Source of the DNA: Burkholderiaceae bacterium
GTDB taxonomy: Bacteria > Pseudomonadota > Gammaproteobacteria > Burkholderiales > Burkholderiaceae_C
DNA: 58,854 nt
Assembly: GCA_030654805.1 (NCBI GenBank)
Contig: JAURWR010000050.1
Coordinates: forward strand, 1-58,854
Reading direction: 5' to 3'
Shown piece by piece: positions 1-58,854 of the stretch. A model generated the notes under the pieces. The model was not told the origin of the DNA. It saw only the letters and a program-made list of their open reading frames with translations, and made no database searches. The position numbers and the translations under genes are program-made. How positions within the stretch are numbered: position 1 is the first letter of the stretch; each line of letters begins with the position of its first letter.

Positions 1-519
1 TGCATCGTGGCGCCGCCACCGCTGGACGCCTGTCTTGCTGCCGTACCTTATGCCTACCCCTGGTCCCGCCAGGTGGTGGATTACTAGTTTCACAAGCACC
101 CCGGATGGGCCTCCAGTTTTGCGCTGCTGATGCGCAGCGCACCGTGGGTAGAGCCGGCATTGGAGTCTGCCGACTTGCTGGTGCCCCTGCCCCTGTCCAA
201 AGAACGCCTACAGGAGCGCGGCTACAACCAGGCGCACGAACTGGCCTGCGCACTGGATGCATCCAAAGTAGCGCATGGATTGCTGTTACGCATTTTGCAC
301 ACCGCGCCGCAAAGCGCCCTGCCGCGCACCCAGCGCCTGCACAGCGTGCAAGACGCCTTTGCCATCGACCCCCTTCACGCCAGCCGACTCAAAAACAAGC
401 GCGTTGTGCTGGTGGACGATGTCATGACGAGTGGCGCATCGCTGCATGCGGCAGCCCATGCCTTGAGACACGCGGGCGCTGCGCACATCACCGCACTGGT
501 TTTTGCACGCACCGAATAA
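1..519 (+). pseudogene. ComF-family phosphoribosyltransferase, 5' truncated by the window edge and interrupted by an amber codon
   Basis: Frame 1 from base 1 reads as the C-terminal two thirds of a ComF/GntX-type amidophosphoribosyltransferase. Before the stop it has AYPWSRQVVDY; after it, FHKHPGWASSFALLMR and a PRPP-binding loop VVLVDDVMTSGAS near the C-terminus. The family acts in DNA uptake or nucleotide salvage. An in-frame TAG sits at 85-87, exactly where homology continues uninterrupted, and a single C-to-T change from CAG (Gln) would explain it. Translation could restart at ATG 130 and give a 129-residue protein with the PRPP loop but without the N-terminal part. The alternatives are a sequencing error or real decay. 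The N-terminal zinc-ribbon region lies outside the window, so its state is unknown. The gene is followed by trmL after 28 bases. Confidence 0.7.
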
Positions 520-547
520 GAGAGCATCCACAGCGACAATACGGGCC

Positions 548-1018
548 ATGTTCCATATTGTTCTGGTCGAGCCCGAAATCCCCCCCAATACGGGCAACGT
601 CATCCGGTTGGCGGCCAACACCGGTTGCGCGCTGCACCTGATCGAGCCGCTGGGCTTCTCGATGGACGACAAGCTGCTGCAGCGCGCCGGCCTCGACTAC
701 CACGAGCACGCTCGCGTACACCGTCATGTGTCCTGGGATCGATTCGTCGAGGCCATGCAACCCGACCCGTCGCGCTGCTTCGCTTTCACGACAAGAGGCA
801 GGCAGACACCCAGTGCGGTGCAGTGGCAGGCCGGAGACTGGCTGATCTTCGGTTCGGAGACCGCTGGCTTGCCCGAGGCGCTGAGGGCCTCGTTTGCGCC
901 CGACGGGTTGGTGAGGTTGCCGCTGATTCCGGGGCAGCGCAGCCTGAATCTGAGCAACGCGGTTGCCGTCGCGGTGTTCGAGGCCTGGCGGCAGAACGGC
1001 TATGCCGGCGGCGCTTGA
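548..1018 (+). CDS. trmL: tRNA (cytidine/uridine-34 2'-O)-methyltransferase TrmL
   Basis: This 156-residue SPOUT methyltransferase transfers a methyl group from SAM to the ribose of the wobble base of certain tRNA-Leu species, in the cytoplasm. The N-terminus MFHIVLVEPEIPPNTGNVIR is the family hallmark, with the Asn-Thr-Gly-Asn segment. The C-terminal knot motifs are seen as IFGSETAGLP, the glycine-rich SAM loop, followed by LPLIPGQRSLNLSNAVAVAVFEAWR. An upstream in-frame ATG at 503 would add 15 residues unlike the family, so the ATG at 548 is chosen. Length matches the family (about 155 residues). It ends 7 bases before the convergent gpsA stop. Confidence 0.93.
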   Translation: MFHIVLVEPEIPPNTGNVIRLAANTGCALHLIEPLGFSMDDKLLQRAGLDYHEHARVHRHVSWDRFVEAMQPDPSRCFAFTTRGRQTPSAVQWQAGDWLIFGSETAGLPEALRASFAPDGLVRLPLIPGQRSLNLSNAVAVAVFEAWRQNGYAGGA

Positions 1019-1025
1019 TCGCCGA

Positions 1026-2015
1026 TCAACGCTCGGGGCGCGGACCGCGCCCCATCAGCAGCTCGACCCCCTGACTCGGAGTCACGCGCCCTTCCAGCAC
1101 CGCAACAACGGCTGCGGTGATCGGCATGTCGACGCCCAAGGCCTGCGCGCGGCGGAAGACGGTGGCGGCGCTGAATACACCTTCAGCCACATGGCCCAGC
1201 TCTGCAAGGATCTGCGCCAAGGACTTGCCCTGCGCCAGCTGCAGGCCGACGGTGCGATTGCGCGACAGATCGCCGGTGGCGGTCAATACCAAATCGCCCA
1301 GTCCGCTCAAGCCCATGAAGGTTTCCGGACGCGCCCCCAGCGCCGTGCCCAGCCTCACCATTTCGGCCAACCCCCGTGTAATCAACGCCGCCCGGGCGTT
1401 GAAGCCGAGCTGGAGGCCATCGGCCAGGCCGGTGGCGATCGCCATCACGTTCTTGACGGCGCCGCCGACCTCGACGCCGATCGGGTCGTCAGACGTGTAG
1501 ATCCGCAGGTTGTCGCTGTGCAGCAACTCGACCGCCTGATGGCACAAGGCTTGATCCACGCTGGCCGCGACCAGCGCAGTGGGCTGACCTCGGGCTACTT
1601 CCTGGGCAAAGCTCGGGCCCGACAACACGCCGACCCGCCCGCCAGGCCAGGCCCGGGCGGCCACCTCGTGGCCCAGCCAGCCGGTGCCTTTTTGGAAGCC
1701 CTTGCACAGCCAGAAGAGCCCGGGCGCCTGCGGTCCGGCAGGCAAGGCACTCAACACGGCAGCAAGTGCCGACATCGGCGTCGCGACGATCAGCAGACCG
1801 CTGCGCGCGTGCTCGACAGCGGCGTCGAAATCGCTGGTGATCTGCATCGACGTCGGCATTTCGACCGTGTCGAGGTAACGCGTGTTGCGCCTGAGCGCGT
1901 GCATGGCATCGGCTTGCGCGGGATCACGCGCCCACAGCATGGTGGGGTGCCGGGCGGCAACGCTGACCGCCAGTGCGGTGCCCCATGCCCCGGCCCCGAG
2001 CACACTGAGGTTCAC
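1026..2015 (-). CDS. gpsA: Glycerol-3-phosphate dehydrogenase [NAD(P)+]
   Basis: This 329-residue cytosolic enzyme reduces dihydroxyacetone phosphate to sn-glycerol 3-phosphate, the backbone for phospholipids. The N-terminal Rossmann fold is clear from [16 protein letters not shown] (GxGxxG). The catalytic-domain signature [20 protein letters not shown] and the motif [13 protein letters not shown] follow. Length is normal for the family. It is the last gene of the rhodanese-grxC-secB-gpsA run, the same order as yibN-grxC-secB-gpsA in enterobacteria; the 35-base gap to secB supports co-transcription. Confidence 0.96.
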
Positions 2016-2050
2016 TGGCGAGCGCTCGGGTGCCCGGTCAGATCGGACGC

Positions 2051-2536
2051 TCAGTTGGGGAGCGCGCCGCCATTGGCTGCGGACTTCTTGGCAGCTTCCT
2101 CTGCGGCAGCCGCTTTCTGCCCTTCGTACATCGCCTGGAAGTTGACTTCGGTCAGCAGCACCGGCGGGAAGCCGGCGCGGGTGCAGATGTCGGAGACGAT
2201 CGCGCGCAGATACGGATAGACGATGCCCGGGCAGGCGATGCTGACGATCGGCTGCATCTGATCTTTGGGGATGTTGCGGATCTCGAAGATGCCGGCCTGC
2301 TTCGCTTCGAGCAAGAACAGGGTCTTCTCGCCGACCTTGGCCGTCACCGTGACCCGCAGCGTCACTTCGTAGTTGTCAGGGCCGACGGTCTCGGCACCGA
2401 CGCCGATGTTGATATCGACCTGCGGCGGTGTCTGCTCGAGGAAGATGGCAGGCGAATTGGGCTGCTCCAGCGACATGTCCTTGAGGTAGATGCGCTGAAT
2501 GTTGAACACGGGGGAGTTGTTGTCTTCGTCTGCCAT
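2051..2536 (-). CDS. secB: Protein-export chaperone SecB
   Basis: This 161-residue cytosolic tetrameric chaperone holds preproteins unfolded and delivers them to SecA. The core [19 protein letters not shown], the beta-sheet stretch with [12 protein letters not shown], and [11 protein letters not shown] are family signatures. [27 protein letters not shown] is the conserved helix region. The N-terminus [10 protein letters not shown] and an acidic/alanine-rich C-terminal tail are typical. It lies between grxC and gpsA in the conserved order, with a 118-base gap upstream to grxC. Confidence 0.96.
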
Positions 2537-2654
2537 GAGAGTCTCGGGTGGTTTCTTGATCGGGGGGCCGGAGCCGCTTGCGGCCCGGGATTATGGGGGA
2601 TCGAACCCGCAGGGCCGGCCTCTGCGGAGTGGGACTCGTCGGGTTACGCGGGCT

Positions 2655-2936
2655 TCAATGCCCGGCGAGCAGCGGCATCAAGCCACCACGCTGGTCGAGC
2701 GCGATCAGGTCGTCGCAGCCGCCGATGTGAGCATCGCCGATGAAGATCTGCGGCACCGTGCGACGGCCGGTGCGTTCGACCATCGCGTCCCGCGCGGCGG
2801 GGTCGAGGTCGACCCTCACCTCGTCGATCGTGGCCACGCCGCGCTCCTTGAGCAAGGCCTTGGCACGCAGGCAGTACGGGCACACCTGCGTGGTGTACAT
2901 CGTCACGGTGGCTGGGGTGCTGGTGAGGCGGGACAT
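2655..2936 (-). CDS. grxC: Glutaredoxin 3
   Basis: This small 93-residue thiol-disulfide oxidoreductase uses glutathione to reduce protein disulfides in the cytoplasm. The dithiol active site CPYC is at residues 19-22, followed by the helix RAKALLKERGV. The cis-proline loop TVPQIFIGD and the GSH-binding GGCDDL complete a full thioredoxin fold. Start ATG 2936 leaves about eight more N-terminal residues than E. coli Grx3, so a later start is possible but nothing decides it. It sits 15 bases downstream of the rhodanese gene. Confidence 0.95.
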   Translation of the reverse strand: MSRLTSTPATVTMYTTQVCPYCLRAKALLKERGVATIDEVRVDLDPAARDAMVERTGRRTVPQIFIGDAHIGGCDDLIALDQRGGLMPLLAGH

Positions 2937-2951
2937 GCAGGGCTCGCGGAA

Positions 2952-3362
2952 TCAGACGGAACGCTCGATGGGAAGATTGGCTTCGCGCCAAGCTGCGGTG
3001 CCACCGGCGACCGCTTGCGTGTTTTCGTAGCCGCGCTTGCGCAGCAACCCGACGCCGCGCTGCGCGCGGGCGCCGGTGGGGCACAGCAACAACACCGGCA
3101 CGCCCTTGTTCCTGGGCAGGTCGGTGCTCGTCTCCAGGCTGCCGAACGGAACGCTCTTGGAGCCACCAGCGTGGCCCGTCGCGTATTCGGCCGGTTCGCT
3201 GACATCGACCAGGACGCCCTTTTCGCGGTTGATCAGGTTGACCGCTTCGCTTGGACTGACCCGGCCTCTGCCTGCGCCGCGCGACAGCATGGGCCAAAAC
3301 AGCAGCGCGCCGGATACCAGGGCAGCCGCGAACAGAAACCAGTTGGCGAGGAAGAAGGTCAC
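2952..3362 (-). CDS. Membrane-anchored rhodanese-like protein (YibN type)
   Basis: The chosen GTG start at 3362 gives 136 residues beginning MTFFLANWFLFAAALVSGAL, one N-terminal membrane helix. A single rhodanese domain follows, SPSEAVNLINREKGVLVDV through CPTGARAQRG. The catalytic loop Cys-Pro-Thr-Gly-Ala-Arg is intact, so sulfurtransferase activity is plausible; its substrate is unknown. The frame is open upstream to 3668, but that would run antisense through the gpmA start, so the short start is preferred. First gene of the rhodanese-grxC-secB-gpsA operon; a TATAAT box lies about 42 bases upstream. Confidence 0.88.
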   Translation of the reverse strand: MTFFLANWFLFAAALVSGALLFWPMLSRGAGRGRVSPSEAVNLINREKGVLVDVSEPAEYATGHAGGSKSVPFGSLETSTDLPRNKGVPVLLLCPTGARAQRGVGLLRKRGYENTQAVAGGTAAWREANLPIERSV

Positions 3363-3403
3363 GAAGCGGTCCGGTTGGGTGATGCGATCAGGAAAACCAC
3401 GGA

Positions 3404-3409
3404 TTATAG
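3404..3409 (-). promoter_or_regulatory. Candidate -10 box for the rhodanese-grxC-secB-gpsA operon
   Basis: The minus strand reads a perfect TATAAT in the 105-base divergent spacer between the rhodanese gene and gpmA. Transcription would start near 3397, leaving a leader of about 35 bases before the GTG at 3362. No good -35 hexamer is visible at 16-18 bases, so the assignment rests on the -10 match and position only. Confidence 0.4.
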
Positions 3410-3467
3410 AATTTGAGGGTTTCCCCGATATCGGGCTCTTCCGCAACCTCCGAGCACCTGCCAACCC

Positions 3468-4163
3468 ATGTACCAACTCGTGTTGATCCGCCACGGACAA
3501 TCTACCTGGAATCTTGAAAACCGCTTCACCGGCTGGGTCGACGTCGAACTGACGCCGCTCGGCGTGGCCCAGGCGCAAGCCGCTGGTCGGCGGCTCAAGG
3601 CGCAGGGGTTCGACTTCGACCTCGCCTACACCTCGGTGCTGAAGCGTGCCGTGTGGACGCTGTGGCACACGCTGGATCAGCTCGACCGGACCTGGCTGCC
3701 GGTGGTGAACTCATGGCGCCTCAACGAGCGCCACTACGGCGCGCTGGAAGGGCTGAACAAGGCCGAAACCGCGAAGAAGTACGGCGACGCACAGGTGCTG
3801 CAATGGCGTCGCAGCTACGACACCCCGCCACCCGCACTCGACCCGGCCGACCCGCGCTGCGAGCGCTCTGACCGGCGTTACGCCGGCCTGAAAGCCGGCG
3901 AAGTCCCGCTGACCGAGTGCCTGAAGGACACGGTGGCGCGGGTGCTGCCATGCTGGAACGAATCCATCGTGCCGTCGATCGCTGCGGGCAAGCGGGTGAT
4001 CGTCGCCGCACATGGCAACAGCATCCGTGCACTGATGAAACACCTGGACAACATCTCCGACGACGACATCGTCGGCCTGGAAATCCCGAACGGCGTGCCG
4101 ATCGTCTACGAGCTCGATGCGCAGTTCCGGCCCCTCAGCCGGCGCTTTCTCGAAACCGATTGA
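3468..4163 (+). CDS. gpmA: 2,3-bisphosphoglycerate-dependent phosphoglycerate mutase
   Basis: This 231-residue glycolytic enzyme interconverts 3- and 2-phosphoglycerate through a phosphohistidine. [18 protein letters not shown] places the phosphorylated histidine at His9. The second catalytic histidine is in AAHGNS near residue 182, and the acid/base glutamate is in LNERHYG. The C-terminus [13 protein letters not shown] is the family signature. It is divergent from the rhodanese operon and ends 15 bases before the convergent acyltransferase gene. Gln in place of Glu after RHG is seen in many bacterial homologues and is not a defect. Confidence 0.96.
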
Positions 4164-4178
4164 GGCCCTGACGCCGGC

Positions 4179-4970
4179 TCAAACGGTCGGCGTCATCGCA
4201 GACAACTGCGCGGCGATATCGGCCGCGAGGCGCGCCGCCAGTGCACGGCGATCCGCATGTCCGCTGGGATGCACAGGCAGAAAGCTCACCTGGGCCGTGA
4301 GGCCGTCGGTCGACGCGACCGCCCACAGCGACTGCATCAGCGTCGTGTCTCCGATGTACGCGGCGGCGGCGCTGACCGGCTCTCGCGCATCGGAAAACCG
4401 CAGCGCGATCGGCTGCACCGGCATTTCCGCAACGATCGCTGCCTGCAACAGGTTGGCGTGGAACGGCAGCACGCCATGGCCATCGCTGGTCGTGCCCTCG
4501 GGGAACACCGCGACCTGCTCACCTGCCTTCAGCGCCTCGGCGACCAGGTGCAGCACACGCAGCGCATCACGCGTGCGCGTGCGCTCGATGAACAGCGTGC
4601 CGCCGCAGGCCGTCAGCCAGCCGAGCAGAGGCCACGCACGGATATCGGCCTTCGACACGAAGCGAACCGGCTGAACCGCATTGATCGCGAGGATGTCGAT
4701 CCACGACACATGGTTGGCGACGAACAGGGTCGCGCCCGCCGAGGGCATGCCGGACACACGCAACCCGATACCCAGCACCCTCAGCGCCCGGGCCGACCAG
4801 CGGCCCACATGCGCCATCCGCTGCGGCGCGTCGATGAATGGGAACACCAGCGCGCAGATCAGCATCCCGCGCAGCACGTGCAGACCGCAGCGCAGCAGCC
4901 GAAGAACAGCCCGCAAGCCGCCCGCGCTCAAAGTGCTTCGTAGGCCACGTGTCCGGAGACCAGGGTGCAC
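4179..4970 (-). CDS. Lysophospholipid (1-acyl-glycerol-3-phosphate) acyltransferase, PlsC family
   Basis: An acyltransferase of the PlsC superfamily, probably adding an acyl chain to lysophosphatidic acid at the inner membrane. The H(x)4D motif is in NHVSWID (His87, Asp92 from the GTG start), the FPEGTT substrate-binding motif near residue 155, and an N-terminal hydrophobic helix VLRGMLICALVFPF precedes them. The GTG at 4970 gives 263 residues; a TTG at 4931 that overlaps the pyrC' stop by four bases (TTGA) gives 250 residues and fits family N-termini better. Neither has a strong ribosome site. Several PlsC paralogues are usual in this group, so the exact substrate is open. Confidence 0.88.
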   Translation of the reverse strand: MHPGLRTRGLRSTLSAGGLRAVLRLLRCGLHVLRGMLICALVFPFIDAPQRMAHVGRWSARALRVLGIGLRVSGMPSAGATLFVANHVSWIDILAINAVQPVRFVSKADIRAWPLLGWLTACGGTLFIERTRTRDALRVLHLVAEALKAGEQVAVFPEGTTSDGHGVLPFHANLLQAAIVAEMPVQPIALRFSDAREPVSAAAAYIGDTTLMQSLWAVASTDGLTAQVSFLPVHPSGHADRRALAARLAADIAAQLSAMTPTV

Positions 4971-6223
4971 TTCACGCGACCCGGCAATTCGTGACCGGTG
5001 AACGGCGTGTGCTTGCCCTGGCTCTTCAGCGCATCCGGGCGGACCTGCCAGTATTCGGCCGGGTCGAACAGGCAGACGTCGGCCACGCCGCCTTCGACCA
5101 ATTGGCCCGCACTCGACGCCAATGAGCCAAGCGCGTCGCCCAGCACCCGCACCGGCGCGATCGTGATGGTCGCCAGCGTGCGTGCCAGCTCGTGGCCGGA
5201 CTGCTCACCCCATTTCAACGCGAGCCCGAGCAACAGTTCGAGACCGGTGGCGCCCGGCTCGGCCTCGGCGAACGGCAGCGTCTTCGCATCCTCGTCGACC
5301 GGTGTGTGGTCGCTGACCAGCGCGTCGATGGTGCCGTCGGCCAGCCCGGCGCGCAACGCGTCGCGGTCGCGCTCCTGGCGCAGCGGCGGCGTCAGGCGCA
5401 TCGCGGCGTTGAAGTAGCCGATGTCGACGTCGATCAGGTGCAGGTGGTTGATGCTGACATCGCAGGTGATCGGCAGCCCTTCGGCCTTGGCGCGGCGGAC
5501 CAGCTCGACCCCCGCCGCGCTGCTGAGGCGGCAGATGTGCACCCGTGCGCGGGTGTCGCGCACCAGCTCGAACAGGGTGTTCAGCGCGATCGTCTCGGCA
5601 ATCACCGGCACGCCGGTCAGGCCCATGCGGGTGGCCAGCGCGCCCTTGGCGGCCACGCCGTTGCCGAGGTAGCCGTCCTGCGCGCGCAGCCAGGTCGTGT
5701 AGCCGAAGGTCGACGCGTATTGCAGCGCGCGGTGCAGCACCAGCGTGTCTTTGATCGCCACCTCGGCATGCGAGAAACCGACGCAGCCTGCCTCGGTCAG
5801 CTCGGCCATCTCGGTCAGCACCTCACCGCCCAGACCACGCGTCAGCGCGCCCAGCGGGTACAGGTGAGACTGGTTCAGGTTGCGCGCGCGGAACTTCAAC
5901 ATCTCGACCAGGCCCGGCTCGTCGAGCGGCGGATCGGTGTCGGGCAGGCAGACCAGGCTGGTCACGCCGCCAGCGACCGCCGCCGACATCTCGGACTCGA
6001 GCATGCCTTCGTGTTCATGACCGGGTTCGCGCAGCCGCACCGCCAGGTCGACGAGTCCCGGCGCGACGACCTGGCCGCTGGCATCGATGGTGCGGTTGGG
6101 GTGGAAGTCGGCGCTGACCTGGCCGATGCGCACGATGCGGCCGGCCGCGATCGCCACGTCGGCGCGCTCGTCGCGGCCGGAGGCAGGGTCGATCACGCGA
6201 CCGTTCTGGATCAGGATCTTCAT
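4928..6223 (-). CDS. pyrC': Dihydroorotase-like protein PyrC' (catalytically degenerate, ATCase-associated)
   Basis: 431 residues of the type I dihydroorotase fold, starting MKILIQNGRVIDPASG. The zinc-binding HxH that should occur at residues 61 and 63 is replaced: the text reads GLVDLAVRLREPG, with Ala61 and Arg63. Later landmarks such as SDHTPVDEDAK remain. In Pseudomonas, an inactive dihydroorotase homologue encoded next to pyrB is needed for assembly of the aspartate carbamoyltransferase dodecamer; the same role is inferred here because the gene directly follows pyrB (76 bases). An HxH-containing PyrC is encoded at 52393-53424. Upstream in-frame codons to 6319 would overlap pyrB and are rejected. 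Confidence 0.92.
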   Translation of the reverse strand: MKILIQNGRVIDPASGRDERADVAIAAGRIVRIGQVSADFHPNRTIDASGQVVAPGLVDLAVRLREPGHEHEGMLESEMSAAVAGGVTSLVCLPDTDPPLDEPGLVEMLKFRARNLNQSHLYPLGALTRGLGGEVLTEMAELTEAGCVGFSHAEVAIKDTLVLHRALQYASTFGYTTWLRAQDGYLGNGVAAKGALATRMGLTGVPVIAETIALNTLFELVRDTRARVHICRLSSAAGVELVRRAKAEGLPITCDVSINHLHLIDVDIGYFNAAMRLTPPLRQERDRDALRAGLADGTIDALVSDHTPVDEDAKTLPFAEAEPGATGLELLLGLALKWGEQSGHELARTLATITIAPVRVLGDALGSLASSAGQLVEGGVADVCLFDPAEYWQVRPDALKSQGKHTPFTGHELPGRVKCTLVSGHVAYEAL

Positions 6224-6299
6224 GTCGCCCTCCGACGAGCAGCGTCCAGGAGGGCGGCGCCTCCCTGGCAGGGCAGCGAACGAACGTGAGCGTGGGGGC

Positions 6300-7250
6300 T
6301 CATGCGGAGTTGCCCGCAATGGTCGACATCACCGCCATCCGCACCGCGATGCCGAAGGTCACCTGCGGCAGGATCACGCTCTGCGCTCCATCCGCCACGC
6401 GGGAGTCGATCTCGACACCACGGTTGATCGGCCCCGGGTGCATCACGATCGCATCGGGCTTGGCCAGCGCGAGCTTCTCTTGCGTCAGCCCGTAGTTCTT
6501 GAAGAATTCGCCGGCGCTCGGCAGCATCGCACCGCTCATCCGCTCGTTCTGCAACCGCAGCATGATGATCACGTCGGCGCCGCGGATGCCTTCGGCCATG
6601 TCGTGACAGACGCGCACGCCCATCTCGCGCAGGTCGCCCGGCACCAGCGTCTTCGGCCCGACCGCGCGCACCTCGGGCACGCCCAGCGTGGTCAGCGCAT
6701 GGATGTCGGAGCGCGCCACGCGCGAGTGCACGATGTCGCCGACGATCGCCACCGTCAGGTTGGTGAAGTCCTTCTTGTAGTGGCGGATCGTGTACATGTC
6801 GAGCAGGCCCTGCGTCGGGTGCGCATGGCGGCCGTCGCCAGCGTTCACCACATGGACATGCGGCGCACAGTGCTGCGCGATCAGGTACGGCGCGCCGCTC
6901 TGGCTGTGCCGCACGACGAACATGTCGGCGTGCATCGCGCTCAGGTTGGCGATGGTGTCGAGCAGGCTCTCGCCCTTGGCGGCACTCGATCGCGCAATGT
7001 CGAGGTTGATCACGTCGGCGCTCAGACGCTTGGCGGCGATCTCGAAGGTGGTGCGGGTGCGGGTGCTGTTCTCGAAGAACAGGTTGAACACGCTCTTGCC
7101 GCGCAGCAGCGGCACCTTCTTGACCTCGCGGTCGTTGACGCTCAGAAAGGTGCCGGCGGTGTCGAGAATCTGGTGGATCAGCGCACGCGGCAGGCCTTCG
7201 ATCGACAGCAGGTGGATCAGCTCGCCATGCTTGTTGAGCTGCGGGTTCAT
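6300..7250 (-). CDS. pyrB: Aspartate carbamoyltransferase catalytic chain
   Basis: 316 residues catalysing carbamoyl phosphate + aspartate to carbamoyl aspartate, the first committed step of pyrimidine synthesis. The carbamoyl-phosphate loop [13 protein letters not shown], the lysine-containing [12 protein letters not shown], the histidine-rich [13 protein letters not shown], and the aspartate-binding [11 protein letters not shown] are all present. No pyrI regulatory subunit is seen; the neighbouring PyrC' fits the class A (dodecameric) ATCase arrangement. A ribosome site GAGGGG lies about 7 bases before ATG 7250. The spacer to pyrR is 106 bases and rich in hairpins. Confidence 0.97.
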
Positions 7251-7282
7251 GTCAGCCCCTCGCCCGATGGGTACATCGGACG

Positions 7283-7339
7283 GTCCCCCGAGGGGACGCG
7301 GGCCGGCTTGGGAACGGCCCGGCGCTCGTCCCGCCGGGC
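7283..7339. repeat. Cluster of GC-rich hairpins in the pyrR-pyrB spacer
   Basis: The 106-base spacer holds at least two perfect inverted repeats: GTCCCC/GGGGAC at 7283-7288 and 7292-7297 (3-base loop), and GCCCGGCG/CGCCGGGC at 7317-7324 and 7332-7339 (7-base loop). A weaker CGGGCC/GGCCCG pair lies between them. In the minus-strand mRNA they would fold between pyrR and pyrB. There is no U-run after them, so a classical attenuator is not supported; they may be a dispersed repeat or an mRNA-stability element. Confidence 0.5.
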
Positions 7340-7356
7340 GCTTGCCGCCACGGGTC

Positions 7357-7860
7357 TCATGCTCGCTCCCGAATGTCGAAGCTGAAGCGGCCCGCGTCGT
7401 CGCGCACCAGCGACAGCCGCTGTGCCGCCGGCAGCGTGATGCGGGCGGCGGCGTAGGCGGCGTGGATCGGCAACTCGCGCCCGCCGCGGTCGACCAGCAC
7501 CGCCAACGTCACACTGGCCGGCCGGCCGAAATCGAACAGCTCGTTGATGACCGCGCGGATCGTGCGGCCCGTGAACAGCACGTCGTCGATCAGCACGATG
7601 TGACGACCTTCGATCTCGAACGGCAACCGCGTGTGGTCGGCGCCGGCCGTCATGCCGCGCGATCCGAAATCGTCCCGGTGCAGCGCGCTGGAGATCACGC
7701 CGAACTCGCCTTCGAGTTGCAGGTCACGCTGCAGGCGCTCGGCCAGCCAGGCACCGCCCGACCAGATACCGACCAGCACGGTGTTCGGCCGCAGCAGACC
7801 ACGCACACCGGCAAGCAGATCGCCGTACGACGCTTCGGCGTCGAGTTGCAGAGAACTCAT
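7357..7860 (-). CDS. pyrR: PyrR bifunctional pyrimidine regulator / uracil phosphoribosyltransferase homologue
   Basis: 167 residues of the type I phosphoribosyltransferase fold. The PRPP-binding motif is [15 protein letters not shown] near residue 95; SALHRDDF and the C-terminal strand [18 protein letters not shown] fit the PyrR family. In Gram-positives PyrR binds pyr mRNA; in Pseudomonas the pyrR-pyrB-pyrC' operon is regulated differently, and no PyrR-binding anti-antiterminator is recognisable here. It overlaps the ruvX stop by four bases (ATGA), so it is translationally coupled to ruvX. Confidence 0.92.
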
Positions 7861-8297
7861 TCGGATTCACTCCGCAGGTACTGTTCCAGGATCAATGCCG
7901 CCGAAGCGGCATCGAGGTCACTCGCGCCGCCCGCATGGGCCTCGGTTGTCGTATAGCGTTCGTCGACCTCGTGCACTTCGAGCCGATGCCGGCCATGCAG
8001 CTGGCGCGCGAAACGACGTGCCCGCACTGTGTTCTCGTGCTCGGCGCCGTCGGGGTGAAACGGCACACCGACGACCAGCGCGTCGGGCTGCCATTCGTCG
8101 ACCAGACGCGCGATGGCGGCGAAGCGCGCTTCGCCGGTTGTCGCGACTGTGCGCAGCGGCTGGGCGGTCCGAGTCAGGGTGTTGCCGCTCGCGACGCCGA
8201 CGCGCCGCAGACCGAAGTCGAACGCGAGAAAAGTGCGTACACGATGCGCGTCGCCGCCGGTCGGCACGGTCGGCAGGCTGCTGCGGACTTCAGGCAT
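7857..8297 (-). CDS. ruvX: Putative pre-16S rRNA nuclease YqgF/RuvX
   Basis: 146 residues with an RNase H-like fold. The first strand [17 protein letters not shown] carries the catalytic aspartate; [10 protein letters not shown] and the [11 protein letters not shown] acidic motif follow, and [16 protein letters not shown] ends the protein. YqgF homologues process the 5' end of 16S rRNA. Start ATG 8297 (MPEVRSS) overlaps the algH stop by 8 bases; the frame is open further upstream to 8408 but this would run through algH. The algH-ruvX-pyrR-pyrB-pyrC' order is the same as in pseudomonads. Confidence 0.92.
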
Positions 8298-8868
8298 GCC
8301 CGGCATCGGAGCTGAGCATGGCGGGGTCGATTCCCAGCAGGGACAGCGCCTTGTCGTAACGCTGCTCGACCGGCGTGTTGAAGATGATCTCGGGCTCCGC
8401 CTCGACATTGATCCAGGTGTTGCGGCCCATCTCGTCTTCGAGCTGGCCGGCGCCCCATCCGCTGTAGCCCAGCGTGACCAGGATCTTCGTCGGTCCGGTG
8501 CCGCTGGCCAGCGCTTCGAGCACGTCCTTGCTGGTCGTCATTTCCAGGCCGCCGGGAATCCGCAGCGACGAGTTGAAGCGAGCCGCTTCGTCGTCCAGCT
8601 GCTCGTGCAGCACGAAACCGCGCTCGGTCTGCACCGGCCCGCCATAGTAGACCGGCGACTCCGCGAGATCGACGCGATCGAGCTCGAGATCGACCTTTTC
8701 AAACAGGCTCTTCAGCTTGATGTCGATCGGCTTGTTGATCACCAGGCCGAGCGCACCCTTGTCGGTGTGCTCGCACAGGTAGATCACGGTGCCCGCGAAC
8801 GTGTCGCCGGCGATGCCCGGCATCGCGATCAGGAACTGGTTGGTCAAGTTGATGCCGCCGGAACTCAT
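8290..8868 (-). CDS. YqgE/AlgH family protein
   Basis: 192 residues, UPF0301/AlgH family. The N-terminus [20 protein letters not shown], the central [15 protein letters not shown] and [14 protein letters not shown] are family signatures. In Pseudomonas AlgH influences alginate production, but the molecular function is unknown, so no role is assigned. It is the first gene of the minus-strand algH-ruvX-pyrR-pyrB-pyrC'-plsC run and is divergent from the photolyase gene; the 33-base gap between the two start codons must hold or overlap both promoters. Confidence 0.93.
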
Positions 8869-8901
8869 TGCCGCATTTTATTCCTGCGGCACACTCTTCG
8901 G

Positions 8902-10377
8902 ATGACCCCTTCGCTCGACGCTGCACTCGTCTGGTTTCGTCGCGACCTGCGCGCCGACGACCACGCGGCGCTGCACCACGCGCTGAAGTCAGCTCGCCAT
9001 GTGTGGTGCGTGTTCGTGCTCGACCGGGAAATCCTGGATCCGCTGCCACGCGCCGATCGTCGGGTCGAATTCATCATTGACAGTCTGGCCGACCTGCACG
9101 AGCAGCTGGCAGCACTCGGCGCGGCGCACGGTGTAGAGGGCGCCGGCCTGATCGTTCGGCACGCCTGGGCCCGCGACGAGATCCCGGCGCTGGCGCAGCG
9201 ACTGCGCGTTCAGGCGGTCTACGCCAGCCACGACGACGAACCCGCCGCGCTGGCCCGCGATGCCCGCGTGCGTGGGCGACTCGCCGATCTCGGCATCGCA
9301 CTGCACACCAGCAAGGACCATGTGATCTTCGAGCGCAGCGAGGTGCTGACCGGATCAGGCACGCCCTATGGCGTGTTCACCCCGTACAAGAACGCGTGGC
9401 TGAAGCGACTCGCACCGGAGCACCTTGCACCATGGTCCATCGAGCCCCATGCCATGCACCTGGCAGCGCTGCCGAAGGACATGGTCGGCGGCCCACCGTC
9501 GCTGGTGGACATCGGCTTCACGCCCACCAACCTGTCGTCGCTGAAGATGGGCCACGGCGCCACCGGCGCGCAGGCGTCGTTCAGCGATTTCCTGACGCGC
9601 ATCGACGCCTACGAGGACACGCGCAACTTCCCGGCGGTGAAGGGACCGAGCTACCTATCGGTGCACCTGCGCTTCGGCACGCTGTCGATCCGCCAGCTGG
9701 CGCGAGAAGCACACCGGTGCATGCAGGACGGCTCGCGCGGCGCCGAGGTCTGGCTGTCGGAGCTGATCTGGCGCGATTTCTATCACCAGGTGATGCACCA
9801 CCATCCGCATGTGGTCACCGGCTCTTTCAAGGAGGCGTACGACCGCATCCACTGGGAACACGGCAAGCACGCCGAGGCCTTGTTCGCCGCCTGGTGCGAG
9901 GGCCGCACCGGCTACCCGCTGGTCGATGCAGCGATGGCGCAGATCAACCAGACCGGCTACATGCACAACCGGCTGCGCATGGTGGTCGCGAGCTTCCTGG
10001 TCAAGGACTTGGGGCTGGACTGGCGCTGGGGCGAGCGCTACTTCGCCGAGCATCTCAACGACTTCGACCTGGCGGCCAACAACGGCGGCTGGCAGTGGGC
10101 GAGTTCGAGCGGGTGCGACGCGCAACCGTATTTCCGCATCTTCAACCCGGTCAGCCAGAGCGAGAAGTTCGACCCGGCAGGCAAGTTCATCCGCCGTTAT
10201 GTGCCGCAGCTCGCGGCGCTGCCGGATGCTGCATTGCACGCCCCCTGGAAAGCGCGCCCGCTGGACCTGGCGGCAGCCGGCGTCTCAATCGGTCATGACT
10301 ACCCTGCACCGATCGTGCAGCACGAGGCCGCACGCGCACGGACGCTGCAGCGTTACGCGGTGGTCAAGGCCAGGTAG
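8902..10377 (+). CDS. phrB: Deoxyribodipyrimidine photolyase (class I CPD photolyase/cryptochrome family)
   Basis: 491 residues. Blue-light-driven repair of cyclobutane pyrimidine dimers is the family role. The N-terminal photolyase domain begins LVWFRRDLRADDHAAL. The FAD domain carries VWLSELIWRDFYHQVM, the signature GRTGYPLVDAAMAQINQTGYMHNRLRM, and WQWASSSGCDAQPYFRIFNP, including the Trp and Asp/Asn residues around FAD. Length is close to E. coli PhrB (472). The ATG at 8902 follows the family start; longer upstream reading is antisense to algH and ruvX. Confidence 0.95.
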   Translation: MTPSLDAALVWFRRDLRADDHAALHHALKSARHVWCVFVLDREILDPLPRADRRVEFIIDSLADLHEQLAALGAAHGVEGAGLIVRHAWARDEIPALAQRLRVQAVYASHDDEPAALARDARVRGRLADLGIALHTSKDHVIFERSEVLTGSGTPYGVFTPYKNAWLKRLAPEHLAPWSIEPHAMHLAALPKDMVGGPPSLVDIGFTPTNLSSLKMGHGATGAQASFSDFLTRIDAYEDTRNFPAVKGPSYLSVHLRFGTLSIRQLAREAHRCMQDGSRGAEVWLSELIWRDFYHQVMHHHPHVVTGSFKEAYDRIHWEHGKHAEALFAAWCEGRTGYPLVDAAMAQINQTGYMHNRLRMVVASFLVKDLGLDWRWGERYFAEHLNDFDLAANNGGWQWASSSGCDAQPYFRIFNPVSQSEKFDPAGKFIRRYVPQLAALPDAALHAPWKARPLDLAAAGVSIGHDYPAPIVQHEAARARTLQRYAVVKAR

Positions 10378-10421
10378 TCCATCGACTCGCGATGCCGGAC
10401 TGCTCGGACTGCAGGCCCGGA

Positions 10422-10436
10422 GGCGGACCACCCGCC
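10422..10436. terminator. Weak hairpin between convergent phrB and the GGDEF gene
   Basis: The 72-base convergent spacer contains GGCGG/CCGCC at 10422-10426 and 10432-10436 with a 5-base loop. No T-run follows on either strand, so if it terminates transcription it would do so inefficiently or with Rho. Confidence 0.2.
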
Positions 10437-10449
10437 CGGCGCTGTCACG

Positions 10450-11481
10450 TCAGAAGAACTCGATGTCGCCGACCTTGGTGGTGTCCGTCAGGTGTCCTTG
10501 GGACACCAGGTCGGCGTGACTGCACACCTGGTTGCGACCATGCTGCTTCGCGTGATAGACCGCCTGGTCAGCGCGCTCGAACGCACTGCTGGGCGTGTCG
10601 CCCGCTCGCACGGCGGTGAAGCCGATGCTGACGGTCACACGACCCACCTGCGGAAACTCGAATTGCTCAGTGTTACTGCGAAAGCGTTCCAAAGCCTGTG
10701 CGGCATCCGCCTCGGTGTGGCAGCGCATCAGCACCAGAAACTCCTCGCCGCCGAAGCGATACAGCCGGTCGTGCAGGCGGAAGCTTCGTGCCATCAGTCG
10801 CGACAGCAGCAACAACACCTCGTCGCCGATCAGGTGCCCAAAACGATCGTTGACCCGCTTGAAATGGTCGATGTCGAGGACACCGATCCAGTAACCGCAG
10901 GCGCCACTTCCGTTGGCCCGACGCCCGGCTTCTCCGTCATCGGGGGCGACCTGCAGGTCGGTGATCGCCTTCAGGAAACTCTCGTCGAACGTCTTCCGGT
11001 TGAGCAGCCCCGTCAGCGTGTCACGTTCGCTGTAATCGAGGAGGCGATCGAAATTTCGATAGATCCGCAGCACGCCTTCGACGATGCGCTGCGAACTCTC
11101 TTCAAGCCATGCGTCGGTCTCGATCTCGATAACAGCGGCCACATCGTTACCACCGAACAGCGGGAAGTAGGTCCGATGCGGCGGGCCGGCCACCTCCACC
11201 ACGCGCTTCTCGGTCAAAGCTGTGAACCTGGCCTCGCCGGACTCCAGTCGAGGCAAGGTGTCCAGATCGCTCCACAGGCGATCGGACGTGGCGGCCGTGT
11301 CACCGCTGCGCAGCCTCGCCCGGTTCAACCAATGACGGTCGTCGGCCTCGCCGACGCATCGGTGGATGGACACCATGCACGGCTGGACCATGTCCATGAG
11401 AGAACTCGCCAGGGCCAGATCCAGCAACTCACGATCGCGATGACTCGTCAGCGCTGCAATGTGGTCGGCAAAAGGAATCAT
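10450..11481 (-). CDS. Diguanylate cyclase (GAF-like N-terminus plus GGDEF domain)
   Basis: 343 residues. The C-terminal GGDEF domain (about residues 175-335) starts DTLTGLLNRKTFDE and has the active-site variant GGEEF, which is catalytically competent in known cyclases. An inhibitory I-site RLHD (RxxD) lies five residues before it. GVLDIDHFKRVNDRFGH is the metal-binding segment. The first 165 residues look like a cytosolic GAF-type sensor, ending YFPLFGGNDVAAVIEIE; no membrane helix is seen. The product, cyclic di-GMP, controls pili and adhesion in many species. It lies 34 bases downstream of chpA on the same strand and is probably the last gene of the chp operon. Confidence 0.92.
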   Translation of the reverse strand: MIPFADHIAALTSHRDRELLDLALASSLMDMVQPCMVSIHRCVGEADDRHWLNRARLRSGDTAATSDRLWSDLDTLPRLESGEARFTALTEKRVVEVAGPPHRTYFPLFGGNDVAAVIEIETDAWLEESSQRIVEGVLRIYRNFDRLLDYSERDTLTGLLNRKTFDESFLKAITDLQVAPDDGEAGRRANGSGACGYWIGVLDIDHFKRVNDRFGHLIGDEVLLLLSRLMARSFRLHDRLYRFGGEEFLVLMRCHTEADAAQALERFRSNTEQFEFPQVGRVTVSIGFTAVRAGDTPSSAFERADQAVYHAKQHGRNQVCSHADLVSQGHLTDTTKVGDIEFF

Positions 11482-11515
11482 GAAGGTCCAGAGGATAGCG
11501 TGGTCGCGGCGAAGC

Positions 11516-14500
11516 CTAAACCGCCACCGGGCTTGCCGTGCACTGAGCGATCAACGCCAGCAGGTCCTCTTCCGAATAGGGCTTGCCCAGGTAGTGCTCG
11601 ACGCCGAGCTGCGCCGCATAGTCCCGGTGCTTCTGAGCAATCCGCGACGTGATCATGATCACCGGCAGGTCGTGCAGGCGCGAGTCAGCGCGCAGATTGC
11701 GCACCAGATCGAAGCCGTCCATGCGTGGCATCTCGATGTCACTGAGCACGATCGCCGGCTTTTGCTGCGCCAACTGTTCGAGCGCGTCGAGACCGTCCTT
11801 GGCGAGCATCACTCGATAGCCTTCGCGCAGCAGCATCCGTTCGGTGACGCGCCGAACGGTCAGCGAATCATCGACCACCAGCACCAGCGGCGCGAGGGGC
11901 TGAGCGAGACGATCGTCGGCGCTGCGGTCCGCCTTGCCCGCCTCGGGTGAATGCAGCGCTGCCAGCGTTGACGTGCGGGCCGAGCTGCCATACAGCGTCG
12001 CCAGTGCGACCGGGTTGTAGATCAGCACGACATCGCCGGACGCCATCAAGGTCATGCCAGCCAGACCGGGCATCCGCGACAACTGCGGGCCCAGGTTCTT
12101 GACGACCACTTCCTCGTTGCCGACGACATCGTCCACGTGGATCACGATGCGTTGCGATGCGCTGCGTATGACCAGCACCTGCGAGGTGCGGCCGGGCGGC
12201 TCGGTGCTGCACGAACTCGTCTGCAAGAGCGCGCCCAGCCAGAAGAAGGGCAGCGCGCTGTCGTCGACGGTGAAACTACCGGTCCGATGGGCCTGCTCGA
12301 TCTCGGCGGCAGGCACCCGACGCACGCTGCCGATCAGCGGCGAGGGAATGCCCACCGTGAGCTGGCCGCAACGAACCATCACGACCTGCGTCACGGCGGT
12401 CGTCAGCGGCAGAACGAGCTTGAAGCTGGTGCCTTGGCCTGACGATGTCGCCGTCTCGATGCGACCGCCGATGGCGATGACCTCGGAACGCACGACGTCC
12501 ATGCCGACACCGCGCCCCGACAGCTCGGTCACCTTGTCGGCGGTCGAGAAGCCCGGCGTGAAGATCAGGTTGGCCAGGTCGCCATCGGACGACGAGTCGC
12601 CCTCGGCGATCAGTCCGCTGGCCAGCGCCTTGGCGCGGATGCGATCGAGGTCCAGCCCCTTGCCGTCGTCGCGCACCTCGACGCTGACTTCGTTGCCGTC
12701 CTGGCTGACCGCCACGACGATGGCGCCGATCGCGTCCTTGCCGGCAGCCACGCGGGCCTCGGGGGATTCGATGCCGTGGGTAACGCTGTTGCGCAGCAGG
12801 TGCTCGAAGGCACCAGTCATGCGGTCGAGCACGCCGCGGTCGATCTCGATCGAGCCGCCGACGATGTCGAGTCGCACCTGCTTGCCGGTTTCCTTGGCCG
12901 CCTGGCGCACGACGCGATACAGGCGATCCGACAGCCCCTCGAACTCGACCATGCGGGTGCGCAGCAGGTCGTCCTGCAACTCGCGCGTCAGGCGCGCCTG
13001 CGCCGCCAGTTCGTCCTCGGTGCTCTGCAACGAGCGCTGCAGCGTGCGCTGCACCGTGGCCACGTCGTTGACCGACTCGGCCATCATGCGGGTCAGTTCC
13101 TGGAAGCGCGTGAAGCGGTCGAATTCGAGCGGGTCGAAGGCTTGCGCCGAGACCTTGGCCGCTTCCATCCGCGCGCTGATCTGCGTCTCGGCCTGCAGTT
13201 CGATGTCGCGCAGCTGGCCGCGCAGGCGATCGAGGTTCTCGGTCAGATCGGTCAGCGAGCCCTTGATTTCCTGCACGTCTGACGCGATTCGCGAACGCGT
13301 GATGCTGACCTCGCCCGCCTGGTTGACCAGTCGATCCAGCAAGGGCGCACGCACCCGCACCGCCGAATTGGAGATGGAAGCCACCGGTGCACGCGGGGCT
13401 GCGGCTGCGCCGTCGCCGGCACCGAACTGCGACCAGTCGACATCGGCGGTTGCTGCGGCATCTGCGGGACGGCTGTCGCTGGCGACGCTCGGGGTCGGGA
13501 TGGCACCACTACCCTGCGACGGTTCAACCTCGGATGCGTCTGCATCGCTTGCCGGGCGCTCGACCGCTCCGTCTGCATCGATCGAGGCCGGCAGTGCGAC
13601 CGCTGAGGGTCGGGCTGCCATCACGACAGGCTCGGGTGCGACGGCAGCAGCCTGCTGCACCGCCTCGAATGCCGCACGCAGCGCATCGCAGCGGCCGAGC
13701 AAGGGCTCCACATCGGCGGCGGTCAGCGGAGCCTCTTCCGGCTGGGCCATCAGGTTCTCGATGCGGCTTTCAAGCCGGTGCACCAACTCGCCCAGGCGCA
13801 TCGCGCCGGCCAGTCGGGCACCACCTTTCAGCGTGTGCAAGGCACGCATCGCTCCGGCCGGCTGGCTGGTGTCGTCAGGCTGGCGAGCCCAGTCCTGAAG
13901 GCAGATCGCGAGTTCGCCCAGCAGTTCCTCACCCTCTTCCTCGAAGATGGGAAACAGTTCGGCATCGATCGCGTCGGTGGCGTCAATGTCCTCGTCGTCG
14001 TCGAAATGCTGGGAGGCACCGGCAGGCGAGACGCGCACGAGTTCGGGGTCGGGTACCCGGGTCTCGTTCAGTGGCTTCAGCGCTGCGACGCCAAGCGGGT
14101 CGAACCGCTGCACGTCGGTATTCACGCTGAAATCGAGATGGATCGGCGGATCCAGCGGCGCACCTTCGCTGTCGACCATGGATTCGGCGTCCAGTTCGGC
14201 AACGGCCGTGTCCAGACGCTGCGCGGAGCTCAGCTCGTGCTCGGCGAGACGAGCCAGCAAGGCCTCCGAAGGTTGCTTCAGGAATCCAGCCGCAAATTGA
14301 TGCAGCAGGTGCCGGATTTCATCCGCCGCGTCGACGAACAGCGAACCTTCTTCCGCATTGCCCGAGCCGATCGCGCAACTGCGCTCCAAGGCGTGCTCGA
14401 GCGTGCGCGCCAAGTTCGACAGATCGGCGAATCCGACCGTGGCCGAACTGCCGGCCAGCGAATGCGCCAGGGCCACTGCGGTGTCGCCGACCGGCCGATC

Positions 14501-17500
14501 GAGCTCCATGACCCACTCGGCGAGTTCGGTGCACAGGTGGCGCGACAACTCGTCAGCCTCGTTGAGATAGATGTTGAACAGCGGGATGCCGATGCGCAGG
14601 CTGCCGATGACCTTGACCGCTTCGTCTTCCGTTTCCTGTGCCTTGGCCACCACGTCCGATTCTTCGAATTCGGGCTCGGCGTCGCGCCGCACTTCGTCGG
14701 ACGTGCTGGTGGGCTCCGAGCCCAGGCCCAGGTTCATCAATTCGAACGGTGGCGAGTCGGTGGCTTCGGGCAACTCGTCGCGCGACATCAGAAAGTCGTG
14801 CGGCAACGGCTGGGTCGCTTCAGGATCGAAAGGCTCGAACATCGATTGCGCTTCGCTGGCATCCAGATCCAGCGACAGCAATCGGGAGTCCGCAGAACCG
14901 GGCGTGGCGAGATCTCGCAGCGGCAAGGTCGCATCCGCATCGAAGGGGCTGTCGGCCATCGCATGCACTTCGGTGGCAGGCAAGTTGAGGTCGAGGTCCA
15001 CGAACGCATCGAAGTCCAGTTCGTCGAGGGTCTGCGCCTGCATCGCCGGCGCGGGCTCGACCGACTGCGCATCGTCGGGCATCTCCAGATCGAAATCCGC
15101 AGGCATCGAGAGGTCGGGCAACTCAGCGAGTTCAGCCGCTGCGAAAGAAAATTCATCCACCACCGGGGGCAGCGGCGTCGCCGGTTCGATGACAGGCGTT
15201 TCGACGGTTGACTGCAACTGCGCTGCGGCTTGCTGGATGCTGGCTGCCGAGTGGGCGGTCAAGCGCGAGGCGGCGAGGTCCTCGACCCAGTCGGCGAACT
15301 GCCCGAGGGACCAGGCGGTGAAGTCGAGCAGCGACGGGTCAGCCGACCGCTGCTCCGAAAGCAGCGTGTTGTAAAGCTGTTCGCAGACCCAGGCTGCATC
15401 TCCGAACTCGGTCAGGCCCACCATGCGGGCACTGCCTTTCAGGGTGTGGAAGGCACGCCGGACGATCGTGAGCTGCTGCAAGTCGGCAGGATCGGAGGCG
15501 AGATCGGAAACAGCACTGCGCGCAGTCTCGAAGACCTCGCGGGCTTCCTCGAGGAACACCTCGCGCATCTCGTCGTCTTCAGCCGAGTCGTCGGCGCCAA
15601 CATCGCGCCCGGCAGTGGTCGGTTCGAGACCGACCGCATCCGAAGAGGTGTGCACGAAATCCGCCAGCGCTTCGGACAACTGGTCGCGCGCTGCGCTCAC
15701 CGCGTCGGAGTCCTGCGCCCTTTCGAGCGCCACGCGAGCCTGGTTGACGGTGGCGGCCAGCGCCGGCTGGTCAGCCGCCGTCGCCTCGTGCGACAGGCGT
15801 TCGAGGTCGCGCGTGACGGCCTCGATCGACACGTCGTCGCGCGCCGCGTTGAAGGCCAGCATCTGTGCCTGTTCGATCAGGCGCGGCCCGGCCATGACCG
15901 GCGCGGACTCACCCGGCGACACCGGGGGACGTTCGCCGCGACCCATCACCGGAGACAGGGTTCCCGCTGCGGCATCGTAGGTGAACAGCGTCTTGGCCAG
16001 CGCCGGCTGCACGCTGAGCATGTCGATCAGGAAGCCCAGCGCACCCAGGTTGTCGGCCAGCCGGTCGAATACGCCGGCCTGAGGAACGCGGGCCAGATCG
16101 ACCTCGGTCGAGCTGAGTCCGTCGACTTCGTCTCGCATGCGCAGCAGCGCGCTGGCTGCGTGGTCCATGCCCAGCACCGACAACACACCGCGCATCGCCG
16201 ACAGGTGGCTCGGCACCGGAATCAGCACCTCGGGGTCGGCCGGGTTGCGGAAAAACTGGTCGATCAGCTTCTCGGCTTCCGACAGGGTGGCGCGCAACTC
16301 CTGCACCACGCTGCCCATGGTCTGGCGATCGGAGACCCGTCGATACAGGTCTTCCATCCAGCCTTCGAGCGGCTGCGGCGCCTCGCCCTGCCGGACGCGG
16401 GCCATGCGCTGCGACATGCGCTGCACGCGAGCGCCCAGTTCCGGGTGATCGAATTCGGCGTCTTCGAGGCAGGCGTCTACATACAACAGGCTGGTGGCCG
16501 CCTCCATCGCCAACGGGGCCGAAGGGGGGGAAGCGGACTGCTGCGCCTGCGCTGCGGCAGCGCGCAACTCTTCGGCCAGCAACTCTCCCGACGGAAACAA
16601 GCGCTTCAGCGATTCACCGGCCAAGGCGAATTGCTCGGTCAACCCGTTCAACCGGTGCATTTCGCCGCCGGCCACGCCGGACCACGACTCCTTGGCGGCC
16701 GCGACGCGTTTGCGGGCCTGCGCAATCAATGCTGGATCGAAACGACCCAGCGGACTGACGTGGTAGTCGGCGCTGAGATGATGGACCAGATCGTAGGCCT
16801 GACGCACTGCGGCCAGCCGGGGGGCCTTGCGTCCATCACCGGGGGAATCGGCCTGGGCGCAGAAGAAGAGCAGGTCGCGTGCAAGCCGTTCGGACACCTC
16901 ACGCCCGCCGCGCTCGAAGATGCGCAGCTGCGCCAGCAGCCGCGAAGCAACGCGCTTGCTGAAGACATCGGGTGACAGCAGGCCTTGCGACTGGGCTTCG
17001 AACATCGCCGCAGCCAGCTTCCACAGCGTGCTGATCTGCAGATCATCGGTGCCAGCGCCGAGCCCGGCGCAGATGTCGCTCATGCGCCTGGCAGTGGCAG
17101 CCGTCGGATTGCGCATGACCGATAGCAGCTTGCTTTCGATGGCAGAGCGCGCAAAGGCATCCGCTGCGCGGGGCACCGCCAGTTCATCCGTCGGCAGCGC
17201 CTGCCATCTCCAGTCACGAACCCAGAGGTCGGCCGGGTGGACGCGATCGGCACCGGCCAGTTCCTGGATTGCACGGTACTGAGGGAACATCGCCAGCGGC
17301 GACACCGTCTTGCCGGAGAGCAGACGCGCGACGTAATCGAGAACCGCAAAGGAAGCACTCTCGATCGTCGCAACGGCGTGGCTGTCCAGCAGCCGCGGCT
17401 TGGCAATGCAGCGTTGCACCGCCGACTCACAGGCGCGCAGCAGGCTGGCACCCGCCGGCAAGCCGACCAGTTCAAGTGCACCGACGCCTTGATGAATGTG

Positions 17501-17716
17501 CTGGCGAGCGCCGTGGATGACCGCCGGATCGACCGCGTCGACGTCGGAGTCGAAGGTGGTGTCGGCGTCCTTGAGGTGCCGCCGCAGGGCCTTGTGGGCC
17601 AGTTCGAGCGAGCGCCGCAACTCATCCTGCACCCAGGACAAGGCACTCAGGTCGCTCAGGCTTTCCGGGTCATCGCCCCGGGGGTCGGTCGACTGAGGAT
17701 TGCGCGAGCTGTCCAT
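11516..17716 (-). CDS. chpA: ChpA/PilL hybrid chemosensory histidine kinase with multiple Hpt domains
   Basis: A 2066-residue CheA-type kinase of the pilus chemosensory system. The N-terminal half has Hpt-like bundles. FHTLKGSARMVG (His near 756) and LHTLKGGARLAG (His near 1293) are canonical; AHSLAGSSATVG (near 1083) lacks the lysine; a bundle near residue 485 reads PVPSHLSAMRGVLSVLGM with Ser at the expected histidine position. Residues about 850-1040 form an acidic proline-rich linker. The core follows: dimerisation helix from LDRLVNQAGEVSITRSR (near 1455), HATPase with LLRNSVTHGIE (near 1640) and GRGVGMDVVRSE, a CheW-like domain (near 1755-1890), and a C-terminal receiver with VLSDIEMPRMDGFDLV (Asp near 1990). 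It follows pilJ after 66 bases. Confidence 0.95.
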   Translation of the reverse strand: MDSSRNPQSTDPRGDDPESLSDLSALSWVQDELRRSLELAHKALRRHLKDADTTFDSDVDAVDPAVIHGARQHIHQGVGALELVGLPAGASLLRACESAVQRCIAKPRLLDSHAVATIESASFAVLDYVARLLSGKTVSPLAMFPQYRAIQELAGADRVHPADLWVRDWRWQALPTDELAVPRAADAFARSAIESKLLSVMRNPTAATARRMSDICAGLGAGTDDLQISTLWKLAAAMFEAQSQGLLSPDVFSKRVASRLLAQLRIFERGGREVSERLARDLLFFCAQADSPGDGRKAPRLAAVRQAYDLVHHLSADYHVSPLGRFDPALIAQARKRVAAAKESWSGVAGGEMHRLNGLTEQFALAGESLKRLFPSGELLAEELRAAAAQAQQSASPPSAPLAMEAATSLLYVDACLEDAEFDHPELGARVQRMSQRMARVRQGEAPQPLEGWMEDLYRRVSDRQTMGSVVQELRATLSEAEKLIDQFFRNPADPEVLIPVPSHLSAMRGVLSVLGMDHAASALLRMRDEVDGLSSTEVDLARVPQAGVFDRLADNLGALGFLIDMLSVQPALAKTLFTYDAAAGTLSPVMGRGERPPVSPGESAPVMAGPRLIEQAQMLAFNAARDDVSIEAVTRDLERLSHEATAADQPALAATVNQARVALERAQDSDAVSAARDQLSEALADFVHTSSDAVGLEPTTAGRDVGADDSAEDDEMREVFLEEAREVFETARSAVSDLASDPADLQQLTIVRRAFHTLKGSARMVGLTEFGDAAWVCEQLYNTLLSEQRSADPSLLDFTAWSLGQFADWVEDLAASRLTAHSAASIQQAAAQLQSTVETPVIEPATPLPPVVDEFSFAAAELAELPDLSMPADFDLEMPDDAQSVEPAPAMQAQTLDELDFDAFVDLDLNLPATEVHAMADSPFDADATLPLRDLATPGSADSRLLSLDLDASEAQSMFEPFDPEATQPLPHDFLMSRDELPEATDSPPFELMNLGLGSEPTSTSDEVRRDAEPEFEESDVVAKAQETEDEAVKVIGSLRIGIPLFNIYLNEADELSRHLCTELAEWVMELDRPVGDTAVALAHSLAGSSATVGFADLSNLARTLEHALERSCAIGSGNAEEGSLFVDAADEIRHLLHQFAAGFLKQPSEALLARLAEHELSSAQRLDTAVAELDAESMVDSEGAPLDPPIHLDFSVNTDVQRFDPLGVAALKPLNETRVPDPELVRVSPAGASQHFDDDEDIDATDAIDAELFPIFEEEGEELLGELAICLQDWARQPDDTSQPAGAMRALHTLKGGARLAGAMRLGELVHRLESRIENLMAQPEEAPLTAADVEPLLGRCDALRAAFEAVQQAAAVAPEPVVMAARPSAVALPASIDADGAVERPASDADASEVEPSQGSGAIPTPSVASDSRPADAAATADVDWSQFGAGDGAAAAPRAPVASISNSAVRVRAPLLDRLVNQAGEVSITRSRIASDVQEIKGSLTDLTENLDRLRGQLRDIELQAETQISARMEAAKVSAQAFDPLEFDRFTRFQELTRMMAESVNDVATVQRTLQRSLQSTEDELAAQARLTRELQDDLLRTRMVEFEGLSDRLYRVVRQAAKETGKQVRLDIVGGSIEIDRGVLDRMTGAFEHLLRNSVTHGIESPEARVAAGKDAIGAIVVAVSQDGNEVSVEVRDDGKGLDLDRIRAKALASGLIAEGDSSSDGDLANLIFTPGFSTADKVTELSGRGVGMDVVRSEVIAIGGRIETATSSGQGTSFKLVLPLTTAVTQVVMVRCGQLTVGIPSPLIGSVRRVPAAEIEQAHRTGSFTVDDSALPFFWLGALLQTSSCSTEPPGRTSQVLVIRSASQRIVIHVDDVVGNEEVVVKNLGPQLSRMPGLAGMTLMASGDVVLIYNPVALATLYGSSARTSTLAALHSPEAGKADRSADDRLAQPLAPLVLVVDDSLTVRRVTERMLLREGYRVMLAKDGLDALEQLAQQKPAIVLSDIEMPRMDGFDLVRNLRADSRLHDLPVIMITSRIAQKHRDYAAQLGVEHYLGKPYSEEDLLALIAQCTASPVAV

Positions 17717-17782
17717 GCGATGCCTTGTGTCTGGTGATTCTGCGAGGACGGAAAGCGGGGCTGAAGATGCCGGGAGCCGTGC

Positions 17783-19369
17783 TCAGACGATCTTGAAACG
17801 CGCCACCGACTGCTTGAGCTCCTCGGCGGTGTGCGACAACTCGCGCACCATCTGGGCGGTCGATCGCGTGCCTTCACCGGTCTGCTCAGTCACCGCGAAG
17901 ATGTGCTGGATGTTGGCCGCCACCACGTTGGCCGATTGCGCTTCGCCGAGCGCCTGGCTGGAAATGTGAGTGATCAGGTCTGACAGCTCGCGCGACACGC
18001 GATCGATGTCGTTCAGCGCCGTGCCGGCCGCGTCGGTCAGCCGGGTGCCTTCGACCACGCCCTGGGTCGAACGCTCCATCGCGGCGACCGCGTCCTGGGT
18101 GTCGGTCTGGATGGTCTTGACCAGCGCGGCGATCTGCCGCGTCGCGTCGGCCGAGCGTTCGGCCAGCCGCTGCACTTCTTCGGCCACGACCGAGAAGCCG
18201 CGACCGGCCTCACCGGCCGAGGCGGCCTGGATGGCGGCATTCAGCGCCAGCACGTTGGTCTGCTCGGTGATGTCCGAGATCAGTTCGGTGATCTCGCCAA
18301 TCTCCTGCGACGACTCGCCGAGGCGCTTGATGCGCTTCGATGTCTCTTGGATCTGGTCGCGGATGGAATTCATGCCGCCGATGGTGTCCTGCACAGCCTT
18401 CAGGCCGGACTCGGTCGCACTCAGCGACTGGCGCGCGACCTGCGCGGTCTGCTGCGCTTGCGCCGACACCTCGTTGATGCGGCCGGCCATCTGAAGCACC
18501 GATTCGCCGGTATCTCGGATCTCGCGCAGCTGCTCACTGGAAGCGGCCATCAGCTCGGTCGACGTCGCGTCGACCAGCTGAGTCGTTTCGGTCACGCGGC
18601 TGACCGTGCCCTGCACCTGGGCAACCAGCGTGCGCAGCTCTTCCACCGTGTAGTTGACCGAGTCGGCGATGGCGCCCGTGATGTCTTCGGTGACCGTCGC
18701 CTGCTGAGTCAGATCGCCTTCAGCGACGCTTTGCAGCTCGTTCATCAAACGCAGAATCGCGGCCTGGTTGGCATCGTTGACGCGCTTGGACTCGTCCTGC
18801 AGGCGCTGCGCGTCCACGCGCTGCTGCTCCATCTGACGCGTGCGCTGGGCCTGCTCGGCACCGAACACCTTGCGCTGGCCAAACACCCCGGCGAACACCG
18901 CCAGGCCGGACAGCAACAGCAATCCGGCCGTTCCGCGCTGCTGCGGTTCGGTGTCGGACGCCGCGAACGACATCAGCACGACCGCCAGCACGCCGAACAG
19001 CCCGATCAGCACCAGCGCACTCAGCCACTGCTGCTGCTGCGCGAGGGGACGGCTGCCGATCAACGGCACGCCGGAACCCACTGGCGCCTCCACGGCCGGC
19101 GGCGGCTGCAGCCGGGATTCGGCGAAGTCGGCCATCCCGGAGGGAGCCGCCTCGGTGATGATGGAAGCCTGAAAGTCGTGCGTGCTTCTGCCGCCCACGC
19201 CTTCAAGCACTACGGTACGTTCCATGTCCATGTTCATCTCCAGCGGCGACCGCTCTTGCACCCCGTCATGCGCATCTTCCGGATGCGCTGACACTTCGAA
19301 GGAACGCGTGTCGGACCCGGCACGATCCCGCCCGGATCCGGTGTTCTTCAATTTGTCCAAAAAAGCCAT
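17783..19369 (-). CDS. pilJ: PilJ-type methyl-accepting chemotaxis protein with almost no periplasmic domain
   Basis: 528 residues. The C-terminal signalling domain is canonical ([35 protein letters not shown]), with flanking methylation-helix heptads. Two membrane helices lie at about 115-136 and 149-165, separated by only about a dozen residues. They follow a 110-residue polar, probably disordered cytoplasmic N-terminus. PilJ of Pseudomonas is about 680 residues with a large periplasmic PilJ domain; that domain is missing here. ATG 19369 (MAFLDKLKN) is chosen; the frame stays open to 19414 without better sequence. Position between pilI and chpA makes the PilJ assignment firm despite the reduced sensor. 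Confidence 0.9.
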
Positions 19370-19481
19370 GTGGGCTCCCCGGTCGCCGATTGTTGGTAAG
19401 TCGTGACGGTTCAAACCGCCGGATATCGCTGGGTTCTCCGTGCCTGTTCGTCGCTTCGACGGCAGCAGCGCATCGCGACGA

Positions 19482-20000
19482 TCAGCCCACGATCTTCAGG
19501 AAGGCCTCGTGTCGCACGAGCTGGGCGAGACTGATTTCCTGCCACACCCGGCCATCGACATCGCGCAGGCGCTGGCCGACGAACGACGGGCTTCCGGCTG
19601 GCGACTCGCCCTCCAGGAACAACTGCTCCTCGCCACGCAGCCCCGCCAGCCGATCGACCAGCAGCGCTGCGTTGACGTCGAGCGATGCGTTGAAGGCCAC
19701 CAGCATGGCCTGGTCCCGGTGGTCGACGGCAGCCTTGATACCGAAAAAGGCAGCCAGCTCGATGACTCCGTGCAGGTGCCCACGAAGATTGGCCACTCCG
19801 AGAAACCACGGATGCGCATGCGAGACCGGCGCCAGCCGCGTCATCGGGAAGATTTCGCCAGCCTCCTTCAGTGGAAAGAGGAATCTGCGGTCACCGCATT
19901 CGACGGCGAGCCAAGTGCGCCCCCGCGACGTGGATCGGGCTTCCTGGAGCCGTTCGGCCAGACGACGCTGGAGCTCACGCAGTGCTTCTTTATTGGCCAT
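19482..20000 (-). CDS. pilI: PilI, CheW-like adaptor of the pilus chemosensory system
   Basis: 172 residues forming one CheW domain, linking PilJ to ChpA at the membrane. It begins [21 protein letters not shown], then [22 protein letters not shown]. The conserved core is [23 protein letters not shown], followed by [14 protein letters not shown] 20000 matches PilI N-termini (a helix before the CheW fold). The frame is open upstream to 20207 through the pilH end, which is not credible. The 86-base gap to pilH holds a hairpin. Confidence 0.92.
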
Positions 20001-20045
20001 GAGCGAATCGCGTTGAAGCCGTGGCAGCCTCAGGGCAAAGACGAC

Positions 20046-20065
20046 GCAGGCGGCAAAGCGCCTGC
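20046..20065. repeat. Hairpin in the pilH-pilI spacer
   Basis: A perfect 7-bp stem GCAGGCG/CGCCTGC (20046-20052 and 20059-20065) with a 6-base loop lies in the 86-base spacer between pilH and pilI. It has no U-run, so it is more likely a processing or stability element or a repeat remnant than a terminator. Confidence 0.4.
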
Positions 20066-20086
20066 GCGGGGAGCGAGCCGAAGCGG

Positions 20087-20452
20087 TCAGCCGAATGCAC
20101 GAATCTTGGCCGCCAACTCGTCGGCGTTGACTGGTTTGACGAGGTAGTCGCGTGCACCCTGCCGGATGCCCCACACCTTGTCGGTCTCCTGATTCTTGCT
20201 CGTACACATGATCACGGGCACCCGCGAGAAGCGCGGGTCGCGGGTGATGGCTCGGGTCAGCTGGAAGCCGTTCTGCCCTGGCATCACGACGTCCATCAGG
20301 ATGAGGTCAGGGGTCTGCTCTTCCAGTCGGCGCATCGCCTCTTCGCCGTTCTCAGCCGTCCGCACCGCATAGCCTTGCTTCGTCAGCAAGCCCGAGACGT
20401 GATAAAGCTCTGTCTTCGAATCATCGACCAGCAGAATATTCTTGATTGCCAT
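20087..20452 (-). CDS. pilH: PilH response regulator
   Basis: A 121-residue single receiver domain. It opens NILLVDDSKTELYHVSGLL with the acidic pair, has the phospho-acceptor in PDLILMDVVMPGQNGFQ, the Thr/Ser switch in PVIMCTSK, and the lysine in DYLVKPVNADEL. No output domain. In the Pseudomonas Chp system PilH modulates pilus retraction and phospho-flow from ChpA. Sequence order PilG then PilH on the same strand supports this assignment over PilG. Confidence 0.94.
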   Translation of the reverse strand: MAIKNILLVDDSKTELYHVSGLLTKQGYAVRTAENGEEAMRRLEEQTPDLILMDVVMPGQNGFQLTRAITRDPRFSRVPVIMCTSKNQETDKVWGIRQGARDYLVKPVNADELAAKIRAFG

Positions 20453-20533
20453 TTCTTGTCCTCAGGAGTCGTTTTGCGGCGCACGGGCTCGGATCAAGCA
20501 ATCCGCGAGCCGCCAAAACCATGACAAAACGCG

Positions 20534-20956
20534 TCAGTCGACGACCGCTGGTGCGTCTTCGCCCAGATGCAGACGCACCGCGCCGAGCAACTGGTCCTTC
20601 GTGAATGGCTTGGTCAGGTAGTCCTGCGAACCGACCATGCGCCCCCGAGCCTTGTCGAAGAGGCCGTCCTTGGAGGACAGCATGATGACCGGCACATCGG
20701 CAAAGCGGGCATTGCGCTTGATGATGGCGCAGGTCTGGTAGCCGTCGAGGCGCGGCATCAGGATGTCGCAGAAGATCAGCGCCGGCGCGTGATCGTTGAC
20801 CTTGGACAGGGCATCGAAGCCGTCTTCGGCCAGAAAGACGTCGTATCCGCCCTGCTTGAGAAAGATCTCCGCGCTGCGACGGATGGTGTTGCTGTCATCG
20901 ATGACCAGAACCCTGGCCTTGGGGGCATCCGCCCCGGTGTCCTCGTTCACTGACAT
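20534..20956 (-). CDS. pilG: PilG response regulator
   Basis: A 140-residue single receiver domain: VLVIDDSNTIRRSAEIFLK, the phospho-acceptor in ALIFCDILMPRLDGYQTCAIIK, then PVIMLSSKDGLFDKARGR and YLTKPFTKDQLLGA, all hallmarks of PilG. It works with PilH downstream of ChpA to control pilus extension and cAMP signalling in Pseudomonas. ATG 20956 is chosen; a GTG nine bases into this frame sits 7 bases after AGGAG and is an alternative start, and ATG 20977 would add seven residues. It is separated from rubA by about 48 bases. Confidence 0.94.
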   Translation of the reverse strand: MSVNEDTGADAPKARVLVIDDSNTIRRSAEIFLKQGGYDVFLAEDGFDALSKVNDHAPALIFCDILMPRLDGYQTCAIIKRNARFADVPVIMLSSKDGLFDKARGRMVGSQDYLTKPFTKDQLLGAVRLHLGEDAPAVVD

Positions 20957-21004
20957 TCTCCTCATCAGGACGCGCACGTCGCATCCCGCCTGTCGGGTTA
21001 TCGG

Positions 21005-21178
21005 TCAGATTTGCACCATCTCAAAGTCTTCTTTTCGTGCGCCGCATTCCGGACACGTCCAATTCATCGGAACTTCGGCCCAGCGGGTGCCCGGCGCGAT
21101 GCCGTGTTCCTCGTCTCCGACGGCCTCGTCGTAGATCCATCCGCAGATCAGGCACATCCAGGTTCGAGTTTCGGTCAC
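21005..21178 (-). CDS. rubA: Rubredoxin
   Basis: 57 residues from a GTG start (21178). The two iron-binding CxxCG knuckles are CLICG and CPECG, around the acidic GDEEHGIAPGTRWAEVP core, as in one-iron rubredoxins. The protein carries single electrons in the cytoplasm; its partner is not encoded nearby. The frame is open back to 21217, but the extra residues are not rubredoxin-like. It is divergent from thiD and directly upstream of pilG, so the chp genes may be transcribed with it. Confidence 0.94.
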   Translation of the reverse strand: MTETRTWMCLICGWIYDEAVGDEEHGIAPGTRWAEVPMNWTCPECGARKEDFEMVQI

Positions 21179-21400
21179 AGCAGTTTCAAAAGGAAACACC
21201 GGGAGGGTCCGCACCAACAGCGTCGGTCCCGGTCCAGTGCGGCCTCAGGGCGTCATTACAATGAAAACTATTCTAGCGACGCGGTATTTGAGGCGCGCAG
21301 ACTCCGGGGTGCTGTTGTTGTTCAGCACCGTCATTTCGACCCGATTCGCCGGTCATCGCCCTGGGGGCGCACCGCACTTTCCTCACCCGAGTCTTCCGCC

Positions 21401-22339
21401 ATGACCGCACAAACCCAACCGACAGCCGATGCCGCTGACGAGTTGCAGGAAGCTCCGGCCCCTGCCTGCGTGATGAGCTTCAACGCGTCGGACGCCACCG
21501 GTGCCGGCGGCGTGAGCGGTGACGTCGCGACCATCGCCGCGATGGGCGCCCACGGGCTGCCGGTGATCACCTCGATCGTGATGCGCGACACCGCCGAGGT
21601 GTTCGACCACCATGCGCTGGAGCCCGACGTGGTCGCCGAACAGGCGCGCTGCGTGTTGGAGGACATCACCATCGCCGCCTGGAAAGTCGGCTTCCTCGGC
21701 TCGGCCGAGGGCGTCGGCGCGGTGGCCGAAATCCTGTCCGACTACCCCGACGTGCCACTGGTGGCCTACATGCCGAACCTGTCGTGGCTGGAGGAAGACC
21801 AGCAGCAGGCCTACCTCGACGCCTTTCGCGAATTGGTGCTTCCACAGACCGAGGTGCTGGTCGGCAGCCACCAGACGCTGACCGATTTCCTGCTGCCCGA
21901 CTGGGACGGCGAGCGCCCGACCTCGCCGCGCGAGTTGGCGGTGGCCGCCGCCGAGCATGGCGCCAATCACGTGCTGGTCACGAGCGTGCTGGTCACCAAG
22001 AGCAAGAGCGCCGACCAGTACCTGGACAACGTGCTCGCATCGCCGCAGGGCGCCCTGACCGGCGAAAAGTTCGAGCGCTTCGATGCCAGCTTCAACGCCG
22101 CCGGCGACACGCTGTCGGCCGCGCTGGCCTCGCTGCTGGCTTCCGGCAGCGAGTTGCACACTGCGGTCGGTGAAGCGCTGGCGTTCCTCGATCAGGCGCT
22201 CGATGCGGGTTTCCGCCCCGGCATGGGCAACGTCGTCCCCGACCGTTTTTTCTGGGCGCTGGCGCCCGGCGAGGAGGACGAAGGCGGCGAGGGCGACGCC
22301 CCTGACACCGACGAACCCGGAACGCACCACATCCACTGA
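21401..22339 (+). CDS. thiD: Hydroxymethylpyrimidine (phosphate) kinase family protein
   Basis: 312 residues of the ribokinase-like HMP/HMP-P kinase family in thiamine synthesis. The substrate loop is SFNASDATGAGGVSGDVATIAAMGAHGLPV, followed by VITSIVMRDT, KVGFLGSAE, and the ATP/anion-hole region FNAAGDTLSAALASLLA. The segment around YMPNLSWLEEDQQQAY differs from E. coli ThiD, and an acidic/histidine-rich tail ends the protein, so substrate range could differ. No TPP riboswitch is recognisable upstream. ATG 21401 is the first start after the divergent spacer; upstream in-frame codons overlap rubA. Confidence 0.85.
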   Translation: MTAQTQPTADAADELQEAPAPACVMSFNASDATGAGGVSGDVATIAAMGAHGLPVITSIVMRDTAEVFDHHALEPDVVAEQARCVLEDITIAAWKVGFLGSAEGVGAVAEILSDYPDVPLVAYMPNLSWLEEDQQQAYLDAFRELVLPQTEVLVGSHQTLTDFLLPDWDGERPTSPRELAVAAAEHGANHVLVTSVLVTKSKSADQYLDNVLASPQGALTGEKFERFDASFNAAGDTLSAALASLLASGSELHTAVGEALAFLDQALDAGFRPGMGNVVPDRFFWALAPGEEDEGGEGDAPDTDEPGTHHIH

Positions 22340-22387
22340 CACCCCGCGCCGGGACGACCGTCCCCGCCCACGAGCCTGCAGCCCGCC

Positions 22388-23680
22388 ATGACTTCCACCA
22401 ACGCACAACTGTTCGAGCGCGCACAGCGCGTCATCCCCGGCGGCGTCAATTCACCGGTGCGCGCGTTCCGCGCCGTCGGCGGCACACCGCGCTTCATCGC
22501 ACGCGCGCAGGGACCGTACATCTTCGATGCCGAGGGAACCCGCTACATCGACTACATCGGCTCCTGGGGCCCGATGATCCTGGGACACGGCCACCCGGCG
22601 GTGCTGGATGCGGTGCAGAAAGCAGTACGGGACGGCTTCTCGTTCGGAGCGCCGACCGAGCGCGAGATCGAGCTGGCCGAGGAAATTCTGAAACTGGTGC
22701 CCAGCATGGACCAGGTCCGCCTCGTCAGTTCGGGCACCGAAGCGGCAATGAGCGCGCTGCGGCTGGCGCGCGGCGCGACCGGCCGCGACAAGATCGTCAA
22801 GTTCGAGGGCTGCTACCACGGCCACGCCGATGCGCTGCTGGTCAAGGCCGGGTCGGGTCTGGCGACCTTCGGCAACCCGACCAGCGCCGGCGTGCCCGAA
22901 GACGTGGTCAAGCACACCGTGGTGCTCGAATACAACAACGTGGCGCAGCTCGAGGAAGCCTTTGCGCTGCACGGCGACGGCCTGGCCTGCGTGATGATCG
23001 AGGCGATCTGCGGGAACATGAACTTCGTCCGCGCCAGCGTGCCATTCATGACCCGTCTGCGCGAGTTGTGCTCGAAGCATGGCGTGCTGCTGGTATTCGA
23101 CGAAGTGATGACCGGTTTCCGCGTCGCGCTCGGCGGTGCGCAGAGCCTGTACGCCAAGCTGATCCCCGGCTTCGCGCCCGACATCAGCGTGTTCGGCAAG
23201 GTGATCGGCGGCGGCATGCCGCTGGCGGCCTTCGGCGGACGACGCGCGGTGATGGAGCAGCTCGCGCCGCTCGGCCCGGTCTACCAGGCCGGCACGCTGT
23301 CGGGCAACCCGGTCGCCACCGCCTGCGGGCTGGCGACGCTGCGCGAGATCCAGAAGCCCGGCTTCTTCGAGGCGCTGACCGCCAGCACCCGCCAACTGGT
23401 CGACGGGCTGAATGCCGCAGCCCAGGCCGCAGGCGTGCCGATGGTGACCGACAGCGAAGGCGGCATGTTCGGCTTCTTCTTCGCGTCGGCGCTGCCGCAG
23501 AACTACACCGAGGTGCTGGCCACCGACAAGGCGCGCTTCAACCACTTCTTCCACGCGATGCTCGACCGCGGCGTGTACCTGGCACCTGCCCTGTACGAAG
23601 CCGGCTTCGTCAGCGCGGCGCACCGGCCCGACGACCTGGCCGCGACGGCCACCGCTGCGGCACAAGCCTTGCGACAGTGA
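22388..23680 (+). CDS. hemL: Glutamate-1-semialdehyde 2,1-aminomutase
   Basis: 430 residues, PLP-dependent class III aminotransferase fold, converting glutamate-1-semialdehyde to 5-aminolevulinate in the C5 haem pathway. The N-terminus [19 protein letters not shown] is family-specific. [16 protein letters not shown] binds PLP phosphate, [17 protein letters not shown] carries the PLP-nitrogen aspartate, and the Schiff-base lysine is in [16 protein letters not shown]. It is 48 bases downstream of thiD on the same strand and probably co-transcribed. Confidence 0.97.
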
Positions 23681-23748
23681 TGCGCCAGGCCTGAAAAGGC
23701 CTCCCCCGGTCTGCGCGACAAACCGTGCGGCCACACACGATCGAATCC

Positions 23749-25161
23749 ATGCACATCCACATTCTGGGCATCTGCGGCACCTTCATGGGCGGCCTCGCGG
23801 CGCTGGCGCGCGAGGCGGGTCACCAGGTCACCGGCTGCGACAGCGGCGTCTACCCGCCGATGAGCGACCAGTTGCGCGCACTCGGCATCGAGCTGGTCGA
23901 GGGTTACGGCGCCGACCAGCTGACCATGAAGCCCGACCTGTTCGTCGTCGGCAATGTCGTGACGCGTGGCAACCCGCTGATGGAAGCGGTGCTCAACGCT
24001 GGCGCACCGTACACCAGCGGTCCGCAGTGGCTGGCCGAACACGTGCTGCAAGGCCGCCACGTGCTGGCGGTCGCCGGAACGCACGGCAAGACCACGACCA
24101 CCGCGATGCTGGCCTGGATCCTGGAACAGGCCGGGCTGCAACCCGGGTTCCTGGTCGGTGGCGTGCCGCTCAATTTCGGCGTGTCCGCACGACTCGGCTC
24201 TGCGAGCCCGGGGGCCCGACCGGGCGCCGGTGTACCGTTCGTCATCGAAGCCGATGAATACGACACTGCGTTCTTCGACAAGCGCAGCAAGTTCGTGCAC
24301 TACCGGGCGCGCACGGCGGTGCTAAACAACCTCGAGTTCGATCACGCCGACATCTTCGAGAACCTGGCGGCGATCGAACGGCAGTTTCACCACCTGGTGC
24401 GCACCGTGCCATCGCAAGGCCGGCTGGTGGTCAACGCCCGCGACGAGGCGCTGCAACGGGTGCTCGGCATGGGTTGCTGGAGCGACGTGGTGCGCTTCGG
24501 AGCCCGCAAGGAAACGCCGGGCGAGTTGCGCGCGCGCGGCGAGCCGCATGCGTTCGACGTGCTGCGCGGCAGCATGAAGATCGCGCGTGTCGAATGGGCA
24601 CTGGCCGGCGAGCACAACCAGCTGAACGCACTGGCCGCAATCGCGGCGGCCGATCACGTCGGCGTGCCCGCCGACGTCGCAGCAAAGGCGCTCGCCAGCT
24701 TCGAGAACGTGCGGCGCCGGCTTGAACTGCGAGGCAGTGCGGCGGGCGTCAGCGTCTACGACGATTTCGCCCACCACCCGACCGCGATGCGCACCACGAT
24801 CAACGGCCTGCGCCGCCAGGTCGATGCGCACTGGAATCCTGCCGCGCAAACACGCCCGCGCATCCTCGCGGTGTTCGAGCCGCGCTCGAACACGATGAAG
24901 CTCGGCACGATGAAGGCGCAACTGCCATGGTCGCTCGAAGAGGCGGACCTGTCGTTCTGCCACAGCGGCGGCCTCGACTGGGACGCGGCGCAGGCGCTGG
25001 CCCCGCTCGGCAAACTGGCCACGGTCTGCGACAGCATCGATCAACTCGTTGCGCGCGTCGCAGCCGCCGCGCAACCTGGCGACCAGGTGCTGTGCATGAG
25101 CAACGGCGGCTTCGGGGGCGTACATCAGCTGCTGCTGGACGCGCTGGCCCGCAAAGGCTGA
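23749..25161 (+). CDS. mpl: UDP-N-acetylmuramate:L-alanyl-gamma-D-glutamyl-meso-diaminopimelate ligase
   Basis: 470 residues of the Mur ligase family. Mpl joins recovered murein tripeptide to UDP-MurNAc in cell-wall recycling, in the cytoplasm. MHIHILGICGTFMGGLA is the UDP-binding N-terminus typical of Mpl. [14 protein letters not shown] is the P-loop, then EADEYDTAFFDKRSKF, NNLEFDHADIF, and YDDFAHHPTAM in the C-terminal domain. ATG 23749 is chosen over an in-frame GTG at 23725 because it matches the family start. It complements the de novo mur genes in the dcw cluster. Confidence 0.95.
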   Translation: MHIHILGICGTFMGGLAALAREAGHQVTGCDSGVYPPMSDQLRALGIELVEGYGADQLTMKPDLFVVGNVVTRGNPLMEAVLNAGAPYTSGPQWLAEHVLQGRHVLAVAGTHGKTTTTAMLAWILEQAGLQPGFLVGGVPLNFGVSARLGSASPGARPGAGVPFVIEADEYDTAFFDKRSKFVHYRARTAVLNNLEFDHADIFENLAAIERQFHHLVRTVPSQGRLVVNARDEALQRVLGMGCWSDVVRFGARKETPGELRARGEPHAFDVLRGSMKIARVEWALAGEHNQLNALAAIAAADHVGVPADVAAKALASFENVRRRLELRGSAAGVSVYDDFAHHPTAMRTTINGLRRQVDAHWNPAAQTRPRILAVFEPRSNTMKLGTMKAQLPWSLEEADLSFCHSGGLDWDAAQALAPLGKLATVCDSIDQLVARVAAAAQPGDQVLCMSNGGFGGVHQLLLDALARKG

Positions 25162-25180
25162 TGCGCGGGGGATTCCCGCC

Positions 25181-25801
25181 TTGATCACGCACCTGCTTTA
25201 CCTGCACGGCTTCCGCTCGTCGCCGCAATCGAAAAAGGCGCAGCAGTTCGGCGACTGGGTCCGCGCTCATCGGTCCGACCTGCACTGGTGGTGCCCGCAG
25301 TTGCCCCCGTCACCGCGCGAAGCACTGGCCTTGCTGGCACACGGCACGGCAGATTGGCCCCTTGCACACACCGCGGTGGTGGGAAGTTCGCTGGGCGGCT
25401 TCTATGCGACGGCGCTCGCCGAGCAATGGACTGGACCGCGGAAACGAGCGAATGCTGAAGCCGTGCGTGTGGTCCTGCTGAACCCGGCCGTGCACCCGGC
25501 GCGTGACCTGGCGACCCACATCGGCGAAACCACGTCCTGGCATGACGGAGACCGGTTCTTCTTCCGGCCCGAGTTCATCACCGAACTGCACGCCTTGACC
25601 CCCGCCGAGCTCACGCATCTCCAGCGCTATTTCGCCATCATCGCGAAAGGCGACGAAGTGCTCGACTGGCGCGAGATGAGCGCTCGATATGCGGGATGTT
25701 CAATGCGCCTGATCGAAGGAGGCGACCACGCGCTCAGCGATTTCGACGGATCGCTTGCCGAAGCGGTCGAATTTCTCGGACTGGAAGAAGGATCGGCCTG
25801 A
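25181..25801 (+). CDS. YqiA-like alpha/beta-hydrolase (esterase)
   Basis: 206 residues. HLLYLHGFRSSPQSKKAQ is the YqiA/YcfP family start with the oxyanion-hole glycine. The nucleophile elbow is GSSLGGFYA. Asp in AKGDEVLDW and His in GGDHALSDFD complete the apparent Ser-Asp-His triad. The physiological ester is unknown. Start is TTG 25181, 19 bases after the mpl stop; no ATG in this frame precedes the conserved strand. It ends 8 bases from the convergent small membrane gene. Confidence 0.85.
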   Translation: MITHLLYLHGFRSSPQSKKAQQFGDWVRAHRSDLHWWCPQLPPSPREALALLAHGTADWPLAHTAVVGSSLGGFYATALAEQWTGPRKRANAEAVRVVLLNPAVHPARDLATHIGETTSWHDGDRFFFRPEFITELHALTPAELTHLQRYFAIIAKGDEVLDWREMSARYAGCSMRLIEGGDHALSDFDGSLAEAVEFLGLEEGSA

Positions 25802-25809
25802 TCACCTGA

Positions 25810-26016
25810 TCACCAGTGAAGAATGGTCCAGATCACGGTGCCCCAGATCCAGACGTTGAACCAGAACAACGCCGCCGCGAAAGCCCAGCGTCGAAACTTC
25901 CGGGCACGCTGGAGCCAGAGGTCGATGCCGGTGGCAATGAATACGCCGAAGCACAGCAGGCTGATGCCGCCCATCAGCGCGAAGATGACACCCATCACCC
26001 ACCGGAAAACGATCAT
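25810..26016 (-). CDS. Small two-helix membrane protein of unknown function
   Basis: 68 residues, beginning MIVFRWVMGVIFALMGG. Two hydrophobic helices (about 5-30 and 44-66) flank a basic segment LQRARKFRRW. No family is recognised. The N-terminus matches the upstream small protein at 26095-26280 (MLIFRWVV), so the two look like diverged tandem paralogues. It is on the same strand as lpxC and the last gene of that run. Its stop is 8 bases from the convergent YqiA-like gene. Confidence 0.7.
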   Translation of the reverse strand: MIVFRWVMGVIFALMGGISLLCFGVFIATGIDLWLQRARKFRRWAFAAALFWFNVWIWGTVIWTILHW

Positions 26017-26094
26017 CGACTCAGACTCTCACGTTGACTGCAACACACCTCGCCCAGGCCTTGGGCGCTGGGATCGGACAACAGGGCTGGGTAT

Positions 26095-26280
26095 TCACAC
26101 CGCCACCACGAAGCGCTCGAGGATCAGCACCGCGAAGAACCCCAGCGCCGCGATCACCACCCACTTGATGATGCGGATGCCGAGCTGGCGGTAGCGCTGC
26201 TGGCCGGTGCCGACGTACATCGCCAGGCACACCAGGCCGGCGACCAGCAACAGCAAGACGACCCACCGGAAGATCAGCAT
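26095..26280 (-). CDS. Small two-helix membrane protein of unknown function
   Basis: 61 residues beginning [17 protein letters not shown], a helix, a short polar loop GTGQQRYRQLGIRI, and a second helix VVIAALGFFAVLILERF. Its ATG shares one base with the lpxC stop (TGATG), so it is probably translated by coupling to lpxC. A GTG codon immediately upstream is an alternative start. No family is recognised; the FRWV start resembles the next gene. Confidence 0.72.
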   Translation of the reverse strand: MLIFRWVVLLLLVAGLVCLAMYVGTGQQRYRQLGIRIIKWVVIAALGFFAVLILERFVVAV

Positions 26281-27215
26281 CACCAGGCCGGCGCCAGTTC
26301 GGCCAGGCCGGCCGGCGCCTTCGACGCATCACCGAAGGTAACGATGTCGTAGCACCCCGGGTCGGCGAGCACGGCGCGCACCAGCTTGTTGTTCAGCGCG
26401 TGCCCCGACTTGAACGCGCTGTAGGCGCCGATCAGCGGGTGGCCGATGATGAACAGGTCGCCGATCGCGTCGAGGATCTTGTGCTTGACGAACTCGTCGT
26501 CGTAGCGCAGCCCGCCGCTGTTGAGCACCTTGTAATCATCGACCACCACCACGTTGTCGAGGCTGCCGCCGAGGCCCAGGCCGCGCGAGCGCATCAGCTC
26601 GACGTCCTTGGTGAAGCCGAAGGTGCGCGCGCGCGCGATCTCGCGCTTGTACAGGCCCGAGCCCATGTCGAACACCACGTGCTGGCCGGTCTGGTTGACC
26701 GCCGGGTGGTCGAACGCGATCTCGAAGGTCAGCTTGTAGCCGTCGAACGGTTCGAGCCGCGCCCACTTCAGGCTGGGCCCCTCGCCTTCGCGCACCTCGA
26801 CCGGCTTCAGGATGCGCAGGAAGCGCTTCGGCGCGTCCTGCAACTCGATGCCGGCGCTTTGCAGCAGGAACACGAACGAGGCCGCCGAGCCGTCGAGGAT
26901 CGGCACCTCTTCGGCGGTGATGTCGACGATCAGGTTGTCGATGCCGAGGCCCGCACAGGCCGACAGCAGGTGCTCGACGGTGTTGACCTTCGGCGCGCCC
27001 GGGTCGCCGCCCGGTGACAAGGCGGTGGCCATGCGGGTGTCGCACACAGAATGCGCATGGACCGGGATGTCCACGGGCTGCGGCAGGTCGACGCGGCGGA
27101 ACACGACCCCGCTGTCCGCCGGGGCCGGGCGCAGGGTCAGTTCGACCCGTTGCCCGCCGTGCACACCCACGCCCACCGCGCGGGTCAGCGATTGGAGTGT
27201 GCGTTGGGCCAGCAT
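26280..27215 (-). CDS. lpxC: UDP-3-O-acyl-N-acetylglucosamine deacetylase
   Basis: 311 residues. LpxC removes the acetyl group from UDP-3-O-acyl-GlcNAc, the committed step of lipid A synthesis, in the cytoplasm. The zinc-site pieces are visible: [14 protein letters not shown] and [14 protein letters not shown] (HxxxD); the catalytic [10 protein letters not shown] and FDHP segments are intact. Length is normal (about 305). It is the last large gene of the dcw cluster, 141 bases from ftsZ across a spacer with two palindromic repeats. Confidence 0.97.
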
Positions 27216-27241
27216 CGGATCATTCTAGAGAGGGGTGGACT

Positions 27242-27264
27242 CCCTCGCCCCGTTGGGGAGAGGG
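27242..27264. repeat. REP-like hairpin, copy A (ftsZ-lpxC spacer)
   Basis: An imperfect 10-bp inverted repeat, CCCTCGCCCC / GGGGAGAGGG around a GTT loop. The same unit, with TTT in the loop, occurs on the minus strand at 40471-40493 inside the murE-murF frame; 22 of 23 bases are identical. A partial second unit (TGGGGAGAGGGG) follows at 27265-27276. Confidence 0.8.
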
Positions 27265-27303
27265 TGGGGAGAGGGGCCGCGTGGCACCGAGCTTGTCCGA
27301 AAG

Positions 27304-27339
27304 GCCCCCATCCCGGCCTTCCCCCAGCGGGGGAAGGAG
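27304..27339. repeat. REP-like hairpin family B (ftsZ-lpxC spacer)
   Basis: Contains a perfect 9-bp stem CCTTCCCCC (27317-27325) pairing with 27329-27337 around loop AGC. The whole 36-base stretch is repeated without mismatch at 54261-54296, in the gltK-gltL spacer. It shows no U-run and is downstream of ftsZ on the minus strand. Confidence 0.85.
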
Positions 27340-27356
27340 CGAACTGCAAGCCGATA

Positions 27357-28571
27357 TCAATCGGCCTGTTTCCTCAGGAACGCCGGGATCTCGATCTCGT
27401 CCATGCCATTGCTGGACAGCGCATCGACCTTGGCCGCTGCGGTACGGGTGCGCCAGACGCTGGGCGTGTTCAGCCCGACGTAGTCGGTACTACTATGCCC
27501 GCCCTGCATGCCGAGGCCCGGTGCGTTCAGCGCATGGTTCAGGATCGGCAGGTTGTCGGTGCCGGTGCGTTGCATCGGGGCACTGTGAACAACCGTGATC
27601 GGCGCCTGCTGGCGGCGTGCCGGGCTCAGACCGGTGGCGATCACCGTCACGCGCAGCTTGTCGCCCAGAGCCTCGTCGTACACGGTACCGAAGATCACGT
27701 GCGCGTCTTCTGCGGCGTAGCGGCGGATGGTGTTCATCGCGTTCTTGCTTTCCGACAGCTTCAGCGTGCTGCGGTTGGCGGCGATCAGCACCAGCACGCC
27801 CTTCGCGCCCGACAGGTCGATGCCCTCGAGCAGCGGGCACGCCACGGCCGCGTCAGCCGCCTTGGTCGCGCGGTCCGGACCACTTGCTTGCGCGGTGCCC
27901 ATCATCGCCTTGCCGGGCTCGCTCATTACCGTCTTCACGTCCTCGAAGTCGACGTTGACCATGCCGTGCATGTGAATGATGTCGCTGATGCCGCCGACGG
28001 CGTTCTTCAGCACGTCGTTGGCTTCAGCAAACGCCTGGTCCTGCGTCACGTCGTCGCCCAGCACCTCGAGCAGCTTCTCGTTGAGCACCACGATCAGCGA
28101 ATCGACGTTGGCTTCCAGCTCGGCCAGTCCGGCATCGGCGGCCTTCATGCGGCGGTTGCCCTCGAAGTCGAACGGCTTGGTCACCACGCCGACGGTCAGG
28201 ATGCCCATTTCCTTCGCGATGCGCGCGATCACCGGCGCGGCGCCGGTGCCGGTGCCGCCGCCCATGCCGGCGGTGATGAACAGCATGTGCGCGCCGCTGA
28301 TGGCCTGGCGGATGCGCTCGTCGGCTTCCAGCGCCGCGGCCTTGCCGGCCTCGGGCTTGGCACCGGCACCCAGACCGGTGCTGCCGAGCTGGATCAGGTG
28401 GTGTGCCGTGGAGCGGTTGAGAGCCTGCGCATCGGTGTTCGCGTTGACGAACTCGACGCCTTGAACGCCCTGCGAAATCATGTGGTCGACCGCGTTGCCG
28501 CCGCCGCCGCCGACGCCGATCACCTTGATCTGGGTGCCGAGGTCAAATTCTTCGATCATTTCGATGGCCAT
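27357..28571 (-). CDS. ftsZ: Cell division protein FtsZ
   Basis: A 404-residue tubulin-like GTPase that forms the Z-ring. IKVIGVGGGGGNAVDHMI and the tubulin signature GGGTGTGAAP bind GTP; NVDFEDVKTVM follows in the T7 region. The C-terminal peptide EIEIPAFLRKQAD, after a variable linker, is the FtsA/ZipA-binding tail. The ATG at 28571 has a TGGAG ribosome site. A 226-base spacer with strong hairpins separates it from ftsA, so ftsZ may have its own promoter. Confidence 0.98.
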   Translation of the reverse strand: MAIEMIEEFDLGTQIKVIGVGGGGGNAVDHMISQGVQGVEFVNANTDAQALNRSTAHHLIQLGSTGLGAGAKPEAGKAAALEADERIRQAISGAHMLFITAGMGGGTGTGAAPVIARIAKEMGILTVGVVTKPFDFEGNRRMKAADAGLAELEANVDSLIVVLNEKLLEVLGDDVTQDQAFAEANDVLKNAVGGISDIIHMHGMVNVDFEDVKTVMSEPGKAMMGTAQASGPDRATKAADAAVACPLLEGIDLSGAKGVLVLIAANRSTLKLSESKNAMNTIRRYAAEDAHVIFGTVYDEALGDKLRVTVIATGLSPARRQQAPITVVHSAPMQRTGTDNLPILNHALNAPGLGMQGGHSSTDYVGLNTPSVWRTRTAAAKVDALSSNGMDEIEIPAFLRKQAD

Positions 28572-28676
28572 GTTGTGCTCCAGTGCTTGTGTGCAGTTGC
28601 CGTGGTGAATATGAAACCGGGTTGATCCCGTGTTTGCTGTGTTCCGTCTGTCGTCTCTTTGTTTCAGGGTCGCATT

Positions 28677-28738
28677 CGCCACCTGCCGGGTGGCGGTCGC
28701 GCCGGGGGCGCGCGGTTGCCGCCCGGGTGACAACCGCG
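28677..28738. repeat. Hairpin cluster in the ftsA-ftsZ spacer
   Basis: Two perfect stems are visible: CGCCACC/GGTGGCG at 28677-28683 and 28689-28695, and CGCGGTTG/CAACCGCG at 28711-28718 and 28731-28738. They are separated by a GC-only run. In the ftsA-ftsZ transcript they would lie 106-168 bases before the ftsZ start. There is no U-tract, so they suggest processing, stabilisation or a partial barrier, not a standard terminator. Confidence 0.5.
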
Positions 28739-28797
28739 TTCGGTCTGGGTGTCGCTGGTGGGGTGGATCATCGGAGGTCCGTGCGATGGGTGCGAGT

Positions 28798-30027
28798 TCA
28801 GAAATTGCCGAGGAACCAGTCGCGTGCGCGACCCAGAACGGTCTTGACCGAGCCGGCCTGCTGCGCCGCGCGCAGGCCGCGCGAACGAGCAATGCGGCCC
28901 TCTTCGAGCAGTCCCATCACGGTGGCCGAACGGGTGTTCGCGACCATGTCCTGCAACGCACCGTGGTACAGCGGGATGCCCTTGCGCACCGGCTTCAGGA
29001 AGATGTCCTCCCCCAGCTCGACCATGCCCGGCATCACCGCCGCGCCGCCGCAGATCACGATGCCCGACGACAGCAGCTCTTCGTAGCCGGACTCGCGGAT
29101 GACCTGGTGCACCAGCGAATAGATCTCCTCGATGCGCGGCTCGATCACGCCGGCCAGCGCCTGGCGGCTCAGCATGCGCGGCGCGCGGTCGCCGAGGCCG
29201 GGCACTTCGAGCTGGTCGCTCGGGTCGGCCAGCAGCTGCTTGGCAACGCCGTATTCGACCTTGATTTCCTCGGCATCCTTGGTCGGCGTGCGCAGCGCCA
29301 TCGCGATGTCGCTGGTGATCAGGTCGCCGGCGATCGGAATCACGGCGGTGTGGCGGATCGCGCCGGCCGTGAAGATCGCCACATCGGTGGTGCCGGCACC
29401 GATGTCGACCAGCGCGACACCCAGGTCTTTCTCGTCCTCGGTCAGCACAGCGTGGCTGCTGGCGCTCGGGTTCAGCACCAGTTGATCGACTTCGAGGCCA
29501 CAGCGGCGCACGCATTTCACGATGTTCTCGGCCGCGCTCTGCGCGCCGGTCACGATGTGCACCTTGACTTCGAGGCGGCCGCCGCTCATGCCGATCGGCT
29601 CTTTCACTTCGTGGCCGTCGATGACGAATTCCTGCGGCTCGACCAGCAGCAGGCGTTGGTCATTCGGGATGTTGATCGCCTTCGCGGTCTCGACCACCCG
29701 CGCCACGTCGACCGGTGTCACTTCCTTGTCGCGCACGATCACCATGCCGGTCGAGTTCTGGCCCCGGATGTGGCTGCCTGTGATGCCGGTGTAGACGTGC
29801 GTGATCTTGCAATCGGCCATCATTTCGGCCTCTTTCAGCGCCTGCTGGATGCTCTGCACGGTGGCATCGATGTTCACCACCACGCCACGCTTCAGGCCGT
29901 GCGTCGGCGCGCTGCCGAGACCGGCCACGCGCAGCTCGCCGCCGGGCAGCAACTCGGCCACGACCACCATCACCTTCGCCGTGCCGATGTCGAGACCGAC
30001 CACCAGATCTTTCAGTTCCTTGGCCAT
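28798..30027 (-). CDS. ftsA: Cell division protein FtsA
   Basis: 409 residues, actin-like ATPase that ties FtsZ to the membrane. LVVGLDIGTAKVMVVVAE is the phosphate-1 loop; the 1C subdomain follows; LGVALVDIGAGTTDVAIF is phosphate-2; SGIVICGGAAVMPGM is the adenosine motif. The C-terminal helix VLGRARDWFLGNF is the amphipathic membrane-targeting sequence. It follows ftsQ after 13 bases. Confidence 0.97.
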   Translation of the reverse strand: MAKELKDLVVGLDIGTAKVMVVVAELLPGGELRVAGLGSAPTHGLKRGVVVNIDATVQSIQQALKEAEMMADCKITHVYTGITGSHIRGQNSTGMVIVRDKEVTPVDVARVVETAKAINIPNDQRLLLVEPQEFVIDGHEVKEPIGMSGGRLEVKVHIVTGAQSAAENIVKCVRRCGLEVDQLVLNPSASSHAVLTEDEKDLGVALVDIGAGTTDVAIFTAGAIRHTAVIPIAGDLITSDIAMALRTPTKDAEEIKVEYGVAKQLLADPSDQLEVPGLGDRAPRMLSRQALAGVIEPRIEEIYSLVHQVIRESGYEELLSSGIVICGGAAVMPGMVELGEDIFLKPVRKGIPLYHGALQDMVANTRSATVMGLLEEGRIARSRGLRAAQQAGSVKTVLGRARDWFLGNF

Positions 30028-30040
30028 CCGATCCTCTCGC

Positions 30041-30883
30041 TCAATTCCTGGTGCCCGCGCCGGGTCCGGTACCCGGGTTCAGCGTCGTCGTGATGCCCCG
30101 CAAGCGCAGGGCGTAACCGTCGCGGTGACGCAGATCGGCGTACACCAGCGGGGCTTGAAACTGTTCTGTCACCTGGCTCAGCGTGCCGACGAAATGCTCG
30201 GCACGCTGCACCACCTCGTCGTCGCTGCCGCGGCCCAGCTCGACCTTGGCGCCGCTGTCCAGTTCGGCGCGCCAGGAGGCGCGGCCCGACAGCCGCAGCG
30301 CATCGACCCGGCGGTCGAGCCGGCCGAACACCGACTGCAAGCGCACCAGCATCGACAGCATCGCAGCCGAGCTGCCGTCCGGTCCTTCGAGCGCCGGCAA
30401 GCCGTCTTCCTCGACATCACCGACGCTGGCCTCGAACACCTCGCCCAGCGTGTTGACGAGCTGGTCTGACGCACCCCCGCCGCGCCACAAGGCGGCCGGC
30501 CGATGCTCTTCGAGCCGCACCGCCAGTCGGTTCGGCCAGATGCGCTGCACCACCGCATGCCGCACCCAGGGCACCGACTCGAAGGCACGCTGGTCGGCCT
30601 GCAGATCGGTGGTGAAGAAGTTGCCGCGCAGCTTGGGCACCGCGTTGACACGGATCGTCGCCGCGCTGTTACGGGTCAGGTCGCCCTCGATGCGGATGGC
30701 GCGCAAGGCGAACACCGGCTGCCGCGTCAACAGGTGCAGCGCGGTCGCGCCCAGCAGCAAGGCGGCCAGCACGAACAGGCTGTTCGCCGTGTACCGCATC
30801 CACCGCACGTCGGCCGGCAACGCCTGCCGCGTGGCGGACTCGCGCTTGGCTGACAGCGATCGGACGAAGGGGGTGCTGGCCAT
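30041..30883 (-). CDS. ftsQ: Cell division protein FtsQ
   Basis: 280 residues, bitopic divisome protein of the FtsQBL complex. A short cytoplasmic N-terminus with VRWMRYTANSLF leads into one membrane helix, about residues 30-50 (LFVLAALLLGATALHLL). The periplasmic POTRA domain starts VFALRAIRIEGDLTRNSAATIR and continues through FESVPWVRHAVVQRIWPNRLAVRLEEHRP. ATG 30883 is 7 bases after ddlB; longer readings overlap ddlB. Confidence 0.95.
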   Translation of the reverse strand: MASTPFVRSLSAKRESATRQALPADVRWMRYTANSLFVLAALLLGATALHLLTRQPVFALRAIRIEGDLTRNSAATIRVNAVPKLRGNFFTTDLQADQRAFESVPWVRHAVVQRIWPNRLAVRLEEHRPAALWRGGGASDQLVNTLGEVFEASVGDVEEDGLPALEGPDGSSAAMLSMLVRLQSVFGRLDRRVDALRLSGRASWRAELDSGAKVELGRGSDDEVVQRAEHFVGTLSQVTEQFQAPLVYADLRHRDGYALRLRGITTTLNPGTGPGAGTRN

Positions 30884-30890
30884 GGTGAGA

Positions 30891-31919
30891 TCAGGCGACA
30901 GCAGCAGTGACAGGCCGTGCCGCAGACGGCGGCGCATCGAGGCGCGCCTGGCTGACGATCAGCAGGCAGAGCTGGTCGTATCCCATGCCGATGGACCGCG
31001 CCGACATCGGCACCAGCGAATGCGACGTCATGCCCGGCGAGGTGTTCATCTCGAGCAGGAACGGCTGGCGGTCCGTCGCGCGGATCATCAGGTCGGCGCG
31101 ACCCCACCCGCGGCAGCCCAACGCGCGGTACGAAGCGAGTGCCAGGCGCTGGATCTCGCGCTCCTCGGCTTCGGGCAGCCCGCTCGGGCACTGGTACTGC
31201 ACAGCGTCGGTGAAGTACTTATTCTGGTAGTCGTAGGCGCCTTCAGGCGCGCGGATGCGGATCACCGGCAGCGCGTGCGCCTCGGCGCCTTCACCGATCA
31301 CCGGGCAGGTGACTTCCTCGCCGGTGATGAACTCCTCGCACAGCACGTCGGCGTCGTACTTCGCGGCAAGCGCCACGGCGTCCTGCATCTGGCGATCGAC
31401 GTCGTCCGACGCGGTCACCTTGGTGACACCGATCGACGACCCCTCGCGCGGCGGCTTGACGATCAGCGGCAAGCCCAGCTGCGCGGGCACGCGGCACACC
31501 TGGTCGATGCCGTGCTCGCCCGGCGGCAGCCACACATGGCGCGGCGTCGGCAGGCCCTCGGCGAGCCAGATGCGCTTGGTCATGACCTTGTCCATCGCGA
31601 CCGCCGACGCCATCACGCCCGAGCCGGTGTACGGGATGCCCAGCAGTTCGAGCGCGCCCTGCACCGTGCCGTCCTCGCCATGGCGGCCGTGCAGCGCGAT
31701 GAAGCAGCGATCGATGCCGAGCCGTTTCAGCTCGGACAGATCGCGCTCGGCCGGGTCGAAGGCCTGCGCATCGACACCCAGCGACTGCAGCGCGGCCAGC
31801 ACGCCGCCACCGGACATCAGCGAGATCGCGCGCTCGGCCGAGGTGCCGCCCATCAGCACGGCAACTTTTCCGAGAGCGGACGCGGCGATCGGGCCGAGGG
31901 GGGTCGGATCGGTGCTCAT
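30891..31919 (-). CDS. ddlB: D-alanine--D-alanine ligase B
   Basis: 342 residues, ATP-grasp ligase making D-Ala-D-Ala for the murein pentapeptide. [22 protein letters not shown] is the N-terminal motif; [16 protein letters not shown], the ATP-binding [18 protein letters not shown], and [16 protein letters not shown] (the metal and D-Ala site) are all in place. Compared with E. coli DdlB (306) it has a longer N-terminus and C-terminus. ATGA overlap with murC. Confidence 0.97.
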
Positions 31920-33364
31920 CGGGGGGCCTCCGTCGTGGCGGTGCCGATCGCACCGGAGCGGCGTTGCAGTTCGAGCACCAGCCCCGGCACCTGGCCGATC
32001 GAGCCGGCGCCCATCGAGACGACGACATCACCGGCCCGCGCGTGATCCAGGATCGCCTGCGGCATCGCAGCGATGTCGTCGATGAACACCGGATCGACCT
32101 TGCCTGCCACGCGCAGCGCACGGGCCAGTGCGCGGCCATCGGCGGCGACGATCGGGGACTCGCCGGCGGCGTACACGTCGGTCAGCAGCACCGCGTCGGC
32201 ACTGCCGATGACCTTGACGAAGTCCTCGAAGCAGTCGCGGGTGCGGGTGTAGCGGTGCGGCTGGAACGCCAGCACCAGCCGGCGTTCGGGGAACGCGCCG
32301 CGCGCGGCGGCCAGCGTCGCCGCCATCTCGACCGGGTGGTGGCCGTAGTCGTCGATCAGCGTGAAGCTGCCGGCGCTGTCTGCACCGTTCACGGGCACCT
32401 CGCCGTAGCGCTGGAAGCGCCGGTCGACGCCGCGGAAATCGGCCAGGCCCTGCACCATCGCCGCGTCGGGCAGCTCCAACTCGGTGGCGACGGCGATCGC
32501 GGCCAGCGCGTTCAGCACGTTGTGGTCGCCGGGCAGGTTCAACGTGACATCGAGGTCGGGCATCGCGACACCATTGCGCCGCTGCACCGTGAAATGCATG
32601 CGCCCGGCACGCGCCTGCACGTCGACCGCGCGCACCATGGCATCGGCGCCGAAGCCGTAGGTGACGACCGGCCGCGACAGCATCGGCATGATCGAGCGCA
32701 CGCCCGGGTCGTCACAGCAGACGATGGCGGCGCCGTAGAACGGCATGCGATGGACGAACTCGACAAAGGCCTGCTTCAGCCGTGCGAAATCGTGGCCGTA
32801 GGTGTCCATGTGGTCGGCGTCTATGTTGGTCACCACCGCCATCACCGGCAGCAGGTTCAGGAACGACGCATCCGATTCATCGGCCTCGACGACGATGTGG
32901 TCGCCCGAGCCGAGTCGCGAGTTCGCGCCGGCCGCGTTGAGCCGACCGCCGATCACGAAGGTGGGGTCGAGCCCAGCCTCGGCCAGCACGCTGGTGACCA
33001 GGCTGGTGGTCGTGGTCTTGCCGTGGGTGCCGGCGATCGCGATGCCCTTCTTCAGGCGCATCAGCTCGGCCAGCATCACGGCGCGCGGCACCACCGGCAC
33101 GCGCTGGGCGCGCGCGGCCGTGACCTCGGGGTTGTCTGCCTTCACCGCCGTCGACGTGACCACGGCTTCGGCACCTTCGATATTCGATGCGTCGTGACCC
33201 ACCGACACGCGGATGCCCAACGATGCGAGCCGGCGCGAGGTGGCGCTGTCGTTCTGGTCCGAACCCGACACTCGATAGCCGAGGTTGTGCAGGATCTCGG
33301 CGATGCCGCTCATGCCGGCGCCGCCGATCCCGACAAAGTGGATGTGCTTGACGGCGTGCTTCAT
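31916..33364 (-). CDS. murC: UDP-N-acetylmuramate--L-alanine ligase
   Basis: 482 residues, adding L-Ala to UDP-MurNAc in the cytoplasm. [19 protein letters not shown] is the MurC UDP-binding start. [15 protein letters not shown] is the P-loop, [10 protein letters not shown] and [13 protein letters not shown]-type sequence ([13 protein letters not shown]) follow, and [15 protein letters not shown] is the C-terminal motif. Overlaps murG by ATGA at its start and ddlB by ATGA at its end. Confidence 0.98.
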
Positions 33365-34443
33365 GCTGCGATCAAACCTTCGAGTTCATCTGCCACGCGC
33401 GAAGCCGCCTTCGGCCGGGCCAGTGCGCGGGCCTTCGTCGCCATCGCGAGCAGCGATTCGCGTGTCAGCCCCGCCAGAACATCGGCCAGGTGGCTCGGCG
33501 TCAGTTCGCTCTGCGGCAACTGCATCGCCGCGCCCTGCGACGCCATCCACTGCGCGTTGTCGCGCTGGTGCGAGGTCGTGCTGACAACCAGTGGCACCAG
33601 CACGCTGGCGACGCCGGCCGCGCACAGCTCGCTGACGGTGATCGCGCCGGCGCGGCAGACGATCACGTCGCAATCGGCCAGCCGCTGCGCCATGTCGTCG
33701 ATGAACGGCAGCACCTCGGCCTGCACGGCGGACTGCGTGTAGTCGGCCTGCACCGAGGCCGCATGCGCAGCGCCGGTCTGGTGCGTGACCTGCGGACGCA
33801 AGGCTTGCGGGATCAAAGCCAGGGCCTGTGGCAGGCAACGGTTGATCACCGAGGCACCGAGACTGCCACCGACGATCAGCAGACGCAACGGACCGCTGCG
33901 TCCAGCGTAGCGCAGCGAGGGTTCGGGCAGCGCTTCGATTTCGGCGCGCACCGGATTGCCAGTCACGACACCGCGCCGAGTGGCTTGCGCTGCGGGGCCA
34001 TCGAACCCGAAAGCCACGCGGTCGGCCACCGGCAACAGCGCGCGGTTGCTCATCAGCAGCGCGGCATCGGCGTTGACCAGCATCAGCGGTTTGCCGAGCA
34101 ACGAGGCCATCAGCCCGGCCGGGAAGCAGAGGTAGCCGCCCATGCCGAGCACGGCTTGCGCACGGCGCTTGCGGATGATGCCGAGACAATTCCAGAACGC
34201 GGCGAGCAGGCGGACACCGCCGGTCAGCGTGTGGAACAGGCTCTTGCCGCGCACGCCGGTGAAGGCGACGGTGTCAAGCGGGATGCCGGTGGGCGGGACC
34301 AGCTTGTTTTCCATGCCGGCGGTCGTGCCGAGCCAGCTCACGGTCCAGCCACGGTGCTGCATTTCCTTGGCCACGGCGAGGCCGGGGATGACGTGGCCGC
34401 CGGTGCCGGCTGCGATCACGATCAAGTGCTTGCTTGAGGTCAT
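33361..34443 (-). CDS. murG: Undecaprenyl-PP-MurNAc-pentapeptide-UDPGlcNAc GlcNAc transferase
   Basis: 360 residues, GT28 glycosyltransferase converting lipid I to lipid II on the inner membrane. The glycine-rich loop [19 protein letters not shown], the membrane-contact region, [19 protein letters not shown], and the UDP-GlcNAc site in [17 protein letters not shown] (E within the TVSEL segment) are present. Its ATG lies in an ATGA overlap with an open frame that runs through the upstream repeat element, not directly with ftsW as in many relatives. Confidence 0.97.
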
Positions 34444-35021
34444 GCTTGACCTCCCGGTGTTGGTTGCCGTTCGTTGCAGCGCGCCGGGTTCCGCCCCGAC
34501 AGGCGGGGTTTGCCTTGCTGGCAGCCCGCCGGGTCTCGGCCCGGCTGCCGAGTAACTTTCATTTGCGGGCCCAAATGAAAGTCACCAAAGCAAAGGGCCT
34601 GAACACCAGCCGATTTGATCGTCACGCTGCGGCCAGAAGGCTGACGGCCGAGGCTCTGGCTCGAGAACATCCACCGGACTCCGGCAACGTTCACCTCGCT
34701 AACGTCAATCCATTTGTTATCACTTCGGCTCGACCCTGACGGGTCCTCGCGACGATGACCCGCAGGGTCGAGGCGTGTCGATACCGAGTCGACTGAATGT
34801 GAGTGAGGAAACCGCTGCGGTAGCTCGAAGGGTGTTCTCGAGCCAGAGCCGTTGACGGAGGTGTGTAGCCGCAGCGTGACACTCAAATGGCTGGTGTTCG
34901 GCCCCTCTTCTTTGGTTACTTTCTTCTGGGGCAGCAGAAGAAAGTGACTCGGCAGCCGGGCCGAAACCCGGCGGGCTGCATCGCACCGGCGCGCTGCCAC
35001 GAACGGCAAACAGGCAGTCAT
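34440..35021 (-). CDS. Open frame spanning the repeat element between ftsW and murG (doubtful gene)
   Basis: A 193-codon frame with no recognised domain. Its ATG overlaps the ftsW stop (ATGA, 35018-35021) and its stop overlaps the murG start (ATGA, 34440-34443). The peptide is low-complexity and simply reads the inverted-repeat element, containing FVAAR and RVSARLPS twice or in variant form, plus KKVTK and QMKVTR. It is most likely not a functional protein; what matters is that ribosomes leaving ftsW could reach murG without meeting a stop in between. Confidence 0.25.
34446..35016. mobile_element. 571-bp non-coding inverted-repeat (MITE-like) element between murG and ftsW
   Basis: The two sides are long imperfect inverted repeats of each other. 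Matching blocks include GCCGTTCGT near each end, a GCAGCCCGCCGGGT block, CGGCCCGGCTGCCGAGT, GAACACCAGCC, GTCACGCTGCGGC, and GGCTCTGGCTCGAGAACA. Each arm holds its own perfect hairpin: ACTTTCATTTG/CAAATGAAAGT (34555-34582) and ACTTTCTTCTG/CAGAAGAAAGT (34918-34945). The centre has a near-perfect hairpin at 34731-34770. A 7-base direct repeat GTCATGC flanks it (34439-34445 and 35017-35023), as expected of a target-site duplication. No transposase is encoded; mobilisation in trans would be needed. Confidence 0.7.
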
Positions 35022-36286
35022 GCGCGGCCTCCGCGCATGAGTTGCCTGTTTTCAATATCGACCCGAGCCACGATCGCCAGCGCAATCATGTTCATCAAGA
35101 TCGCCGACCCCCCATAGCTCATCAACGGCAAGGTCAACCCCTTGGTCGGCAAAACGCCCAGGTTGACGCCCATGTTGATAAACGCCTGCCCGCCCATCCA
35201 GATCCCGATGCCCTGCGCATACAGCCCGGCATAGACGCGATCCAAGGCGATCGCCTGCCGCCCGATGTGGAACACGCGCCGCGACAGCCAGAAGAAGGCG
35301 ACGATCACGCAGGCCACGCCGACGAAGCCCAGTTCCTCGCCGATCACCGCCAGCAGGAAGTCGGTGTGCGCCTCGGGCAGGTAGTGCAGCTTCTCGACGC
35401 TGGCGCCCAGGCCCTGGCCGAAGATCTCGCCGCGACCAAAGGCAATCAGTGAGTGCGACAGCTGGTACGCCTTGCCCAGCGTGTACTTCTCGTCCCAGGG
35501 GTTGAGGTAAGCAAAGATGCGTTCGCGGCGCCAGTCGCTCAACGTGATCATCAGCACGAAGGCACCGATCAGCACCCCGGTGATCAGCAGGAACATGCGA
35601 CCGTTGACGCCGCCCAGGAACAGGATGCCCATCGCGATCATCGCGATGACGAGGAAGGCGCCCATGTCCGGTTCGGCCAGCAGCAGCAGGCCGACCACCG
35701 CCACCGCAAAAGCCATCGGCAGCACGGCCTGCCAGAAGTTCTCGCGGGCGTCCATCTTGCGAACCATGTAGCCGGCGGCGTACATCGCCATCGCGAGCTT
35801 CGCCAGTTCGGATGGCTGGAAATTAAGGAAACCGAGCGGAATCCAGCGGCGGGCACCGTTCACACCCTTGCCGATGAACGGCACGAGCACCAGCAACAGC
35901 AAGATCAGTGCGCCGACGAAAATCCACGGCGCCGATTTTTCCCAGAAGCTCACCGGGACCTGCACCGCGACGAGCGCGGCCAGAAAGGCGATGAGCAACG
36001 ACATGAGATGGCGGGTCAGGAAATGCGTCGGCGTGTACAGCGCGAACTTCGGGTTGTCGGGCATCGCGATCGACGCGCTGTAGACCATCACCATGCCGAG
36101 CGCCAGCAGCGCCAGCACAACACAGAGCAGAGCCTGATCGAAAGAGCGCAGTCGCGCCGGCGCGCCGGACGACACATTGATCCAGTCGCGCACGGGAATG
36201 GCCGCGCCCTCGTCGGAGCCGGGCCGCCACAGCCCGGACACACGAGCCTTCAGCGCTTCGAACCCCGATGCGCGCAAGGTCGTCAT
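35018..36286 (-). CDS. ftsW: Septal peptidoglycan polymerase / lipid II SEDS protein FtsW
   Basis: 422 residues, polytopic SEDS glycosyltransferase at the septum. After about 45 cytoplasmic residues, ten membrane helices are visible, the first [20 protein letters not shown]. The signature [25 protein letters not shown], the [23 protein letters not shown] loop and the C-terminal [15 protein letters not shown] are conserved. ATGA overlap with murD upstream and with the repeat-element frame downstream. Confidence 0.97.
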
Positions 36287-37860
36287 GCAGCCACCCCCGC
36301 ATCGGCTGCGATCGCGTTCACTTCGGCAACGAATACCTCGGCGCGATGCGCGTAGTTCCGGAACATGTCCAGGCTGGCGCAGGCCGGACTGAGCAGCACG
36401 GCATCGCCTGACTGCGCCTGCGCGTAAGCCCAGCGCGTCGCCGCCTCCAGCGTGGCATGTCGCTGCAGCGGCAGTCCCTCGACGCCTTCAAGCGCCGCTT
36501 CGATGATCGCGGCATCGCGACCCAGCGTCGCCACAGCACGTGCGTGTCGTCGAACGGGGTCGGCCAGAGGCGCGAAGTCCTGGCCCTTGCCATCGCCGCC
36601 CAGGATCACGACCAGACGCGATGGCGCCCGGTCGGCGCCCAGGCCTTCGAGCGCCGCGACGGTCGCGCCGACGTTGGTGCCCTTGCTGTCGTCGTAGGCA
36701 TCGACACCCTCGATGGTGGCGACATGCGCAACGCGGTGCGGCTCGCCTGCGTACTCGCGCAGCCCGTGCAGCATCGGCGCCAGCGGACAGTCGATCGCGG
36801 TGGCCAGCGCCAGCGCGGCCAGCGCATTGGCCGCGTTGTGCCGACCGCGCACGCGCAGCGCGTCGGCCGGCATCAGTCGCTGGATGTGCAGTTCTTCGGG
36901 TTCGACCTCGACACCGGCACGCACTCGCTTGCGCGGAAAGCTGTCGTCGGATTCGAGCGCGCGCACCAGCCAGGCGATGCCGTTCTCGGTGACCAGACCG
37001 AAGTCGCCCGGAGCCTGCGGAGCATCGAGCCCGAAGCGCACGATGTGACGTTCGACCGGCTTCGCGCTTTGCTCAGTTTTGCGCGCCTTGGAGGCTCCCT
37101 TGGCCGACGAGACGATCGGTTGCACCGATCGCGCCAGCGCCTCGACCCGCGCGTCGTCGCGGTTGACCACCATCACTGCCTCGCGACCCCAGACCCGTGC
37201 CTTGGCTGCGGCGTAGTTCGCCATCGAGCCGTGCCAGTCGAGGTGGTCCTCGGTGATGTTGAGGACCGCCCCGGCGTCGGGTTCGAAGCCCTTCGCTTCG
37301 TCGAGCTGGAAACTGCTGAGTTCGAGCACCCAGACCTGCGGCAGGCTGTCGCCGTCGATCGCGTCGGCCAGCGTCTGCAGCATCGTCGGCCCGATGTTGC
37401 CGGCCACGGCGACCGGCTTGCCGGCACGTTCGACCAGCAGCGCGGTCATCGAGGTGGTCGTGGTCTTTCCGTTGGTGCCGGTGATCGCGAGCACCTGGGG
37501 CGCGTAGCCACGCTCGACCTTCAGGTCAGCCAGTGCGCGCGCGAACAGGTCGAGCTCGCCCTGCACCAGGCAGCCGCTGTCGGTGAACTGCGCCAGCGGC
37601 GCGGCAATGCGCACATCGGTCGGTGACAGGCCCGGGCTCTTCAGCACCAGCCGCACGCCATCGAATGCAACCTCGGCCAGCTCGCCGCCCAGCAGCGTGG
37701 CTTGCGGAACCTGCACGGCCAACGCCGCCGCATTCGGCGGCACGGCGCGCGAATCCCACACGCGCACCGACGCGCCGCAGCGTGCGCACCAGCGCGCCAT
37801 CGCCAGACCCGAGTCGCCGAGACCGAGCACCAGCACCGGGAGGCCTTGGAGGTGGTTCAT
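36283..37860 (-). CDS. murD: UDP-N-acetylmuramoylalanine--D-glutamate ligase
   Basis: 525 residues, adding D-Glu to UDP-MurNAc-L-Ala. [19 protein letters not shown] is the UDP-binding start, [20 protein letters not shown] the P-loop, [15 protein letters not shown] and [16 protein letters not shown] the catalytic motifs, [14 protein letters not shown] the C-terminal domain. It is longer than E. coli MurD (438); extra sequence lies mostly in the central domain around [17 protein letters not shown], about residues 260-330. It follows mraY after 13 bases. Confidence 0.97.
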
Positions 37861-37873
37861 GTCCGCGCCTCGC

Positions 37874-39052
37874 TCATCGCAGCTTCAGGCTGGCGAGCCC
37901 GATCAGGCACAACAGCATGGTGATGATCCAGAAACGCACGACGACCTGCGTCTCCTTCCAGCCCGATTTCTCGAAATGGTGGTGCAGCGGCGCCATCTTC
38001 AGGATGCGCTGACCGGTGCCGTAACGCTTGCGCGTGTATTTGAACCAGCTCACCTGCAGCATCACCGACAGCGCCTCGACGACGAACACGCCGCCCATGA
38101 TCCCGAGCACGATTTCCTGTCGCGTGATGACCGCGATCGCGCCCAGCGCCCCGCCCAGCGACAGCGCGCCCACATCGCCCATGAACACCTGCGCCGGGTA
38201 GGTGTTGAACCACAGGAACGCCAGACCCGAACCCGCCATCGCCGCGCAGAACACCAGCAACTCGCCGGTGCCGGGGATGTGCGGGAACAACAGGTACTTG
38301 CTGTAGTACGCATTGCCGGTCACGTAGGCAAAGACGCCCAACGCCGAACCCACCATCACCACCGGCATGATCGCCAGACCGTCGAGCCCGTCGGTGAGAT
38401 TCACCGCGTTGCTGGCGCCGACGATCACGAACCACGTCAGCACGATGAAGCCGTAGACGCCCAGCGGATAGCTGACGGTCTTGAAGAACGGAACGATCAA
38501 GTCGGCAGCCGGTGGCAGGTCGTTGGAGAACCCGCTCTGCACCCAGCGCATGAACAGTTCGAGGACGCGCAGGTTGGAGGTCTCGCTGACGCTGAACGCC
38601 AGGTAGAACGCGGCCAGCAGACCGATCAACGACTGCCAGAAGAACTTGTCGCGCGAGCTCATGCCCTCGGGGTTCTTGTCCACGACCTTGCGCCAGTCGT
38701 CGACCCAGCCGATCGCACCGAAGCCCAGCGTGACCAGCAGCACGATCCACACGAATCGGTTGGACCAGTCGAACCACAGCAGCGTGGAAACGGTGATGCC
38801 GATCAGGATCAGCACGCCGCCCATCGTTGGCGTGCCCGACTTGCTGAGGTGCTCCTGGATGCCGTACTCGCGGATCGGCTGACCGATCTTCAGCGCGGCG
38901 AGACGACGGATCACCCACGGGCCGAAGGCCAGGCCGATCAGCAGCGCGGTCATCGCGGCCATCACAGCTCGGAAGGTGATGTACTGGAAGACGCGGAGAA
39001 AGCCCAGCTCCGGGTACATCGTCTGCATCCACTGCGCCAGGTTAAGCAGCAT
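37874..39052 (-). CDS. mraY: Phospho-N-acetylmuramoyl-pentapeptide-transferase
   Basis: 392 residues, polytopic inner-membrane enzyme making lipid I from undecaprenyl phosphate and UDP-MurNAc-pentapeptide. [14 protein letters not shown] is the MraY signature, [16 protein letters not shown] carries the Asp/Asn nucleotide site, [13 protein letters not shown] and the histidine loop [13 protein letters not shown] are intact. About ten membrane helices. Its start overlaps the end of the murE-murF frame by 11 bases. Confidence 0.98.
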
Positions 39053-42032
39053 GCGAGCCCCCGGCCGGCGTGAATGCCGCTGCCATCTTCAACGCGGCGA
39101 CCACCCGCTCCATCTTCATGAAGCGCGAGCCCTTGACCAGAACGGATGCAGCCGCCGGGGCCTGTGGCAGAGCCAAAAGCAAGGCATCGACCGAATCGAA
39201 ATGCCGTGCCGCGCCATAGGCCGCTGCGGCATGCGCGCACAGCGGCCCGACGGTCCAAAACGCATCGATGCCGACGCGGCGAGCGAACTCGCCGACCTCA
39301 CGATGAAACGCCGGGCCCTGGTCACCGACCTCGCCCATGTCGCCCAGGGCCAGCCAGCGCGGACCCGGCAACCCGGCCAGCACGTCGATCGCGGCACGCA
39401 CCGAGTCGGGGTTGGCGTTGTAGCTGTCGTCGATCAGCGTGACGGACCGACCGTCGCGGACCAGGCTGAAGGCTTGCGAGCGGCCCTGCACTGCGGTGAA
39501 CGATTCAAGACCACGCACGACCGCTTCGAGCGGGCAGCCGGCGGCCAGCGCGCAGGCGGTGGCCGCGAGCGAATTCTTGACGTTGTGCAGACCAGCGATG
39601 CGCAGCTTCAGCGTGGCGTTGCCAAACGGCGTGCGCAGATCGACGGCCCAGTGGTCCGCAGACCAGGATGCGGTGGCGGTGACGTCGGCCGACACCGCGC
39701 GGCCAGAGTCGGCCCCGAGCGCGAACGTCAGCACACGCCGCGGGTCAGCCAGTGCGCGCCACAGCGGTGTGTGCTCCTCGTCGGCCGGAAACACCGCGAC
39801 GCCATCGGCACCGAGCGCCTCGATGACGCTGCCGTTCTCGCGCGCCACCGCCTCGACGCTGGCCATGAACTCCTGGTGCTCGCGCTGCGCGTTGTTGACC
39901 AGCGCGACGGTCGGCGCAGCCATCACGGCCAGTTGCGCGATCTCGCCCGGGTGGTTCATGCCGAGTTCGACGACCCCGGCACGGTGAAACGTGGTGTCGT
40001 CCTGCCGCAAGCGCAACAGCGTCAGCGGCACCCCGATGTCGTTGTTGAAATTGCCTTCGGTCGAGAACGCACCCGCTCCATGCCAGGCACGCAGGACCGC
40101 CGCGATCATCTGCGTCACCGTGGTCTTGCCGTTGCTGCCGGTGACCGCGATCAGCGGCAGATCGAAGCGGCGACGCCATCCCGCAGCCAGTGTGCCCAGG
40201 GCAGTGCGACTGTCATCGACCAACACGCCCGGCAGTCCGGCTTCGGCGATGCCGCGCTCGGCCAGTGCCGCGACCGCGCCGGCCGCCCGGGCCTGCGGCA
40301 GGAAATCATGTGCATCGAAGCGTTCGCCACGCAGCGCGACGAACAGGTCTCCGGCGCGCAGGGTTCGGGTGTCGGAGTGGACGCGCAGGATAGGCGTGGT
40401 GCCATCGCCCATCAGCCGCGAGTCGGCCATCAGGGCATGTGCTTGCGAGAGCGTCATCATCTGCTCGACTCCCTCTCCCCAAAGGGGCGAGGGTGTCAGC
40501 AGCGCAAGCGCAGTGCGAGCCTCAACGACATCATCGAACGGATGCCTGACCCCCGCCACCTCTTGATGCGCCTCATGCCCCTTTCCCGCGATCAGGATGA
40601 CGTCGTTCGGCCCGGCATGGCTCACCGCATGAGCGATCGCCGCGCGGCGGTCTTCGATGACCTGCGGCTTGGGCTGATCGGCCATGCCCGCGACGATGGC
40701 CGCGATGATCGCGGCCGGCGCCTCGTGCCGCGGGTTGTCGCTGGTGACGACGACCTGCTGCGCCAGGCGTTGCGCGATCTCCCCCATCAGCGGCCGCTTG
40801 ACCGCGTCGCGGTTGCCTCCGCAGCCGAACACGCACCACAGCACACCGCCTCGTTCAGACGCCAACGGTTGCAGCGCACGCAAGGCCTTGTCGAGTGCAT
40901 CGGGCGTGTGGGCGTAATCGACCAGCACCTCGGGCAGCTCGCTGCCAGCGGACGACGCCGGCAATGCGACCCGCTGCATGCGGCCGGGCACCGGCGTCAG
41001 CGCAGCACAGGCCTGCGCCGCATCACGCAGCGAAACACCCAGTGCGCGCAGGGAAGCCACCACCGCCAGCAAATTGGATACGTTGTAGTCACCGATCAGC
41101 GCGGTGCGCAGAGGCACCGCTGGCTCGCCTGACTCGACGAGATCGAACGCCAGACCGCCATCGACGTAATGCACCCCGTGAGCCGCCAGCCGGGCAGCAC
41201 GGGCGGCCGTCGCATGCCCGGTCACGGCGTAAGTCCAAAGGTCGAGCGCGCTGCCGGCGAGCGAGCGCTGCAAAGTCGCGCCCTGCGGGTCGTCGAGGTT
41301 GAGCACGGCGGCTCGCAGGCCGGGCCAGCGGAACAGGTCGACCTTGGCCTGCCAGTAAGCATCCATCGAGCCGTGGAAATCGAGATGGTCCTGCGTGAAG
41401 TTGGTGAACACCGCGACATCGATGTGCGTGCCCGACAGCCGCTGTTCGGCCAGACCGATCGAAGAGGCCTCGATCGCGCAGGCGTTGAATCCGTCGTCGG
41501 CGAAGCGCTTGAGGGCTCGCTGCAAGGTGACCGGGTCGGGGGTCGTCAGGCCGGTCGCCTGCAACGCCGTCGCATCGGTGTGGCCACCCTGGCTGACGGG
41601 CACGGCACCGACACCCAGCGTGCCGATCACGCCGCAGCGTCGATCCAGCCCCGACAGGGCTTGCGCTGCCCACCACGCGGTCGACGTCTTGCCGTTGGTT
41701 CCGGTGACGGCGATCACCGACAGCCGGCGGCTGGGGGCACCGTAGAACGCGCTCGCCAGCGGACCGGTGGCCGCCTTGAGGTTGTCCATCGCGGCGATGC
41801 GAACGTCGTCGAACCCGTGCACCTCGGCGCCGTCGGCTTCGACCAGGCAGGCTGGCGCACCGGCCGCCAGCGACGGATAGACGTGGCGTCGACCGTCCTG
41901 CGCCTGACCCGGCCACGCGATGAAGGCGTCGCCGGGTTCGAGACGACGGCTGTCGGTCGCGAGACCGCGCACACCGCGTTGCGCCAGCCAGGACAGGGCC
42001 GCCGGAACCGAGCCGAGTGTCTGCAGCGCCAT
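39042..42032 (-). CDS. murE-murF: MurE-MurF fusion (UDP-MurNAc tripeptide synthetase / D-Ala-D-Ala-adding ligase)
   Basis: One 996-residue frame with two complete Mur ligases. Residues 1 to about 513 are Mur[17 protein letters not shown]-loop [13 protein letters not shown] (near 110), [12 protein letters not shown], and the meso-diaminopimelate-specifying DNPR (near 433). Residues about 525-996 are MurF, with two Met codons at the junction (40460 and 40457), P-loop [13 protein letters not shown] (near 630) and [12 protein letters not shown]. Residues about 514-521 ([10 protein letters not shown] region) are encoded by a REP-like hairpin. MurE-MurF fusions are known in Bordetella; the repeat-derived linker is the odd point. 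ATG 42032 overlaps the ftsI stop by one base (TGATG). Confidence 0.95.
40471..40493. repeat. REP-like hairpin, copy B, inside the murE-murF coding frame
   Basis: On the minus strand it reads CCCTCGCCCC, TTT loop, GGGGAGAGGG. It matches the non-coding copy at 27242-27264 at 22 of 23 bases, the single difference being in the loop. It falls exactly where a MurE stop codon and MurF start would be expected, and is translated in frame as part of the linker. Confidence 0.85.
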
Positions 42033-43849
42033 CAGAAGCTCTCGTCCTCGGCGCGCACATCGCGCGCGATGATCTGCGTCTTCACGTCGAGGTCGGGCGC
42101 CACGCCCAGCGTGCGCAGCGTGTTCTGCACCAGATCGCTGAAGACCGGGGCCGCAACGTCGCCGCCGTACCACTTGCCGGCGGTCGGCTGGTCGACCATC
42201 ACCGCGACGATGATGCGTGGGTTGTTGATCGGTGCGATACCGACGAACCAGGAGCGGTACTTCTTGTTGTCGTAGCTCTTGCCTTCGTGGCTGTAAGCGG
42301 TGCCCGACTTGCCCCCGACCGAGTAGCCCACGGTCTGCGCCTTCGGCGCGGTGCCGCCGGGGCCGGTGACCAGGGCCAGCATCTGGCGCACGGCTTGTGC
42401 CGTCTGCGGCGAGATCACCCGCAATCCATTCACCTTGGCGTCGGCGCCCTGCGCCTCGCTTTTCATCAGGGTGACCGGAATCAGCTCGCCGTCGTGCGCA
42501 AACACCGTGTACGCATGTGCGATCTGGAACAGCGACGCCGACAGGCCGTAGCCGTAGCACATCGTCGCGTGCATGGTCTCGTCCTTGGCGATCGCCTTGG
42601 CCGACGGCAAACGCCCGCGCACGGAACCGGGGAAGCCGATCTGCGGCTTCTGCCCGAAACCCACGGCGGTGTACAGATCCCACATCTCGCGCGGCTGGAA
42701 CATCAGCCCCATGCGCATCGAGCCGATGTTGCTGGACTTCTGGATCACCTCGGCCACGGTCAGGTCACCGTGCGGATGGGCGTCGCTGATGACGAACCCG
42801 CCCATCGCAATGCGGCCCGGCGCGGTGTGGATGATGGTGTCGGCCTTGACGCGGCCGGTCTCGAGCGCCCAGGCCGCGATGAAAGGCTTGACCGTCGAGC
42901 CCGGCTCGAAGGTGTCGGTCAGTGCGCGGTTGCGCAGCTGCTCGCCGGTCAGGTTGCGGCGGTCCGACGGCGCATAGCTGGGGTAATTGGCCAGCGCCAG
43001 CACCTCGCCGGACTGCGCGTCGAGCACCACCACGCTGCCGGCCTTGGCCTTGTTCTCGGCGACCGCGTCGCGCACCCGCCGGTAGGCGAAGTACTGGATC
43101 TTCGAATCGATCGTCAACTGGATGTCGCGACCGTCGACCGGCGCCACACTGTCCCCGATGTCCTCGACGACCTTGCCGAGACGGTCCTTGATGACGCGGC
43201 GGGTGCCGTTGCGGCCGGTCAGCTCCTTCTGGAAGGCGAGCTCCATGCCTTCCTGACCGCGGTTCTCGGCGTCGGTGAAGCCGACCACGTGGGCCGCCGC
43301 CTCGCCCTCGGGATACTTGCGCTTGACCTCGCGCAACTGGTGCACGCCCGGCAACCCGAGCGCCAGGGCGTCCTTGGCCATCGTGTCGTCGACCTGCCGC
43401 TTGAGCCAGACGAAGTTGGGGTTGTCATCCAGGCGCTCGTCGAGCGTCTTCGGCGACATGCCCAGCACCTTGGCCAGTTGGCGGCGCGCGCGCGTGTCGG
43501 CCTCGAAATCCTTGGGAATCGCCCACAGCGACGGGGCCGGCACGCTGGAGGCCATCAACTGTCCGTTGCGATCGAGAATGCGTCCGCGGTTCGCCGACAG
43601 GTCGAGCGTGCGCGCATAGCGGGCCTCGCCCTGCTTCAGATAGAAGGACGAGCCGATCACCTGCACGTAAAGCGCCCGGCCCAGCAAAACGCAGAAGGCC
43701 AGCCCGACCAGCGCCACCAGCACCTTCGAACGCGATGCCGGCGTGCGTGAAGCCAGCAACGGGCTGCTCGCGTAGTTGATGCTGCGCGCGTGCCCGGTGG
43801 CCGGCTTCGCAACGGCCCCCGCGCGGGCGTTCCAGCCACCGGGCCTCAT
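42032..43849 (-). CDS. ftsI: Peptidoglycan D,D-transpeptidase FtsI (PBP3)
   Basis: 605 residues, septal class B penicillin-binding protein. A cytoplasmic N-terminus of about 40 residues is followed by one membrane helix (VLVALVGLAFCVLLGRALYVQVI). The pedestal domain opens RGRILDRNGQLMASS. The transpeptidase domain has STVK with Ser318, SSN near 372-374, and KSGT near 514-517. Substrate-loop residues YGYGLSAS follow ATMC. ATGA overlap with ftsL. Confidence 0.97.
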   Translation of the reverse strand: MRPGGWNARAGAVAKPATGHARSINYASSPLLASRTPASRSKVLVALVGLAFCVLLGRALYVQVIGSSFYLKQGEARYARTLDLSANRGRILDRNGQLMASSVPAPSLWAIPKDFEADTRARRQLAKVLGMSPKTLDERLDDNPNFVWLKRQVDDTMAKDALALGLPGVHQLREVKRKYPEGEAAAHVVGFTDAENRGQEGMELAFQKELTGRNGTRRVIKDRLGKVVEDIGDSVAPVDGRDIQLTIDSKIQYFAYRRVRDAVAENKAKAGSVVVLDAQSGEVLALANYPSYAPSDRRNLTGEQLRNRALTDTFEPGSTVKPFIAAWALETGRVKADTIIHTAPGRIAMGGFVISDAHPHGDLTVAEVIQKSSNIGSMRMGLMFQPREMWDLYTAVGFGQKPQIGFPGSVRGRLPSAKAIAKDETMHATMCYGYGLSASLFQIAHAYTVFAHDGELIPVTLMKSEAQGADAKVNGLRVISPQTAQAVRQMLALVTGPGGTAPKAQTVGYSVGGKSGTAYSHEGKSYDNKKYRSWFVGIAPINNPRIIVAVMVDQPTAGKWYGGDVAAPVFSDLVQNTLRTLGVAPDLDVKTQIIARDVRAEDESF

Positions 43850-44172
43850 CGCTGCCCCTGAGACGCCGCAAACCGCGCGTCGACGGCGGTCGACGTGCGA
43901 CTGGCATCTGCCGTCACCGTCACCTGCTTCATGATCGCCGGCGTGGCCTGCACCATGCGGAGCTTGTCGCGCGCGGTCTTCTCGACGCGCGCCGGAGCCG
44001 CCTGCGACTGACGTTCGGCCTGCAAGCGCCCGTATTCGGTTTCGAACTGCCGCTGCTGGCTGCGCGCGCGATCGAGTTCACCGTACAGGTGGTGGGCGTC
44101 GTACGAGACGCGCACCAGGTAGATGCTGCTGGCCAGCAGCACGACCAGCAACAGCAGATTGAGGCGCGTCAC
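43846..44172 (-). CDS. ftsL: Cell division protein FtsL
   Basis: 108 residues from a GTG start (44172): MTRLNLLLLVVLLASSIYLV is the single membrane helix, followed by a leucine/glutamine-rich coiled coil YGELDRARSQQRQFETEYGRLQAERQ. It joins FtsQ and FtsB in the divisome. The frame is open to 44286, overlapping rsmH, but the extra residues are Arg/Pro-rich and unlike FtsL. The chosen start leaves an unusual 70-base gap from rsmH in an otherwise tightly packed cluster. Confidence 0.9.
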   Translation of the reverse strand: MTRLNLLLLVVLLASSIYLVRVSYDAHHLYGELDRARSQQRQFETEYGRLQAERQSQAAPARVEKTARDKLRMVQATPAIMKQVTVTADASRTSTAVDARFAASQGQR

Positions 44173-44242
44173 GGGTGCACCCTTCGCGCGGCGCGCGGTC
44201 CCACCGAGCGGGAGCGTTCGCTCTGGAGGCGGCCCGGCGCGC

Positions 44243-45256
44243 TCATCTGCGGCTCCCCGCGACCCGCAACGGGGGCGACGGCGCATCGGTGCGCTCGGCC
44301 ACGCGCATCACCGCCGAGCGCGCGCGCGGGTTGGCGCGCAGCTCGGTCTCGCCGGGCTTGATCCGACCCAGCGCCGTCAGCCGCATCGCCACCTCGGGCG
44401 CGAACGGTGCCCGGCGATCGAACACCGCCTTGCTTTCGCGCGCGATGAAGGTCTTGACGATGCGGTCTTCCAGCGAGTGGAAACTGATCACCACGAGACG
44501 ACCGCCGGGAGCCAGCAATTCGAGCGCCGCGCTCAGCCCCTGTTCGAGCTCCTCAAGCTCGGCGTTGACGAAAATCCGAAGAGCTTGAAACGTGCGCGTT
44601 GCAGGGTTCTGGCCCGGCTCGCGGGTCTTGACTGCACCAGCCACGACCTCGGAAAGCTCCCGCGTGGTTCGAACTGGGCTCCCGCTTTCGCGCCGAGCAA
44701 CAAGCGCCTTTGCAACCTGTACAGCAAACCGTTCTTCCCCATAGTCACGAATCACCTCCGCAATGTGGCGCTCGTCGGCGCGGGCCAGAAAGTCCGCAGC
44801 GCTTTCGCCCCGGGTCGTGTCCATCCGCATGTCGAGCGGACCGTCGAATCGAAAACTGAAGCCGCGCTCGGGGCTGTCGATCTGCGGCGACGACACGCCC
44901 AGGTCGAGAAGCAGACCATCGATGCGCGAGACCCCGGCCGCGGCCAGCGTCGGCACCATCTGGCCGAAGCTCGTGTGGTGGATCGAGAAGCGCGGGTCGG
45001 CGAAGTCCGGGTCGGCAGCGGCGGCGGCGACCGCCTCGGGGTCGCGGTCGATCGCCAGAAGGCGCGCGCGCGCACCCAGCTTCTGCAGCAACACGCGTGA
45101 GTGCCCGCCGCGCCCGAAGGTCCCATCGACGTAGACGCCGCCCGCCGCCTGCTCGATCTCATCGCCATCGGCGCCGCCGGGCGCGAGATGCAGCAGCGCA
45201 TCGACGGCTTCGTTCAGCAGGACGGTGGTGTGGGCGCAGGCCGGTGCAGTCGTCAT
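44243..45256 (-). CDS. rsmH: 16S rRNA (cytosine-1402 N4)-methyltransferase
   Basis: 337 residues. [14 protein letters not shown] is the family N-terminus; [15 protein letters not shown] is the SAM-binding motif; [33 protein letters not shown] is the hallmark segment; [16 protein letters not shown] and [18 protein letters not shown] follow. It methylates the ribosomal P site. It lies 10 bases after mraZ, as in most dcw clusters. Confidence 0.97.
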
Positions 45257-45266
45257 CGCACAGCCG

Positions 45267-45695
45267 TCAGAACGTGAATCCCTTGAGCGCGTCGGGCATT
45301 TCGCCCTTCACCACCTCCGCCTCGTGCGACGCATGCTGGACGGCGTCCCACAGTTCGAGGTGGCTGCCCATGCCGATCAGCATCACGTCGCGGTCGAGGC
45401 CGGCGGACTTGCGCAGTTCGGGGGCGATGAGCACGCGCGACGAACCGTCGAGGTCGACGTCCATCGCATTGCCGAGAAACATCCGCTTCCAGCGGACAGC
45501 CTCCATCGGCAGCGCGTTGATCCGGTCGCGGAACTCCTCCCAGGTCGGACGGGGGAACACCATCAACGGACCGTCGGGGTGCCGGGTGATCGTGAGTTCG
45601 GTGACTTCCAGGGCGCGCAGCACAGCCAGATGCCGAGCAGGCATGGTGAGCCGACCCTTGCTATCCAAGGTCAGCGCCGCAGGCCCCTGAAACAC
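45267..45695 (-). CDS. mraZ: MraZ transcriptional regulator of the dcw cluster
   Basis: 142 residues from GTG 45695, matching the usual length and start ([21 protein letters not shown]). Two AbrB-like halves each carry the DxxGR-type motif: [13 protein letters not shown] and [16 protein letters not shown]. MraZ binds repeated TGGG-type boxes upstream of itself and represses the cluster in E. coli. In-frame TTG 45698, GTG 45707 and GTG 45737 are alternative starts; the last two would lie across the proposed operator. Confidence 0.93.
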
Positions 45696-45712
45696 CAAAT
45701 TCGCCACAAAAA

Positions 45713-45736
45713 CCCAGAAAAGTGCACCGGCTCCCA
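45713..45736 (-). promoter_or_regulatory. Candidate MraZ boxes upstream of mraZ
   Basis: On the minus strand, TGGG starts at 45736 and again at 45716, exactly 20 bases apart, with TGCA at the intermediate 10-base phase (45726). This resembles the 10-base spaced TGGG repeats that MraZ binds in E. coli, with the middle box degenerate. The boxes cover the region from the -10 element through the expected transcription start, which fits repression. Confidence 0.4.
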
Positions 45737-45765
45737 CTGTATCGCATCACATCCGCCTGGGTCAA
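45736..45765 (-). promoter_or_regulatory. Candidate sigma-70 promoter for the dcw cluster
   Basis: The minus strand carries TTGACC (45765-45760), an 18-base spacer, and TACAGT (45741-45736). This is 5/6 and 4/6 to the consensus. Transcription would start near 45729, 34 bases before the mraZ GTG. The DNA upstream, about 45780-45860, is unusually AT-rich for this window. Confidence 0.5.
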
Positions 45766-45972
45766 CGCAGATGTAAAAGAAAATCCAATCAAATCAATAA
45801 CTTAGCGGGTATTTTGAAGACGCCCCAAGTTCAAATTCGTTAAAAAACAAGCAGTTGAGAAGCGCTTTGAAAGTGTTGGGTGAGAAGTCGACCGCTACCG
45901 CCATCGCAGCCGACGGCAGCCGGTTCGTGGTGCGCCGCTGTTCGCGAAAACCGCGCTTCTGAGCACACTGGC

Positions 45973-46542
45973 TCAGCGCGGCGAAACGCCGATCAGCCAC
46001 AGGTGCAGCGCGCCGATGAAGGCTGCATATAAACCCAGCCCGACGACCACCGCGGTCGCGTCGTTGTAGCGGCTCGGTGGCGCGGCGGGCACACTGCGCG
46101 GCGCACGACGCTTCAGCGAAATCCGGTCCACCACAGCCCAGGCGAGGAACGAACCGAACAACACGGTGGACGCCAGCGTGCCGTTGGCCAGCAGGTGGGC
46201 CAGCGCCCACAGCTTGGTCGCGACCAGCATCGGGTGCCTGGTGGTGGCCGAGATGCGACCGGGCAGGTAGGTGGCGAGCAACAGTGGGAACACCGGCAGC
46301 ATCAGCAACCACGCAACGTGCCTCAACGCAGTGGGTGGCTGATACAGAAGGACCGGTGCGCCGCGCGCCTGCCCGTAGCCGTGAACGATGAGCGCGAAGC
46401 CGATGATCGACAACAGCGCGTAGATGCCCTTCCAGGGCATTTCGCCGCGCGCGTCGACCTGCGCATCTCGCCATGCCGGAGCGACGATCGACGTGGAGTG
46501 CACGCCGAGAAAGATCAGCAGTCCCAGGATCAGCATCGACAT
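45973..46542 (-). CDS. NnrU family membrane protein
   Basis: 189 residues with about five membrane helices. It begins MSMLILGLLIFLGVHSTSIV and has TRHPMLVATKLWALAHLLANG, the conserved segment of the NnrU/isoprenylcysteine-methyltransferase-like family. NnrU is linked with denitrification in some bacteria, but no nitrite or nitric-oxide reductase gene is nearby, so the role here is open. It reads toward mraZ across a 277-base spacer with no gene that contains the dcw promoter. Confidence 0.88.
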   Translation of the reverse strand: MSMLILGLLIFLGVHSTSIVAPAWRDAQVDARGEMPWKGIYALLSIIGFALIVHGYGQARGAPVLLYQPPTALRHVAWLLMLPVFPLLLATYLPGRISATTRHPMLVATKLWALAHLLANGTLASTVLFGSFLAWAVVDRISLKRRAPRSVPAAPPSRYNDATAVVVGLGLYAAFIGALHLWLIGVSPR

Positions 46543-46731
46543 GTCGCTCGCCTTCGCAAAGCGATCAGTCTATGCCGCGGCACCGGCACCGTAGCGTCAG
46601 CGGCCACCCGAAGAAGTCTCAGGAATCCAGCTGCGCCGAAGCCCGGCAATTGTTGTGGCCGATCAGCCGCTGGCCTCCGCAGGAGAGTCCTCCGACGCTC
46701 GGACGAATGGGCAGTTCGCTGACTCCAGATG

Positions 46732-47916
46732 TCAGTTTGATTCCTTGATGATCCGACCACTGGCAGACTGGATCGGGCGGGCGTTCATCGGATACAGCCG
46801 CGAGAAAATGGTCAGTTGTTCGGGGGATATCTCGACCGGGGTCTTCATCACCATCCACAGCACGCCCTCGCTGCACGGCGGCGTGGTCAGCGAACCCATG
46901 TAGGTGAAGTAACGCCGATCGGTCGGCAGCAGCGCCATCAGATCAATCTGCCCCTTGGCCATCACCTCGTCGCCCTTCTCGAGCGGCAGGTTGTTCCAGA
47001 TGTTCTGTATGACAGGCTGGGCACTGCCTCGATCGAGCAGCACCGCGATCACCGCCAGCTTGCCTTCGACGCTCTTGTGAACCAGGTGCGCCACCATGTC
47101 GAACGGCTTGCCGTTGATGCGTTCCTCGGACGGGCGGTGAAAGTGGAACTGGACCAGCTCATATCTTTTTCCGGTCACCTCAATCGTGTTGCCGACCGCA
47201 ACATTGACCTGCACCGTGTGCCCGTTGTCGATGACGCGGAAGTTGCTGGGCCGGTAGCTGAACTGCACCGAATCGAGCTCGACCTTGATGCCGTCAGAAA
47301 TGTCGATCGGGCTTTGACGCGTGCCGGTGGAGCAGGTGGCGAACTCGGGCTGGAGCGCGCCCCACGAATCCGGCCCGCCTTCGCCTTCGTAGCTCCAGTG
47401 TCCGGAGGACCGATGGCCGGCCGACGATGCCTTGAGTTGCGCCGCTTCCAGCTTGGTCGCATGCATCGGACTGGCGCCGATCACACGACTGGAGTTGGAC
47501 GCTTGGGCCCCCATCGCGCGGTGCACCCCCGTTGCCGGAACGGCCGCCGCCTGCGACACGACCTTGATCACCCCGGGCGTGGCGGAATCGGGCGCCGTCG
47601 AGGCACCGAGCTTCGCCGCAAGTCGTTCGCGGATCACATCCATGGGATCGCGCGGGGGGCGCTTCGCCGCCGCAGACCCACTGACGGACGGCGCATCTGA
47701 GGCGGCAACCGATTCGCCTGTCCTGTCGGTCTTGTCGGCAGCCGCCATCGGCTTCTTCGCATGTCCAGACTTGTGCTCAGTGGCCGCCGGGGCGTCGTCA
47801 TGGCTTGCCGCTGCGTGTGCTCCAGTGAGCGAAAAGGCGGCCCACAGTGAGGCGATCAAGAGTCGATGACGCAGTTCAATGACGTGGCAAGGGCAGCGGG
47901 ACGGCATGGCGGGCAC
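46732..47916 (-). CDS. Periplasmic alpha-carbonic anhydrase with long N-terminal extension
   Basis: 394 residues. A signal peptide (LLIASLWAAFSLTGAHA, about residues 18-35) suggests periplasmic export. Residues about 36-165 are polar, Ala/Ser/Lys-rich and of unknown function. The alpha-CA domain (about 168-390) starts HWSYEGEGGPDSWGAL, has RQSPIDI, zinc ligands His258 and His260 in QFHFHRPSE and His277 in AHLVHK, then YMGSLTTPPCSEGVLWMV with the conserved Thr. It hydrates CO2 reversibly. Neighbours do not suggest a pathway. Confidence 0.93.
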   Translation of the reverse strand: MPAMPSRCPCHVIELRHRLLIASLWAAFSLTGAHAAASHDDAPAATEHKSGHAKKPMAAADKTDRTGESVAASDAPSVSGSAAAKRPPRDPMDVIRERLAAKLGASTAPDSATPGVIKVVSQAAAVPATGVHRAMGAQASNSSRVIGASPMHATKLEAAQLKASSAGHRSSGHWSYEGEGGPDSWGALQPEFATCSTGTRQSPIDISDGIKVELDSVQFSYRPSNFRVIDNGHTVQVNVAVGNTIEVTGKRYELVQFHFHRPSEERINGKPFDMVAHLVHKSVEGKLAVIAVLLDRGSAQPVIQNIWNNLPLEKGDEVMAKGQIDLMALLPTDRRYFTYMGSLTTPPCSEGVLWMVMKTPVEISPEQLTIFSRLYPMNARPIQSASGRIIKESN

Positions 47917-48001
47917 TCCAAGAACAGACTCGGTGGTCTTCGCGAAGGTATCGGCCTCACAGCGCTCGACTTGAGTGGCCGCCCTGTCCTGCCGGCCGAA
48001 G

Positions 48002-49207
48002 TCAGGCGATCCTCGACCGAACCCAGCCCCAGGCCATCGCCCCGATGGCCAGCAGCGCGAGCGAGGTGGCGGCCAGCGCCACCGTCGAGTGCATCACCAG
48101 CGGCACCACGACGCCGGCCAGCACGCCGCTGGAGGTGCTGCCGATGCACGCCTGCAGCGATGACGCCATGCCGCGTCGATCCGGCGCCTGGTCGAGCACC
48201 ATCAAGGTCACCACCGGCACCATCAGCGCCCAGCCGAACGAAAAGAGCGCGATCGGCACCATGGACCACCAGACATTCGGCTCCAAGACGATGTTGAGTC
48301 CGAGGTTCAGCAGCGACACCGCGCCCATGACCAGGAAGCCGAGGTGAACCTGGCGCTTCGGGGCCACCCGTCCGGCAAGGCGGCCCGACAGGAAAGCGCC
48401 GCCCATGATCCCGGCGATGGTCAACAGGAAGAACCAGAAAAAACGGTCCGGCGGCAGCCCGAGGTGCTCGCCGAGAAACGCCGGTGCCGACAGCGCGTAG
48501 AGGAACATCCCGTTGAACGGCACGCCGCTCGCCAAGGCCAGCGCCAGGAAGCGCGCGTTGCTGCCCAGCTCGGCGTAGCCACGCATCAGGTTCCGCAGGT
48601 TCAGCGGCTGTCGCATCGACGGGTGCAGCGATTCGGGCAGCAGCTGGTGATTGGCGATCCACAGCGCGACGCCGATGGCGGTCAAGAACCAGAACACCGC
48701 ATGCCAATCGAGATGCACGAACAGCAAGCCGCCCACCAGGGGCGCTACTGCGGGCGCGATGCCGAAAAAAATCGTGACCTGCGCCATCACCCGCTGCGCG
48801 TCGGCGGGCGGGAACATGTCGCGGATCACCGCGCGCGACACCACGATGCCGGCGCCGGCGGCCATGCCTTGCAAGGCGCGAAAGAAGATCAGCGCCCCGA
48901 TGTGCTGCGACAGCGCGCAGCCGGCCGACGCCAGCGTGAACACCGCAACGCCCCACAGCACGACGGGTCGCCGGCCCAGGCTGTCCGACAGCGCACCGTG
49001 AAACAGGTTCATCACCGCAAAGCCGAACAGATACGCCGACAGCGTCTGCTGCATCTGCACCGGCGTGGCGCCCAGCGACGATGCGATGCCGCTGAACGCG
49101 GGCAGGTAGGTGTCGATCGAGAACGGGCCCACCATGCCCAGGCAGGCCAGCAGCGCCGCCAGCGCCCAGCGCGGCCGGCGCCAGAGCGTGGTCGCGTCAG
49201 GGTTCAT
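48002..49207 (-). CDS. Bcr/CflA family multidrug efflux MFS transporter
   Basis: 401 residues, twelve hydrophobic helices. FSIDTYLPAFSGIASSLGATPVQMQQTLS is the family start; GALSDSLGRRPVVLWG is the MFS motif A; ALQGMAAGAGIVVSRAVIRDMF is the Bcr/CflA signature in helix 4-5. Proton-driven drug export at the inner membrane is the expected role, with the substrate unknown. It lies downstream of rnpB on the same strand. Confidence 0.93.
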   Translation of the reverse strand: MNPDATTLWRRPRWALAALLACLGMVGPFSIDTYLPAFSGIASSLGATPVQMQQTLSAYLFGFAVMNLFHGALSDSLGRRPVVLWGVAVFTLASAGCALSQHIGALIFFRALQGMAAGAGIVVSRAVIRDMFPPADAQRVMAQVTIFFGIAPAVAPLVGGLLFVHLDWHAVFWFLTAIGVALWIANHQLLPESLHPSMRQPLNLRNLMRGYAELGSNARFLALALASGVPFNGMFLYALSAPAFLGEHLGLPPDRFFWFFLLTIAGIMGGAFLSGRLAGRVAPKRQVHLGFLVMGAVSLLNLGLNIVLEPNVWWSMVPIALFSFGWALMVPVVTLMVLDQAPDRRGMASSLQACIGSTSSGVLAGVVVPLVMHSTVALAATSLALLAIGAMAWGWVRSRIA

Positions 49208-49237
49208 CGGTTGCTGTCGTCGGGTTCGCGGAGGGCA

Positions 49238-49255
49238 CGTTGCCCTGGGGCAACG
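49238..49255 (-). terminator. Candidate terminator hairpin downstream of rnpB
   Basis: A perfect 8-bp stem CGTTGCCC/GGGCAACG with a 2-base loop lies just past the rnpB 3' end on the minus strand and before the MFS gene. A U-run is lacking, so efficiency is uncertain. Confidence 0.4.
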
Positions 49256-49267
49256 GCTGAAATTAGT

Positions 49268-49717
49268 GTGAAGCGAGCCGATAGGCCGGATTCTGTGCAG
49301 CCGAGCGGTCTTGCGATCGCCCGGCCGTGACCGTCATTCCTCTGGGCCGTGCATCGCTGCACGGCTCGGTGCCACCTACCCGCCAGCTCCGCGGAGCCAC
49401 ATCAACGCTGGCCTATTTGGTGTTGCTGCGCGCAGAGATTGCTCGTTTCACCCAAGTCGGGGCGTTGCCCCGACTTGGGTGGCTGCCAGCTTCGGGCTTG
49501 CGCCCGACCCGCTGCGGCACGCCGCATCGGGCACCGGCTTGCGCCGGCGGCTGACAGAACACCCGTACCAGGCACCCCGTCTTGACTCGTCTCTGTAGCT
49601 CTGATCCTCACCTCGCGGTGGACAGCCGTTAGCTGCTGCGCTGCCCTGTGCAGTCCGGACCTTCCTCCAGTGCGCCCTTTCGGGACCTTGCACCAGCGAC
49701 GGTCTGGCTCGCTTCAC
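49268..49717 (-). ncRNA. rnpB: RNase P RNA (class A)
   Basis: The catalytic RNA that trims tRNA 5' ends. On the minus strand, GAAGCGAGCC near the 5' end pairs with GGCTCGCTT at the 3' end (P1). GGAGGAAGGTCCGGACTGC is the 5' core, CTACAGAGACGAG a core loop, and GCAACACCAAATAGGCC the conserved 3' region. At about 450 bases it is longer than E. coli M1 (377). Part of the excess is a perfect 14-bp hairpin at 49450-49480. Several open frames cross it on both strands but are not genes. Ends are accurate to a few bases. Confidence 0.93.
49450..49480. repeat. Perfect 14-bp palindromic hairpin within rnpB
   Basis: ACCCAAGTCGGGGC at 49450-49463 pairs without mismatch with 49467-49480 around GTT. It lies just 5' of the conserved GCAACACCAAATAGG core in the RNA and probably forms the tip of an expanded variable helix such as P12. 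Confidence 0.75.
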
Positions 49718-49723
49718 CAGCGC

Positions 49724-49729
49724 ATTATC
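49724..49729 (-). promoter_or_regulatory. Candidate -10 box of rnpB
   Basis: The minus strand has GATAAT (5/6 to TATAAT) seven bases before the predicted RNA 5' end. No clear -35 box is found. The promoter would overlap the 3' end of htpX. Confidence 0.45.
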
Positions 49730-49756
49730 TCAGGCGCGTCGTTGGCCGCGCTGAAG

Positions 49757-50632
49757 TCAGGGGGCTTCGCGCAGACGAGCGATGCGCTCTTCCATCGGCG
49801 GGTGCGTCGAGAACAGCGTCATCAGGCCGCTCGGGCGCGAGCTGATGCCCATCGCGGCCATCGCCTTCGGCATCTCGCCGGGGTCGAGCCCGCCGAGGCG
49901 CGCCAGCGCGTTGATCATCGGCTGCTTGCGGCCCAGCAGCTGGGCCGAGCCGGCATCGGCGCGGAACTCGCGCTGGCGCGAGAACCAGGCGACGATCATC
50001 GCTGCCAGCACGCCCAGCAGCAGGTCCATCACCACCGTGGTGATCATGTAGCCGACGCCCGGCCGCTCGCTGTTGTTGCGCAGGATCAGGCGGTCGACCA
50101 CGTAGCCGATCACGCGCGACAGGAACACGACGAAGGTGTTCATCACGCCCTGGATCAGCGTCATCGTCACCATGTCGCCGTTGGCGACGTGCGCGACCTC
50201 GTGGCCGATGACGGCCTCGACCTCCTCGCGCGTCATCGACTGCACCAGACCCGTCGACACCGCGACCAGTGCCGAGTTCTTGAACGCGCCGGTGGCGAAG
50301 GCGTTGGGCGCGCCGTCGTAGATCGCGACTTCGGGCATCGCGATGCCCGCGCGCTCCGCAAAGCGCTTGACGCTGCCGACCAGCCACTGGTGGGTCGGGT
50401 CAGGCGAGTCGTTGATGACCTGTGCACCGGTGGTCCACTTGGCCATCGGCTTGCTGATCAGCAGCGAGATGATCGCGCCGCCAAAACCCATGACCAGCGA
50501 GAAACCCAGCAGCGACCCCAGGTTGAGGCCGCTGGCGCTGAGGTAGCGGTTCAGGCCCAACAGGTTCACGGCGATGCCCAGCACCACCATCACGGCGACG
50601 TTGGTCAACAGAAACAAGGCGATGCGTTTCAT
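49757..50632 (-). CDS. htpX: Membrane zinc metalloprotease HtpX
   Basis: 291 residues, M48 protease of inner-membrane protein quality control. Two N-terminal helices ([24 protein letters not shown] and [20 protein letters not shown]) precede SKPMAKW. The zinc motif [13 protein letters not shown] has His144, Glu145 and His148. Further helices and a third ligand region [14 protein letters not shown] follow. The end, [16 protein letters not shown], is the family tail. Usually heat- or envelope-stress induced; no such promoter is recognised here. Confidence 0.96.
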
Positions 50633-50659
50633 GGGGTCCTTTCAGAAACCGTGGTGAGG

Positions 50660-51448
50660 TTATGCGGTCGGCCCGCCGGTTTTCAAGTTTTGGCGCGACG
50701 GGCGGAAGACCGATGCATCGTCATAGAAGCCGGGTTGTTCGTTCGAGTTCCACCAGCCAGGCACGCCGAGCACCGGCAAGGGCAGCCAGGGCTTGGCAGC
50801 CAGGGCCTCGGCGCTCAGCTGTCCGGCCAACCAGGCCGACGGATCGGCCACATCGGGCGGCACCACCCACACATGTGAGGTGATCGACTTGCGCGGCTGC
50901 ATCAGCTTCTCGAGCAGCGCGTGCCCGAACAGTTCCAGCCGGGCTTCGCTCCACAGCGCGCGGCGCTTGACGAACAACTCGGTCCAGTCGCGCCGCTGAA
51001 GCGCATCGATCAACGCAGACGGCGCCTGCAGCCAGGCGGCGTTCTCGTCGAACAGCGTCAGCGCGTCCCGAACCGCACCGCGCACGTTGTCGACGCGATC
51101 GCCTGGGCTACGGCGTTCAAGCTGCTCGACCTGCAGCGCGTTGAGCCGGGCCTTGAGTTGACGATGCCGCAGCCACATCAGGCCGTTGAAGAAGTCGTGC
51201 GCGTTGTTCCGCGTCGGCACACTGGACGTTCGCGCGATGAAGGCTTCATAGGGCTCGCCAGGCGGCAGAGCCTCTTGGTCGACGAAGCACCGGGACATCG
51301 GCTGGCGACCGAGCCGTGCTGCTGCCAGCGCCTGATTGAGTGCATCGACAACGGACACGCCGGAAGCGACCTGCTGGCCGATCGGCTCGCCGACGGCGCG
51401 ATGGAGTGCCAGCCACGGCACAGTCCAGTCGATCGACACACCGGCCAT
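50660..51448 (-). CDS. DUF3025 domain-containing protein
   Basis: 262 residues from ATG 51448 (MAGVSIDWTVPW). Family signatures include YEAFIARTSSVPTRNNAHDFFNGLMWL, RDALTLFDENAAW, and HALLEKLMQPRKSITSHVWVV. No enzymatic motif is recognised and the function is unknown. The histidine and aspartate-rich conserved segments hint at a catalytic or metal role, which is only a guess. A longer start at 51517 would run into the NYN gene. Sixteen bases separate it from that gene on the same strand. Confidence 0.85.
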   Translation of the reverse strand: MAGVSIDWTVPWLALHRAVGEPIGQQVASGVSVVDALNQALAAARLGRQPMSRCFVDQEALPPGEPYEAFIARTSSVPTRNNAHDFFNGLMWLRHRQLKARLNALQVEQLERRSPGDRVDNVRGAVRDALTLFDENAAWLQAPSALIDALQRRDWTELFVKRRALWSEARLELFGHALLEKLMQPRKSITSHVWVVPPDVADPSAWLAGQLSAEALAAKPWLPLPVLGVPGWWNSNEQPGFYDDASVFRPSRQNLKTGGPTA

Positions 51449-51464
51449 GCGGCCGCCTGCGCAA

Positions 51465-52379
51465 TCAGTCACCCGCAGGCGCGCCCCCCAGGAAACGCAC
51501 CGACTCGGGCTTTTCAATAGGCAGCAACGCGAAATGCGCTTCCAGCTTCTTGAAGAAGGACGTGGTCTTGCCGCTCTTGGTCAGCAGGCCCCGCTCGCGC
51601 AACGCGACCGCCACGCCATTGAGCCGGACGGCCGTGCCGCCACGCAGGTCGGGGCAAGCGTCGAGCACCGCTTCGACGGCAACAGGCAGTGCGCGCGGCG
51701 CTGCTGCCAGCGGCGCCAGAGCCTTCGCCGCAGGCGGGGTCTTGGCTGCCGGCCGCCTTCGTGATGGAGTGGAGCGCACCGGCGGCGTCTCGACGGCAGG
51801 GGCCTCGGTCGGGACGGTGAGGGGGACAGGGATCGCCACACGCGCAGCGGGCCGGCGCGCGCGCGTCGAGATCGGTGCGGCAGGTGCGACCGTCTCAAGC
51901 GGTGCGGCGGCGCGGCTCGACGACCGCGCGGCCGACCGCACCTTCGCCAAGCCGATCACCTCGAACTGGTCGTAGACGCGCTCGTAGTCGCGCTCGATGT
52001 CGCGGCCCGACTTGCCTTGCTGGCCGTAGCCCGTGACGCGACAGCCGAGCTCGCGCAGCCGCACGATCAGCGGCGAGTAGTCCATGTCGGACGACACGAT
52101 CACCACCTCGTCGACCGGCTGCCGCAGCACCAGCTCGACCGCATCGATCGCCATCGCGATGTCGGTGGCGTTGGGGCCGGCGAAAGTGCTCGGCAGGAAG
52201 CGGATGGCGTGGTCGCGACAGACTTCAGCGAACTCGGCCGCCTTCTGCACGCTGCCATAGGCCCGCCGATGCTGCAGACGCGCGGCGGACAGGCCAAGCT
52301 TGTGCAGCACCTGGCGCAAGACCTCGACGGAAACATTGTCGGCGTCGATCAGCAACGCGATGCGGGTGGTGGAGTCCAT
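51465..52379 (-). CDS. NYN-domain (LabA/DUF88-type) protein with C-terminal LOTUS-like region
   Basis: 304 residues. The NYN domain (about 1-145) has IALLIDADNVSVEVL, TDIAMAIDAVELVL and VVIVSSDMDYSPLI, with the aspartates that form the PIN-like metal site, so ribonuclease activity is plausible. An Ala/Pro/Arg-rich linker spans about 150-230. The C-terminal 65 residues (VAVALRERGLLTKSGKTTSFFKKLEAHF) look like an OST-HTH/LOTUS winged helix often fused to NYN domains. ATG 52379 follows pyrC by 13 bases. Confidence 0.85.
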   Translation of the reverse strand: MDSTTRIALLIDADNVSVEVLRQVLHKLGLSAARLQHRRAYGSVQKAAEFAEVCRDHAIRFLPSTFAGPNATDIAMAIDAVELVLRQPVDEVVIVSSDMDYSPLIVRLRELGCRVTGYGQQGKSGRDIERDYERVYDQFEVIGLAKVRSAARSSSRAAAPLETVAPAAPISTRARRPAARVAIPVPLTVPTEAPAVETPPVRSTPSRRRPAAKTPPAAKALAPLAAAPRALPVAVEAVLDACPDLRGGTAVRLNGVAVALRERGLLTKSGKTTSFFKKLEAHFALLPIEKPESVRFLGGAPAGD

Positions 52380-52392
52380 GGGGTTTCCCGGT

Positions 52393-53424
52393 TCAGGCAA
52401 CAAGGCGCCAGGGCAGCACTTCGCCACCACGCAAGGGTTTGAGCTGGGTTTCGCCGAAGGGCAGCGATTCAGGCAGGGTCCACGCCTCGCGGCGCAGCGT
52501 GATCGTTCCGGTGTTGCGCGGCAGGCCGTAGAACGCGGGGCCATGGAAGCTGGAGAAACCTTCCAAACGCTCTAGCGCTCCGGCCGCCTCGAAGGCCTCG
52601 GCGTACAGCTCGATCGCCGACAGCGCGGTGTAGCAGCCGGCGCAGCCGGTGGCGTGTTCCTTCAGGTGCACCGCATGCGGTGCGCTGTCGGTGCCGAGAA
52701 AGAATCGATCGCTGCCCGACGTGGCTGCCGCCACCAGCGCCTGGCGGTGCACCTCGCGCTTCAACACCGGCAGGCAGTAGTAGTGCGGCCGCACGCCGCC
52801 CATGAACAGCGCGTTGCGGTTGTAGAGCAGGTGATGCGCGGTGACGGTTGCGGCCGTGTGGACGCCGGCCGAGGTGACGTACTGCGCCGCCTCGCGCGTG
52901 GTGATGTGCTCGAAGACGATCTTCAGTTCGGGGAAGTCGCGCCGCAGCGGGATCAGCTTCGTGTCGATGAACACCGCCTCGCGGTCGAAGAGGTCGATGT
53001 CGGGATCGGTGACCTCGCCGTGCACCAGCAGCGGCATGCCGAGGCGCTGCATCGCGTCCAGCGTCGCATGCGTCTTGCGCAGATCGGTGACGCCGGCATC
53101 GCTGTTGGTGGTCGCGCCCGCGGGATACAGCTTGACCGCGACGATGCCGGCGTCCTTCGCCCGCGCGATCTCGTCGGGCGGCAGCTGGTCGGTCAGGTAC
53201 AACGTCATCAGCGGTTCGAACACAAGCCCTGCCGGCAGCGCGGCACGGATGCGCGCGGCATAGGCCAGCGCCTGCGCAGTGCTGGTCACGGGCGGCTTCA
53301 GGTTGGGCATCACGATCGCCCGGGCGAACTGCCGCGCGGTGTCGGGCAGCACCGCGGCCATCGCGGCGCCATCGCGCAGGTGCAGATGCCAGTCGTCGGG
53401 ACGCGTGAGGGTCAGCGAATTCAT
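52393..53424 (-). CDS. pyrC: Dihydroorotase (class II, active form)
   Basis: 343 residues, cyclising carbamoyl aspartate to dihydroorotate. The zinc HxH is intact in [10 protein letters not shown]. The carboxylated lysine is in [14 protein letters not shown]; histidines in LLVHGEVTD and [10 protein letters not shown] and the Asp in FLGTDSAPH complete the site. This is the E. coli-type enzyme and, in contrast to the degenerate PyrC' at 4928-6223, should supply the cell's dihydroorotase activity. ATG 53424 ([11 protein letters not shown]) matches the family start. Confidence 0.97.
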
Positions 53425-53497
53425 CCGGCGATTTTGCATCGCGCCTTGCGCTGCTCCCGCGTTCCTGCGAAGAGCGGCGCGCGACTCGGTGCTCCGC

Positions 53498-54232
53498 TCA
53501 GTGCTGCAGGATCTTCGACAGGAATTCCTTGGCGCGCGGCGAGCGCTGCTCGGGCTGGCCGAAGAAGCCCTCGCGTGTGCAGTCCTCGACGATCTTGCCG
53601 GCGTCCATGAAGATCACGCGGTGGCTGACCTTCTTAGCGAAGCCCATCTCGTGCGTGACGCACATCATCGTCATGCCTTCATTGGCGAGCTGGACCATCA
53701 CGTCGAGCACCTCGCCGACCATCTCGGGGTCGAGCGCCGAGGTCGGCTCGTCGAACAGCATCACGATCGGGTCCATGCTGAGCGCACGGGCGATCGCGAC
53801 GCGCTGTTGCTGACCGCCCGACAGCTGGCCGGGGAACTTGTCCTTGTGCACCATCAGGCCGACGCGGTCGAGCATCTTCAGACCGCGCGTCTTGGCATCG
53901 TCCGGATTGCGCTTGAGCACCCGAATCTGCGCGAGCGTCAGGTTCTCGGTGACGGTGAGGTGCGGGAACAGCTCGAAATGCTGGAACACCATGCCGACAC
54001 GCGCACGCAGCTTCGGCAGGTTGGTCTTCGGATCGGCGATGCTGATGCCGTCGACGACGATGTCGCCCTTCTGGAACGGTTCGAGCGCGTTGACGGTCTT
54101 GATCAGCGTGCTCTTGCCCGAACCGGACGGCCCGCACACCACGACGACCTCGCCCTTCTTGATCGAGGTGGTGCAGTCGGTCAGCACCTGGAAGCTGCCG
54201 TACCACTTGGAGATGTTCTTGATGTCGATCAT
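53498..54232 (-). CDS. gltL: Glutamate/aspartate ABC transporter ATP-binding protein
   Basis: 244 residues, polar amino-acid uptake ATPase. [17 protein letters not shown] opens it; Walker [11 protein letters not shown]-loop [12 protein letters not shown], signature [15 protein letters not shown], Walker [16 protein letters not shown] and the switch His in CVTHEMGFA are intact. Closest in style to GltL. It is the last gene of the gltI-gltJ-gltK-gltL operon. The 85-base spacer from gltK holds a REP-like repeat. Confidence 0.95.
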
Positions 54233-54260
54233 GTGCAGCCTCTGTGATCGGCGTACTGCC

Positions 54261-54296
54261 GCCCCCATCCCGGCCTTCCCCCAGCGGGGGAAGGAG
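54261..54296. repeat. REP-like hairpin family B (gltK-gltL spacer)
   Basis: Identical over 36 bases to 27304-27339. The 9-bp stem is at 54274-54282 and 54286-54294 around loop AGC. It sits between two genes of one operon, where it could affect the relative yield of GltL. Confidence 0.85.
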
Positions 54297-54317
54297 TGAA
54301 GTGTGGAAGACCTCTGT

Positions 54318-55007
54318 TCATCGGATGATGGCGATCTTCTTCTGCAGCCGACGCACCAGCATCGACAGACTGAAGCAGATGACGAAATACACGACGGCGG
54401 CGACCAGGTAGGTTTCGACCGGGCGATTGAAATTCTTGCCGGCGATCTCGAAGCCCTTCAGCAGGTCGTAGGCACCGATCGCGTAGACCAGCGAGGTGTC
54501 CTGGAACAGGATGATGGTCTGCGTCATCAGCACCGGCAGCATGTTGCGGAAGGCCTGCGGCAACACCACCAGCTGCATCGTCTGCGCGTAGCTCATGCCC
54601 ACCGCGTAGCCGGCGTACACCTGACCCCGTGGCACCGACTGGATGCCGGCGCGCATGATCTCAGAGTAGTAGGCCGCCTCGAACACCGTGAAGGTGATGA
54701 TGGCGCTCAGTTCGGCGCGGTGGTTGGACCCCCAGCTGCCCGCGATCCCGGAATAGAACCCGGCAGGGATCAGCAGGAAGAACCAGAGAATCACCATCAC
54801 CAGCGGGATCGAGCGCAGCGTGGTGACATACGCAGAGGCCGGGAGCACCAACCATTTCTTGCCCGAGAGCCGCATCAGCGCCAGCACGGTGCCGAGTGCG
54901 ATGCCGCCGACCATCGCAATGGCGGTCAGCTGCAACGAGAAGAACAGCCCCGTGAGGATGAAGCTGGAAACGACGCTCCAATCGAAGAATCCGAAGTCCA
55001 GGTTCAT
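54318..55007 (-). CDS. gltK: Glutamate/aspartate ABC transporter permease GltK
   Basis: 229 residues with about five membrane helices. It opens [23 protein letters not shown]. The EAA loop of polar amino-acid permeases is seen in [15 protein letters not shown]-type sequence ([23 protein letters not shown]), followed by [25 protein letters not shown]. It pairs with GltJ in the inner membrane. Confidence 0.94.
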
Positions 55008-55083
55008 TCAGGCCTCCCGCCGGGCCGTCCCAAGGGGGCCTGCGCCACCTCGGGGGGCAGGAGCAGCGTGACGTAGAGGCTCA

Positions 55084-55830
55084 TCATTTGCCGCCCCCGA
55101 TCATCCCTGGCACCTGGACGCGGTTCTCGATGAAGAGCGCAACGCGACTGATGACGAAAGCTGACAAGAAATACAGGCCTGTCACCGCGAGGTAGATCTC
55201 GATGTTGCGCGAGGTTTCCTCACCGGCCTGCCGCGCAAACATCGTCAATTCGGCGATGCTGATCGCAAACGCCACCGACGAGTTCTTGACGATGTTCATC
55301 GATTCGCTGGTCAGCGGCGGGATGACGATGCGAAACGCCATCGGCAGCAGCACGTAGCGGTAGGTCTGCGGCAGGGTCAGACCCATCGCCAAGCCGGCGT
55401 AGCGTTGGCCTTTCGGCAAGGCCTGGATACCGGCCTTGACCTGCTCGGCCACCCGCGCCGACGTGAAGAACCCCAACGCAAACACCATCAACAGGAAGCT
55501 CGGGACCTGCTTCAACGGCGGGATCAGCTCCGGGATCACGTAGTACCAGAGGAAGACCTGCACCAGCAGCGGAATGTTGCGGAACAGCTCCGTCCACGCG
55601 TTGCCGATGAACATCCAGGTCTTGTTGGGCGCGGTGCGAAGAACGCCCATCAGTGCACCGACTGAAAGCGCCACGACCAGCGCCAGCAGCGATACCGACA
55701 GCGTCCAGCCCCAAGCCGACAGCAGCCAGTCGAGGTAGGTGATGTCGCCGCCGGTGCCGAAACAGCTCGGCTGGACCTCACCCTCCAGGGTGCTCTTGCA
55801 GAACACCTGCCAATCCCAATTGCTTGCCAA
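55084..55830 (-). CDS. gltJ: Glutamate/aspartate ABC transporter permease GltJ
   Basis: 248 residues. The first part WDWQVFCKSTLEGEVQP is periplasmic, then about five helices. The EAA loop ARVAEQVKAGIQALPKGQRYAGLAMG and VIPPLTSESMNIVKNSSVAFAIS match GltJ. It is separated from gltK by a 76-base GC-rich spacer (55008-55083) with no gene. Confidence 0.94.
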   Translation of the reverse strand: MASNWDWQVFCKSTLEGEVQPSCFGTGGDITYLDWLLSAWGWTLSVSLLALVVALSVGALMGVLRTAPNKTWMFIGNAWTELFRNIPLLVQVFLWYYVIPELIPPLKQVPSFLLMVFALGFFTSARVAEQVKAGIQALPKGQRYAGLAMGLTLPQTYRYVLLPMAFRIVIPPLTSESMNIVKNSSVAFAISIAELTMFARQAGEETSRNIEIYLAVTGLYFLSAFVISRVALFIENRVQVPGMIGGGK

Positions 55831-55880
55831 GGCTCGCTCCCTGTGTTCTTGTCAGCGTGGTGTGGACGGGGCAGTCGGGA

Positions 55881-56771
55881 TCACTTCTTGACGTAGTCTT
55901 CCATCGGCTTGTCGTTGGGCGCAGCCCAGGCGGCCTTGGTCGACTCGCTGACCGCCAGACCGACACGGGTGTTGCTCGGCGGGATCGGCTGCAGAAACCA
56001 CTTGTCCCAGATCTTGGCGATCTCACCGGACTTCATCAGGCCCTTGATGCTGTCGTCGACCGCCTTCTTGAAGGCCGGATCGTCCTTGCGCAGCACGATC
56101 GCGATTGGTTCGACCGACAGGACCTCGCCGACGATCTTGAAATCCGCCGGATTCTTCGACTTGGCAATGTTGCCGGCCAGGATCGCACCGTCCATCACGA
56201 AGGCGTCGGCGCGACCCAACTCCATCAGCAGGAAGCTGTCCGCGTGGTCCTTGCCGTAGACCTCCTCGAAGTTGACGCCGGTGGCCTTCTCGTTCTTGCG
56301 CAACGTCTGCACCGCAGTCGTTCCGGTCGTCGTGGCAACCTTCTTGCCATTGAGCTGGGCGATCGAGGTGATGCCCGAATTGGCCTTGACCGCGATGCGC
56401 ACCTCCTCGACGAAGGTGGTGACGGCAAACGCGACGTCCTTCTGGCGCGTGGCGTTGTTGGTCGTCGAGCCGCACTCGATGTCGACGGTGCCGTTCTGCA
56501 CCAGCGGAATGCGGTTCTGCGACGTCACCGGTTGGTACTTGATGTCGAGCTTGGCGAGGCCGAGCTGCTTCTGGATGTCGCCCAGCACGTGCGTGCAGAT
56601 CTCGACGTGGTAGCCCACGTACTTGCCGTCGCCGAGCGTGTAGCTCAGGGCGCCAGACGATTCGCGCACGCCCATGGTCACGGTGCCGGTTTCCTTGATC
56701 TTCCCGAGGGTGTCGGCCTGAGCAACACCCCAAGCCATCAATGCAGCCAAAGCGACAACGGATTTCTTCAT
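55881..56771 (-). CDS. gltI: Glutamate/aspartate periplasmic binding protein
   Basis: 296 residues. A signal peptide MKKSVVALAALMAWGVAQA (cleavage after about 19) precedes DTLGKIKETGTVTMGVRESSGALSY, the solute-binding family 3 start. QNRIPLVQNGTVDIECGSTTNN, with the ligand-contacting Arg and Thr residues, matches GltI/DEBP. First gene of the gltIJKL operon. In its 171-base upstream region I see a perfect TTGACA (minus strand, 56828-56823) but no matching -10 box, so I do not call a promoter. Confidence 0.95.
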   Translation of the reverse strand: MKKSVVALAALMAWGVAQADTLGKIKETGTVTMGVRESSGALSYTLGDGKYVGYHVEICTHVLGDIQKQLGLAKLDIKYQPVTSQNRIPLVQNGTVDIECGSTTNNATRQKDVAFAVTTFVEEVRIAVKANSGITSIAQLNGKKVATTTGTTAVQTLRKNEKATGVNFEEVYGKDHADSFLLMELGRADAFVMDGAILAGNIAKSKNPADFKIVGEVLSVEPIAIVLRKDDPAFKKAVDDSIKGLMKSGEIAKIWDKWFLQPIPPSNTRVGLAVSESTKAAWAAPNDKPMEDYVKK

Positions 56772-56942
56772 GACAACTCCATTCGTATTCGTTGGTGGGT
56801 TCCAAACGCGGGCACGGCCGCATGTCAACACAAGCGGCCCGGTTTGGATAGTCAGCCGACTACGCATATCCCGAGGGAGCGAAAGGACCTCCGTGGATGG
56901 AACTGACGTGCGCAACCTTCATGCCACCCAGGCCGAATCAGG

Positions 56943-58841
56943 TCAGGCCGGCGGGGTTTGAGGGCTGGAATCCGCCGCCCGTACCGCATCTTCCGAGTCC
57001 TGCGGGTTGTCGCTGCGGCTTTGCTGCAAGCGCCACATCTCGGCGTAACGGGTATTCAACGCCAGCAATTCGGCGTGCGAGCCACGCTCGAGAATGCGGC
57101 CGTGCTCCATCACCAGAATCTGGTGCGCGTCGACCACCGTCGACAGCCGGTGGGCGATGACCAGCGCCGTCTTGTTGCGAGCCACACCCTGCAACTCGGC
57201 CTGGATCGCGCGCTCGTTCGCCGAATCGAGGGCCGACGTGGCCTCGTCGAAGATCAGGATCGGCGGGTTCTTCAACAGGGTGCGGGCAATCGCCACCCGC
57301 TGCTTCTCGCCGCCCGACAGCTTGAGGCCGCGCTCACCGACCATCGTGTCGTAGCCCTTGGGCGTCGAGGCGATGAAGGCATGGATGTGCGCCGACTGCG
57401 CCGCCGCCTCGACCTCCGACCGCTGGGCCGACGTGCGCCCGTAGGCGATGTTGTATTCGATGGTGTCGTTGAACAGCACCGTGTCCTGCGGCACGATGCC
57501 GATGGCCTGCCGCAGGCTGTGCTGGGTGACCGTGCGGATGTCCTGCCCGGCGATCTCGATGCGGCCCGCCGATACGTCGTAAAAGCGGAACATCAGCCGC
57601 GCCAGCGTGCTCTTGCCGGATCCCGACGGGCCGACCACCGCCACCGTCTTGCCGGCCGGGATGTCGAAGCTGATGTCGTGCAGGATGGTCCGGTCGAGCT
57701 CTTTCCCATGACCGTAGCCGAAGGTCACGTTGCGAAAGCGCACCTCGGCGCCTCCTGCGGCGTGGTCGATGTCCAGCGGTCGCGCATCCGGCGCATCGGC
57801 GACCTCGCGGTTCTGACCGAGCAGCGCGAACATCTTCTCCATGTCGATCATCGACTGCTTGATCTCGCGGTAGATGACGCCGAGGAAATTGAGCGGGATG
57901 TAGAGCTGGATCATCAGCGCGTTGACCAGCACCAGATCGCCCAGCGTCATCGTGCCGGCGACGACGCCTTCGGTCGCGCGCCAGACCAGCAGCGTGACCG
58001 CGGTGGCGATGATCAGGCTCTGGCCCAGGTTCAGCACCGACAGCGAGGTCTGCGACTTGATCGACGCGCGCTCCAGCCGCTGCAGGTTCTCGTCGTAGCG
58101 CGCCTGCTCGAACTTCTCGTTGCTGAAGTATTTGACGGTCTCGTAGTTGATCAGCGCGTCGACGGCCTTGGTGCTGGCCTTCGAGTCCTGCTCGTTCATC
58201 GCGCGCCGGAACGCAGTGCGCCACTCGGTCACCGTCACGGTGAACACGATGTACAGCAGCAGCGCGCTGAAGGCGATGGCGGCAAACCAGCCGTCGAACT
58301 TCGCCGACAGCAGGCTGATGACCAGCGTGATCTCGACCAGCGTCGGCACGATGTTGTAGATCAGGTAGTTCAACAGGGACTGGATCGAGCGCGAGCCGCG
58401 GTCGATGTCGCGCGACACGCCGCCGGTCTGCCGTTCGAGATGGAAGCGCAGGCTCAGCGACAGGAGGTGGTCGAAGGTTTCCAGCCCGACTCGGCGGGCG
58501 ATGCGCGCGGCAACCGGATAGAACAGGAATTCGCGCAGCTCGGTGAACAGCGTAATCGACAGCCGCAGCGCGCCGTAGCCGACCAGAAGCGCCACCGGCA
58601 CCACCAGCACCGCTTGCGGGTCGCCCGGCTTCAGCGCCAGCGCGTCGACCAGGTTCTTCAGCACCAGCGGCACACCGACGTTGGCGACCTTGGCCGCGAT
58701 CAGGCAGGCCAGCGCCAGCGCGACGCGGTGCCGCCACCGCCACACATACGGCAGCAACTTCTTCAGCACCGACCAGTCGGAACGCGGCGCTCCGGCAGGC
58801 GCATCGGTGGGAGCAGGCGGGGTCAGCGTGGCAGGTCGCAT
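56943..58841 (-). CDS. Atm1/HMT1-type ABC exporter (fused permease and ATPase)
   Basis: 632 residues. An N-terminal six-helix permease domain (about 30-330) includes KVANVGVPLVLKNLVDAL and the NYETVKYFSNEKFE segment typical of the Atm1/ABCB7/NaAtm1 group. The ATPase follows: Walker [18 protein letters not shown], Walker B ILIFDEATSALD, and switch His in IAHRLST. Homologues export glutathione-linked metals or persulfides; that is expected but not shown. The ATG at 58841 is close to the window end, and a longer start outside cannot be excluded. Confidence 0.92.
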   Translation of the reverse strand: MRPATLTPPAPTDAPAGAPRSDWSVLKKLLPYVWRWRHRVALALACLIAAKVANVGVPLVLKNLVDALALKPGDPQAVLVVPVALLVGYGALRLSITLFTELREFLFYPVAARIARRVGLETFDHLLSLSLRFHLERQTGGVSRDIDRGSRSIQSLLNYLIYNIVPTLVEITLVISLLSAKFDGWFAAIAFSALLLYIVFTVTVTEWRTAFRRAMNEQDSKASTKAVDALINYETVKYFSNEKFEQARYDENLQRLERASIKSQTSLSVLNLGQSLIIATAVTLLVWRATEGVVAGTMTLGDLVLVNALMIQLYIPLNFLGVIYREIKQSMIDMEKMFALLGQNREVADAPDARPLDIDHAAGGAEVRFRNVTFGYGHGKELDRTILHDISFDIPAGKTVAVVGPSGSGKSTLARLMFRFYDVSAGRIEIAGQDIRTVTQHSLRQAIGIVPQDTVLFNDTIEYNIAYGRTSAQRSEVEAAAQSAHIHAFIASTPKGYDTMVGERGLKLSGGEKQRVAIARTLLKNPPILIFDEATSALDSANERAIQAELQGVARNKTALVIAHRLSTVVDAHQILVMEHGRILERGSHAELLALNTRYAEMWRLQQSRSDNPQDSEDAVRAADSSPQTPPA

Positions 58842-58854
58842 GGGCCGGGCAGAA

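Follow-up and report, generated by a model that had tools for sequence, protein, structure and literature searches.

The window analysed here, a stretch of 58,854 nucleotides of DNA from a Burkholderiaceae bacterium, encodes MurE and MurF in a single polypeptide, and the codons which join the two ligases lie mostly within a short palindromic repeat. This raises the question of how the two genes became one, and whether the repeat was the agent of their fusion.

A single reading frame for MurE and MurF

The first-pass annotation of this DNA had described murE and murF as one frame of 996 codons (39042-42032, minus strand). Translation into 996 residues, with the terminal stop codon as the only one, bears this out, as does the match of the protein to NCBIfam family NF008896 (bifunctional MurE/MurF; PRK11929), with a score of 1099.6 bits against a cut-off of 1023 over residues 11-983. 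Both modules also score above their family cut-off in the profile search. The ATG start codon of MurE at 42032 overlaps the stop codon of an upstream ftsI-like gene (42032-43849), for which transpeptidase families were matched by profile search. Blastn comparison of the murE-F DNA against plasmid records yielded 31 records, none of which covers 80 % of the query. The features of the locus are:

40506..42032, minus strand: MurE module, residues 1-509 (TIGR01085 over residues 21-509)
40467..40497, minus strand: 31-base solo palindrome GACA-CCCTCGCCCC-TTT-GGGGAGAGGG-AGTC, putative boundaries placed from other copies
40471..40493, minus strand: 23-base core reported earlier, located by sequence match
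40461..40496, minus strand: translated linker of 12 residues (513-524), mostly repeat-encoded, from the translation
40469..40473, minus strand: GGGAG, a Shine-Dalgarno-like motif 8 bases ahead of the original MurF ATG, located at the element's right end
40455..40460, minus strand: ATGATG, the kept MurF start codons; the internal TGA is the MurE stop of the congeners, here out of frame
39042..40460, minus strand: MurF module, residues 525-996 plus stop (TIGR01143 over residues 554-981)

The two Met codons that had been assigned to the old MurF start are indeed found at 40460 and 40457, and 10 bases (AGTCGAGCAG) separate the 23-base core from the first of them.

The junction palindrome and its copies

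The 23-mer CCCTCGCCCCTTTGGGGAGAGGG, which reads CCCTCGCCCC-TTT-GGGGAGAGGG, is present at 40471-40493 on the minus strand as first noted, with none of 100 shuffles containing a match within 3 mismatches. The genome-wide search that had been proposed for this unit located 16 distinct sites with no more than 3 mismatches, one of them matched on both strands, in the genome to which the window belongs (G000), as opposed to no sites for the reversed-pattern control, and the exact 23-mer recurs at two other sites (C19 and C38). A second copy at 27242-27264 had been reported as a non-coding match, and its identity of 22/23 stands, but it constitutes only the left hairpin of a ~100-base doublet:

27238..27342, plus strand: intergenic family doublet, left hairpin at 27242-27264 and right hairpin at ~27317-27338
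27357-28892, minus strand: ftsZ, flanking the doublet
26280-27215, minus strand: lpxC, flanking the doublet

If transcribed, this doublet could fold into a hairpin of very high stability (-75 kcal/mol over 121 bases; z -4.02).

When aligned, the copies fall into two forms, ~100-base doublets and 31-base solos. A full doublet comprises a left hairpin GACTCCCTCGCCCC-NNN-GGGGAGAGGG, followed by TGGGGGTGAGGGGC, a variable middle that is longer in some doublets, GCCCTCACCCC and a right hairpin CCCTCTCCC-NNN-GGGAGAGGGAG, with its ends near GACT...AGTC or GCT...AGC. The clear solos have a GACT-like start, the core and an AGTC end (murE-F, maf and tex; that of queG ends in AATC), and a solo could be derived from a doublet via deletion between two GGGAGAGGG stretches. 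While the 23-base core proposed as the repeat unit is present, the other family copies suggest a unit of 31 bases instead, which would set the exact limits of the junction insert at 40467-40497. The 31-mer is predicted to form an RNA hairpin of -19.4 kcal/mol (z -3.54). An intrinsic terminator at this hairpin is disfavoured, as no T-run follows it on inspection by eye.

Separate murE and murF genes in the congeners

In all fourteen congeners (G001-G014) murE and murF are separate, with the MurE stop codon TGA shared in part with the start of MurF (as ATGA in 12/14; as GTGA in 2/14, G004 and G008). The repeat is absent from the junction in 14/14, the nearest 23-mer there differing from it at 9 to 11 positions. 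Although the MurE N-terminus of G009 and G012 is located on another contig, the junction itself is present in both. A MurE+MurF tree was constructed for 84 taxa, incorporating 13 genus genomes (without G009 and G012) and 71 of 80 sampled loci, from which seven loci belonging to genus genomes and two partial loci were dropped. In this tree G000 adjoins the split G004, and all 12 congeners included are split. Fitch parsimony on the midpoint-rooted tree gave 5 changes and, as read, the tree places G000, L036 and two groups including Aquabacterium as fused within a mostly split clade. The 80 sampled loci include 47 that are fused, 32 that are split and one that is unclassed. These counts do not represent population frequencies, as the loci were sampled for their similarity to a query that is itself fused. 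Since G000 stands beside a split sister, the fusion and the repeat map as derived states to a single branch, and the fusion in G000 is, on this sequence-based placement, of independent origin inside a split genus. Comparison of the junctions of relatives had been put forward in the first-pass annotation as the test of a repeat-made fusion, and its outcome is favourable, with separate repeat-free genes in the congeners and a repeat-bearing fusion nested among them.

Locus L036, from a Burkholderiaceae MAG (MAG.507), encodes an isolated fused MurE-MurF in a split clade, and has a 9-bp perfect inverted repeat at its junction. It was rejected as a parallel case, as this palindrome is unrelated and occurs at one site only in its genome.

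Frame arithmetic at the overlap

The murE and murF genes of the congeners share four bases and are read in different frames. Excision of 40467-40497 in silico gives a frame ending in ...ALALLSR*, with the TGA inside ATGATG, which is the ATGA overlap of the congeners; this result follows because 31 is 1 mod 3. Among 169 excision windows, made up of the core plus 0-12 bases on either side, 52 restore the exact ATGA overlap, and in a further 4 the frame ends at the following TGA. The 56 stop-restoring windows all have a length of 1 mod 3, while the other 113 remain open for at least 60 bases beyond the MurF start. When the net insertion is 1 mod 3, MurE enters the frame of MurF, and the old stop is therefore out of frame and still present. 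The earlier proposal, that insertion of the palindrome removed the stop and made the fusion, thus has to be amended: the repeat is located at the fusion and the congeners are split and repeat-free, but the TGA is retained within ATGATG, having been put out of frame.

The arithmetic is shared by about one third of possible insertion lengths, which would suit the frame change equally. By hand count, the net length relative to the congeners is +13 (G008) to +16 (G001) bases rather than +31, and the murE tail, which is variable, has therefore also changed. At the same place the repeat-free congeners contain GGGAGTC (3/14) or GGAGTC (6/14), so that the right end of the element may be host sequence, and microhomology to the Shine-Dalgarno site of the old MurF start may explain this end.

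A 31-base solo insertion at the murE/murF overlap probably shifted the frame and fused the genes, and free MurF may persist. A solo of the lineage-expanded palindrome would have entered just upstream of the murE stop, where murF overlaps it. Its length of 1 mod 3 would have moved the MurE frame into that of MurF, after which the operon would encode a single MurE-MurF protein. The old MurF start and the Shine-Dalgarno-like site at the right end of the element would have stayed, making internal initiation feasible, and the putative products are two, the fused protein and free MurF. The insertion would in this case be the event that fused the genes. The reverse order, in which a small indel in the ATGA overlap made the fusion and the palindrome later replaced part of the existing linker, is considered unlikely. 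Such an indel may also account for the repeat-free fusions of other Burkholderiales. Palindrome-free fusions do exist among the sampled loci (47/79 classed loci are fused), some fused loci keep MM at the MurF start (L033, L034 and L110), and in Tex the element appears to have replaced a linker with no net gain. This order would, however, require two separate changes at the same position along a single branch, in a genus where the sister G004 and the remaining 13 congeners are split, and the length of the element by itself supplies the required frame change.

Given the retained ATGATG and GGGAG, free MurF may be produced from the internal start. The predicted anti-Shine-Dalgarno duplex has a free energy of -8.0 kcal/mol in G000, the values for the 13 congeners analysed (without G004) ranging from -5.8 to -9.9, and purine-rich GGAG or GGGG motifs occur at about the same position in the congeners. 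That the fusion is purely formal, with MurF made mainly from the internal ATG and the element serving as an mRNA hairpin or regulator and not as a protein linker, is highly improbable. The strength of this duplex, the spacing of GGGAG 8 bases upstream of ATGATG and the -19.4 kcal/mol hairpin would be compatible with it. Nevertheless, the frame is fully open, so that a ribosome finishing MurE should continue into MurF, both modules score above the family cut-off, and all but one of the five GGGAG bases are engaged in pairing within the predicted hairpin.

Translated copies elsewhere in the genome

The junction is one instance of a wider pattern of translated copies. Of the 16 G000 sites, eight are read in frame within conserved genes, namely murE-F, maf, rdgB (HAM1), tex, queG, a YejF-like ABC gene and, twice, a GH94 gene, the last presumably being one cyclic-glucan synthase gene. 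The automatic ORF rule recovered seven in-gene sites and missed QueG. The other eight sites are intergenic or at gene starts, as judged by ORF layout, and include sites before genes matching the prephenate dehydrogenase, MetW, TruB, Rep helicase and PmbA/TldD families.

Leaving murE-F apart, G000 exceeds the congeners in length, by 4 to 55 residues, at five of the seven in-gene sites compared. These include Maf (+13 aa in G000; 5/5 congeners), RdgB (+55 aa; 5/5), QueG (+4 aa; 4/4, with the partial fifth, L164, left out), the linker of the YejF-like ABC protein (+34 to +44 aa; five congeners) and the first GH94 site (+9 to +32 aa; four congeners). Tex (-1 aa; 5/5 congeners) and the second GH94 site (-2 to +1 aa; four congeners) look like replaced linkers, with chance similarity possible for the latter because its repeat match is imperfect (2 mismatches). 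The solos in Maf, QueG and Tex, with their differing net lengths, do not represent a single uniform insertion. In RdgB/HAM1 (L119:1231-2019, minus strand) the 55-residue translated insert, absent from five congeners, is situated in the middle of a small enzyme. The YejF-like ABC gene (L115) was considered as a second repeat-made fusion and rejected, as all five congeners searched have one frame of 628-651 aa; with the congeners already single-frame, the ABC copy is an in-frame insertion only.

That murE and murF are in truth two genes, seemingly joined by an indel miscalled at the palindrome during assembly or base calling, is quite improbable. The junction is a G+C-rich hairpin in a 3.87 Mb draft of 131 contigs with 3.87 % contamination, which is the one assembly analysed. 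Against such an error, the 23-mer is exact at two more sites, and seven other copies leave long conserved frames open through similar sequence.

In translation, seven of the eight in-gene copies give variants of SLSPxGRG, while the murE-F copy gives PSPLWGEG from the other strand. The use of one element frame by 7/8 copies has a probability of ~1.5e-4 under six equal frames. Among 40 copies from other genera, seven lie in ORFs, in four different frames, and no family-wide frame preference is therefore claimed. The in-gene enrichment in G000 is likewise weak (8/16 versus 7/40 in others; Fisher p = 0.02 with QueG and 0.08 by the automatic rule). In G018, a genome of another genus with split murE and murF, a copy of the same family occurs in frame in mid-MurF (G018:C1:~639753; L243 / L250). 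Copies in G019 and G029 (L218, L222, L230, L237 and L238) are found in frames matching the CobN, UvrA, PutA-like, UvrD-type helicase and Mfd-like families; REPs within repair genes are described in PMC3733652.

Distribution and nature of the repeat family

The repeat family is expanded in the lineage of the window genome. Across the 15 genus genomes, the strict pattern occurs at 13 sites in G000 and one in G008, and at none in the other 13. A 31-mer covariance model, with which the best 150 of ~1000-1660 candidates per genome were scored, identified the 16 sites along with a small number of weak matches in G000, two sites in G008 and one weak site in G009, with none in the other 12. Within the bacterial family the strict pattern is patchy, being present in 14 of 90 genomes that represent 90 genera (G000 among them), of which G019 has 35 copies, and the repeat followed by ATGATGAC is restricted to G000 among 399 family genomes (own included).

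In size and form the family resembles REPs, with an imperfect palindrome of 20-40 bases at 16 sites, as solos and doublets. The identity as a REP suggested by the first-pass annotation is not established, since G000 has no match for the RAYT / Y1 transposase (PF01797), against 5/14 control genomes that do, and no GTAG or CGTC tag was seen when the copies were compared by eye, the consensus ending in GACT/AGTC. Because G000 has no RAYT-type match, the element is termed REP-like and not a demonstrated REP. In seven other genomes, PF01797 matches were over the cut-off in four, below it in one and absent from two (G057 and G088, both repeat-bearing), and there is no consistent tie between the presence of a RAYT-type enzyme and that of the repeat.

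Flanks and target sites were analysed for the 43/56 copies with a definable right end, the 13/56 for which no right end was found being dropped. No signal of target-site duplication was observed over these 43 copies (1077/2000 shuffles equal to or above the observed value). Palindromic target sites were also rejected (258/1001 shuffled pairings equal to or above the observed value over 43 copies). Some solos have mutually inverted flanks, including CTGCT/AGCAG at murE-F (40451-40509) and GAATTT/AAATTC at queG (L116). The element is presumed to be mobile. Inverted-repeat doublets of the MITE/BIME type are a known class, which the full G000 copies resemble as ~100-base inverted-repeat doublets; unlike these, the G000 family has neither a target-site duplication signal nor an identified parent transposon.

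Three known systems invite comparison. Rickettsia palindromic elements (RPE) of ~105-150 bp are inserted in frame inside unrelated conserved genes (PMC2229807, PMC10969869), and the reference list of PMC3733652 includes a title on protein-coding palindromes in Wolbachia. Like RPE, the G000 repeat is translated in conserved genes and missing from the orthologues (with a net insertion in Maf, RdgB, the first GH94 site, QueG and the ABC linker). Unlike RPE, the G000 junction copy is a 31-base solo in Burkholderiales that joins two genes. Intragenic REPs occur in several species and the GTAG/CGTC super-families have been distinguished (PMC3733652). The G000 family shares with REPs its hairpins of 20-40 bases, its singletons and opposed doublets and its location in some coding genes, but differs from the GTAG/CGTC REPs in having no such tag in a genome with no PF01797 match. 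The terms 'fusion', 'in frame' and 'mur' do not occur in the main text of PMC3733652. The bifunctional MurE-MurF of Bordetella pertussis is active and has a linker of ~20 residues (PMC6420597). The G000 protein, predicted from its sequence, is similarly a single polypeptide with both ligases, whereas its linker is encoded by a genomic repeat and its origin lies within a split genus.

Implications for gene fusion

Translated palindromes, such as RPE and intragenic REPs, and MurE-MurF fusions, as in Bordetella, are already known. Searches of the open-access (PMC) literature yielded no account of a palindrome located where two adjacent genes have fused. The routes by which genes fuse are usually inferred long afterwards; here the candidate agent is still at the junction, and the split state is preserved in a sister species. 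The case also adds a Burkholderiales example to the palindromes translated in housekeeping proteins, which are best described in Rickettsia. It is possible, though on balance doubtful, that a mobile frame-shifting palindrome made a coupled pair into a working bifunctional enzyme in one step, with an internal start still yielding free MurF, and that such 1-mod-3 solos are recurrent fusers of ATGA-overlapping operon genes, besides adding short linkers to proteins. As 31 is 1 mod 3, it can be predicted that such an element, when located upstream of an ATGA-overlap stop, should fuse the gene pair.
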